Shown one piece after another: positions 1-64,000 of a DNA stretch of 64,000 nucleotides (positions within the stretch are counted from its first letter, which is position 1; each line of letters starts with the position of its first letter). The notes under the pieces were generated by a model. It ran no database searches. It was not told the DNA's origin and saw nothing but the letters and a program-made list of their open reading frames with translations. The position numbers were made by a program, and so were the translations under genes. This stretch comes from Lobosporangium transversale (Eukaryota; Mortierellomycota; Mortierellomycetes; Mortierellales; Mortierellaceae): contig NW_019028988.1 in the NCBI RefSeq assembly GCF_002105155.1, positions 124,001 to 188,000 of the forward strand. Direction: 5' to 3'.

Positions 1-1139
1 GAATGTTTGGGTCTCGGGCGGCTACCTCACTTGGGCCATCATCATTAGGAATTACATAGTACTCGCGTTTTCGCAAGGGTCGCTGTGAATTATAGGCAGT
101 ATAATAATCAACGACTTGACGCAAGGCCTCGACATTGGAGGCTCTGCATGGATGCAGAGGCAAGGAAGGTGCACCTTTCAATAAATAAATAGATTCCTGT
201 CCTCCAGGTGGAAAAATGTACCCAGGTCTGAGTTCCGATAACTGAACTGTAGCCTTAGAGCAAAAGTCGCGAAATTTCTTAGGTCCATACAAATTCCGTG
301 CAATGGCTATTTCGCAGTGATCCCTGATCTCAACCTTAGTTACTGCGACTCTGCACATCTGCTGTAATGCATCCTTCTCAAACTTTAGGATCGCCTGGTC
401 GTCCTCACGGTCTTCTGCTCTCAATGATCTGCTAAGCTTTTCCATTAGCTCCGGCTGAGTCTAAAAAAAGAAATAAAAAAGGACACATACATTGTAAATG
501 AATAATATTCATACATGTAGTTTGTCCAGGATTTTTTTTTTTTTTTTTTTTTTTTATTTGTACCTGGCACATTTGAGTGATCTCCTCTTGAAGCAAAGCA
601 GTGGTAGTTCCTTTGAGACCGAACCTTGCTGCTTGCTTCATAACATCCATGCCACGCCTAATGCGAGCATTTAATGAGCTTATCTGGAGATCACGATCGG
701 AGCACCAGTTACCGGTATATAATAGCCGCAGTGAAGCCTCAATCGCATAAAGCTCTAATGCATCAACACATTGAATCTCTATAACCTGGGAATCATTGCT
801 GTCTCGGTCATCCAATAAAGTAATGGTCTTTTCATTTAGATCCTTCTTTCCTGCGAAGAGCGACGCAAAGAAATCGCTCTCTTTGCTGAGGATACGTGAG
901 TGAAGGCTCAGTGTCCTTTTGAGTGATCCTGGGACCTGTAGAATGGCCGTGACATCGCTATAAAGGCCCTCTTCGAACAGAACCCGGCTAGCGCTGAGGT
1001 GCGGCATAGGTGCGACAGCAGGCTCCGGACTTGGTACAGGACTATTGCTAACAGGCGAAGAGGCACTCATAGAAGAGACTCGCCTTGAATTGGATCTTGA
1101 CGGCGGAAAAGACGGAAGGAAAGAGCTGAACTCCATCAT
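1..1139 (-). CDS. BTB/POZ domain protein, partial (runs off the left edge)
   Basis: Two exons are visible: 1139-564 and 460 to the edge, with a GT-AG intron (461-563) that contains a T-run. The first ~50 residues are Ser/Pro-rich low complexity. From about residue 52 a BTB fold is readable: 'LFEEGLYSDVTAIL', then 'LHSRILSKESDFFASLF', then 'LRLLYTGNW', the usual order of BTB core helices. Exon 2 joins in frame ('QMCQ' to 'TQPELMEKL') and stays open to position 1. BTB domains mediate dimerisation and often recruit cullin-3 ligases; no partner domain (Kelch, MATH, zinc finger) is visible in the part present, so the exact role is unknown. The start at 1139 is the first ATG of the frame; a second ATG follows immediately. 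It is divergent from the KDM5-like gene. Confidence 0.8.
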
Positions 1140-2907
1140 GTACTTCCTGTTAATAACGAGAAATAAACAAAATAATGAAAAGAAGTGGAGTAGAGTGGAG
1201 AGATAGAAACAGGAGTAGATGAAAGGAGTAAGGAACGAATGAATGAATGAATGAATGAACGAATGAATGAATGAATGAAAGAGAAAGAATGGAATTATGG
1301 ACTAGATGAGCAAAAGACAGAGAGTTGTAGTGAACGACCTGTCTTTGTGTGACCTTTCGTCTTCACAACGGTTCCCCTGCCTGTTCCTTGTGCACTACGC
1401 CCGGGAAAAACTAAATTGTTTGACCAAACTCTGTTGCCACAGTCGGCATGAATTTATTTATTATTTTTATTTTTTTGAGACAGAAGGAAAAGAAACCAAG
1501 GTTTGGCATTCGACTCGTGTTTTGTTGCAACAGTTGCGTCAAATATTCTTGATCTCTGTAACACCGTGGCATGTCTGTCCTTTTGCCTATCCTCAACCTC
1601 AACATGTCTAGCAAATTTGTATCCAGCGTGGTCTTAGGCTAATAAAATCTGCAATTGGAGGGATCGAAAGATCAGATTATGCAGATGAAGGACAAGCCAC
1701 ACTGCCATAAGTTCAATTGCTGCAATTGCTTACCGGTAGAACTATTGCAATACAACAATAGGACAATAAGGACAATAGGATGAAAACAGAGAAGGGGGGG
1801 AAGAAACCCAGGGAAAGTTTGTAATGTATTTGTCTACTTGTGAATACCTTAGTCTATAAGTAAGCGGATTAAGGTATGAGAGAAGAAGTAAAAACGGAAT
1901 CGACGCTTTCCCAACCTAGCCTCTGTCTGTGACATGATTTGCGCACATGCAACATTTGCACAACCATCCTCCTTGTAGGCTAAAATGAACAGCAAAAGAT
2001 TCCAAATTACTCTCCAATAAAGTCAGTCTGTCAAAGAGTACAAAGTACATGTACTTTTAAAGATTCACATTCAATTCATGTCTGTCTCAATCAAATTTCA
2101 TTAAAAAAGAGAGATCTGACTTGACCTTTTTTCCCTTCATTGTTCATCCATTCTTGTGACATAATTTACAACCCTTCACATCACTCAAAAGAACTCCAGG
2201 ATCATTATCCTTTCTCACCAAAAAAGAAAAAAAAAAAAAAAGAGTCGGTCTGCGCCCTATTTCGTTGCTGAGAAATAGAAGAGCTGACTTGATTGAATCA
2301 ATTTAATAGTTTGGTACACCTTCCTTCCCTTCCTTTCCCCTCTTTTCACTCTTCATCGCACGATATTACGATCATTGACATAGACTTTGATACACGCTTA
2401 CAATACAACATTTTATACTCATACCACTCTGCACTTACTACACTAACTGCACCTACTACACTTCTACACCACACTATTTTACATACACCCTCTCTCTTTT
2501 TCTTTCACAAACTGCAAACTGCACTTCAAAATTCGAGCAGCCGGAAACACACCTTTTGACTGGTTCCACTGACTTTACCTCAAATCTTCATATTTGCATA
2601 TTGGCTTGTATGTCTCCATCCTTCCATTTTTTTTTTTATTTTCTTTCAATCGCTCACTCTTTAATTTTTTCTTCTTTTCTCTCCTCCCTTTTTTTTTTAT
2701 ATATCTATATAAAACTATTTGTTTTTTCTTACCCATCTCTTTTTATTTTTCTGTTGTCGATATTTTTTATTATTATTATTTTTTTTTTTTTTTTTTTAAC
2801 CTAGAACAGCTGACATTCTATTTGTCTCTTGACCTAGACTGTCAGAAACATCCCAACTACGCAGCTGTCAACACCATTCTTAAAGTGACCAAGAGATATA
2901 TCTCAAG
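1140..2907. promoter_or_regulatory. Divergent intergenic region between BTB gene and KDM5-like gene
   Basis: No credible coding. It holds a (GAAT)n tetranucleotide microsatellite at about 1236-1278 and a strongly pyrimidine-rich stretch on the plus strand from about 2310 to 2800. The stretch ends in a T-run followed by AACCTAG, which looks like the 3' splice site of a 5'-UTR intron of the KDM5-like gene. The region probably contains both promoters (inference from gene orientation). Confidence 0.5.
1236..1278. repeat. (GAAT)n microsatellite
   Basis: About ten tandem GAAT units with one GAAC variant, in the divergent promoter region close to the BTB gene start. Confidence 0.85.
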
Positions 2908-5421
2908 ATGATGAAGCAGGTCCTACCAAGGGATTCTACCGCGCATGCCCCAACCCTTTCTCCTCTTCTTACCATGCCACAAGCTCCTACTGCAGATACG
3001 TCATCTGTGTTGAGTCCCCATGTGCCTATCCAAAAGGCTCCTGCACTCGACATGAGCACTGTTCCTACGACTGCTCCACCAGAGAACCCTCGCACTAACC
3101 CACCTACGCGCATCTTTGGCCTTGAGGATGCACCATGCTTCTATCCGACCGCTGATGAGTTTATTGAGCCTTTAAAGTATATTGAGAGTATCCGTCCAGA
3201 GGCTGAGAAGGCCGGTATCTGCAAAATCATCCCCCCCGCGGGCTGGAAACCCCCTTTTTCACTCGATACTGAGGTGAGTTTTCTTTTCTTTTTCTTTTTT
3301 TTATTTTGTGACCTTACGTGTCTCTTGGTTTCCTGGCCATGGGAGACAGGGTATACAGGCTGTAAAAGTTGGCTTTTTTCTTTTTTTCTTTTTTTTTTCC
3401 TTTCCAACCTGTGTAAGGGCATCAATAGCACTATCTTTTTTTTTTGCTGCGAATCATTCCTTGTTGCCCTTTTAGCTTGTAGCTTGTACATACTCTTGCT
3501 GCTTAGCACACGTGGGGGATAGCCAATCTCTCCACATAATACCACAGCATAGGAATGCTATGAAGTTTGGGAAGAGAATACATGAAGTTTACCCAATGAA
3601 AGTGGTACTTGGAGAGTTTTTTTTCTTTTCTTTTTTGGGTCGCAGTTATTGTGACCAAATCTCTTTTGAGTGGTCAGAGTCGTGTCTGCACTGTTTCAAC
3701 TGCTTGTGTTCCCTACCATCTTGGACTGCACCATCTTGGACTGCACTGCCCAGCAAACCTCAAGAAGGAAAGACGGGTGGTAGGAGAGTTACTGGTCTAG
3801 GGGACATTAAAAAACGTTCTCTAGATATTTTTTAACCTAGAACAAAAACATACAGGGTATTCACTCTGTCTCTTTTCAAGACCCGCTTTTTTTTTTTTTT
3901 TTTTTTTTTTTTTTTCCCTGTTATTCTCGTTCATATGAATACCATTTATTGCAACTCATGTTGCTCTTTATTGCTTACCCATCTATATAGGTTTTTCGTT
4001 TCAAGACTAGGATTCAAAGGCTCAATTCGATGGAAGGTCAGACGAGGACCAACCTCAACTACCTTGAGCAACTCTACAAATTCCATCGTCAACAGGGCCA
4101 TCCTGTCTACAAGATCCCGCAGCTCGATAAGCGACCTATGGACTTGTATCAACTCAGAAAAGAAGTTGCCGCTCGTGGCGGTTATCAAAAAGTATATATA
4201 CATATTAATCGCAAACTATGGGGCCGTGATTATTTATCCAACGACATCACGACACCTAGAATCTTGCACAGTAAACTGAAGCAAATGCAAATCCCGCTAA
4301 TGTGACGCGATCCATCTCTTCTCACGGGACTCCCTCTCTGCGCATATTATATTTCTTCTGATAGGTGACCGCGAGCAAAAAATGGGCGGAGATTGGACGT
4401 GGCATGAATTACACACGAAAGCAGTGCACATCCATGTCAAATGCTCTTAAAAACGCCTACCTTAACATTATCCTTCCTTACGAGGTCTATCTTGCTAAGC
4501 ATAAGCAGCCAAACTCTACAGCAAGCTCACCAGGTGATGCTATTGCTGGCACTAAACGAGAAGCAAGCACAGACATGTCATTAGACGAGAGTCAAGGCAC
4601 CTTAGCCACACCTGCAGCTTCGCCACCACCCAGTAGTGAGTCCATTCTTCCCACTCCCACCCGACGATCCAAACGCATTAAAAAAGAGCCCATTTCATAT
4701 GCAGGTTGGTATCCTTGGTCGTTTACTCTATATTCTGCGCTCATTTTTTTCTTCAACGAGTAATTGATTCCTAACACCCATGTGTAATTAAATAATTGAC
4801 AATTTCTTTATTTTCTTTTCTTTTCTTTTTCTTTTTTTTTTTTTTTTTACGTTGAACAAATGAATGGATGATTAATTGTCATATATTTATAGACTCTATG
4901 CCTTCATCTCCAGCTGGATCATTGTTAGACCGCATGTCAACAGAACCAGCGTCCTTCAAATCAGAGGATAGTCATACCAGCAGCCAAAACGACAGCGAGA
5001 ATAATAACGTAGACAAATCTAAAGCTATCTGTGAACTGTGTCGTCAGGGAGGTCACTTGGATAGGATGCTAATTTGTGACGGCTGTGAACTTGGACACCA
5101 TACTTTCTGTTTGAGTCCGCCACTGCAGCATATCCCCAAGTCTGACTGGTATTGTCCTAAATGTTTGATCGCAGGTGAAGACTTTGGGTTTGAAGAAGGA
5201 GAGGAATACTCTCTGAGCTCGTTCCAGCAGAAATGCAACACGTTTAAGAAGGAGTACTTTGAAAAGATGGGATATGCGGACGGGAAAGTCTCAGAGGATG
5301 TGGTCGAACGAGAGTTCTGGAGACAAGTCGAGAATGCTTTCGAGACTGTTGAGGTCGAATATGGCGCGGATCTTCACTCATCGCAACACGGAAGGTACTT
5401 TCTTCTTGGCTTCCGTTGTCC

Positions 5422-5452
<31 letters not shown>

Positions 5453-5978
5453 TTTATCACAAACGACTGACTTTTGTAATATCACTCTGGTATTTCAAAT
5501 CCTCCAGTGGGTTCCCGACGCAGAAGCGTAATCCTCATGACAAATACTCGACTCATCCTGCTAATCTAAACAACATGCCGGTGTTACCACAGTCTCTCTT
5601 CCGCCACATTAAATCTGATATTTCAGGAATGATGATCCCTTGGTTGTATGTTGGCATGTGCTTTTCAACTTTCTGTTGGCACAACGAAGATCATTATACC
5701 TATTCGATTAATTACATGCATTGGGGAGAGACCAAGACCTGGTACGGAATCCCAGCTTCAGATGCCCTCAAGTTTGAAGAGACGATGCGACAGGCTGTCC
5801 CAGAACTCTTTGAGCAACAGCCTGATTTATTGTTTCAGCTCGTGACAATGCTTTCGCCTGGCAGATTAGTCGAGAATGGAGTCAAAGTTGTAGCATTGGA
5901 TCAAAGACCAGGACAGCTTGTTGTGACTTTCCCACAAGCTTACCATGCTGGATTTAATCAAGGAGTAATAATTTGACG

Positions 5979-6020
<42 letters not shown>

Positions 6021-6079
6021 ATTGTTCTTGTCTGAAACGACGTACAGTCAATCACACATACTGACAAGCAAATCTCTTA

Positions 6080-6127
<48 letters not shown>

Positions 6128-6704
6128 CAATTTTGCTGAGGCTGTCAATTTTGCGCCACCTGACTGGTGTCACTTTGGAGTTGACTGTGCACTGCGATAT
6201 AAGGAACATCGGAAACACCCTGTCTTTTCACATGATGAATTAATCATTACCACAGCGCTTAAGGACAGAAGCTCCGAGACTGCAAAATGGCTTCAGCACG
6301 AAATGAAAGATTTGTTGGAGCGAGAGATGGCGCAGCGAAAGAAAGCTTTGGATTCGTACCCATTTATGGCTGTAATTGTGGAAGAAATGGATCGTCCTGA
6401 GGAAGAGGTCCAATGTTTGTATTGCAATTCCTATATATACCTTTCACAAGTTGCATGCAGCTGTGGACCCAAAGTTGTTTGTAGCGATCATATTTCTGAA
6501 GTAAGGATGTGAAAGTGAAGGGAGTAAGAAACTTGTACCTATTATTGGATTTCTTTAATAGCTTTAGTAACATTCTTCTCTTTTACTGTGACGACTTAGT
6601 TCTGCCAATGCGATCCATCGAAACGTTTTCTCCGACTTCGGTACTCTGACAAACAGCTCGAGGATATTGTCCAAAAGGTGGTTGATACCGCAGCCTCTGC
6701 ATAA
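2908..6704 (+). CDS. KDM5/JARID1-like histone H3K4 demethylase
   Basis: Seven exons splice in phase: 2908-3273, 3991-4191, 4365-4704, 4893-5394, 5508-5964, 6126-6500, 6600-6704, giving about 781 residues. Domain order: JmjN (about 100-145, '[15 protein letters not shown]'), ARID (about 130-230), one PHD finger (about 345-392, Cys4-His-Cys3 spacing), JmjC (about 500-625) and a C5HC2 zinc finger (about 719-765). The JmjC iron ligands are present: H528 and E530 in 'WHNED', and H616 in 'YHAGFN'. This architecture is KDM5 (removes H3K4me2/3, Fe(II)/2-oxoglutarate dependent, nuclear). The protein stops soon after the C5HC2 finger and lacks the PLU-1 region and later PHD fingers of long KDM5s. Intron 1 is unusually long (717 bp), and the 3' splice site of intron 5 directly follows 28 A residues. 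The start is the first of two adjacent ATGs after a pyrimidine-rich leader. Confidence 0.9.
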
Positions 6705-7764
6705 AAAGTTTTTCTTTTTCTTTTTCTTTTTTTATTCTCTGATCTATACTTCGCAAGGACATCTGCAATTGAGGAACGGGTATCATCACAGTTCCTTCAT
6801 GTGTAAAAAAAAGAAAAAAAGAAAAAAAATCTTTTTTTTTTCTCTTCCCTTCCTTCTTTTCTGTGTTTTGCTGGCGAGATCAGTATAGTTGGGTTGGATA
6901 CAAAAAATATATGTCTACCATTCGATTGTTTACCATCTTTTTTTATTTTTGGCCAAAGAAGAACCCAGACTATATATTCTTCGAACTCTTACTGTTGTAC
7001 ATTGCTTGTAACATGTTTATTTTACGTTTTTCTTTTTTTCTTTTCTCTTCTTTATTTTTATTTCCTCTGCAAAAAAATAATAAAAATGGCAAGGAACAAA
7101 TAACACGCTTCCAGTGCAAAAATGAACCAAGATCGCCTATCAGTTAACTTTTTTCTTTCGTTTCATAGGAATGTATGTAGACATTAGTGATACCTGGCAC
7201 AAATAAAGCCTTCGTCGCCATTTACGTCATTATTGAGTAGGGTTCTTCCAGCCTGGCTCTTTAATGAAATAACGTTTTTTTTATTTTATTTTTTATTTTT
7301 TATTCCAAGCTAGTTATTGACTCAATTTCGGATTATTTTGATTCTGACCCCTCGGGAAAGATTCGTTAAGAAAGGGTCGCTCACATTTGTATGGAGATCT
7401 TGATATTGGCATTGGATATCGCTCAGCAATGGTCTAACTTCATGATCGAAGGATCTAATCCTTGTCCTTGTAGGAAATATGGTCCGTGGCTATTATACTT
7501 GCGTTGTTGATTGGTACACTGACTGAAGTATAGAATTTAAAACCCCACTAGTTTTAAATCTCAGGTGAAGAAGCTAGTTTTTACGAAACCAATTTCTTTA
7601 CTCAAAAAAAAAAAAAAAAAAAAAAAATCAATAAGGAATCAAGCTGAAAGAATCATAATGTTTATGCCAATGTCTACTTGAAGTAAAAAGATAGTTTTTG
7701 TACAAATGAGTCGCGCACATTTATTTATGATTTCTTTTGTTTTTTCTATTAGGTGTGATACTCC
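6705..7764. other. Gene-free spacer
   Basis: AT-rich 3' flank of the KDM5-like gene with several poly(T) and poly(A) runs, including about 24 A near 7604. I see no coding frame or RNA gene. Confidence 0.5.
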
Positions 7765-8460
7765 TCAAAACAGCTCTGTCCTGCTTTTGACTTTGCAGGT
7801 GATACAGCTCCATTCTGTCTGAAAAGTAGTTTTTCTGCCTTCTTTTAGACTCTTGAGCTTACAGTTAACGCACGTTATCCTACCTTTAGCAATCCCTCCT
7901 TCGCTTCCTCTGACTGAGTAGTGAAATCCCAGCAGATGGCGGTGGGGGTTTGGAGCAGAGTCGTTTTTAGTAATCTCTTGCCTTTTTAACACTTTAATAG
8001 TAAGTTTGGAAAATCTCTAGCTTTTTGAGTGCCTTTGCTTGACGATAGCTTGGGACCTGGAGAGCGATAAGAGTTGGTTTACAAGCTTCAAGCGAAATTG
8101 ACGATGTCCGTCTTTCCTCGTCAATTTGTTCTTGATGTGCCACAGTATATATGAGTTGATAGTACTCAAAGACTTTTTCGTATCTTAGAAGCACTTGCTT
8201 TGTTTTCTTGCGGGCTCCCTCTAGCCTTATTCACTAGCCCGCTGTTGCCATAAAGGCTATGGATAGTTGTCAACATTGTCACAAGATCACGGTCAACCCA
8301 AAGCACTGCTAAGACATCCTTAACTATCTCACCTTTCTCGCTCCACTCTAGACGCGTTTCTTTGAAATCCTTGAGGGAAGCAGAGAAATGTGGTGAGTCG
8401 AGACGAACGGCCTCACATGCTCCAATGCCACGACTCAATATATTTTTGAAAAGGGAAGAT
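7765..8460 (-). pseudogene. Decayed piggyBac-like (DDE_Tnp_1_7) transposase fragment
   Basis: Three minus-strand frames follow one another (8438 to 8166, 8194 to 7994, 7992 to 7765), each in a different phase, so at least two frameshifts separate them. The first carries 'RGIGACEAVR' followed by 'VLAVLWVDRDLVTMLTTIHSLYG', resembling the piggyBac block G-x-GACGTVR ... WxD...VTMLTTIH that holds the third catalytic acidic residue. The last fragment ends with a C-x2-C ... C-x2-C pattern ('ITCVNCK', 'WSCITCK'), like the C-terminal zinc-ribbon of piggyBac transposases. N-terminal parts are not recognisable. Family assignment is from memory of the motifs and is moderate. Confidence 0.5.
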
Positions 8461-9516
8461 GGTTGAAAAAGAACCGTCTATGTAAACATTGAATTTCAAG
8501 GCAGGAAAATTCCGAAAGCTGATCTACGAAATATACAACCTTTCGTCCTGTGGCAGAGAGAAGCTCGTCGCCGTCACAGATGGGCAAAGGGTCCTGCAAG
8601 AGCTCGACATCGGGCTCTACTCGCCTCGCAACTCAGGTAAAAAGGTAAATTATAGCCTGTATCGTATAAAGCCAGAATCTTTTATCCTTCTGGAATTGAC
8701 TTGGATCTTAGTCAAAATGTGTGTTTGCTTCCATCTGAGAAAAGAATGACCATCTTATCAGTCGATATATTTCGTTATGGGACATAATGGTGCTTGGAAG
8801 CGTATTGTACCTGACGAAGACATGACCGAACCTTGTCGTAATAGCTAGTCTGAACGCCGTTGGGCGATGCGTCTTGAGGACTCGAAATGTGCAAGTAACG
8901 TTTTATCTGCTGTACTTCATGGAGAATGTTGACATCCAATCCTTAATGAAGCAATGTGAATCCATCTTCAAATATTAAGAATAAACATCCTCGAAGGTAC
9001 CAAGTTGGGGCTAATAATCGTCGTCACGAACAAGGAGATTCACTACATTTATACTAAAAAAGCTACCGTAGTGAAGACCATACTAAAGACTTACTCGTAT
9101 AAAAATTTGTGCGGGATCCTTTCGCACAGTCACAGGTCCTCTAAACCTTAACTATGGTATGGATCAATCACATCGTCGGATTCTATTTCAATTTAACTTA
9201 ATTGGAGGCGTCAATTTATAGAATTTTGCTTAATTGCTTTTTTAAGTAAAAATATTTTTTTTTAATAAATTGGAACCAAAAATGGTCAGAATTCAGATAT
9301 GATATGGTTCCTAAGAAAGGAAAGAGAAAAGCCAGCAGATGGATCTTGGATCTTGGCTCTGTGGATTGCCGTTTTGTCTTCTCATGAGTGTCATACCTAA
9401 CCATATATTTCTCTCCTCTTCTACCACTTGATCGCACGATCAAAAAAATAAGTAAATAAAAGGATCTACAGATGTAATAACAAAATGCCTTTATTAGAGA
9501 AAGTCTAGATCACTGA
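8461..9516. other. Gene-free spacer
   Basis: No convincing gene. A short plus-strand frame (8489-8749) is open but matches no family I know and has no supporting exon. No terminal repeats of the neighbouring piggyBac relic could be recognised. Confidence 0.4.
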
Positions 9517-15563
<6,047 letters not shown>

Positions 15564-16600
15564 CTAGTAACCCAAGCCCAGATCAAGAAGCGATTGTAAG
15601 CACTTACACCTAGAGTGTTATCTCCGAGAGGAGATCAAAGGTAAAGGGTCTGAGTACTGAAGATCGGTGCTTTTTTTTTTTTTTTTTTTTTTTTTTTGGT
15701 CTGCTTGTGTTAAAGATTGAATGCGCGTATTCTTGTGACGATAGAGTGATCCAGTGGAGACAAGAAAGGACGGGAAAAAACTTGCATTGAGAATTTTAGA
15801 AGTGTTACAGCTTGATCGAGAGAGAAAAAAAAAAAGTGAAGTCAGGGCAGGATGCAAAGAATAGAGGGAACACGCGATTTGCAGCACAGGATGTACTTTA
15901 AGAGATCAAGAAGCGTTTTTTTTTTTTGTTCAACACGATGCAAATTGGAGGATATATGGAGACAAAAAAAAGCATGTGCGGTAGGTGAAGATGCGATGCG
16001 ATGCTCGTCCCTACTTTTTCGATGTTTGGATAAGGTTGAGGAACAAAAGGAATTGACGGGAAAGGGCTCGTTATTTAAGAACGTTAGCTTCAGAAAGAGT
16101 CTACTTGCTGGGAGAAGATAGAGAAAGGAATTGGACTGGATAAGAGTAAAAGGGACCAGGGAGGCTGGGCGTTTGATTTGGACCTGATTGCGTATATCAG
16201 GCTGGGCATGTATGTGTAATGCTAACTGAACGGGGAGTGAATGAATAGTAAGCAAGATAGAGTGTTTAAATACAAGGAATTGGAAGGGGAACAAAAGAAC
16301 AAAGTGGAGAGAGGATAAGAAAAGAAAGAAAAGAGATGAAAATGAGAAAGACAAACTTAAAAAACAGACACTTGACAGTGTTCCGTTACGAGAATGAAAA
16401 GAATGGCTCATTTTTTTTCCTCTCTTTTTATGCGTGCACCCAATCTTTCTGTGGACTAAATAGAGATCATGGACAAGACAATTGGGGCCAATAGCTGATC
16501 TCCAAAAATAAGCAAGCCAAATGCTGTTGCTACAAAGAGAACCCATGGTACAATATGCTATAGCGTATTATTGCTGTCGGATGTAATAAATGGTCATTAC
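15564..16600 (-). promoter_or_regulatory. CT-rich leader and likely promoter of the large minus-strand gene
   Basis: Read on the minus strand this stretch is pyrimidine-rich with T-runs (16410 region, 15671-15698), typical of fungal 5' leaders. No clear first coding exon is identifiable, although short ATG frames exist (for example near 15785). Assignment as leader is inference from position. Confidence 0.35.
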
Positions 16601-18225
16601 CTCACACTCTCCCACCCACTCGCAACTCAAGTCAGGCCTATATCCAAAATGAACCAAACGAGGTCCTTTCTTTACGCATCTGTGTCCTTACGCAAAGCTA
16701 TACAGGATATATACTTACTAACCCACACTCTTGTTTATATTAGATATTTTGGAAACGCGTGGCTGGATTTTTCATAATGGAGGCCACAACAGAAGGAATG
16801 GAGAAGGAATTGACGGATTCAAGGAAAGTTCGATGCATCTTCTCTATCGTAGCCACTATTAATACCATTTTTGACCGCAAAGTAAGGGATCCATTACATT
16901 TACTTTGGGCTAACGACGGCTATAAGCGGACATATTGATGCAATCGATGAATAGAACAAAAGAAGCGATAGCTCCAATCCCATCATTCATCCGGGACATA
17001 TGCCATAATCTTATGGTATAGTACTTTAGATTTAGACGGAACTGCATAGAGTAGAAAGCAACGCTAAGGGCAGTGTTGCTTATGGAATATGTAGAGGGAC
17101 GAGACCTGTAGGTTGAAAAAAGGGCCAATTCGACTTTTCTGTCCATCCTTTTCACTTAGTTTTTATTACCCCTCTCGGTCTCTTCTCTCTTCATCTTTTA
17201 CTTCATCAGGAATAAGAGCGCCTGCAAATCAGATTCGATTTTGTTGTTGAGCATTTGAGTCTTACCAACAACAGATTGTAGGTGCTCTTTTTTTCCGTTC
17301 GTTATCTTTTTTTTAAAAAATGTTCACTTGCATGTGGCCTCAAATCAATGTCTGCCAACAATGACAGAGCACAAGAAAAAATTAAAACAAAACAAACAAA
17401 AGGGTATAGAAGGGAAATTAGTCTCGATTGAAAGCTCAACCACCGCAATCATCCTTTTCTATCGGCTATATAGAGTAGCGAACGCAACTTTTTATTCTGA
17501 AATAGTGGAATGAATAATTTGCGCACAAAACACATTTTTGACCCAAACAATGTCTGTATGCAACGTTAATCCAATCTTCCCAAGGAGCTGTGCTAAGCTG
17601 ACTTTAGATCACGGTGACGCAGATCAAGCTTAAAAAAGAGGGGGATTCCACTCAACGCCAGTTCGCTTTTGATAAACAATGTCTTTTGCTGTTATTTAAG
17701 TGTATGGAAGTGTGTCTAACTTGGCTTCCAAGAAGAAGGATCATTATTCAGTATTGCCTAGGTCCTTATAAGACGGCTTTAATGTCGAGCATTGTATGGA
17801 AATATATTCCATTCATCCCCCCGCTTTTACATCTATACATCTGTGCCAGCCAACCTTAAAAAGAATAATATTAAAAATGTAAATGTAAGACGTGTCTGAA
17901 CAATCATTGAGGAACAATAAGAGCATTTGCTTATAAAAGCTAAGTTGGGCGCAAATCTTGCGTATTATGAGCCATTCAATTCAGATCGTTCGAAGAATAA
18001 TAGAAACGAATACTTGGATTCAAGGGACATAAAATAGCAATAAAATAAACATTTAAACAGAAACATGGATCTTAAAAAAATAATGAAAAGATAGTACGAA
18101 AGTTTTACATCTGTAGTGACTAGAAGACGTGCGATGATTTGATATCTTGTGCCTCAATCATAAGTTCCACAGAGTATTTCAATCCGCATATAGAGTATTC
18201 GAGAGCGAATGAGAACAGAAACAAG

Positions 18226-18306
18226 AATAAAATGAGAATGAGAATGAGAATGAGAATGAGAATGAGAATGAGAATGAGAATGAGAATGAGAATGAGAATG
18301 AGAATG
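18226..18306. repeat. (GAGAAT)n hexanucleotide repeat
   Basis: About 13 perfect tandem copies of a 6-bp unit (AATGAG in plus-strand register). Its translations (His-Ser or Ile-Leu repeats) lie in frames with no supporting gene. Confidence 0.95.
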
Positions 18307-19257
18307 TATTGTTGACTTGATCTGGACAGGACCAAGCAGTAGGATCAAATTGAAAGTTGGGTGCGATAATAAGATAGGAGGGATCAGTGAAAAAGCAAGG
18401 ACAAAGCCGAAGGTTGAGGGAAACCTTTTATCTGGCCCCTTGATGTGTGTCCTAAAATTCTGCGGTGCTGTGCTTAAATTTTTACATTCCAATACGAAGC
18501 CTCCCCCAGTCCCTGGGACCTGGGTTACCATGCAGTCTCACCTATCACCTCATGTACATAAACAGTCGTCCGATCAATGACAACCTATTACTTTTACGTC
18601 ATAGCTCTATCGATGCAATGGTTCCTGTGAAGAATTCGATCCACATTCCCATATTACTTACCCATCTATCCGTTCGCTCTCTGCTGATCACGACCATAGT
18701 AACAGACATCACAAAGGCTAGTAGATCTGTGTAAATGCCATTATGAGCTTGTATACATGTACTGTATTTTATTTGCTGTCGAATACATGGAAATCAAATA
18801 TATCATCATACTACACTCTGAACTTCAAGATATCTGGCGCGTTGTCGCATCTTATCGTCCATCTCTCCATCTCCTTTTATAGAAATAGAAAGGAATGTGG
18901 ACCACATCACTCATTCAAAACGAAGATACTTTACTGAACCCCCTTTTTTTTCTTTTTTTTCCCTTCAAGCTGCGTGAGTAGCATATTCTTAAAGAGCTGT
19001 ACACTATAATAAATATAGTATACCGTTCGCGCCTCCTAGATCTCTCTTATACTAACCTGTCAAGGAACATTCAGTTGCTCTACGAAGAGACAATGCAGCC
19101 GAGTCAAATTGTGCTCCTGTTGTCTCACTTTATGGAACTCAAAACAGAATAAACCCACACTTCAAAGGGTGACTCTAGATTATTGTTTATCTTTCCTGGA
19201 TACTTTCAAACACCAATTCGTCTTAATAACATTTCACTTCAATTGACTAGAGGCCTC

Positions 19258-19346
19258 GCCAGAAAGTCATGAACTGGATAATCTAATGTATTAAGATTCA
19301 ATAGAGGTATTTTAAAGTCAATATATGCGATTCATGACTTCCTGGC
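19258..19346. repeat. Imperfect 16-bp inverted repeat (hairpin) with 57-bp loop
   Basis: GCCAGAAAGTCATGAA at 19258-19273 pairs with TTCATGACTTCCTGGC at 19331-19346 (15 of 16 positions). It could be a small MITE relic or an RNA hairpin; no target duplication was identified. Confidence 0.55.
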
Positions 19347-19646
19347 GGACTCTGCCGCCAATTTAATGACTTCTTTGTCCTCATTTTTTTCCATTTCAGT
19401 AAAATGGTGTAACGATAGCATGACTCAGAGGAAAATAAATATTCCCTCTTTACTTATCAGTGAAAGTATCTCCGCGGCTTTGAAGGAAAACGCGGCCTCA
19501 GTGGATGACGCGCTTCGCCACGGAATACGTAGTGTTATATAGAGTGAAACCTACCAATACGTCTCTCTTGATCTCCATTCTACTCAGAACTCGACTACCA
19601 GGTTCATGAATACTTTGAATGGCCTACATGATGTGGACTAATCATG

Positions 19647-20469
19647 TTAAAAATCAATATCTAGGTTCGTGATCTGCCATGAAAGCTCAGCCAGTTGCAC
19701 ACGTGTGGCTTGACCTTTAAAGTCAGACACTATTGGATGTGGGACTTTCTTCACTTTAGGCGATCGACAAATCATGTATGAATATATCACAGATCTGATG
19801 ATCAGCTTAGATCTGTCTGAAACAAACACCTTGTGGCAAAGAGAATGAGGAACACGGCTAAATTCTGCCTGCCTGTATCCACTGGGTACATGTACTTGCC
19901 CAATCAATGAACGCTGCTAAAAGTCTATTAGAAACAGTTCTCGTCGCTACTGAGAAGTCTACAGTCGAATTCTGGTTTTCCGGATGATACACAGTGGAAA
20001 TGGTTCGGATATTGATAAAGTTTACTGAATAAACAGTATTTTAAATTTCTTAGACTGCACATGTATCGCCCCTTCATTTGGTCATGATCCCACATATAAT
20101 CTAAAAACGGTGATTGAGCTGGTTTGGTGGCATCTCACTTCGTGACGGACTTGCAACAAGAGTATTCAAAAAACATAAGCGATCGCGACTAAATGAAAAG
20201 GTCTGAATCGTGCTATAGATTAATTTCTTTGCTTTGACACTCTGTTTTTTGAGGAGTGCATTTTAATTGCCTAATGGACAATACTCGAGTGTTTCATTTA
20301 ATGCTGTCGAGAGGAGCTACGATAACAGACACGTTATTTGAACTATACTTACGCGCAAAAAAGGGGGCACAAGCTTCCACAGACTGAGAGTGCAATATAA
20401 AGCTTGCAAAGGGTAGTTCCAGACATAAAACCGTACGTCTTCATAGTGTTTTGTCTGTAGAATGTGCCT

Positions 20470-20504
<35 letters not shown>

Positions 20505-21970
20505 CAATGAAACAGCGACACGGCCAGTTTGTGATATCATGCCCAAGGTCCCTCTTGTTGAGACCAATCCCTTTATTTATTGAATTATTTTTCAAGGTTT
20601 CGTCAAGGTGTATCATAATGAAGCAAACGATATGCTTGGATACTGTGTCAACAACACTTATTCATATAACAGTCCCTTAACTCTCTTTCACTCCACTGTG
20701 TATTCAGCGGCATCTCCATTTGAGGCACCACAATATAGGGAAGAATATTAAGCCTTCTGCTTCCGCCAGAATCGCCTAGTCCGCCAAGCTTCGGTATGAC
20801 CTATTACTATAGCAGAAGATAATAAACTGCTCAATATATGTTTTTTTTATTGCTCTTAGGAGAATAATTATGCACAAGAAACGTGAAGGCACAATGCATC
20901 TGTTAGACTCTTTATTTACTTCAGCCGGCCTCAAACTTGCTTGGTTGGCCCACATTATATCACATTCAACTATTACTGCTCTGTCTTCAATAAGGTCGAT
21001 TTTACGACGCGAGATAAAATGAATTTTTAAACCCATGGAGCTCGAGCTGAGATAGTTGATATAAGTCCTCTCTTAATCATGCTTTTCCCTCTCCTTCTCG
21101 CGTTTAGTACGAAGAAAATAGAAAAACAGTAAAGACAATATGAAAAAGAAGTTTTCCAACGTTGGCAAAGTCTCAGCACGCAAGTAGATCGATAGGAGAG
21201 TTTTAACGACAGATATCTGCTGTCGCGGACTTGTAAATCGCCCCAAGCTTGTTTAAATATTGGTCTTCTACAGTTCATGTCCATACAGACAGACCTGGAA
21301 ATATTGAATAGGCGTGTTTTTTATGGTTTTATGGTCTTTATAGCTGATACTACAGGAGATCGAACAACTATCATTTGTCTGAAACGCACAATATCTTGTG
21401 TCACCATGTCTAAGCATCCAAGCGCACTTGTGCCTTCCCCTGTTCCTGGATTCGGTGGCTGTTCTACGTTTTCACGCCTTTCAATATTTTTATTTTTTGA
21501 CTCACATCTCATTGTCCTCATAACAACATCCTGTCTTTACCATATTTCGACGTTAACTCATAACCAATGCAGTTTCGCATCCAAAACTGCATAAGTGGTA
21601 AATGTAGGGCAAATTAAACATTATCCGGTGACATGCTCACCTTTTGTTCTCATTCTCTTGCCTCGCTTTTCTCTTTCGTCTCCATTTCAATACGAAGTGA
21701 AATCACGATGCGCTCTTTGCTCGCTCCTGATAGCGCTTGCAAAGGCCCGTCAATTGGCTGAGTTTCCCTTTCTACCTCTCCTTTGATTACTTCAATAAGC
21801 TGATGATGGTGCTTGTGGCTTTTCGACGCGCTGAAGACCATGTCCTGCCTTGTAGGATGAAATTGTCCTCTGGGGAACGGAGCTCACCCAATGTCTGCTG
21901 AACTATCAAACGCGTATCGGGTGACATGGTAGGGTCTTCGACCGCTGTTCTATTACAAAAGGTGGGAAGT
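19647..21970 (-). pseudogene. Scattered decayed coding fragments, minus strand, family unknown
   Basis: Several short minus-strand frames have natural-looking amino-acid composition but no continuous gene: near 21950-21790 ('SPDTRLIVQQTLGELRSPED'), 21841-21650, 21521-21321 ('GCLDMVTQDIVRFRQMIVV'), 21036-20776 and 19907-19647. They sit in different phases with stops between. This fits an old transposon-encoded or duplicated gene, but I cannot name the family and some pieces may be chance. Confidence 0.25.
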
Positions 21971-23300
21971 GAGCAATCAGTTTGCGGATATGAAAGAATA
22001 GCGTGGTACAGGACTGCTTTGGCTATATTGGCTTTATCATTTGCAATTGATTAGAGCATGCCGATATGTGCTCCGCCGGGACCTAAAGGACCTCTTCTTC
22101 ACGTTCGCTTCTTGTATCACCTTGGTCTCCTTAAGAGACCTCCTCAAATCCCTGGATACTCAAGACCTCACAAGGATGTGAATTATGCTGCCTAAGACCT
22201 TGCTAAGCTCATGTACGACCTTCTGAAGAGCTCTTTCATCCGCCGTCGTCTTTACTTCTCACTGCCTCAGCTTTCTCTTTTCCTTACGGGCCAATTTCAG
22301 TTTGCTATTGACCACTGCCTTCGCCGCCTGCGATGGAGCTTATGGTACCGCATTATTCATGTAGACTACCGTGTCTTGAGGATAGACTTGCTTCTGAGGG
22401 CTATGTTTCTCAGTGGCATTGAGGGCATTTGCAGAAAGAGTCTTTCTCTTGCCCCCTTCTCTTCATCTCTGATTTCCCTAGTTCTCCTTTCTTTTCCACG
22501 CATCATACTAAATCTGACGAAGGCGTCACTTGAGCCTGCGTTACTGTCACGACTATTGCAGAAAGGAAATATGAAAGCGTGAATGAAGCGATAGAAGTGT
22601 TTACACCAGCCATACTGATAGCCCTATTGTGTCATTGTATTATGCGTTTAGAGGAAAGCCAAGTTGTAAATGATCACGGTTACGAGTGAGCAAAGCATCG
22701 CAAGCAGTAGTCATATAGGTGTTAACTGTAGCTATGTACTATTGAGCACAAAATGGCCCATTCTCTTCCACGCGCCATCATTTCATTACTCGTGCCAGAG
22801 GCTTCAAGCACTAGCAAAAACTCACTTTTAGTCATTAGTCAAGTGCACAAATTTAAGTAGTCCAGTATGCAGTGCATCTATATGCATGTAAGTATTATTT
22901 GCGTGTTTTCTTTGAACGTTTTGTCATGAGAAAGGTAACTGTCTATTGTATTTACTTGTCTGTATGTAGAATTATGTACTCAGACAAGATACTAAGTAAA
23001 CTGACTGAACCTGAAAGCTCTTTAAAGAGCTCCACACGGGCTCGTTTGTATATAGGACTTGTCTGGCTAGCCTACGATCATTAACTTTTTTATTCTTTTA
23101 CCTGTTTCTGATGTCCAGTCCCAGGATCTTGATACACTCTTCTATTTAATATGACCAATTTCTACACAATGCTAGCTTCTAAATGGTCAACAACTTGATT
23201 AGCGTGAGCACACGCGATCTCTTATGGATATTGGAGAATATCAACTAAAGAGTGAACTCATGCACAAATAAAAAAAAAAAAAAAAAAAAAAAGCCGCCAA
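21971..23300. other. Gene-free stretch
   Basis: No supported gene. One plus-strand frame (22211-22582) is open for 123 codons but is hydrophobic and Leu/Arg/Ser-rich, as expected of an antisense or chance frame. A poly(A) tract lies at about 23270-23292. Confidence 0.4.
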
Positions 23301-23544
23301 GTGGATGAACGCCGGTTTTTTCATGTACGTACATATACATCAAAAACAGTCTACAACAGAGGGAACTACATTACTACCAAATCATTTGAGTAAAAGAAAA
23401 TATATTCATAACTCCTTTTTTAATGTTGTTGCTTTTTTTTTTCTTTTTTTTTTTTTTCCTGCTGCTGTTTGTTGTCGTATTTATCGTCTCTTAAAGTCAT
23501 TACTGTTTCTTAAAGCCATAATTGTTTCTTAGTCATTAAAGTCG

Positions 23545-26084
23545 TTACTGTTTCATATACCCCTGACTATCAATCTGCATTGAGATCCCGCTAGGGATAA
23601 AAGCAGAAACTGGCGAGGCTGGATTAAAAGAGCTTCCATTGCTATTGTGGTCCTTAGCGCTAGAAACACTATTATTGTCACTGCTGCTGCCACTTCGACT
23701 ACCGCTATCACTCCCATGGCCGCTGATGCTCCTGCTACCGGTACTGTTGCTAATACCACTGCTATGAGTACTGCTACTAATGTCACTGCTATGAGTGCTG
23801 CTTGGGGCAACGATACTGCTACTACCACTACCATCTCCATATAAAGGCATCGAGAGGTGGAGTGTGGGCATAGATGATCGCCTTCCGCGTCCCAGACCTG
23901 AAGCATCATCGTCCAACCAAGCAAATTGGCTAGCTTGCTGCTGTATATGTGTGGCCATCGAAATAGGGATCTGCGCGTGTTGATAATAAAATGATATGGG
24001 TCCGACTGGGTGTATCGACAATTGCCCATGAACCTGCTGTTGAAGAACTTGCGGTTGTTGTTGTTGCATATTATTAAACGGATGATGGTGCACCTGCTGC
24101 AGGGGGCCGAGGTGGGCATGAGAATGAAGGCCAGCCACGGTTTGAACAGGTGAAGAAGCAGTTGAGGACAATGGCGAACCGAAGTGAGGATGGGCTATTT
24201 CTCCACTTGGTGCTGTAGTGTTGATGGTAGTTCCTGTTGCGGCTAGATTTAATGCATTATGAGGGGTCTCAGCATATTGATGGAATCTATTAGATCCATT
24301 TCGCTGCACGGGCTTGGGTGCCAATGACTGAGTTACAAAGTTGTTGTCAACCGACATCGCCATGGATTCAGTTGTCGCTCCAGGATGGAGAGGTGGAGCC
24401 CCTTTGTTGCTGTTGGGATCCTGGTTTGAAATAGCCATAAAGCTGTTGGTTGTATTAGGAAGAACTGGATGCTGCTGCTGTTTCTCAGAAACTAAACCAG
24501 TCCCAGGAGGAGGAGATGAATAAAAGGCAGCAGTTGTCTGTGTGGAGGGAACCAACAAGGGTATTGCACTTGCCACTAAAAAAAAAAAAAAAAAAAAAAT
24601 CAGACTGGTCTCCAAGCCTTTTTGGTTGAATTTCAACTTCATTCCAAGGCACGCAAACTTTACCTACCTTGAGATGGATTGCCTACGTGCGACGAAGATT
24701 CTGGCAAAAAAGCTGAAGAAGATCCCATTGGTATTATTGCCGCCGGCTGTGGCTGGCTGGCCATCCAAGTCATGCCGTTCTGTTGTTGCTGTTGCTGCCG
24801 TTGTTGTTGTTGCTGTTGCTGTTGTTGTTGCTGTTGTTGTTGCTGTTGTTGTTGCTGTTGCTCTTGTTTTTGTTGGTGAAGTAATTGGCTTGGTTGAAGA
24901 GCTGCTTGCAGGAGTGCTCCCTGCTGTCTCATTTGTTGACTCATCTTGAAAGCCATCTTTCCTTTTGCACTGCCTTTGCTGAATGAAGACGACCGTGGTT
25001 GGTATTTAATTTTGCCCATCACTGCATCCTGGTCACTATTGAATCCTAGTCCGGGAAATGTTGCCAAATTCATGAGTCGCATGGAGATTTCCCGACTAAG
25101 AGTCTCATCAATTCCGTGGATCTTTCGGTTTTTCAGATCATTGCTCTGACTCCCCTCAAGACCATCGCCTGCCATGCCCGTGCCTGATTCTATTCGCTTG
25201 TTGCCATTGAGCTTCTCATCCAACTCCATAACAATGTTATATAGTTGTTGGTTCTCTGCACGTACCAAAGCCATGATTCTATATACCTCATCCAGCTCTT
25301 CGGCTTTACTCTCGAGCCACTTAATGTATTTTTGCTTGCGCTGACGGAACGCTCTCTGGGCTGCTCGATTCTGTTCAGCTCGTCGTATAGCAATTTCCTC
25401 AGGCAATTCAGTCATATCTGCAGAGCCAGAGGATCCTGCACCTGCAGTCGACGACGTCGAAGACGATAGTGTACTCAACCCCTTTGGGAAAAAACTAGAC
25501 TGATGCAATGATTGGACCTGCGCCTGGAGCTGTTGCTGATGATATGGTAAAGGTGGTGGGGTTGGTAGAGATGATAGAGGAGGGGTTGGTTGAGGTTGCT
25601 GTAGTTGCTGTTGTAGCTGAAGATTGAAAGTCGGCTGTATATTGGTGCCATTTTGGAACGAGGACGCGTTACGCTGCGCAAGGGGAATGGCTGAGTCGCC
25701 CATCCCAGGAGTGGGGAATGGGTTCTTTTCACTTTCCTGGCTCGACGTCCCACTGATTAATTCGTCCGTCGATCGCCCTGTTAATGTGAGTGGATTCGAG
25801 GGACTATTCAGGGCAGTTGAGTCAGAAGGTGTTGGGTAGGATGATCTAAACATGTCAAGAGAAAGCGGCTTTACCAAAGGTGATATAGGCTGCTGCATCT
25901 GCATGGACATCGTCAATGACGTCTGAATAACGTCGCTTCTTGGGCGAACATCTTGCATTAGTATTTGTTGCTGTACTGACAGCTTATGCGGCATGTGATG
26001 TACCCCTTGCCCCTGTATATGGTTGTATGCGTCGTCTTTATATTCTTCTAACTTGACTGTCTGGTAATCTGGGTCATTGTCCAT
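23545..26084 (-). CDS. Yap/AP-1-like bZIP transcription factor with long glutamine tract
   Basis: Two exons, 26084-24668 and 24575-23545, separated by a 92-bp intron with a T-run before its AG, encode about 815 residues. The bZIP lies at about residues 225-295. The basic region 'AEQNRAAQRAFRQRKQKY' carries the NxxAQxxFR signature of the Pap1/Yap family, followed by a leucine-zipper-like helix. The N-terminus is Ser/Thr/Pro/Gln-rich. A CAG/CAA-encoded Gln tract of about 28 residues follows at about 405-435 (24781-24870). The C-terminal half is Ser/His/Gln-rich with a Ser-Gly-Ser repeat near the end. Yap-type factors bind TTAC/GTAA half-sites and commonly drive stress responses. The Cys-rich redox domains of Yap1/Pap1 are not visible, so regulation may differ. 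The frame is open further upstream to 26351, but those residues are hydrophobic and cross a likely 5'-UTR intron donor, so I chose the ATG at 26084. Confidence 0.82.
24779..24872. repeat. CAG/CAA trinucleotide tract (poly-Gln coding)
   Basis: Mixed GTT/GCT triplets on the plus strand encode an almost unbroken Gln run in the bZIP gene; length variation is expected among strains. Confidence 0.9.
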
Positions 26085-26351
26085 CGGTAAAACTCTATCC
26101 CTGAAATGCACTATTATGAAATACCAAAATAAAGAATAGAAACAAACCACGACGCGTGCCGCCGAAGCGCTCAAATTAGGATAGGCTGGAGCGCGAAAAA
26201 TAAAAAAGCGGGTGGTACAAAAAAGAAGCCAATTCATACGTTGGGCCTTATTAGGAGGATCCATCTTTGTCAATTGGCTCTTAAGAGGAATAAGGGCGAG
26301 TTTGACGATCTGTGCTCGAGAAGGCGCTTTAGTCGTCAAATGACTATCCAA

Positions 26352-27709
26352 TTCCGTTTCTGTAGCAGCAGGCAGGCAAAAGAAAATGTGAAAAGGAAAG
26401 GGTGAATGGTATCAGTTGTCCTTGATCTTTAACTACAATCTTTACAATCTCTTATTAAAAGGGAAAGTTGAAGAAGGTGAATATTATTCACTGACCTGAT
26501 TGGAGGCTCCTTGCTTGAAGTGTCTGGGACTCTTTAAAATTGGTTCAATTAGGATATAATATATGAATGCAGTAATGGCCTCACTAGGGTGCAGGATCGG
26601 ATTGAATGATCACGGTTGGCAAGAAAAACCATGAGTGACGTTAGGCTTTGGGTTATTCGAACATTATAGTGAAGAGTAATACTTGATGTGCTAAGTAGGA
26701 TGGCATTAGCCATGAATTAAAGAACGCTTCAAATCCCAAAACTACGGATGACTGAACCCTCGAATTTTTTATGGTTTTTGGATTGCTGAAGATTTCATCA
26801 TTTAAAAAGAGCTTTTACAATTCTCTCTTTTAAAATTAATTTTGGCCAAAAAAAAAAAAAAAAAAAAAAAAACTATAAACTTAATTGATGGCAAGTGTGA
26901 TCACCTTCAATTATAATTTTTATTTGTTATGTTAGTAATGTTTGTTTTGATAAATCTGCGCTTAAGCGATTACTCAAGCACTGGAAGACACCAAGGTAAG
27001 GTTTCCCATCGCATCCTCTTTCCAGTTTTTTCTTTTTTTTTGATGCTCAACTGCATAGTATATGACTAGTAACAAAGATGTCTATCCCCCCCATAAAAGA
27101 AAATGTTCAAGAAGCGATGAATGATAAGCCTTGAGTGCCAATATTCATTTCCTCTTGTTTGTCCGCCGATGAACAAGCAGTACATAAACACCATGATCGA
27201 AAATTCCAGAATAAAAAAGAAAAAGGAATATATAAGGGGGGGGGGGGGGGGAAAGTTGGGAAGCGTTCAAACAAGTGTCTTAAGGCAAGAAGGTATGAAG
27301 AGGAATAGCTGGATAACTCTTTCCCACACTGGTACATACACGCAATACACACACGTCACTGATAGCGATTCATACTCGCGTAGCAGTCTATTTCATGATA
27401 AAAGGCCCATGGAGAGTGGCGCGAAGGATACATCAATGTTATTGCTGATATATGAACGCATGCATGTAATATGGCCTTACAAGCATGGGAGTCGGCAGGG
27501 TAAGCAGGAGCTAAAGTTAGAGATAGGAATAGCTTCAGAGCCAGGCTGCTGAGTGTATGCCGTATGTGCGTAAGTGAAAACAGATAAGCAGTGATGTCGA
27601 GCAACGGAATAGTTTTTAGGGTGCGTGGATGATTGTATATTGTTGAACAGTTCTGTTGAGCAAGAGTGGCTCAGAAAGCGATCGTAATGTTTTCCACAGA
27701 CAGCTTTTC

Positions 27710-27740
<31 letters not shown>

Positions 27741-30700
27741 CCTTCGACTTCTTTCCGCCGAGGATGATTGTTGCAAAATGGACAGAGACAGAGAGAAAAG
27801 GGTCGGGGCGACATATTGATATAAGCCTTTTAACCCTCAGGGGAAAATATGCTGAGCAAGGGACGTTGTTGGACAGATCTATGATCCCAACAGCCTTGTA
27901 TACGTCGAGGACTTGAGAAGAATGACCATATGAAGCATAAAAATGTGTGTGAGTGTGAGAGAGAAGAGTGAAAAGGACAAGCACGAAGAAGAGGAAGAAA
28001 AAGTTTCACTGGTGTGGCGAGGGCGGTAAAACACGCTTTTCCGAGATTCAAATACAACTTTTTTTTATTTAGGAGCGTACAGACATGCACAAACAATAAA
28101 AAAGGAGACAGGTCAGGCAAACAATGAAATCCAGATAATTTCTAAAAGCGCACTATGGCACAGTACGCACAACTCTTAAACCAAAGTTTAGACTGTACTG
28201 TACTCAGTAGTGTAACAACAATGAACGACAACGAACGAAAATGAAAATAGAGTATAAAAGAATAATAGACTATTCAATAAAGGAGAGTATAAGGGGATAC
28301 GTGGGAGATGAGGAGATGTGCTTAAGCGCGAGATAAGATTTCTTGAAGCTTGCGGAACATGATATTAGCGACCACTTTCACTTTCACTATTGATCAAACC
28401 CTCTCCATCTCCATTCCTTGCACGTAATTGGTCCTCTCGTTGTCAAGGTAGATATGAACACATGAGGTCACTGCCGACGCGCTGTTTCCTCAAGGGACAG
28501 AAGATGCAAATTTATAGAGCTCATGCCTTGTTTTTTCTGGGACGGATCAGATCCAAATGTAGGTATATACTTATGCTTGCTGATCTCCTCGCCGAGATTA
28601 GGGAGGGGAGGAGAGTCGAAAGATCGGGTTTCTATCTGCAATGCTGTCTAGAATACCTCCATACGACCATATAAAACAGCATACTGAGGGAATGCAGGCA
28701 GACTGACGGTGACCACATGCGTCTTCAGCAATAACAAAAGCAACACATGCTTGTTGCCACATAAAATCGTATGCATTATTCGAAGTGAATCACTCCATTG
28801 GTTATTGAGTGAAATTCAGCTTATTATACTACTGTACCGTGGTTCTGCTTAGTTGAACTGCTTATTGTCTATCTGTCGTAGTAAACAGCGAGGTAATAAG
28901 GGTAAACGAAGTCACTGGGCCATTGCATATTCCAAAAGCATACCGACATTAGATCTCAGAACGGAGATGCTCCGCACATTGTGGAGCTACTTTGACACTT
29001 CGGAGCAAAATATTTGAGCTCTAATAACATTTCGTTGGCAGCCACCTTGTCTTGTCACCACCAAAAGATATATATACATAAATATGTACAAAATATATTG
29101 TTTTTTATTTTATTTGCTAGTTCGCCTAACCCCATTAATTGAGGGGTGAAGTGCATATATACTGCCCATATTAGGCAAGGAAAGGTTACACGGCCTATCG
29201 TGTCTATCCTATTTCTTTCTATTAGATTCATAGTATGAAACGCGTTGAAAGTCTATTTCAATTCGCTCATATACCTCTTATTTGATGCTTTAAAAAAAGG
29301 GAAAAGTGAAGATAATCGCATTTTACTCCTTTTTTTTTGCTTGTTTCCCATGTGGTTGTCACGAGCGCTCTAGAGGAAAAGATAACTCCGATTTAAACTA
29401 TATTCTAGGATGTAGGTCAACAGGGTCAAAGGCAATGATGATCCTAACAAAGTCTGGTGAGGGTTTTTCGTGTAACTAAGGGTTCGGATAGAATGATCAA
29501 TTAAATATTGCACAAGAACGTGCGCAAACAGACGAACATGATTATGAAATACAGGTACCTTTAGATAGCTATAATAGTCTAGTGTATATAAAAATAGCTG
29601 ACTGTTTTTTTTTTTTTTTTTTTTTTTTTTGATAGCAAGGATCCATGAAGCTCTGTAGGATTAATTTAGATGCTAGCTCTATGAATGGGCTCCCCCATTC
29701 CCAGAGCCGCATACAAAGTATTATCCAACAATTGGCTGTAGCCGTGTAGTTATACTACTACAATGCAATATCCTGTATATAAACCACGTCATTGTGCAGA
29801 TTTCCATCCCAGGGAACCAAGGAAGACTGCAGAACGGCTCTACCCCATACTTGGTCTGTTGTGCGCAAAGACCTTACTTTATCCGTAGTTCTCAATCACC
29901 AAAACACTTGCTGCTTTTAGACTCTCCATAACCGTTAATTCTACTTGATGTCGATAGCTCGCCGCCACTCGCTGATCTGCATTAGTCCTGGTCACCTTCA
30001 CCTCTACTACGGCTGTATCTACCAATACAGTTGCGTTCCTTGGCGCATTTGCTTATGGGGTTAATGTTATTACCCCTTTCCCAGCTAACGGTCATTTGCA
30101 GCATCTGTTTTAGATCTCCGTCTTGCCGAGTCCCTCGATTACCTTAAAAAAGTGACAATCAGTGCAACTTGCAATGTATATTATGGCTCTGAAAACCACC
30201 TTTCATTTCTGTATTACCTTCTTTGAAACCGAATCGCGATACGCGTCCTGAACACCCCAGTGTGCATTCTATCTTCGTCTCCCTATCCCATCTCCTTTCT
30301 CTTCACCAAGCAAGGCATTTACATATCGAATCTCTCTGACCTTCTTAAACACCACTTCCAAGGAGTTGCAAATCACGAAGTCCACTATGGGTTTGAAAGG
30401 AAGACCTTTATTCAAATCCGATTCCTGCATTTTGTCATGTTTGCCTTTTCAGTTCTCCATTTCCTTTCCTAAAGGTCTCTTATCGTCCTTCGTAATGAGT
30501 CTGATCGCCTGCTTCTATCTTCTCAGCTCTTCGTCCAGTGTCGTGAGATGTCGTCAGAGGTGCTATGTCTCCTCTTGTTCCAATCCACACATCCTGCAGC
30601 TTCAAGTACGTGAATGTAGAAAGCATATCATGAATATTCTTAATGCCCTGTACTCTCTTATAGCAATCCGCGAGGTTGCTGAAGAGGCCTTGGCGTGTTG

Positions 30701-31430
30701 TCGTCACGGAGTATATGCAAGCCTGCTTCGCAATCCACTTCTCTCAAGTCAAGTCTGTAATATTTCTTCTAACCCTGTTTTGAGTCGCCCGCATACAGTG
30801 CGTTCACACCAACTGAACCAGGACGGCCGCATATATCTCTACTTCTCCTGCCTTGGTGGATGAGGCATAGCCATCGACCCTGACTGACACTACATTTGAC
30901 GCAGTCCTTGTCCCTGTCTCCTCAAAAGATCCATCTGAGTTAAGAGTCAGATGTCTCGTCATTGATATTTCCTCTCATTATCTCAGCACATTGGCCATAC
31001 AAACTTGTGGAATCTACACATATAAACACTCAGAAGAGCCATATCAACGATGATGGCCCTCTGGGAGCCCACCTCTCCTTGCACCTTTGTTCTTAGCAGC
31101 CTGTCGAAAGTTTATTCATCGAGCTCAAGGTGTACATATAGCTTGCTGCGTACTCGTGCTCTACACCTGATCCGACTAGAAGCTCGTCACCACTGCTCTC
31201 TTCTTTTTTGTCCTTCGAGGCATTGGAACTTGGCTTGTATTTGTACTTTTCGATGGACTTCATGCGCGTAGCTTCTTGCCTGGCTCAGATCTAGTTTTTA
31301 CACTCCTCTCTTCTCTTCTTCTTTTTCCTTTCTTTCTTCACTTTCCTTATCCGCTTCTGCCTCCTGCTTTCTTTTTCCGACGATCACAAAGCTGAAGTGC
31401 TTTATCTTTTTTGTGAGCTTCCCCCAGCTC
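26352..31430. other. 5-kb gene desert
   Basis: The first part is presumably the promoter of the bZIP gene. I find no supported coding frame, tRNA or repeat family. Present are a poly(G) run of 15 at 27237-27251 and long poly(A)/(T) runs at 26850-26871, 27713-27740 and 29606-29630. Short frames at 30260-30863 lack supporting exons. Confidence 0.4.
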
Positions 31431-31441
31431 TATTCTTTTTA

Positions 31442-32593
31442 TTAACCTCGTACTCTTTTCTCTTCCACTACTTTAAATTCGGAGTTATATGGGTCTCTAT
31501 GTTCATGAACTTCGATGAGTTGCTCCTCCGATATTTCTTCCTCTGTAGACGATTCACTAACTATTTCGTTGCTTTCGGCCTTAATAAACTCTTGGAACCC
31601 AATACCATATCCTTCTCTTTGTCTAATTTTTGAAGTTTCTACGTCGCTCATCAATGAGGTTCTATGTGTATATGGACCCATGAAGAGCATTTTAAACACG
31701 GTGGGACCATACTGAGGAAGTCCTCTGATTTTTTTTCTTGCAAGAGACGAATCGCCTTTTAGCATTTACTCAGCATGGTACAGCTCTCTTGCTGCAAGCT
31801 TCTGCAGTAGTTTGTCATCCACAGTGTCATAGAGCCTATCTGCTATGTTAAGTGTATTTTCAGGGATCCCAAAACTGCTTGCTAGTTGCGGGTCAAACTT
31901 CACTTGCCGATTAGCCATCAGCCTACAGGCTCCTGATGCAAGATTGTGTTTGTGCACTTTTACATTGTGAGGGCCCACAACTGGAAGCTTACTCATTCTG
32001 AAGTGCTTTTGAAGGGCAATTAGGCGTGCCCTATAAATATAAGTTACAATCTTGTCCACTTCATCGAATTGAATCGTTGCTGATCTGATTCGGAATACAT
32101 CAGTTCTAGTATGAAGACTGAACATTTCAACTGATCTATTCTTCAAAGCGCACTGACCTTGAAATATATTACTCCGATGATACTTCGCCTTCTTCGTCTT
32201 CTCTATTATAAATGAGTCCCAGCAAGGCCTCCAAGTCGCTCATTGTTTCAACAACAACACGAAGGAGCTTCTTATTCTTGATGCGAGTGGATTTCCTTAG
32301 TAGGTGAGAATATGCTCAGGTTCATCACTTTTCGTGGCGTAAGTGTCATAATAAATCATATTCAAAGGAGTCATGGCCGCGAAATATCTCTTCTTCGCTC
32401 CTTCCCTCTGAATAATGCATGGATTATCCCTTCGTCTGTAAGAAGGAGCAAATTTACCATTATAAATGGGCTTGAAATCCAGCATTGTCTCGAAATAAAT
32501 GACCGAAAACTAAACTGTCACGGAGCTATCCTGGCTTCACTATTCGTGCAAATAAAAAAGCCCATGAAGACTTTCGCATGAGAATCCGCTTGA
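31442..32593 (-). pseudogene. Unrecognised broken gene with in-frame stop and frameshift
   Basis: A minus-strand coding signal begins at an ATG at 32593 ('MGSQADSHAKVFMGFF'), continues in pieces at 32485-32297 and about 32300-32160 ('VVVETMSDLEALLGLIY'), then runs in one frame from about 32155 to 31442. That last frame is interrupted once, by TAA at 31766-31768, between 'ARELYHAE' and 'MLKGDSSLARKK'. The frame also shifts by one base near 32296. The C-terminus is Glu/Ser-rich. Some breaks could be introns, but no good GT-AG pair removes the TAA. I do not recognise the family. Confidence 0.4.
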
Positions 32594-33813
32594 GAGCCCA
32601 TTGTATCGTTTGTTTATTGACTGATGTAATATAGCAGCGATAATATTCGCTGCCGTAGTATCGACTTGAAAGAAGGGCAATCTGAGTTGATTCATTCTAC
32701 CGCACCATGGAGCTTGACTAACTTTATCTTTTCCTGTACAACTCGGCGAGACTTGATCTATCACATCGTTTGCTTCCTCGTCTTCTTGCGTTCCCTTGAT
32801 ATATCTGGCTTGGTAAACACAGCTTATAGAGTTTGTTGGGCCTGTTGAAACCTGAGAGAACTACAACAACATATCATGCCTAAGGTGATACATATATCTA
32901 TGTTGGAGTGAATGATGAAATGCCTGTGTGTGATTCAGATGTAATGGACATTTACGGTGAAAGAAAGTATTGAGAGGATGTGAGCGATTATGAGAGCAAG
33001 GAAGAAGGGATTGGTATCCCTTTTCAAGTCCTTGGCAACAGAGCATGAGTAGCAGTTGTGATCACAAGTTGATTTCGGTGAGTCTGCATAACAATGGTCA
33101 TAGTGTCAAGGCCCTATCTTGCATGCACGGCATTGCATTATTGTTGTTTTCAGACCTGGCACCAACCATGCGAGGTATTTTTTTTCTGGGAGTTCCTTGT
33201 GTTAAACGACCAGACAGAAAGCTTAAAAGACATACAGGCACAGCAGGTGAAAAAAATGTATGTGAGCAAACAGTTGTTGTGCTTCTTGTCTGCACATGTT
33301 GTGCATCGTGGGTTTTTTATTGTTTCGAAAATATTTGGCGAGAATTTTTTTTTGCAAATCTTGTTCATCAGTTACTATCAGTTGTGTGTACACGAACATG
33401 CCAGGCTATTGAATAAACAGCTGAAACGTCTCTTCGGTTTCTGCACACATTTTGCATCGCGGTGTTTTTTTTGTTTTCATCGCAAGAATCGGTCTTGCTC
33501 AAATTGAGAGGCAAGAGAGACCTACAAAGTATATACAACCCCATGGAAGAGTCGCCTGCTCCGGCTGCAAAGCGCGCACGACGCTAGACACAAGTATTTG
33601 GGTACCCGCACACCCACAAAAAAATTTGTAAGTTCTGTTTATTTCCGTTTCCTGTATCCTTTCTACCTAATCTTTAGCCCCTGAATTTCTGGACTTACTT
33701 TAAAAACCTTACAGATCAACAGATAATAAGCAACAAGACGAAAGAAAGACGTGCTTTATTATTGGCTAGTGATCTCTGAAAATATGGAAATAAAAAAAAT
33801 AAAAGTCTAAAAT
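32594..33813. other. Gene-free stretch
   Basis: Upstream flank of the broken gene. Several frames of 60-137 codons overlap here on both strands, none with recognisable motifs or exon support. Confidence 0.35.
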
Positions 33814-34128
33814 CTAAAAGCAACAACCATCACAGTCACAGTCACAGTCTGCATCGGCATCATCTTCGACAATTGCTTCTACTACAAGCTCAGCACCTTT
33901 TTTCGTAGCAATCATCTGCTCGACAGGGGTATATGAGTAGCGCTGAGTAGTGTCCTCTACATTTGGGCTGATATCTTCTGTGCTTAGGATGATGTCCTCC
34001 ACGTTTAGGGTAGTGTCATTAGTATTTAGATCTGATTTCTGCACGTACTGGCCGTTGGAATCGCCCATTCCACCTGATCCTCCATCATCGCGTTGATGAT
34101 TGAGCTGTTTTTCTTCATGCTCAGTCAT
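33814..34128 (-). CDS. Small acidic ORF with Asp-Cys repeat tail
   Basis: From the ATG at 34128 the frame encodes about 104 residues. The N-terminus is hydrophilic, the centre holds acidic, partly repetitive segments ('LNVEDIIL', 'STEDISPNVEDTT'), and the C-terminus is 'DADADCDCDCDGCCF'. The tail alternates Asp and Cys and looks like a metal-binding tail, but that is inference. An upstream minus-strand frame (34364-34240, 'DLIRHLLSLALGGICDFRTF') might be an earlier exon of the same gene. No family recognised; it may be a degenerate remnant. Confidence 0.3.
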   Translation of the reverse strand: MTEHEEKQLNHQRDDGGSGGMGDSNGQYVQKSDLNTNDTTLNVEDIILSTEDISPNVEDTTQRYSYTPVEQMIATKKGAELVVEAIVEDDADADCDCDCDGCCF

Positions 34129-34639
34129 ATTGGGTTGACGAATGTGTTTGTGGCCTTGTGAGTTAGCGTGGGGCGTGAAGAGAGTGGACAATTTAGGATG
34201 GAAAGAAAACCATTACCATTTTTTTTTCGACTTTTATCACTAAGGCTCAGAATGGCGTAGAATGTCCTAAAGTCGCAAATGCCGCCCAGGGCTAAGCTTA
34301 AAAGATGCCTAATTAAATCAATAGGAACTCTATTTGTATAGTCCTTCCCAAAGTACTCCTTCATGCACGTTCTCAGGAAGCGTAGAAGACAACGTGTTCT
34401 GTAGTTAAACCCTCATTTCTACTGTAGCTTCTAGTTTTATTTTATTTTATTTTTTTTAAATAACAAGGTCTACTGTAGTTTCCAGAGTCGATATGACATA
34501 GATCTTTTTCTTCTTTTTTTGTTGACAACAGGATTAACGAGGCTGACACATTTTGCGGGAATTTAAGTTTAAAAAACTTTAAAACTGAAGAACTATAATG
34601 AATGTACTTGATGTCCATCCTCCGGAGAGGATCGCTTTA

Positions 34640-35110
34640 CAGTCGCCATAAGTCTAGTCACGTTCCCTCGTCAAGCCCTTTGGGTGCCGCGTGACTATTG
34701 CCACGGCTCATCGCCGTGTTTTACGCCGAAAACATACTGTTACAGGAAAGGAATTGCCCATCCTTTCCATGGTTGGTAACCGCCACTCTCCTAACAAGCT
34801 CTGCAACAGAACCTTGTCTGCGATGGGTGGGTCAAGCGTAGGTCCTGGACAGCGCTTGTCGCGATGCACATCCATTGCCGTACCACAAGGACATAAGCCT
34901 TCTGTTGTCAGAAATCCATATCCGTTGCTCCAGTCACCTTTGGTCCAATGTGTGGCGCACGCTTCTGCCTCGGTCTCACACTTCGTTCCTTCTCCTTGGC
35001 AATGGTTTTCTTACAGGGTGGCTTCCAAATCAACTCCATAGCCTGCTGATCAAGGTAGCTAGCGAACTTAGATCGCGCTGTACGGGACAGAGAATTGCAT
35101 TCGTTGATCA
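34640..35110 (-). pseudogene. Possible decayed coding fragment
   Basis: On the minus strand a natural-looking stretch reads 'DVHRDKRCPGPTLDPPI' followed by 'LLGEWRLPTM', then becomes interrupted by stops. It may be a relic of a transposon-encoded or repeated gene. No family is assigned. Confidence 0.2.
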
Positions 35111-35121
35111 AACTAACCGGG

Positions 35122-35690
35122 TTTTTTTTCCTGTTAACAAGAACCCACAGAGGTGAGGAACTTATTTTATAATCTCACTCTAGATCAATTCTATTGTCCT
35201 CAACTATGGAGCAAGTGGAGCTCTCCAAGTTCGCACGGTATGGGTGTGAAGAGTCAATTCGTATCTATGATTTCTCCACCAATGTACACCGTGATCAGTA
35301 CTCGAAGTCTATCTTTCCGCTGTGACCTGTTGCGTGCCGACTCTAGCTAAGGACGACTTAATTTTCTTTTTTCAATCCAATCCATTGGCATGTGGATCCA
35401 AATCTTGTGGAATTGGTTTAAAATTTCCACTTTGGACTCCGTCAAACTTTGTGATCATCGCCGTCCTAGTCAAGTAGGTGGATGGGGGAATGTGCTGCCA
35501 GATATACCGCTGGTTCGGCTGGGGAGTGGAATATAAACCTAAGACGTGTGGCCAGCCAGGCGAATTAGGGTAGTGCACCCACGATCGTAGCCATAGCGGA
35601 GAACACTAGGCTATCCCGGAGAGACAATATAAAAATTCAAGCAAATCCCTGACCTGGCACATTTTACTTCACTTTATGTGCCTTAACCAG
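35122..35690 (-). repeat. SINE-like repeat, copy 1 (intact 3' body, lacks tRNA head)
   Basis: This segment matches 39798-39971 followed by 47477-47911 almost base for base. On the minus strand it ends in an A-run (35129-35122), like the 3' tail of a SINE. Homology to copy 2 stops exactly where copy 2 enters its tRNA-like head, so copy 1 is 5'-truncated. It lacks about 26 bp that copy 2 has near 47524-47550. It carries an uninterrupted 'ATGTACACC' at 35282-35290, the empty target site of the Tigger element found in copy 2. Confidence 0.85.
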
Positions 35691-36400
35691 CTAATAGAGG
35701 AAGAGCAAAAGGTCAATGAAAGATACCCGAATGTAGGACCTAGCATCCGCTTGTTGGGAGACCCCGCATGGCTACAAAATTCATCGTTACCATCATCAAA
35801 TCGAACGCAGGCATCGAGCAATGCTTCAGTTTCAACCTCGTTCCCGGCTCCGTCCTCAGATTCGGCCATGACCTCATTCTCAACTCCGGTTCTAGTCTCA
35901 TCTTCATCTTTGTTTCCGGCACCGCCACCTCCGTCTTCATTTTCATCACCACAGCCACTAAATATGAGGCAGCATGTGTTAGCTCAGCTCCATCCTCGTC
36001 TTTGTTGCCGGCCCCGCATCTACATTCGTCCTCACTTTCGTCACCACAGCCGCTAAATACGGGGCAGCGGATGCTAGCCCCAGCTCCACCTTCGTCTTTG
36101 TTGCCATATGGTTATGACAGATTTCCCTTTGGTCCTATCCCAAAGCGGCGCCCTGGAAATCCACGGCGTTAAACTTAACTATAGGTCAATAAAACCCAGA
36201 GGAAGGCGACTTCCAGTTGGCCCAACGCTCGTCAACTCATATTTGATTGTATGCATGGCATTGCACATGCCTTCATGTTGCTTGCACATTCTTTAATTAG
36301 AGTAAAAGCCCATACAGATGACTACTAAATGCAATATTCATCAATTCGTATCTATCGCCTGACCCATTGTACAATATCTATCGTTTAATGTTGACTACAT
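35691..36400. other. Pro/Ser-coding tandem repeat region
   Basis: Plus-strand sequence with two imperfect direct repeats about 96-98 bp apart ('tcaccacagcc(a/g)ctaaata' at about 35944 and 36040). Frames are Pro/Ser-rich and change phase; I cannot support an intact gene. Confidence 0.3.
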
Positions 36401-36401
36401 C

Positions 36402-38361
36402 TCAGCTGCTTATTGTAATGCGAAGTTTCCGCCTTTTGTCTTGTGCCACTGCTCCAGAGTCATCATATAAGTCAAGGTCGGAGTCAATATCGAAGTCAAA
36501 ATTCGAGACAGCTTTCGTGAAGAGCACTGATGGGGGGAGTGTAGAGGATGGAGACTTGGTTACCGTCCGTAGTTGTGAATCCCTCACATTGCCGGCAAAC
36601 TTCGCATTATGGCTCTGTAATATTTGAAACAAAAGATAAACACCAAAGGCAAGGAGGTTAAATCTAAAAGTCGACTCGAATGCCATTAATTGTCAATATC
36701 TTATCACTTTGATCTTACCACGAAAGCAAGTAGCAGATGAAGTGAACTCGACGAAAGCCACGTCTTCAACGCCAGCACGTCCCTTGGAAGCCATGCAAAG
36801 TCCTTCGAAGTCTTCCCCGCTCCATGTACATCGTCGTAACGGCGCAATGTATAGAAGTTAAGCACAAATCCATGACCTTCCGCTATGACTGGGAAGTTGG
36901 TGGTGGTGTCAAGTCCATTTTTTTGCAGAGAACGCAACACAGCAGTGTTCAGACGGATAGACTTCTTTAGCTGACGGATACATATCTTCTTAGAAGTATT
37001 TTCAGTCTTGAGTTCGAAGACCGCAATTTCCATATTCCAATGGTAGTCTGTTTTCAAACGAAGCGACAAGTCCACCTTACGGCCCCCGACGGACCTCGTG
37101 GTCGAACCGTAGTTCTTCTCGGCGTTTATCCCTGCATCTTTGCTTGCTGCGGACGCAAGCTCTCCTCTTTTTGAACATAAAATATTAACATTGATGGTTA
37201 GGTACAGCAGCCGCATAATCAGCAGTGAGCGAACAAGTATAAATGAGACTTACGGGATCACTCTGATTGGTTTCCTGCCCATCAGTCTGTTTAAAACGAA
37301 TGCCCACAATGATACAACTGTATGTTCAGTGACTGGTGGCGCGAGTTCGTCGGTCTCCAAACAGGAACAAAGGTGATTGACGACCAGCAGGATATTTTCT
37401 GTCATTTCTCTGAAATCCTGCGGTGTCTCGTCCAAGGCGGCCAGCTGACCCCAGATCCACATTTTTAATTTGCTCAAATCTGGGGTAGCTAAAGGATTGC
37501 GGTCGTCATCTGGGCAAAGAGCACGATGCATTGCGTCCATGAGCTCTTTTACATGCTCTTCTACCACGCTGAAACTTGGCAGCAGTGAGTATTTTTGAAT
37601 TTCTGCGTTAAGTGACAGATTATGGTTAGCGTCCGAGACCGTGTCAATGATCCCAGAAGCGAGCACCCTAATAGTTGAGGAAGTTGAATGGTTTATCATA
37701 CTAATCTTTATCTCCGTATTTTTTACATAAAAGCGGGAAGGGCTTACTTACAACACATCCTTGCTCAGCAAAAAAGATTTTTTTTCAGGGGTGTTGTCGT
37801 CCAAAAGGATCTGTCTAGCACGCTCGAACATCTCAGCATGGTTGTTGGAAATTCTAGGTGGAACCACTGGTATATCAGCCGGTAAGCCGCGGACCTAGAG
37901 GATGGGATGGAAGTCTTAGGTCTTAGCACATGAAAAAAGCTCAATTTCTTACTCAGACCTTAACTCACCCTCATATAGATGTACTCTATTAGAGAATGGA
38001 ACGGATTCTCTTTAAAGTCATCTAGGCCCTCTAACTCATCAATGGCTTCTAAAAGAAAAACAAAAACAAAATAAGAAAAGGAGAGAGTGCAACTGCTACT
38101 GATATGAGGTAATCAATTACCTTCGGATTGCTTGTGTTTCCTCTCTACACTCGCCCAAAACTTGTCTTCATCTTTTCTGAATATCATGAAGGCAGTCATA
38201 TAGATATCCGCCTCACTTTATCAATTTTTGTAGATTTGATAAGAGTCGTGAATGCTTCTTTTGCTGAATCTTTCTCTTGAAACTTGAAGTTCTTAGCAAA
38301 CTTGGGCAGATGTACGTGTTCTTTGCCGGCTGAGATGCACTGCTTGTCACGAACAGCAATG
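36402..38361 (-). pseudogene. PD-(D/E)XK nuclease-like protein gene, 5' end abutting a transposon and frameshifted
   Basis: Six exons splice in phase on the minus strand: from about 38361 to 38121, then 38048-37969, 37894-37752, 37700-37254, 37166-36719 and 36674-36402. The N-terminal part visible reads 'VHLPKFAKNFKF'. The C-terminal half holds a PD-(D/E)XK-type core: Asp in 'GGRKVDLSLRL' and, 19 residues later, the E-x-K of 'AVFELKTE', followed by 'RQLKKSIRLN' and 'PVIAEGHGFVLNFYTL'. This arrangement resembles restriction-endonuclease-like domains in repeat-associated fungal proteins. A one-base frameshift near 38205-38216 separates the start of the first exon from the rest, and the coding signal stops at the edge of the TTGACAACCC transposon. 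The gene is therefore probably inactivated, unless the frameshift is an assembly error. Confidence 0.6.
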
Positions 38362-38367
38362 TTGAAT

Positions 38368-39062
38368 TAATCTATTTGACAACCCCCCCTTAATTATTTT
38401 TCTCAATTTTTTTTCTTTGCGGGTTGCCAAATAGTAAAATATAAATCTAATTTGACAACCCCAAGCTCACTATTATTTGACAACCCTTTTTTTATTGGCA
38501 AGATTATTATGTGAAAATCGTTTCTATTGCTATCCCTCAGCAACATGAAATCCCTCCAGCAATCTAAAAGCTTCCATCAAATAACAAACTTTTTTTTTTT
38601 GGTTACGAGGTGTTGTTTTTTTATTACAACTGATTTCTAAAACAAGGGTTTGCTTTTATAGAAAATGTGCCTATACGGGTAACATGCACTAAGGGGTTTT
38701 TTTTGGATAAATAAGCATGCATAAATTCGGAGTGGTTATGCGACGCTTGATGGCGCATGCGTAAGACGCGGAAAGGAAAAAAAAGAGAGACAGAAGAAGC
38801 TATAACCACAGTCATGATAATGGAGTGTTGCCACCATTTTAGAAATCCAGCTGAGAAAGGTCCTCCATAAGTACAAGAGGGTGAAGACTTGTCATGTGAC
38901 AGGTTGAAAAAGACAATTTTTCTTCTTTTCTTGACAACCCGGGTTGTCAAATAACAAAAAAGTGAAAATTGAAGACCTGGGTTGCCAAATAAGCCGGTGT
39001 GACTGCTAAATTAGGGGGGGTTGTCAAATAAGAGTGACAACCCGGGGTTGTCAAATAGATTC
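38368..39062. mobile_element. Non-autonomous DNA transposon (MITE-like) with TTGACAACCC subterminal motifs
   Basis: The ends are inverted: ATCTATTTGACAACCCC at the left (38370) and GGGGTTGTCAAATAGAT at the right (ending about 39060). The motif TTGACAACCC or its complement (with TTGGCAACCC variants) recurs at least nine times, clustered within about 120 bp of each end, including a perfect palindrome TTGACAACCCGGGTTGTCAA at 38931-38950. Clustered motifs of this kind are typical transposase-binding sites. No transposase is encoded in its 0.7 kb. The target duplication is unclear, so the superfamily is not assigned. Confidence 0.7.
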
Positions 39063-39797
39063 ACCCGACTTTTTTGTCTGATTCGAATCAGAAAAGATCA
39101 CGTGTGCTTGATTAATTTGTTCCCTCATTCACTCATTTCCTCATGCATAGTTTTGTCTGTCAAGCCAAGTCGCGTCTTCTAGTTTTCTAGCTCCGTGAAT
39201 AGCTCCAAGAATTCTAGAAGAGCTATAGACCAATGACCAAGGCTCATGGCGCCAAGGAACCTTGATATAAGATTGCACCAGATATCTTCCTCGGATCCTG
39301 TGTATTAAGTTAACTCAATACTTGGAGTTCCGCATTTGGTAAAAGTCATTAGGAAGTATAAATGTACTTCTTTTTTTTTTTTACCGATGTTTAAGTAAAT
39401 TTATAATAAGTAAAAATTTACTTAAGTACATCAGTACGGGTCACTGGCCTTAACCACTCGGCCAAACCTCGAAGGTGTGCTCTGATTGGTGCACCTTTTG
39501 GATAGGCACCGAACAAGCGCTGATCAAAATAGTACACAAAACATTTCTACCTTTACGTCATCTGTTTGAATTAGATAATTAGGAAGAAACCCTTACTGTC
39601 GTAAATCTGCTATTTACGTATCCTCTTCTTCATTATTTCCATCATCATTCAGTACTTTTTATCATTATTTCCTTTATCAATCTGTAGTATTATATTTAAA
39701 TCACTTTGGCTTCTTTGCAAAACAGCATCCCTCTTTTCACTTTTTGATGCTATTTTGCAGGTGAGCGACTTTTCTTATTTTTGTAGTTTTATTTTTC
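39063..39797. other. Gene-free spacer
   Basis: Between the MITE-like element and SINE copy 2. I see nothing beyond a T-run near 39371 and a short AAGTAAATTT-type inverted repeat around 39390-39425. Confidence 0.4.
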
Positions 39798-39973
39798 TTT
39801 TTTTTTTTTTTTTTCCTGTTAACAAGAACCCACAGAGGTGAGGAATTTTATTTCATAATCTCGCTCTAAAGTAATGATATCGCCCTCAACTATGAAACAA
39901 GCGAAACTCTCAAAGTTCGCACGGGATGGCTGTGAAGAGCCAATTCGTATCCATGTTTTTCTCTACCAATGTA
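39798..39973 (-). repeat. SINE-like repeat, copy 2, 3' fragment (split by the Tigger insertion)
   Basis: On the minus strand this is the 3' end of the repeat with an A-tail (39814-39798). It aligns with 35122-35286 of copy 1 and stops at the TA (39972-39973) used as target by the transposon. Confidence 0.85.
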
Positions 39974-40821
39974 CAGTGGAATCTCGATAATTGTACATTT
40001 TTGTACAAATTTCGAATTTGATATATTTCTAGGCCATTGGTTGGCTAAGAGCCTCTCAATTCAAAAATACTATTGTAAGCTGACCTCTCTATGTCAAACA
40101 TGGCAGGAGGGCAGGTAAGTGACTGGCAAGTGAGGGAGATTGTAGCTAAAGGAAGGGATTGCAACTGAGGGAAGGTGATGGCGTAAGCTTGAAAAGATCT
40201 TGTGGTATTTTTTTTTTTTTCTTTTGTCAATCATCAAACACGACACAATCATAGCATCAGCCATCAAGCAAGTCCCTCTTCTCTAGTCCGTTCTATTCAC
40301 GATGTCGGCTACTCTCTCGAGCAACAGACACAGCTGCAGCTGCATTGGTCCCTCTCTACCCTTAGGGCAGGGAGAGTTTAACAGCCATCTTCGCGGTGGC
40401 AAAATCCCACCATCTTCGCCATGGTGATGATTGTTAGTGACCAGCGCTGTCTCTGCAGTTGGTTTTCTGTCTGCTTCGAGGCCCTCCGCAAGCAAGAAGC
40501 AATTCTACAGGCTGGACGTCCAAACTCTTTCTCAAGCAGCAGACACAGTTGCAGCTGCATTGGTCCCTCTCTACCCTTAGGGCAGGGAGAGTTTAACAGC
40601 CATCTTCGCGGTGGCAAAATCCCACCATCTTCGCCATGGTGATGATTGTTAGTGACCAGCGCTGTCTCTGCAGTTGGTTTTCTGTCTGCTTCGAGATGGA
40701 GCAAGTCTTGATCCTTTTCACTGTCGCCTCTGTCATTCTCGCTGTCAATTGCCATAATAGTAACCACCTCAACATTTTTTCAGTCTACAGCTGATATAAC
40801 ATTTTGCCAGTACTCGATTCT

Positions 40822-40866
<45 letters not shown>

Positions 40867-41133
40867 ATATTAATAATCATATTATTACTATTATCAATAT
40901 TATAACATACAAGACAAAAGAAGGAGGATCCGGAGCATCCGCAGCCGCACATGGACAAGAATGTTTGGCCTTTGTTGTTCACTCACCACTCACTCCCTCA
41001 TACTTATTCGATATATAACATTTAATAAATCTACAGCTCGTCACTTTATTACTTTTTCCGGGGGGCTGGGAATGTGAAAAACCAAGTCTAAAAGTACTCC
41101 TCATGGATGGCACTTTGTGTGCATTGCATTACA
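39974..41133 (+). repeat. Left terminal inverted repeat of the Tigger element (1,160 bp)
   Basis: Pairs with 46321-47474. Divergence begins after 'gcattgcattaca' at 41133. It contains an internal direct duplication of about 165 bp (spacing 215 bp) and a T-run of about 36 at 40827-40862 that accounts for the length difference between arms. Frames inside it are mirrored in the right arm and are not genes. Confidence 0.92.
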
Positions 41134-41149
41134 GTACAGCGCAAAATTC

Positions 41150-44015
41150 TCAGCGTTGGGACGAGGGTATATCTGGAAATTTAGCCATAATCTTCGCATA
41201 CGTTTCTTGTTGCTCTTGATGTTTAGCTTTTGCCTCTGCTTGGTCGGCCAAAAACTGCTTCTTATCATACTTGGTACTAGGATCTTCATAATCTGGGATC
41301 TCCGTTAGAAACAATTTGTCAGCATGCAACTGGATGATCTTTCGAGCATCGCCTTTTGCTATTGCTGCAGCAAGCATCATAACATCATGCCGTGCACCAG
41401 GAGACATATTCTGGACCCTCTCATCATAGTCTACTTGCTCTTCAGATCCATCAGTATCCATAGAAGAATCGTCATCTGAGGGTTGGATATGGACACGACT
41501 GACATAGGAGCCTCTCCTACTAGCTTTTGATATCGCGACATATTCGCCCAATTCCTCTGCATCACTGACATATACTTCGTGATCCTCGTCATCGTCATCA
41601 TCATGCTCCTGCCAATCTACATCCATAAGTTCGGCGGCGCTTGGTCTTGGGGCGAGGTACGACAGAAGTTTCTCAGTAACTAAGCCTTCTTCTTCCAGCA
41701 ATTCATTGATGGCATGGTATATGATGGGTGTCCCGTCAAGGATCCTCGCAAATGGTGCAACCGTATTCCTTAGTCTCGCTTCACGATCAGTGCGATTAAG
41801 GTCCCCGTAAGCTGCGCACACAAAAGGATCCTTAGAGCTTGGACTTGGTAGAGGGATGTTAGAACTTGGCACAGAAAGGTTAGGACTTGGTAGAAGAGGG
41901 TAATTGCGCCCCATGTCCGTTGTCGTGTTGCCAGTGTCGTTGGTTGCGGCTTCCTGTGCTTCATTATCGCACACTAGGGCCCAAAGCACATCTGGATCGT
42001 GCGCGACATTGCCTGAGAGCTCATTCTTTTGACGCCTACCAAAAATTGGGACATGACCAAAGCAGTTCCTGATACTCATACTTTTGACCTCGTCCCATGA
42101 TCCAGCAATGATTCTCCATGCATCATAGTTAGAGACGGCATTCACCCGCCTACCATCTACATTGAAAGGGTCCAAACGCATGCTCAGAGTCTGATTCCTT
42201 ACGTTGCTCTGATAGTATCGCTTAAAAACAGATATGATTCCTGCATCAAGCGGCTGCGTGACAGAAGTCGAGTTTTTTGGTAAAAAGATAACTCCGATGT
42301 TGGGGAAGCGCCGCCTGTCCTCATCCAGGAGCTTATGGCAGCCTGCATTATCAACAAGTAGCGCAACTTTTCGCTCATTATTTTGGGCAGCAATTGATTC
42401 TTGAAACCTCTCTAGCCAACTTAAAAACACGATTCTTGTCATGTAGTCAGGGCGATGGCGAGGCTTCTTTTGGCTTCTCGTATGAGTACTGCTCAGACTT
42501 TCGTCATGATCCTCAAAATCGCTGCCATGGCCCTGAGCAGCCTCGTTCCATGGATGAATCTCTATAAGTTCCTGAAGAATGCTATCATTATGGAAGCCTC
42601 GTGGAAGATATTTGCCTAGAAATACTCTGGTTATTACATACACTGTTTGAAATGCTTACACGCTTGAAAAATGAAAGGGGAAAAATATGAAAAATACTCT
42701 CAAACACTTACTGAGGACAAACGGCTTTCTTTTATCTGTCCCGGTAGCATTGGTACAAAGGAGTATAGAAACCCTTGTAGACGGAATCTTTATCCCTGCC
42801 AGCTTTTCAAAGTCCAAAGTCCATGAAGATAATGTCTGGAGAAACAAGCCAGTCTCATCGGCATTATAGATATCTTCAATGCGATACGCCTCCAAAGCAA
42901 TCTTTATCTTTTCAACCTCCTCCGCAATAGCTTCCAGGTCAACTCCGCCCGCTTCTCCCATCATCTTATGGTATGTAATACCCCAATGGGCCTTGAATGA
43001 GTCGAACCACCCTGATGAAAATGAGGGCTTTGCAAATTCCAAAGGACCCAACTTTGTCACAAGCATATCATAAACATGGCCCGCCATTATCCTCATCAAC
43101 GGTTGATTGACAGGCAGTCGGCGCTCGGACAAGAACTACTTCCACTGGATAAAAGGGCTGGCGCACAACTTTGAACTTATTGCCCCAATTGGCCCGCGGT
43201 TCGAGCTTGACTTTCTTTTCCCAATCGAGTAAGCGATTAATGGTATGTCGGCGAAGGTGATGCTCCTCTTCAAACGGTCCTTGCTTTGGGAAGGAATGCT
43301 TTCCGCCAAACAGCTGATGGTTGGCTACATGACTCTTCCACATTTGAAGGATATATTCCTTCACGTCAAAGCTATGTATTTCGTACTTTGAAGTGGATGG
43401 TTTGGGCATTAAAACCACAGGCTTATTGATGCGTCCCGCAGGCCCATGTTTAGAGCCGACAGATTGAAACCGTTGGGGGCTTTGTATAGGCTGTTGTCGG
43501 AACTGTTGTGGGGGCTGTGCCGCGGACAGCAGCGGATACTGTGGTGGTGGTGGTAGAAGGGGTGTTTGAAGCCGCTGTGTAAGTTGGGGCGCAGGAGATA
43601 GTTGATTCAGTGGTGTTGGGCGCTGCTGTTGAAGTTGTGGTGCGGGCGGCTGTAGATTGAGCGGTGGAGGGAGTTGATATGGAGTTTGCGGTGGAGGGAG
43701 GAGTGGATACTGTGCTAGTGGAAGCGGTGCAGGAAACTGTTCTGAAGATTGTGATGAAGGCAGCACGGAACTAAGCCATGGGGGATGTTGCTCTGACGAG
43801 TTTTGTTTTGATGAGCCTTGCATTGAGGAGTCTTTCTTTTGTGCATCAAGAATCTGCTGCCTATACTTCCATAAGTCCAAAGGAGCCTCTTGAGAACTCG
43901 TGGAAAGCTGTTGAGACTTTCTATGACTAGGCGAAGCTAGCAGATCGCTATGCATATTCGTCTCGTTGTAGTTCACAAATATCAAGCGCTGTTGAATGGG
44001 TGTTTGAGACTCCAT
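41150..44015 (-). CDS. Tigger/pogo-type DDE transposase
   Basis: Three exons splice in phase: 44015-43212, 43135-42712 and 42615-41150, about 897 residues. The N-terminal third is Pro/Gln/Ser-rich; a helix-turn-helix-like segment follows ('HHLRRHTINRLLDWEKK'). Next comes a CENP-B-type HTH ('FLSERRLPVNQPLMRIMAG' to 'SGWFDSFKAHWGI'). The DDE_1 core has all three acidic residues: 'YNADETGLF', 'ALLVDNAGCHK' and 'STSVTQPLDAGIISVFKRYY'. The C-terminus is acidic. It should bind the element ends, excise the element and insert it at TA. The first intron (76 bp) uses a weak GTCAAG donor; if it is wrong, exons 1 and 2 are separated by a frameshift. The start at 44015 is the ATG after a leader; the frame also opens at 44120. 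The stop lies 16 bp inside the left TIR boundary. Confidence 0.88.
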
Positions 44016-44644
44016 TGTAAATAAATGCAAATGGTAAGAAGTAGGGAGATTATGAGTGGATGAGTGAAGCAGGAATAGTTTTGTTGTAGATTGAGGATTT
44101 TTATGCCAGTATTTATTCAAGGACTGTTGCCATGTTTAAGCGCTAAATGCTGAGTTGACTCTCTGCAAACTTTGATCAAGGTTAATTAGAGATGATTGTT
44201 ATGATTATTATTGGCTCATGAGTTCCAAGGCCGATATTTTCGAGTCTTGAAGCCAAAGAGATTGTTGCCAGACAGAACTTTTTATTAAAGTCTCGCCTGA
44301 CCGTCACACCATGTTCTAACCTAATGAATAAAAATGAAAGTGCCCCTGAGGTGCTTGCCTCGATACGCAACACACATCGCTTTCAGAGGCCAGGTGGCTC
44401 CATGGGGCTACTTAGAGTCACAATCATCCACAATCATCAATGATATTATTATAAATCTATCTGCGGATGGAGAGCGTGACAAAAATCGGAATTTCACGAA
44501 CCTTTTTCAGCAAGTGGTGTTTGAAAGCTGTATCATTGGGCTTTATTGTGCATCTTTAGACCGGTGTCAATATTGCCAAAAGTTCCGACTTCTGAAAGGA
44601 ATGTAAAAAAACAACCCGGGCAACCATTTGCCAGTGCTTCAGCC
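44016..44644. other. Spacer between the two transposon genes
   Basis: Holds the presumed promoter of the transposase (minus strand) and the 3' flank of the nuclease-like gene. No coding signal of its own. Confidence 0.5.
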
Positions 44645-46197
44645 TTATTCGCGACGACGTATGAAATACGAAGGGCGAGTATATTTCAGATCTTGGGGTT
44701 CTTGGGGTGAAGGCCCAGGAGGCGAAGCCTGACGCCCACGAACCGCCTCTGCCACGCGCTGTACAAGCGGCTACGAGTAACAAGAAAACATTGAGCTGAT
44801 TAATAATAGATCTAATTTATAATGCAATGTGGATCAAAGCTCGAACATGACAAGGGTACCTGCACGTCTTCCAGAATCCCAAGCCCACCACACATCCGTG
44901 AGAAAGTTGATCTATCGGTGGGCAAATGCATCCGACCAACTTCCTTCGGGATGTATAGTGCCTCGGACCTCAACTCCATCATGTAAAATCTCATTGCTGT
45001 ACCTAAAACGCATTGGCTTTATAGTGTTAAAAAACATATATATGTGCATACGTAAAATACAGATATTTGAAACCTACTTTGGACAAGCACACCAACAACC
45101 ACTGGGTTATTGATGTTACCCCAGACCATCTTGTTTAAAGACAGCTTCATCATGGAGAGCAGCTTGAGATAATCAAACGATAGGAGTTTCCCAGCCTTGA
45201 TCCCAGGTTTTTTCACTTCCACGAGGAGAACTGGAAAGTCATCTACCCGTGCGATGATGTCGGGTCGGAATTCTTCCAGACTGGCATCCAGGGATGGCAT
45301 CTCCTCGAGGCGAGAATCTCTAGCAGATGTTAAGACATAAATCGAGCGTTAAACGATTTTAGGGGAAACTTTGCCGGTTGGCAGATACTTATAAATGAAT
45401 TCGTGATTACATGGCAATTGTTGCTCCCAATCCATGCAGGAGCGTCTCAATTACAGGAGTAACGAAGAAATGCTGGTATGTCGCTTCATTGAGCGATTGG
45501 CCTTTCTTGGTCCCCCATATTCGATCGGTACAGGTCATATTCTGGATTACCTTGAACGTGAGCGAATTTCTGACAGCATTTGGTGCCTTGGAAAGCTTAT
45601 CCTGGAAATGCTGATAATCCTGGGTACCCGCAGTTCGGGTTCATCCTTTAAGGAAACTGCAATGTTCCTCGGGTATCCTGGTTACTTTCCTGGTCCCAAA
45701 TATCTCTCCAAGAACCTGGTCACTAACCAGCGATTTAAGAATTGATTTCGAAAAGATAAAGTTGAGAGTTCTAGAGATATTACGGCAAGGGAGTTTTTAA
45801 TATAAGTATCAACTCCGCATTCCACGCTCTACGAACACAGTTGCGAACACAGTTGCGAACACAGTGACATACAATAACTCATCAGCTTTTTTCAAAGTCG
45901 CTTCTTTCTTCACAAATATTTCCCGCGCCTCCATTGCCTTCAACGAAACATCTACGTTATTAATAATCAAGTGTTCATGGGAAAGGCGGCAAGATGTTGT
46001 TCCTCGGCCGACGAGATTCGTAACAATAGAGAGTCCCTATTAGTTGCATGTTAGTTGCATATTAGTTGGCAGTTCAATGTTTTTGGAATGCTATTTCAGC
46101 ACTTGGCAATCTAATTGAAAGGGAGAGAACACACTTTTGAAGAGTTGCTCTTTTTCTTATTGGCAGTAATTTTATTGGCAGTAGTGAATTTAGGCAT
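44645..46197 (-). CDS. PD-(D/E)XK nuclease-like protein carried by the Tigger element
   Basis: Seven exons join in phase: 46197-46135, 46036-45873, 45770-45686, 45619-45411, 45319-45078, 45002-44860, 44770-44645, giving 343 residues. The N-terminus is Lys/Ser-rich, then comes a helical part ('VDVSLKAMEAREIFVKKEA'). The conserved block 'KVIQNMTCTDRIWGTKKGQ' and 'EATYQHFFVTPVIETLL' precedes the PD-(D/E)XK core: D194 in 'FRPDIIARVDD' and E208-x-K210 in 'LLVEVKKPG'. The C-terminus is Pro/Arg-rich. The core is that of restriction-endonuclease-like enzymes; activity and target are unknown. Intron 3 (66 bp, 45620-45685) is a multiple of three and contains the only in-frame TGA, so retaining it would truncate the protein. 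It lies between the transposase and the right TIR and is transcribed in the same direction. Autonomous Tigger elements normally encode only a transposase, so this gene is a notable addition. Confidence 0.8.
45837..45866. repeat. Tandem 13-bp unit, about 2.5 copies
   Basis: A GAACACAGTTGC-type unit is repeated head to tail within intron 2 of the transposon-borne nuclease-like gene. Confidence 0.7.
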
Positions 46198-46249
46198 GTT
46201 GAAGAAAATGTTGATTGAGAGTGTTGGATAATTGGATAATGGGTGATTC

Positions 46250-46270
46250 AGCTCTTTTTATAAATAGTGC
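46250..46270 (-). promoter_or_regulatory. TATA-like box of the transposon-borne nuclease gene
   Basis: On the minus strand 'CTATTTATAAAAAGAGC' lies about 60 bp upstream of the ATG at 46197 and just inside the right TIR boundary. Spacing fits a core promoter; function is inferred. Confidence 0.45.
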
Positions 46271-46320
46271 AGCGTTTATCTTTTGGAACGGTAAAGCACG
46301 GAGCTCTCGGGACAGCATAA

Positions 46321-46587
46321 TGTAATGCAATGCACACAAAGTGCCATCCATGAGGAGTACTTTTAGACTTGGTTTTTCACATTCCCAGCCCCCCGGAAAA
46401 AGTAATAAAGTGACGAGCTGTAGATTTATTAAATGTTATATATCGAATAAGTATGAGGGAGTGAGTGGTGAGTGAACAACAAAGGCCAAACATTCTTGTC
46501 CATGTGCGGCTGCGGATGCTCCGGATCCTCCTTCTTTTGTCTTGTATGTTATAATATTGATAATAGTAATAATATGATTATTAATAT

Positions 46588-46626
<39 letters not shown>

Positions 46627-47474
46627 AGAATCGAGTACTGGCAAAATGTTATATCAGCTGTAGACTGAAAAAATGTTGAGGTGGTTACTATTATGGCAAT
46701 TGACAGCGAGAATGACAGAGGCGACAGTGAAAAGGATCAAGACTTGCTCCATCTCGAAGCAGACAGAAAACCAACTGCAGAGACAGCGCTGGTCACTAAC
46801 AATCATCACCATGGCGAAGATGGTGGGATTTTGCCACCGCGAAGATGGCTGTTAAACTCTCCCTGCCCTAAGGGTAGAGAGGGACCAATGCAGCTGCAAC
46901 TGTGTCTGCTGCTTGAGAAAGAGTTTGGACGTCCAGCCTGTAGAATTGCTTCTTGCTTGCGGAGGGCCTCGAAGCAGACAGAAAACCAACTGCAGAGACA
47001 GCGCTGGTCACTAACAATCATCACCATGGCGAAGATGGTGGGATTTTGCCACCGCGAAGATGGCTGTTAAACTCTCCCTGCCCTAAGGGTAGAGAGGGAC
47101 CAATGCAGCTGCAGCTGTGTCTGTTGCTCGAGAGAGTAGCCGACATCGTGAATAGAACGGACTAGAGAAGAGGGACTTGCTTGATGGCTGATGCTATGAT
47201 TGTGTCGTGTTTGATGATTGACAAAAGAAAAAAAAAAAAATACCACAAGATCTTTTCAAGCTTACGCCATCACCTTCCCTCAGTTGCAATCCCTTCCTTT
47301 AGCTACAATCTCCCTCACTTGCCAGTCACTTACCTGCCCTCCTGCCATGTTTGACATAGAGAGGTCAGCTTACAATAGTATTTTTGAATTGAGAGGCTCT
47401 TAGCCAACCAATGGCCTAGAAATATATCAAATTCGAAATTTGTACAAAAATGTACAATTATCGAGATTCCACTG
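46321..47474 (-). repeat. Right terminal inverted repeat of the Tigger element (1,154 bp)
   Basis: Inverse of 39974-41133, including the same internal 165-bp direct duplication (starts at about 46754 and 46969). Its A-run (about 33, 46591-46623) is a few bases shorter than the left arm's T-run. Confidence 0.92.
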
Positions 47475-47980
47475 TACACCGTGATCGGTACTCGAAGTCC
47501 ATCCTTCCGATGTGGCCTGTTGCGCCCGTGAAAAGCCGCGGAGGCTGGCGTGCCGACTCTAGCTAAGGACGACTTTTAATTTTTTTCTATTCGATCAAAT
47601 CCACTGGCATGTGGACCCAAATCTTGCGGGATTGGTCTGAAATTTCTACTTTGGACTCCGTCAAACTTTGTGATCATCGCTGTCCTAGTCAAGTGGGTGG
47701 ATGGGGGGGATGTGCTGCCAGATGTACCGCTGGTTCGGCTGGGGGGTGGAATATAAACCTAAGACATGTGGCCAGCCAGGCGACTTAGGGTAGTGCACCC
47801 ACGATCTTAGCCTTAGCGGAGAACACTAGGCTGTCTCGGAGAGAAAGTATAAAAACTCAAGCAAATCCCTGACCTGGCACATGTTTGCTTCACTTTATGT
47901 GCCTTAACCAGGACTCGAACCCGGCCCCTGGGCTAGACAGGGGGGTGCCCTGACGAGTATACTACTCAGCCATTGGGCTT
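47475..47980 (-). repeat. SINE-like repeat, copy 2, 5' part with tRNA-derived head
   Basis: Continues copy 2 beyond the Tigger insertion and aligns with 35285-35690. At 47911-47978 (minus strand) it has a tRNA-like head: an A-box-like TGGCTGAGTAGT (47972-47961) and a B box GGTTCGAGTCC ending at 47911. The acceptor stem pairs poorly, so this is a Pol III promoter module rather than a working tRNA. Head, body and A-tail total about 680 bp when the insertion is removed, long for a SINE. Confidence 0.75.
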
Positions 47981-48111
47981 TTCTTTGGCACTTTGTCCAT
48001 TTATGAATTTATCTTTTGGCACTTCGTCCAACTTTTTATTATCATTTTGTTCATTTTTGTCAATCTTTGGGATCATTAACAGATCTTTCCACGTCACATT
48101 ACATCAGAATC

Positions 48112-48183
48112 TCCTAATTGGTCCAGTGGTCAGGATTCCTCGCTTTCACCGAGGCGGCCCGGGTTCGAACCCCGGATTGGGAA
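48112..48183 (+). tRNA. tRNA-Glu (anticodon TTC)
   Basis: 72 nt with a fully paired 7-bp acceptor stem (TCCTAAT with ATTGGGA, one G-T pair), a discriminator A, D arm GTCC...GGAT, an anticodon stem CCTCG/CGAGG with loop CTTTCAC (anticodon TTC), and T arm CCCGGGTTCGAACCCCGG. No intron. A short T-run (48187-48190) follows as a weak Pol III terminator. Confidence 0.95.
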
Positions 48184-48359
48184 CTCTTTTGATAGATTTT
48201 ATTGTCATCGAGTCACGATTGAAAAAAAAAGTGGTTGGATGATGAAAAGTTTTCTTTTTAGAGATGCCGACAAAAAAAAAAAGAACGCCATTTTTATTTA
48301 TTTTTGTTAATAAACCTGAACTTTTATTTATTTTCGCATTATTAGTTGCTCTGTTAAAC

Positions 48360-49270
48360 ATGCTTGGTTTCTATACACGGATCTTGTCCAACTATCCCAT
48401 AGCAACACAAGCTGGCACAACTGGTAAGATTTGAACGATGACCAATTTGGATGATAAGAAATAACTATTAAGATTTTTTTAAAACGTATGCTTTGATCCT
48501 CCAAGGGATGTTATTTGGTACTGGAGATTTAATAGCTCAATTCCTGATCGAACATCAGAATAAAGTTGTCGTATCTCATGATCGGTTGAAAAGTACTGAC
48601 ACAAGCATCGGCATGCAAAGCTGGGATAAGGCCAGGACTGCAAGAATGATGTTGTTTGGTACATGTTTTGCAGGGCCAGTCCTGCATCAATGGTATAAAT
48701 TTCTGGACAAAACCATCCGTCTTTCCACGCCTGTTCAGTCTTTATTAGGTCGTGTTGCTGTGGACCAGATCTTTTTTGCGCCTTGTTTCATTGCCTCGTT
48801 CTTTGTCGGTCAGGGCTTGCTGGCCGATGAGGGCCAGCAAGTGATTCTGAACAAGCTGAAAAAGGTAATGCTTGATTCTTTGTCTGAAATTAGATCCAGC
48901 GGAACCGACCAGTTTAAATCTGAACATGATTATGAAAGATAACCAAAAATTTGTGGTCGTATCTCACATTAGGGATATCCCGAAGCCCTGAAGAGCAACT
49001 ACATGGTGTGGCCCGCGGTCCAATGCCTAAACTTTTGGCTCGTACCCCTACAACACCGACTCATGGTAGTTAACACATTTGCCTTGGGTAAGAAAACACA
49101 GTGTCACTTATATCACTCTACTTTTAATTAAGCATAGGCTTATTACCCAGTTTGGCTTGATGGATATGGCAAAAACTCATTTCGCATTTTTTGTTTCTGC
49201 CACCCTAGGTTGGAATACATATCTCTCTCACGTTAACCAAACCACGCGTTCATCTATCCATAATGAGTGA
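48360..49270 (+). CDS. Mpv17/PMP22 family membrane protein
   Basis: Four exons in phase: 48360-48423, 48506-48864, 48973-49087, 49209-49270, 199 residues. Family hallmarks are all present: 'YPIATQAGTTG' leading to 'GTGDLIAQ' near the N-terminus, 'DKARTARM' and 'GPVLHQWYKFLD' in the middle, 'DQIFFAPC', then 'NYMVWPAVQCLNFWLVPLQHR' and 'GWNTYLS' at the C-terminus. Four hydrophobic segments are expected. Members lie in the mitochondrial inner membrane (Sym1/Mpv17) or peroxisomes and act as channels or stress-related transport proteins; which compartment applies here cannot be told from the sequence. The length is typical. Its 3' UTR is partly duplicated 2.2 kb downstream. Confidence 0.92.
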
Positions 49271-49340
49271 TGCAATAAAACAATGAAAAGCAACAACTCC
49301 AATGACCACCTTGGTTATTCTGTTTATGGAAGTGTATTTA
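49248..49340 (+). repeat. Duplicated 3'-UTR segment, copy A
   Basis: Begins 'gttcatctatccataatgag' and includes 'caataaaacaatgaaaagca' and 'attctgttt...agtgtattta'. It matches 51417-51503 with small gaps, and overlaps the stop codon and 3' UTR of the Mpv17-family gene. Confidence 0.8.
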
Positions 49341-49752
49341 GAGATCGTTTGGGCCTCCTCGGGGGTTAATATTTGTTTATCAATGATCGACATTTAAAAT
49401 ATCAGATTGTTACAAGTCAAGTGTGTGGTTTTAAAAGACATGTGAAAACGCGTACCACCAGTGTCTTTCAAATGCTCCGCTAACACAATGAAGCACTGTC
49501 AACACAGCAATCCTTTAAATGACTGCCAGTTCCCCACTTACACCTGAACTCTCTTCAGATTCCCTTTATTTTAAAATATGTCTTTCTTGAAGACACTACT
49601 TCACTACTTTTAAACAAGTTCGTTCGTATAATCTTAATTTGCAAATCCCCCTTTCTTTGTCCCAACTTTCTCGCAAACCTTCTTTCAACAAGCCCTTTAA
49701 AAACAGGGTTCTAATCTACTTCTAAATTGTGCTTATTTGTATTTTCTAAGCA

Positions 49753-51399
49753 ATGAACGAAGTACGACGAAAACTACATAAACAGCGCGACATTCTAAAT
49801 CAAACACTTCGAGAAGCAGATGGGAATTTCGAAGTCGCATCAACAACCACTGATTTTTTGGGCCTTTCCTCTCGATCTCCGTGGGAGAAATGCTCCAAAA
49901 CATCAATCGCGAAACTTGTCCCTGGTATCAACCGAGGGGTGTTCATTGATGTCGTAGTTACCATTGAGCCCGCTATAATGGTTGGAGTCATGACCTGTGT
50001 GCAGGATAGTTCGGGGTTTGTGGAGTTGTCGCTATACAACTGGCTCCCACGTACGTATATCAAATCGCTAAGCGACCTCGACTGGGCCATGCCTCTGGGA
50101 GCTCGCATCCGCATCCGTGAACCATACCTTAAATGCTCAGCGCCCAATCCAATGGCCATATTCACGGGATGCTTTGTCCAAAACATTTTCATTCGAGTTG
50201 ACGACCCAGATGACATAAAGTTCCATCCAAACCAACCAACGCCGGATTTCGCAGACCGGTTCAAGAATAATGTCAGCGCCATTTTGTCTCCTCAAACTAC
50301 ACGCAGTCCCCCCACAGGCTTTGAACGATGCTTTGCTAACTTCTTAGCGAATGTTGAAGTGCGACCGTCGGCCACAGGAGAAGGTCTTTTTGCGACAAAA
50401 CATATAAAGAAGGATGAGATTGTCCTCACTGAGAAAGCAATCGTTGCCGCAGAGAGTCGATATGGGTTTGCATTCCAGTCAGACAAAAGAGAATACCAAG
50501 ATATCAACACCTATGCGTTGTACGAAGAGTTGGCTTTCCTCAACAGATGCTCAAGCGGCGAGATATATTTGCGTGTTGTGAGTCACCTTTTTCCCGCAAA
50601 TATAAATCCCGAGTCCAAGTCGACTCTACTTAGCATCCATGAAGTTGTGCAATCTAATACATTCTCGGGCAGAACACACGACGAATTTATTAAAGCTTCA
50701 ACCAAACCACCCTCTCCAGGAGAAGAACCAAAAAAGGGTGGTAGAAGTGGGTTGTGGAATTTGACGTCAAAGATGAATCACGATTGTGCCCCGAATACAT
50801 ATTCGTCAATTGTAGATGATGTGATGTACGTGTTCGCACGACAGGACATTCCTGCGGGGGCAGAGCTACTAACACGGTATTTCGATATTGGAGTTGAATT
50901 CCCAAGGAAATTTGGCTTACGTGGGGAAGAGCGTTTCTTCAAGTGCAACTGTGCAACATGTGTTGAGTGGCAAGGTCGTCGGAACAAATCAGACATCGAG
51001 GCAATACTAGCTGCTCCGAGTGTAGCGCAGATAGAGAAAATTTGCCACATGCGCCACATCGACCTAGAGAACGGACTCAGCAAGCAGGATGTCTACATTC
51101 TCAGGGCTCCAATCTTTCAAGTGGCCCAGGATTTAATGCTCAAAAATCCACAACGTGCTATGAAGTTGTTGTATAATCTCCTTGTTGCTCTGCGAAAATT
51201 CGATGGGGAAATGGCGATGGCTATCCAAGTTCATCTTGCCATTACCGAAACAGCAATGATATTATTCCAAATGAAACTCGCGAAAACAAATTTGAAAGAA
51301 GCCTTCGACATGTACCGAAGATGTTTTAAGGGGTCAAAGGATCAATTTAAAATACGCTTTCCATATATTGATTCGTATCCAAAATACGTTCTTCCTTAG
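49753..51399 (+). CDS. SET-domain protein (SMYD-like), intronless
   Basis: A single open frame of 548 residues. The N-terminal part (about 60-150) resembles an OB-type beta domain ('GVFIDVVVTIEPAIMVGVM'). The SET domain begins near residue 205 ('EVRPSATGEGLFATKHIKK') and carries the core motif 'SKMNHDCAPNTYS' (NHxCxPN) and 'IPAGAELLTRYFD'. A post-SET zinc cluster 'FKCNCATC' follows. The C-terminal ~130 residues are helical and TPR-like. The gap between SET halves fits the split SET of SMYD-type lysine methyltransferases; a MYND finger is not evident. It is the only multi-hundred-codon gene here outside the transposon scraps with no intron, and it is bracketed by copies of its neighbour's 3' UTR, which suggests recent insertion or duplication. 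Confidence 0.85.
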   Translation: MNEVRRKLHKQRDILNQTLREADGNFEVASTTTDFLGLSSRSPWEKCSKTSIAKLVPGINRGVFIDVVVTIEPAIMVGVMTCVQDSSGFVELSLYNWLPRTYIKSLSDLDWAMPLGARIRIREPYLKCSAPNPMAIFTGCFVQNIFIRVDDPDDIKFHPNQPTPDFADRFKNNVSAILSPQTTRSPPTGFERCFANFLANVEVRPSATGEGLFATKHIKKDEIVLTEKAIVAAESRYGFAFQSDKREYQDINTYALYEELAFLNRCSSGEIYLRVVSHLFPANINPESKSTLLSIHEVVQSNTFSGRTHDEFIKASTKPPSPGEEPKKGGRSGLWNLTSKMNHDCAPNTYSSIVDDVMYVFARQDIPAGAELLTRYFDIGVEFPRKFGLRGEERFFKCNCATCVEWQGRRNKSDIEAILAAPSVAQIEKICHMRHIDLENGLSKQDVYILRAPIFQVAQDLMLKNPQRAMKLLYNLLVALRKFDGEMAMAIQVHLAITETAMILFQMKLAKTNLKEAFDMYRRCFKGSKDQFKIRFPYIDSYPKYVLP

Positions 51400-51416
51400 T
51401 CAAATGCAACAATTTT

Positions 51417-51503
51417 GTTCATCTATCCATAATGAGAGACACAATAAAACAATAAAAAGCAGGACATATTGAGTATTCTGTTTTATGAAAGAAGTGTATT
51501 TAA
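51417..51503 (+). repeat. Duplicated 3'-UTR segment, copy B
   Basis: Matches 49248-49340; lies just after the stop codon of the SET-domain gene and before the 3' end of the PDH gene. Confidence 0.8.
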
Positions 51504-51633
51504 TATGTAATATGTGAATGCAATAAGCACCCGAGTAATTTCTACGGATAAAATGAGTGATTGAGTTGGTGCCCTTTCCCCTCCTGCCCTTTCTTCCTGT
51601 CGTCTGTAAAAAATAAAAAAAGTTCCGGTTTGT

Positions 51634-53509
51634 TTAGAAGTGATGGGTCTCCTCTGGTTCACGTCCGCGCAAGAATGGAATACCAGCCTCCTTCTTGTAA
51701 ACTTGCTCCCAGAATGCCTTCAATTCAGGCTCAGGCGAGGCCTTAGATTCTTCGACAGCCTTGTCAACCTCAGCACGAGCATTTTTGTCAATGGCCTTAA
51801 GTTCATCCTCAGAAACAACGTTGAGCTCCAGGAGGCGCTGCTTCAAGCCAGTGATGGGATCGTTATTGGAGCGCATATGCTGGATCTCCTCACGAGTACG
51901 GTAGGTAGTGCCGGGATCGGACATGGAATGACCGCCATAACGGTAGGTTTCCATCTCAAGTAGTAGGGGGCCCTTTCCAGAAGTAGTCCATTCCTTGGCA
52001 TAGGCGCAAGCCTGATGAACAGCTAGAACATCCATACCATTGACCTTGAGGCATGTAGAAAATAATGAAAAAAATAAATAAATAAATTTGAGGTACAAAA
52101 TGTCTGTAGGTATTCATATTACTAAAATTACTAATCAAATATGTACCTTCACACCAGGGATGTAGTCACCGCGCTTGAAGTAGCTGGTGTTAGCGGAGGA
52201 GCGACTGGCAGAGGTACCCATTCCATAGCGGTTGTTTTCGCAGACAAAGACACAGGGAAGATCCCAAAGCTTGGCCATATTATAGGCCTCAAAGACCTGA
52301 CCTTGGTTGGAAGCACCATCACCATACAGAGCAAATGTGGAAGCATTATGACCAAGGTACTTTTGAGCAAAAGCGATACCGGCTCCTAAGGGGACCTGAG
52401 CGCCGACGATTCCGTTACCACCAAAGAAGTTAGGGGTGAACATATGCATGGAGCCACCCTTTCCAGCTGAGATACCAGCTTTACGTCCAAGAAGCTCAGC
52501 CAAGATAGAAGTAATAGAGGCACCACGCATATAGGTGAAGCCGTGGCAGCGATAGGCGGTGATGATCTTATCATCAGGGGTCAAGGCAGTTTCCATACCA
52601 ACGGCAACGGCTTCCTGTTATTATTATTTATGTTAAGAGATTGAGATAGAGGTACGAGGAATAGGAAGGTAATGAGTTCAGGTTTTCAGCGCAAGTCAAA
52701 GCCTTTTCCTTCCTTTTCTTTTGGATTGTTTTCTCCACCAAGTGACAAGAACTTGGCAAGTGGTTTAATGAACATAACAAAAACCAGTTTTCTTTGAAGT
52801 AATTAATGACAAAAGGCAGGTGACCAGATCAATGACAAAAGACGCATTGTATCTTACCTGACCAGTACACAAGTGGCAGAAACCACGGATGAGCTTGGCC
52901 TTGTAAAGGGCATCTGAGGCCATCTCCATGCGTCTCATGATAACCATACTGTGGTACATTTTGACGAGTTCCTCCTTGGAGATGTTGACCTCCAGAGAAG
53001 GAGTATCGCAGTTGTAGGTCTCAAATGAGGCTTTGTGGAGTGTGATGTTAACATTGCGTGCAATAGAGGACGAGGCAAATGTTCGGACAGTCTACGAGCA
53101 AAAGATGAAGGTGACGTGGGTTTAACAGTCAGCTAGTGCGATAAGTTGGTACCACCTGTTGTCGCTGATAGAACACGTTCATAGTCCGATTGCAATGCTC
53201 CTTGTCCTATCTCTTGCGTTAACCAACAAATGAATAAAAACCAGTCTCTCTCTCTCTTTTTTTTTTTTTTTTCTATCATCCTTCGTGTTGAATGCCAAGG
53301 TTATTATTGTTCGTTCTGTATACAGAAAATGGCAGTAGTAACACTTTTTGAAGAGTGAAAAACGCGTTTTTTTTTTTTTTTTTGAAAAGGCTGATGAGTT
53401 GGTGTTCCCTGAATTCCTACGAATGTATTGTTGATCTGGTCGTCCATTATGGTTCCTACGATTAATGCTGTGCGGATATGGAGGTGGTGTGTACAATGAA
53501 AGTGAAGAG

Positions 53510-53542
<33 letters not shown>

Positions 53543-53604
53543 ACAGGAGTAATAAAGGCTCTAGCAGCGACCTTGGCAAGACTGATCCTTTTAGAAGACA
53601 ACAT
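51634..53604 (-). CDS. PDA1: Pyruvate dehydrogenase E1 component subunit alpha, mitochondrial
   Basis: Four exons in phase: 53604-53542, 53091-52858, 52614-52147, 52044-51634, 391 residues. The N-terminus is Arg/Ser/Ala-rich, as for a mitochondrial presequence ('[18 protein letters not shown]'). The enzyme body shows '[14 protein letters not shown]', 'GKGGSMHMF' and the thiamine diphosphate motif GDGASNQG...CENN. The phosphorylation loop '[20 protein letters not shown]' retains the conserved serines that control E1. With the beta subunit it decarboxylates pyruvate and loads acetyl groups on E2 in the mitochondrial matrix. Introns 1 and 2 are longer than usual here, and intron 1 (450 bp) contains two T/A homopolymer runs. 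The length is normal for the family. Confidence 0.95.
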
Positions 53605-54612
53605 GGTGAATGTAAAAGAGAATATGTGTATAGAAGAGAATAAGGGAGAAGCGATGGAATGAGAGAAGAGAAGAAAAGAAAGAAAAAGCGGCCAAGGGAA
53701 AGAAAGAAGGAAGAGAACGGGTTTGATAGACAGTAGAGGGTCTCATTGTGATGGGGTTGGTTCGTGTGGGTCTTTTTTTCCACGCCCGCCCAAAAAAAAC
53801 GACCATGATAAGATCGCGGTGTAAACTCTGTGCAAGGAGATGTGGAGGGAAAAATTATAAAAAACAGTCTAAATCAGAAATACTCGGGCACGCTCCCATC
53901 AAATTTATTTCCAAGAACCATCCATTGCAAGTCCAATAACATGACAGAAGACTAAAGCAATCTTCTTCTCTTTTTCTAAATGTTAAAAACAGGAGGAACT
54001 GTTACCACATCTTGTAGAGGTATAGAGGCCTTGACATGCTGGTATAGTCTCTAGACATGGTGTAGCTATTGATATTCCATTGAGAAATACAGATTGCCCA
54101 TGAATTCTAGATTAATATTGCAGAAGTCAGAAACAGGCATCCAATACAAAAAAAGAGAGCACTGATTAACTGCGGGCAATTCACTCCGCTCTATTCACTT
54201 TCACTTTTTTAAAATGGCTGAGTTTCGATTATATTATACATTTTGATTAGGAGTGATAAGGTTGTTCACTATTTCTTACTGTAAGAACTTTCATTATGGC
54301 ATTATAAATATATAGATATATATTCCATATATAAATATATATATATATGTCTAGAAGTAACTCTTGTGGCCAGGGTTTTCTACACAGTGTTGGCATTCAA
54401 CGATTTTTGTGTGTCCCAGCCTCAATTTACCGCTCCACAGCAAATGCGGGCATCATATCTCGAAGCAGTACATGTGGGATGTAGGACAATTCGTGTTGTG
54501 CATGCACAACCTTTTCATTTTAAGTTATGTCTTCAAGGGTAAACCCGTGGGTTTACGAACTTGGAAATGTGTGCTTTCTTCCTGCTTCTCCCGTATCCTA
54601 TCCGACGCGTGT

Positions 54613-54643
<31 letters not shown>

Positions 54644-55282
54644 GACTTTGTAAATTCTCCTGCCGCTGATAAAAGCTACACATTTTCCTATATAAAAGCT
54701 ATACTTGAGCTTGCGCTCTAGTGGAAAATTATTTTAGGCAGTTAGTTCAAAGGACGAGATCATAACGTTTGTTGTGTACTGAGAACCAAACCGATACAAT
54801 CAACATAGTCAACACGAGATCATTGATGCCTATGATAATCCAAGTGGTAGCTGTTGAGCAGGAGTCAAGCTCAACATGTTTACAGCAGTGATTATCAGGT
54901 ATTTATTGCTTTAATGGTTGGCAGAATATGCTGCCTGGATCACCATGCATCTCACTAGATGCCGTGTTGTCTTTTAGGGTTATACTGCAGATGAGAGGTC
55001 GGAAAGCCTTGTGCCATGAATTTTATGATATGCCACTTCCTTCATCGACCTTCTTGCCCTAGCGCATTTGAGCTTTGGTAGGTTTACCAACAATAACATG
55101 GTATCAGATCTTGACTATGATATGTTCACTAGCGCCTGTTTAGATTAAACACTTATCCTGCGTACATCTTTGACTTCAAGAGGCTGTTATGCCATACCAC
55201 AGTGGCTTCCGTTTGAAAAGCAGTTTGACTGTACTCTTGTACTCTTGTACTCTTGGTGACATTACCGAGCCCGTTCTCGATT

Positions 55283-55313
<31 letters not shown>

Positions 55314-57491
55314 GGATTCAGCATATGGATGTATGGTGGATTAGTGATTTTGAACTTGACACCTCTACTGTCATTATTCCTCTTTGGAATATTTGGCTTT
55401 GGCATCATACATGCATATGGACCGCTTCTTCATTGGATAGGCCCGTAGTACACTTCAGTTTTGAGACAGCTAGACAGGCTAATAAAATGCTTGTGGAAGT
55501 GCCAATGCGTGTCAAGGTAGGTAGGCGGGTGCTCTAGGACCTTTGCCAAGGGATTAATGAGGGCAGTCCACGATTATAAAAGAGTGAATACAAATCATTG
55601 ACTCTCATTTGTTATGAGAAAACCAAATTCGGAAGGATGAAGTGAAGGTTTTTATTTGTACTTTTATCATTCTGAGAACCCAGCTTTGTGCAGCTTTCTT
55701 TCTTTTTTTTTTTGTGAGGATGAATATCAAGGCAAGTGGAATGATGCTGGTATTTCATTGATTGTAAGAGATACTACAGATTTAAGATGGCGAATCCATC
55801 CCAACATGAATACATACATTTCGTGGGTAGATATTACGTACCATGATATTTCTCGAGGCATCATGGACTTGTAGTTAGGGCCAACGGGGTTACACACAAA
55901 TATGCAAGATACAAAGTCAGCACGTGTTCGTCAGTAATATCACCGACATGTCTTCACACGAACACGCAACACAAGCGTGCTGACATCTCTATCTGAACTT
56001 CAATCTTCATGTCAAGGAACGCGGATACATGGCTACACTATGAGAAGTAGTTTGCTCAGCTTTAGCTTGAGTTGAGTAAGTGGGGAGGAGAGATCCACAA
56101 TAAAGCTCAGCGGCCATTTCCGGGATGTAGCATAATGATGGCTCTATGTAAGCAGCAGTGGCGCTTCTTATTTTTGGTCACCTTTGCAATCATCTACCCA
56201 AGTCAACGTTTCCCTGTCCAGTTCATCAGACATTTGGATGGGCCTGGTTGCAGAGATATCCACGTACAATCTTCATTAGGACTAATATCCCCTATGTCGA
56301 ACAACCCGAGTACGGATGGTAGAAGCGCCTGATCTGTACTTTGCAGACGAATTGCATATACCATAGACATTTGTGCCATGGTCAGCCACAGCCCCTGAAG
56401 TTAAATTATCTTCTGATCCCAACAGGCTAGTTACCTGGTCATTTTCAAGTTCGGAGGTGGTCCGAGTGTCGTCACACTCTTGTTGAATTCATTGCTAGAT
56501 ACGATAAAAGAATCTGTAAGTTGAGGATATGGGAGGCGTAGAATCCATCTCATACACCAGAAATCAATTCTGAGGTATTTGTCGCTAAAATGGCTGTATA
56601 TTCTTGTAGTGAAATATATCCAAATCCCGGAAACACCTGCGTCACTCGTGTTTGCATTATTCCCTTGAGTTCGCATTATACAACCAGAGAGACTTAAACA
56701 TGTTGCCCTCCAGTGAAATGAAGTATTGATTTATTTATTGATAAATTAGAAATGATGCTTGCACACACACGATCGATTCAGATCCAGAGTTTTTTTAATG
56801 GGTTTAGAGCCTCAGTTGCTCTTGCACTGTTGTCTCGCATATGTATCCCTTTAAGTAATCTTTAGTCAGGAACCTATTCCTGACTGTCTGGTTTAGGTGT
56901 CGTATATTGGATGGTCGTACCATGGTGTAAAAGCAGGATAGTACAGCGATTCATAGAATGCCAGCAGTTAGATTGTTGTAAGGCGTGAGGTGAGGCGGGG
57001 TTGCGAGTGGGCATTAAGCTTGTGCTAGTAATTCCTAATAAGTGACCAGAATCAGTCAAGTCCCATTATATGTTTGTGCATTGAAAAGTTGGTATTGCGT
57101 GTAATGGTGACAGGTAATGAGAAAGAAAAGATTATTTTTTTTTTTTTTTTTGGACTGGTCACAACACAATACAGATATACTTATACTGACGTACTCTTCA
57201 GGGGCAAACACGCCTCGTGGCCTTCCAAGCGGCATGGCCCCTTCATCCAAAAAAAAAAAAAAAAAAAAAAAAAAGTGCTATCACCTATCCCTCTTCTGCT
57301 TGAATGTTTCCTTTCTTCTTTTCCCTCCATTTCCTTCTTTGCTGTTTGTCTCATTAAATTCATTCACATTCTCTTCCTCTTTTCTCTTCCCTCTCCCTCT
57401 CTCTTTTTCTCTCTTACTCTACTCTCTATTTCTTTTCTTTTCACATATTGTTTTCTCTTATTTCTCTCGACTTAATTCCTTATTCCTTGCA
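53605..57491. other. 3.9-kb gene-poor intergenic region
   Basis: Upstream flank of PDA1 (minus strand) and of CDC42 (plus strand). A dense TA-rich patch lies at 54298-54352, a poly(A) run at 54619-54643 and a T22-A12 run at 55281-55314. A plus-strand frame at about 55724-55874 looks mildly coding-like but has no start or partner exon. A CT-rich stretch at 57290-57490 is the likely CDC42 promoter and leader. Confidence 0.45.
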
Positions 57492-59316
<1,825 letters not shown>

Positions 59317-59562
59317 GCCAAGGATGGCAACAGTATCCTTCTGACAGCATGTTCTTTCTGTGGACCTTTTATATTCTAGCCAGCAGTGCCATTAATGTTA
59401 ATAAAAAAATCCATTCCCGTTCATGGGGAAATGTCATAATTGGAATGTGTTAATCGCATGTGCTGCAATGACGTCTTTCGGAAAAAACGAAAAAACGATC
59501 TGTTTTAAATTCTCACATTCACATTCTCCTTTTTCTCATTGTTTCTTTAAAGTACCACTTCC

Positions 59563-59595
<33 letters not shown>

Positions 59596-59652
59596 CTTCG
59601 TTCCTTCTCTCTTATTTATTTCATTGCGTACAGATCTCCCCAAGCTTCTAAC

Positions 59653-60449
59653 ATGCTTAGCTTTATCGTTGATATGTTCCCTGCGGTCTATGCCGAGGAG
59701 AAGAAGGCTCAGGAGGCTCATGCTCCTGATCATGATTTGATAGATGACAAGCATAAAGGGAATAATGACCACAAGGAGGAGAAGCATGACAAGCAAGGAG
59801 ATAAGCAAGATCACAGAGAAGCGAAACAGCAAGACGAGGCGGAGGAGAAAAAAGAGGATCATAAAGAGAGCCATAAAGAAGACGAGGGAGATGGACATAA
59901 GAATGTAAAGCAAGCAAGCGATGAAAAGCCCGAGAAAGAGAGCAAGAGCAGCTCAAAAGAGAGTACTCCAGCTCCTCCAGAACCGGAGGAAGAAGAGGAG
60001 CCAGAAGATATCAAGCCCAAGATCGAGGAAGGTGGGTGTACAATTCAATTGAGAGATGCCTTTGGAAGAGCCATTGTGACGATGTCGCGTCATGGGAAAA
60101 AGAAATTTGCTGTCACATATCCTCAACACTATTTGCTTGTTATTAAAACAAACCCTTTTTTTGTAGCTTGTGCCGAGACTGCAGCTTGTACAAAATTGAA
60201 GCATCACCTTGATGAGTGCACGCGCCGTGTCGAAGAAGAAGGCGCACATGAGGACTGTATAGAAGAGCTCTATCATTTCTTGCACTGCGTCAATGAATGT
60301 GTAAGTATCATTAATAGTACTTTTTGTGTCTACCATCCCTTTCTTATAATCCTTCATGTCAAATAATGGCAATTAGTTGACATATGTTCTTCTTCTGTCC
60401 TTGTAACTGCCTGTAGGCTGCTCCAAAGTACTTCAACAAACTTGCTTAG
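59653..60449 (+). CDS. QCR6: Ubiquinol-cytochrome c reductase hinge protein (complex III subunit 6)
   Basis: Three exons in phase, 59653-60031, 60167-60300, 60417-60449, 181 residues. The C-terminal ~58 residues are the hinge domain with paired cysteines ('ACAETAACTKLKHHLDEC' then 'HEDCIEELYHFLHCVNEC') ending 'AAPKYFNKLA'; these form the disulfide-linked helical hairpin that contacts cytochrome c1 on the intermembrane-space side. The preceding ~100 residues are extremely Glu/Asp/Lys/His-rich, a longer charged arm than usual. The start at 59653 follows a T-run leader. A second nearby Met (residue 8) could also be used. Confidence 0.9.
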
Positions 60450-60698
60450 GAAAAAAACTAAAATAAATGCAAAAACCCAATTACAATAAAAACACGAATC
60501 GCTTGTGCGAAAAAGTAATGACCTGAGCTGGTCTTGTGACTCTGAGAACACGAAATCCGGGATTTACTTTGCTGCTCGTTTGCTCGTTGCTACGAGTGAT
60601 CATGCTCTTTTTTTTTTTTTTTTACCTTTCAATTACGACGCTTTTTATATTTTATTATCGACTGGCTATCTTGCTCAATACCATTCAAAATAGCCGAC

Positions 60699-63600
60699 AT
60701 GAGTATTCGTCCACGAAACGACAACCTTCCGTCACAATCTGGTTCGTCTAATAAACCATTCTTTATAGCGCCGATGAACCATCGGCTAGCTCGTCCATTC
60801 TTAGACGAAGAAACAGGCAACTCAAAAACTTTGGATCCGAATATCATGGCGGACCGGATTAATGCGCAGGATAACACCAGCTATAGCAAGAATATAGGTA
60901 CAGATGACAAGCTGCTCCAAGGCTCTGATGCGCCGCCGACATCTATATTATCATCCGTAGAGCACAGGAGTATGGCCCTTGCGGACCCTTCGGTCATGCC
61001 GAAGCTCCTATTTCAACCGACAAAAACCCCAAGTCGATCTCTATTCAGACCCAAAAGCTTATCTGATTTGACCAGAAGAAGCAGGCATAGCTCACCTATG
61101 CTTAATCCGCCAATAGTCCTTCCAGCAATATTGGAAAGTGACTCAGCAAGTCGTCCACCCTCTGCATTTATGCCACGAAATCTAGCTGCGGATGTGCAAC
61201 CGCCAACTACTAGGCCATTGGTACCTCATTTAGAACCATCTAGTAGCTCTGTGACACCAGCGAAGACACATGGAGAGAGCCCTCTCTGCACAGTGACAGC
61301 TAAGGGGACTAAAGAGTCAAAGAATACTAATGATCAAGATGGAAAGACTTTTTATTCTGAGGTATGCACTCGTGAGCCCGAAGGGTGCAGTAAGCTTTAT
61401 CTGATCGTTTGTAATGGGGCCAGGCCCAATTCAAAAGTTTGCGCAGTCTTTCTCACCAAAACAACATCGCGCAATTATCAAAGTTACAATATTCAAATCA
61501 AAACTATCTTGAAAAGCAGCAAGGCCGACTCGAACAACAAACTGTAAAACCCAGTATCCCAGAAAGCGCTCAAAAAGAAGCCCCAAGTATGCTTGCATTT
61601 GAAGAACCTTCCGAACCTCGACCTCAGGTCTTCACTACGCATTATCAGCAAAATTGGCCCCAGCAAGGCGATCACATAGTAATCAATGAGCCTATTCAGA
61701 GCCACAGTAAAATGTTTGAAAACTATGAAGACATAAAACAGCAACCTATATCTTGGTTTAGCAATCTCCAAAATAATGTCCTTGCACATCAAGACCTATC
61801 TCACCTATCGTCCCAAGATGTAGATACCGCTCAGTTAATTGGAGCAGCATTGAGAGTAAAAGACATTCGCCTCTTGGAAGCAGTAAGTTTTCTTTCTTTT
61901 TTAAAGTGTACGTGTATCATTATCCACAATAAATGATACCATAGGTACGGTACATCTGTATCCTAGAATTGTAAGTTGGAGATGACCCAAGCAAGCTTGA
62001 AGCAGACATCTGATCGCTTCATGAACTTACAACATGGTAAATCTTGTGTTCAAGTCCTTGTTTTCATACTTTGGTATTTTTACCATAGCATTATATTATG
62101 GTAGACTTACTAAATGTGGTTGCTGCGCGCTCAAACTGTAATAATTGATATTGGCCAGATCATCAGCGTTTAATCACTGCTCAGAGCGAAATGAAAGGGC
62201 GGGTGCTTGAGCGTGTCAACTCTATCAAAAGTCAATGTGCAGAGTTATTCCAGCTTCTTACAGAGACGGCGGATCAAGTCAAGGGAGTCCAAAACAATAT
62301 CTGCAGCCTTCAAGGAACTCTTCAGGAGATGAGCACGGATCGAAGTAAGTCCTTGAATCCTGAGGATTAACCAAATGCATAGATACCATAGTTTTCGCAT
62401 TGAAATTGACTTTTAGAAGCTGCTAATAAAAACGGCTTGACATAGCCCGTCTTTCGCAGGATTGTAATAACCTTTCTCAGCTACTTGCAGGCATTCAAAC
62501 CAACCACATAACAGTGAGACAAGAGTTGATATCCAAGGTACAGCAGCTGGAATCTCGTTACTTTCAAAGCCAAGAGCTTGTCACGAAGAAGTCTGAGGAG
62601 ATTGATATATATATTCACAGGTAACACTATTGCTTAAAAACAGACTGACCATGTCAGTATTTTTTCATCTTTGACAGCCATTCCATATTTTATTGGCCCT
62701 AATTAGGTGCAAAGACCACGAGCTCATTATACAGCAATTGAGCGGCGAGGTTGCGTCTCAGAGAACAACTTGTATACAACTTTCCACAGATATCGATCAA
62801 AAGACGTGTCTAATACGTGAGCTGGAGGAGGCACTGAAGTCCAAAACGGACCTAGTCCAATTATACGCGCATTCCAGGGCCGATGAGCGTGAATTAGCAG
62901 ACTCCGAACTTGAAAGATGGAAAACTTGGTATATATATGTGTTGTAACCTGTTATTTTTGCTGCTCTTAATGAGGCTTCATGTGAAAGTGAAAGTTGATA
63001 TATCAATGAAATACTGGTAGGCTCATGAGCGCCCATAATGAGCTGGCACAGGCCAATCATGAGCTCACAAAGGAAAGGCTATTTAATGCTGATATTAAGA
63101 AGTGGTAGGTCCTCTGTGAACGTAGTGGATGATATGGTAAATTTGGCAGCTTTCTCGTGTGACTGATACAGTACGCATTTGAAACTAATTATCTTTAAAC
63201 AAATCGTTAAAAGCACAATAACTAAATCAACAAGTGTGGGCACGAGTGACGACACTATTATTGACTTACATTCATGGGCGAGGCAACTTCAGGATATCAT
63301 TGATAATACAAGAACAATTACAGATGAGCAAGCAAAAACAATAGCATCCCAGAAATCCGAGTTACAAGCCTTGGCGCAAACTAATGCTGCGCTTTCGGAG
63401 CAGATCAACGTACTTCCTACTGAATAGAAACATTGCAGGAGCATGAACTAAAGCCGTAAGCATATGCTAAATCTGTGAACACTTTGTAAACAAATACTTA
63501 GGGGAGTATGGAGTCCAAACTCGCCACGCAGAAACAGTTTGAAAGTCTGCAACAGCGCATCGAGGATCAAAAAGCAAATAACGATCTTCTTTGCCAAAAA

Positions 63601-64000
63601 CTGTCAATTATGGAGCAAGAGAATGAAGAGCTTAAGCGTGAGGTAACTATCAACAAAAGCTGGAGCCAGCTAATTGCCATCTTTTTTTTTTTTTTTTTTT
63701 TTTTTTGCAAGAGCGAGTCTTTACTCAAGTAAACACCTAGAATGCTATGAGGATTGGTTTGCTAGTTCATGAGCATACTGAAAAACTCGAGACAACGCAC
63801 AAAAATGAAGCAACTGCCAACAATGATAAGATAGAGGTATAGAATGTTCTCCATATGATCATGAGATTAGTTTTGGGTCAGATACTTACTGTAATCATTT
63901 CCATATCTTTACTACAATCCAGGATCTCGAGAAGAAGCTAAAGGACATTATGGATGAGCGCGAAAAGTTTGTTAGTGATTGCAGATTGCAGCAGCCCTCT
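60699..64000 (+). CDS. Large coiled-coil protein, partial (runs off the right edge)
   Basis: Twelve exons in phase are visible: 60699-61361, 61424-61882, 61967-62036, 62159-62344, 62446-62620, 62707-62928, 63021-63104, 63172-63409, 63439-63455, 63507-63642, 63741-63836 and 63923 to the edge, 808 codons so far. The N-terminal ~300 residues are disordered, Ser/Pro/Arg-rich. From about residue 380 the protein is almost continuous heptad-like helix ('GVQNNICSLQGTLQEMS', 'QLESRYFQSQELVTKKSEEI', 'LEEALKSKTDLVQLYAHSR'). Such proteins are often scaffolds of spindle, septum or meiotic structures, but I do not recognise the family. Exon 9 is only 17 nt. The 3' splice site of intron 9 skips the first AG and uses the second to keep frame. 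The ATG at 60699 is the first in frame. Confidence 0.75.

Follow-up and report, generated by a model that had tools for sequence, protein, structure and literature searches.

A putative PD-(D/E)XK-like nuclease family carried by pogo/Tigger and Sailor transposons of Lobosporangium transversale

Among the closest described systems, Tigger elements are compact (1.0-4.5 kb), with terminal inverted repeats (TIRs) of 8-33 bp and one ORF in the account cited here (PMC9219625). The Sailor element published from Lobosporangium transversale measures 6,979 bp, with TIRs of 1,362 bp, a TATA duplication and a transposase of the DD78E-DD111E range; its size is ascribed to the long TIRs, and a second gene goes unmentioned in the portion of the paper available (PMC8533490). 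Transposons with accessory nucleases are known already, as excerpts of two reports document: ISL2EU of the PHIS group encodes a YqaJ exonuclease as second ORF beside its transposase (PMC4482050), and KolobokP combines a transposase with a small His-Me finger homing endonuclease, for which a boost of copy number via induced recombination has been proposed (PMC9587614). Besides, TET/JBP genes are described as riding in several unrelated fungal DNA transposon superfamilies (PMC12730594), and the Tec elements of ciliates, members of the Tc1/mariner group, as having TIRs of ~700 bp and extra ORFs (PMC7325037). Our search of the open-licence literature turned up no PD-(D/E)XK partner reported for a Tc1/mariner, pogo or Sailor element.

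The element studied here is 7,501 bp long and occupies positions 39974-47474 of a 64,000-nucleotide stretch of DNA (the window) from L. transversale, a soil fungus of the Mortierellomycota (Table 1). Its termini are CAGTGGAATCTCGATAATTGTACA, and it has the CAGTGGAA termini common to pogo/Tigger elements of the IS630-Tc1-mariner group. The DDE_1 transposase, the DDxD triad and the TA duplication are likewise shared with pogo/Tigger, and a possible Tc5-type helix-turn-helix would be too, whereas the size of 7.5 kb, TIRs of 1.16 kb (arms at 1-1163 and 6345-7501 in element numbering) and two genes set it apart from usual members. A preliminary description, made from the sequence of the window, had proposed an exact element with a TA duplication, ~1.16-kb TIRs unusually long for pogo/Tigger and two spliced genes on the same strand. 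The coordinates, flanks and 99.4% arm identity were reproduced, as was the 343-residue model with D194, E208 and K210, and both genes lie on the minus strand.

Since the genome holds six full-length copies, the element is more than a chance arrangement. TA flanks each side of all six and both genes are found in every one, so the objection that other members with these TIRs might lack the second gene failed among them. Over the main aligned stretch, the five sister copies share 99.1-99.8% identity with the window copy; two decayed copies and at least 25 short derivatives also belong to this family (family A). We read family A as a group of recently active, large pogo/Tigger-type transposons. 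The two arms of each full-length copy share the same repeat state (6/6), and in C46 both are one 215-nt unit shorter; arms changing together would fit nuclease cutting and repair copying. The 99-bp mirror-image flanks of C46 were considered as arm copying into the flank, a reading we rejected because this flank is repetitive in its own right, matching 19 times in the genome, which places C46 in the middle of a palindromic repeat.

Table 1. Features of the window element and positions of the full-length family-A copies
Feature	Position	Strand	Details
TA target-site duplication, left	39972..39973	.	TA beside all six full-length copies, the window copy included
Terminal inverted repeat, left, 1,163 nt	39974..41136	+	contains a pair of direct-repeat units of 169 nt at a spacing of 215 nt
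pogo/Tigger-type transposase gene	41150..44015	-	exon 44015-42712, intron 42711-42616, exon 42615-41150
Nuclease-like gene	44645..46197	-	exons 46197-46135, 46036-45873, 45770-45411, 45319-45078, 45002-44860, 44770-44645
Exon with putative active site	45078..45319	-	RPD (D194) and E208-V-K210 (343-aa numbering)
Terminal inverted repeat, right, 1,157 nt	46318..47474	-	99.4% identical to left arm
TA target-site duplication, right	47475..47476	.	
Full-length family-A copies	window = C2:163974; C2b = C2:654703; C46:258484; C85:151426; C70:20528; C55:317250		

In C85, the transposase has 929 aa and a DD34D triad (D393, D530 and D565, with 34 residues between the last two). The Pfam profile DDE_1 matched at E=9e-24 in the window exon and at 1.4e-26 in C85, with the D-D-D triad present, which together with TA at all six full copies bears out the assignment to pogo/Tigger made before. 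The candidate Tc5/CENP-B-type region can be aligned with Tigger relatives; HTH_Tnp_Tc5 matched the window exon at E=0.002 (18.5 bits, profile positions 17-65) and C85 at E=0.0002 (21.7 bits, below the 22.2 cut-off; profile positions 5-65). An intron proposed earlier inside the first transposase exon is judged unlikely, since the continuous C85 model gives the better HTH_Tnp_Tc5 match and the better alignment with P0009 (166 bits vs 140 bits for the other model); for the remaining 13 relatives scored with both models, the gap is at most 5 bits. The sole Crinkler match, at E=0.48, also falls in the transposase.

The two genes had been described as apparently intact, a statement that did not survive comparison with the sister copies. 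Near 43127, the window transposase has lost 20 nt, resulting in a frameshift; the stretch is absent in the window copy, C2b, C46 and C34 and present in C85, C70 and C55. The window nuclease-like gene contains an in-frame TGA ending at 45641, shared with C2b and C46, vs TGT in C85, C70, C55 and C34. C85 can be read through the transposase as well as through a nuclease-like gene of 365 codons with no in-frame stop. If a 66-nt third intron (45685-45620) were real, the window protein would have 343 aa, but this intron is judged unlikely, as the same stretch reads as exon in C85, C70, C55 and C34. The window copy is therefore probably broken in both genes, and splicing around the lesions may still occur.

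The second protein is likely a PD-(D/E)XK-like nuclease, an assignment resting on motif conservation and weak profile matches. NE, E, PD, E-x-K, D and K are invariant across eight aligned sequences, a set in which P0001 and family A stand for the same protein, C51 and C106 are 93% alike, and C34 and C95 are not included. PD and E-x-K are also present in C72, C39 and C63 and are kept at an identity of 24-39% to the Modicella protein; two decayed copies lack one of these residues, E208 in C34 and the PD aspartate in C95. In Modicella, BGZ65_002058 lies on a contig of 7,282 bp. HSDR_N matched the window exon at E=0.022, under the cut-off, and its eight matches in a whole-genome scan were all under the cut-off as well, six being the nuclease of a second family (family B) and the best two a separate locus, C41. 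A sequence search of solved structures (PDB) with the nuclease gave zero matches. The motif named in the preliminary description is thus conserved, and the PD-(D/E)XK fold proposed there, with HSDR_N matches below cut-off, is putative. Database relatives were found only from two Mortierellales genera, and the 42 pattern matches in viral contigs included no true relative. The nuclease-like proteins end in basic tails (RRRE, RKRKRSE), which are possible nuclear signals.

The nuclease is not restricted to Tigger: homologues also ride in this genome in elements of the Sailor type (DD88E), where the transposase is a different one, the gene order is swapped and the duplication is TATA, so that the pairing as a Tigger-specific family was drawn too narrowly. 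In family B, the transposase lies ~1.5 kb from the nuclease homologue in 6/6 copies, and C58, read whole, is 6,971 bp long with both genes between 1,352-nt TIRs. The family-B transposase has 88 residues between D and E, inside the Sailor range DD78E-DD111E, and TATA flanks both sides of C58, C37 and C44 and the single side found of C13, C53 and C106. In size, TIRs, TATA and DD88E, family B matches the published L. transversale element; the nuclease gene between its TIRs differs from that description as far as cited here. More Sailor lineages with the nuclease are C95, C106:374k, C72 and C39. Genome-wide, 20 of 33 nuclease loci have a Sailor or Tigger transposase locus no more than 5 kb away, and such neighbourhoods cover 2.2% of the genome; with seven more distant nuclease loci added, none of them near a listed transposase locus of either kind, the count is 20 of 40 (these counts include near-identical copies, eight of family A and six of family B). 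Of the transposase loci, 32 of the 43 for Sailor and 39 of the 47 for Tigger lack a nuclease match within 5 kb, and this genome has Sailor relatives of 42-45% identity that are present in several copies without the nuclease. Scanning the genome for the DDE_3 family gave at least 155 matches.

TIR lengths in nuclease-carrying families are 1,163 nt (A), 1,352 nt (B) and at least 656 nt (C72), compared with 35 bp in a Sailor family without the nuclease, the single family of that kind measured. At C95, 9 kb showed one stretch resembling an arm but lacked a long inverted repeat, which counts against the accessory reading given below; the stretches read at C39, C24, C63, C40 and C106:374k do not extend far enough to judge TIRs. 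Concerning selection, the comparison across copies suggested earlier gave a mixed answer: the family-A nuclease has a dN/dS of 0.77 (CI 0.31-2.8, not significant), and in the Sailor group values are 0.48-0.81 with an upper bound below 1 in 4/6 pairs. Constraint on the nuclease is weak by comparison with the transposase (0.21 for C58 vs C95). Stand-alone relatives, with neither transposase nearby, are under purifying selection (intervals within 0.07-0.30).

We favour the reading that the nuclease serves the transposon as an accessory under selection, with a probability of roughly 0.6. It looks like a shared accessory part and not a stray passenger, and its family, found in this fungal group, has by sequence comparison entered elements of two or more transposase superfamilies (pogo/Tigger and Sailor) besides existing as stand-alone genes. 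The transposase would perform the cut-and-paste reaction, acting in trans on broken-gene copies and 256-bp derivatives, and the nuclease, probably located in the nucleus, would be dispensable for this chemistry. It could instead aid spread through DNA cuts in empty sites, in folded long inverted repeats or at the ends of the element and close to them, and repair of the cut may copy arms or whole elements; this route of spread is a tentative suggestion. Similarly speculative is a binary system in which one nuclease family serves as an exchangeable module for pogo/Tigger and Sailor, linked to kilobase TIRs, and helps to generate or homogenise the arms through cuts whose repair takes another arm or copy as template. 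Counting against a selected accessory role are the weak constraint, the TGA in 3/6 full-length family-A copies, which nevertheless occupy three sites, the active-site losses in C34 and C95 and the many transposase loci without the gene nearby.

The weak constraint, the copies with a TGA and the transposase loci without the gene would also suit a captured host nuclease gene that is carried along with no role in transposition, for which the constrained stand-alone relatives offer a possible source; we rate this clearly below the accessory role. A single accidental capture is insufficient, since the nuclease is found with two transposase superfamilies and across several Sailor lineages, its PD and E-x-K still conserved, and all three nuclease-carrying families measured have long TIRs. 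A conflict gene, loosely like the REase-type domains of Crinklers, that would target rival elements or the host genome as a selfish killer or competitor excluder is unlikely. The large, divergent family confined to two genera among database relatives and the potential nuclear signals are compatible with it, and a review, in the part cited, ties REase-domain proteins to transposable elements (PMC5289972), but the Crinkler module is absent from the Pfam matches of the scanned nuclease proteins. In Tn7, TnsA is a PD-(D/E)XK-type nuclease partnered with a DDE transposase. A corresponding division of labour, in which nuclease and transposase would each cut one of the two strands at the ends of the element, is very improbable here, as the Sailor relatives mentioned above are multi-copy without the nuclease and as its family pairs with two transposases differing in end sequence and duplication length.

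In this context, the earlier claim of a new kind of eukaryotic cut-and-paste element was overstated, given ISL2EU (PMC4482050) and KolobokP (PMC9587614); judged against the cited parts of these reports, the novelty is one nuclease family in two superfamilies. ISL2EU is likewise a eukaryotic DDE transposon with a nuclease-domain second protein, but its transposase is PHIS-type, whereas here it is DDE_1 and the nuclease proteins gave no YqaJ match at E up to 1. KolobokP also pairs transposase and nuclease; its long terminal repeats are direct and not inverted, and its nuclease is a His-Me finger. The TET/JBP transposons share the spread of a single accessory gene family across multiple fungal superfamilies, but the accessory is a dioxygenase and a Mariner-type element is unnamed in the text cited (PMC12730594). 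Tec elements resemble ours in long TIRs and extra ORFs within the Tc1/mariner group, the extra ORF named in the source being a site-specific recombinase. Should the nuclease serve as a shared helper, one enzyme could be borrowed by transposase superfamilies with different ends and target duplications, and the reason for the kilobase TIRs of some Tc1/mariner-group elements would become testable by comparing nuclease-positive and nuclease-negative families in one genome. The published L. transversale Sailor can be re-read as a two-gene element, within the limits of the description cited. Readable copies are on offer, C85 for both family-A genes and C44 for the family-B nuclease, which is open in the exons examined.

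The pairing of a transposase gene with a PD-(D/E)XK-like nuclease gene is real and larger than first noted. The outline of the window element in the preliminary description (size, TA flanks, long terminal inverted repeats and two same-strand genes) was reproduced: the element comprises 7,501 bp flanked by TA at each end, its terminal inverted repeat (TIR) arms of 1,163 and 1,157 nt are 99.4% identical, and both genes lie on the minus strand. Searching the own genome by DNA (42.7 Mb in 127 contigs; match counts are lower bounds), we found at least 7 matches for a piece of the transposase, at least 8 for the nuclease gene and at least 65 for the TIR end. Six copies of this Tigger-type family (family A) are full-length (7,050-7,501 bp), and all six have TA on each side and both genes, which bears out that copies with the same TIRs repeatedly carry the pair. 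In addition, C34 retains the nuclease together with a partial transposase and a single arm, and C59 is a more diverged copy with deletions. Among the 65 TIR matches listed, 12 come from the six full copies, one from C34 and two from C59; the remaining 50, which we paired from the match list, correspond to 25 short elements, each about 256 bp in length. TA was present on both sides in 11 of the 15 short elements loaded, the flanks of the other four not being resolved by the script. These at least 25 non-autonomous elements have ends that resemble the family-A TIR over its first 105 nt (82-93%).

A protein search identified relatives at 45% across the active-site exon in six near-identical loci, which are part of a different, Sailor-type element of the same genome (family B). 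At C58, this element measures 6,971 bp, with a TIR of 1,352 nt (99.9%) and a TATA duplication, and the last D and the E of its transposase have 88 residues between them. In all six copies the transposase lies about 1.5 kb from the nuclease, and the gene order, transposase and then nuclease, is reversed relative to family A. Family B agrees in size, TIR and duplication with the published L. transversale Sailor, whose large size is explained there by the TIRs (PMC8533490). Other nuclease-bearing Sailor lineages are located at C95, C106:374k, C72 and C39; at C72, transposase and nuclease both lie between the arms, which measure at least 656 bp.

Genome-wide, 20 of the 33 nuclease loci from the earlier searches (8 family A, 6 family B, 6 others) have a Sailor or Tigger transposase locus no more than 5 kb away, a distance within which 2.2% of the genome falls. 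When a stand-alone gene was subsequently used as query, seven more loci came up, with no listed Sailor/Tigger locus close by, resulting in 20 of 40. Conversely, a nuclease accompanies 11 of the 43 transposase loci of Sailor type and 8 of the 47 of Tigger type. Loci at C24, C40 (two) and C82:150k are close to transposon-borne nucleases in sequence, yet have no Sailor or Tigger transposase neighbour. C40 harbours an inverted nuclease gene pair with no Sailor or Tigger transposase match nearby; the one gene read looks complete. Three of four stand-alone genes, which have neither transposase nearby, are constrained: C54, C51:1289k and C106:833k each contain an open frame (274-328 codons), neither transposase matched in the 3-6 kb examined, and the intervals for dN/dS fall inside 0.07-0.30; for two of the three pairs synonymous sites are saturated, and one of those two is based on 141 of 300 resamples. 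A tree of 13 nuclease cores, with several long branches and 4 of 10 inner branches starred, sets the stand-alone genes apart from the remainder (support 87/90) and groups family A with the Modicella protein (95/94).

Positions of the features in the window or on contigs of the genome
Feature	Position	Remark
Family-A element	window 39974-47474	
Direct repeats, first arm	window 40312-40480; 40527-40695	169 nt
Direct repeats, mirrored	window 46753-46921; 46968-47136	169 nt
Short elements, examples	C117:894317; C104:81804	
Inverted nuclease gene pair	C40:772-777k; C40:781k	about 8 kb apart
Stand-alone nuclease genes	C54:274k; C51:1285k; C51:1289k; C106:833k	
Inverted pair matching HSDR_N	C41:659209; C41:672049	343-codon frames
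Mirror-image repeat at C46 copy	C46:258385-258483; 265534 on	99 bp
Short derivative at the same repeat	C41:177589	about 256 bp

The genes of the window element, previously considered apparently intact, are probably damaged. In an alignment of seven family-A copies, 20 nt of transposase exon 1 are missing from the window, C2b (the second copy on C2), C46 and C34 and kept in C85, C70 and C55; a nuclease codon is TGA in the window, C2b and C46, leading to a stop after 118 aa, and TGT in C85, C70, C55 and C34. The nuclease reads stop-free for 365 aa in C85 and C70, and a one-base gap near the last intron of C55 results in 351 aa. As the C70 transposase exons contain six one-base indels, only C85, with an uninterrupted 929-aa transposase, has both genes clean as assembled among the six full-length copies. 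Over the 20-nt stretch, the C85 protein better matches HTH_Tnp_Tc5 and the database relative P0009; 13 other relatives hardly differ in score between the two transposase models. Both lesions are common to near-identical copies located at three sites, which suggests movement in trans.

Nuclease dN/dS across four Sailor-group loci, of which at least two (C95, C24) look decayed, is 0.48-0.81, with an upper bound below 1 in four of six pairs; the transposase gives 0.21-0.22 (C58 vs C95). Between family A and C59, values are 0.38 for the transposase and 0.77, not significant, for the nuclease. At synonymous sites, family B and C95 diverge by 0.15 in the nuclease (C44 copy) vs 0.38-0.50 in the transposase (C58 copy), which may reflect an exchange of modules between elements.

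Database relatives of the nuclease were found only in Lobosporangium transversale (P0001, P0058) and Modicella (P0002). All Pfam matches are sub-threshold: HSDR_N with E=0.022 (window exon) and 0.0019 (family B), and AHJR-like with 0.082; four frames from stand-alone genes gave not even a sub-threshold match. The HSDR_N profile yielded 8 matches over the whole genome (E 0.05-0.14), none above the cut-off, namely all six family-B nuclease copies and, as the best two (E=0.05), an inverted pair on C41. Eight aligned nucleases, equivalent to about six divergent sequences, have N-E, E, P-D, E-x-K, D, K-L and M-K in common, in the order expected for PD-(D/E)XK enzymes. PD and E-x-K are retained in C72, C39 and C63, and not both in C34 and C95. 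Judged from sequence, this motif conservation is a stronger argument for PD-(D/E)XK membership than the Pfam matches; the function of the protein is inferred.

A new kind of eukaryotic cut-and-paste element, as initially proposed, can no longer be claimed, because transposase-plus-nuclease elements are already known, as is a shared accessory gene: TET/JBP is likewise one accessory gene common to several fungal transposon superfamilies (PMC12730594). As far as our literature searches reach, a single nuclease family in two Tc1/mariner-group superfamilies, combined with long TIRs, is new.

Among the nuclease-bearing families measured, the TIR is 1,163 nt long in family A, 1,352 nt in family B and at least 656 nt at C72; in the 9 kb read at C95 there was a single arm-like stretch, a long inverted repeat being absent, and the sequence read at other loci was too short to judge. 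Only one nuclease-free Sailor family was measured (C36): it is 2.3 kb long, its inverted repeat is 35 bp, and it has an open frame of 684 aa. The direct repeat occurs as one or two units per arm in full-length family-A copies. In each of these six copies the repeat state is alike in both arms; at C46, one unit of 215 nt is missing from either arm. Break repair between the arms would yield such concerted change, as would ordinary gene conversion. An insertion preference for palindrome centres is possible. At C46, the full-length copy occupies the middle of a mirror-image repeat that is also found elsewhere in the genome, and a short derivative on C41 directly adjoins the same repeat.
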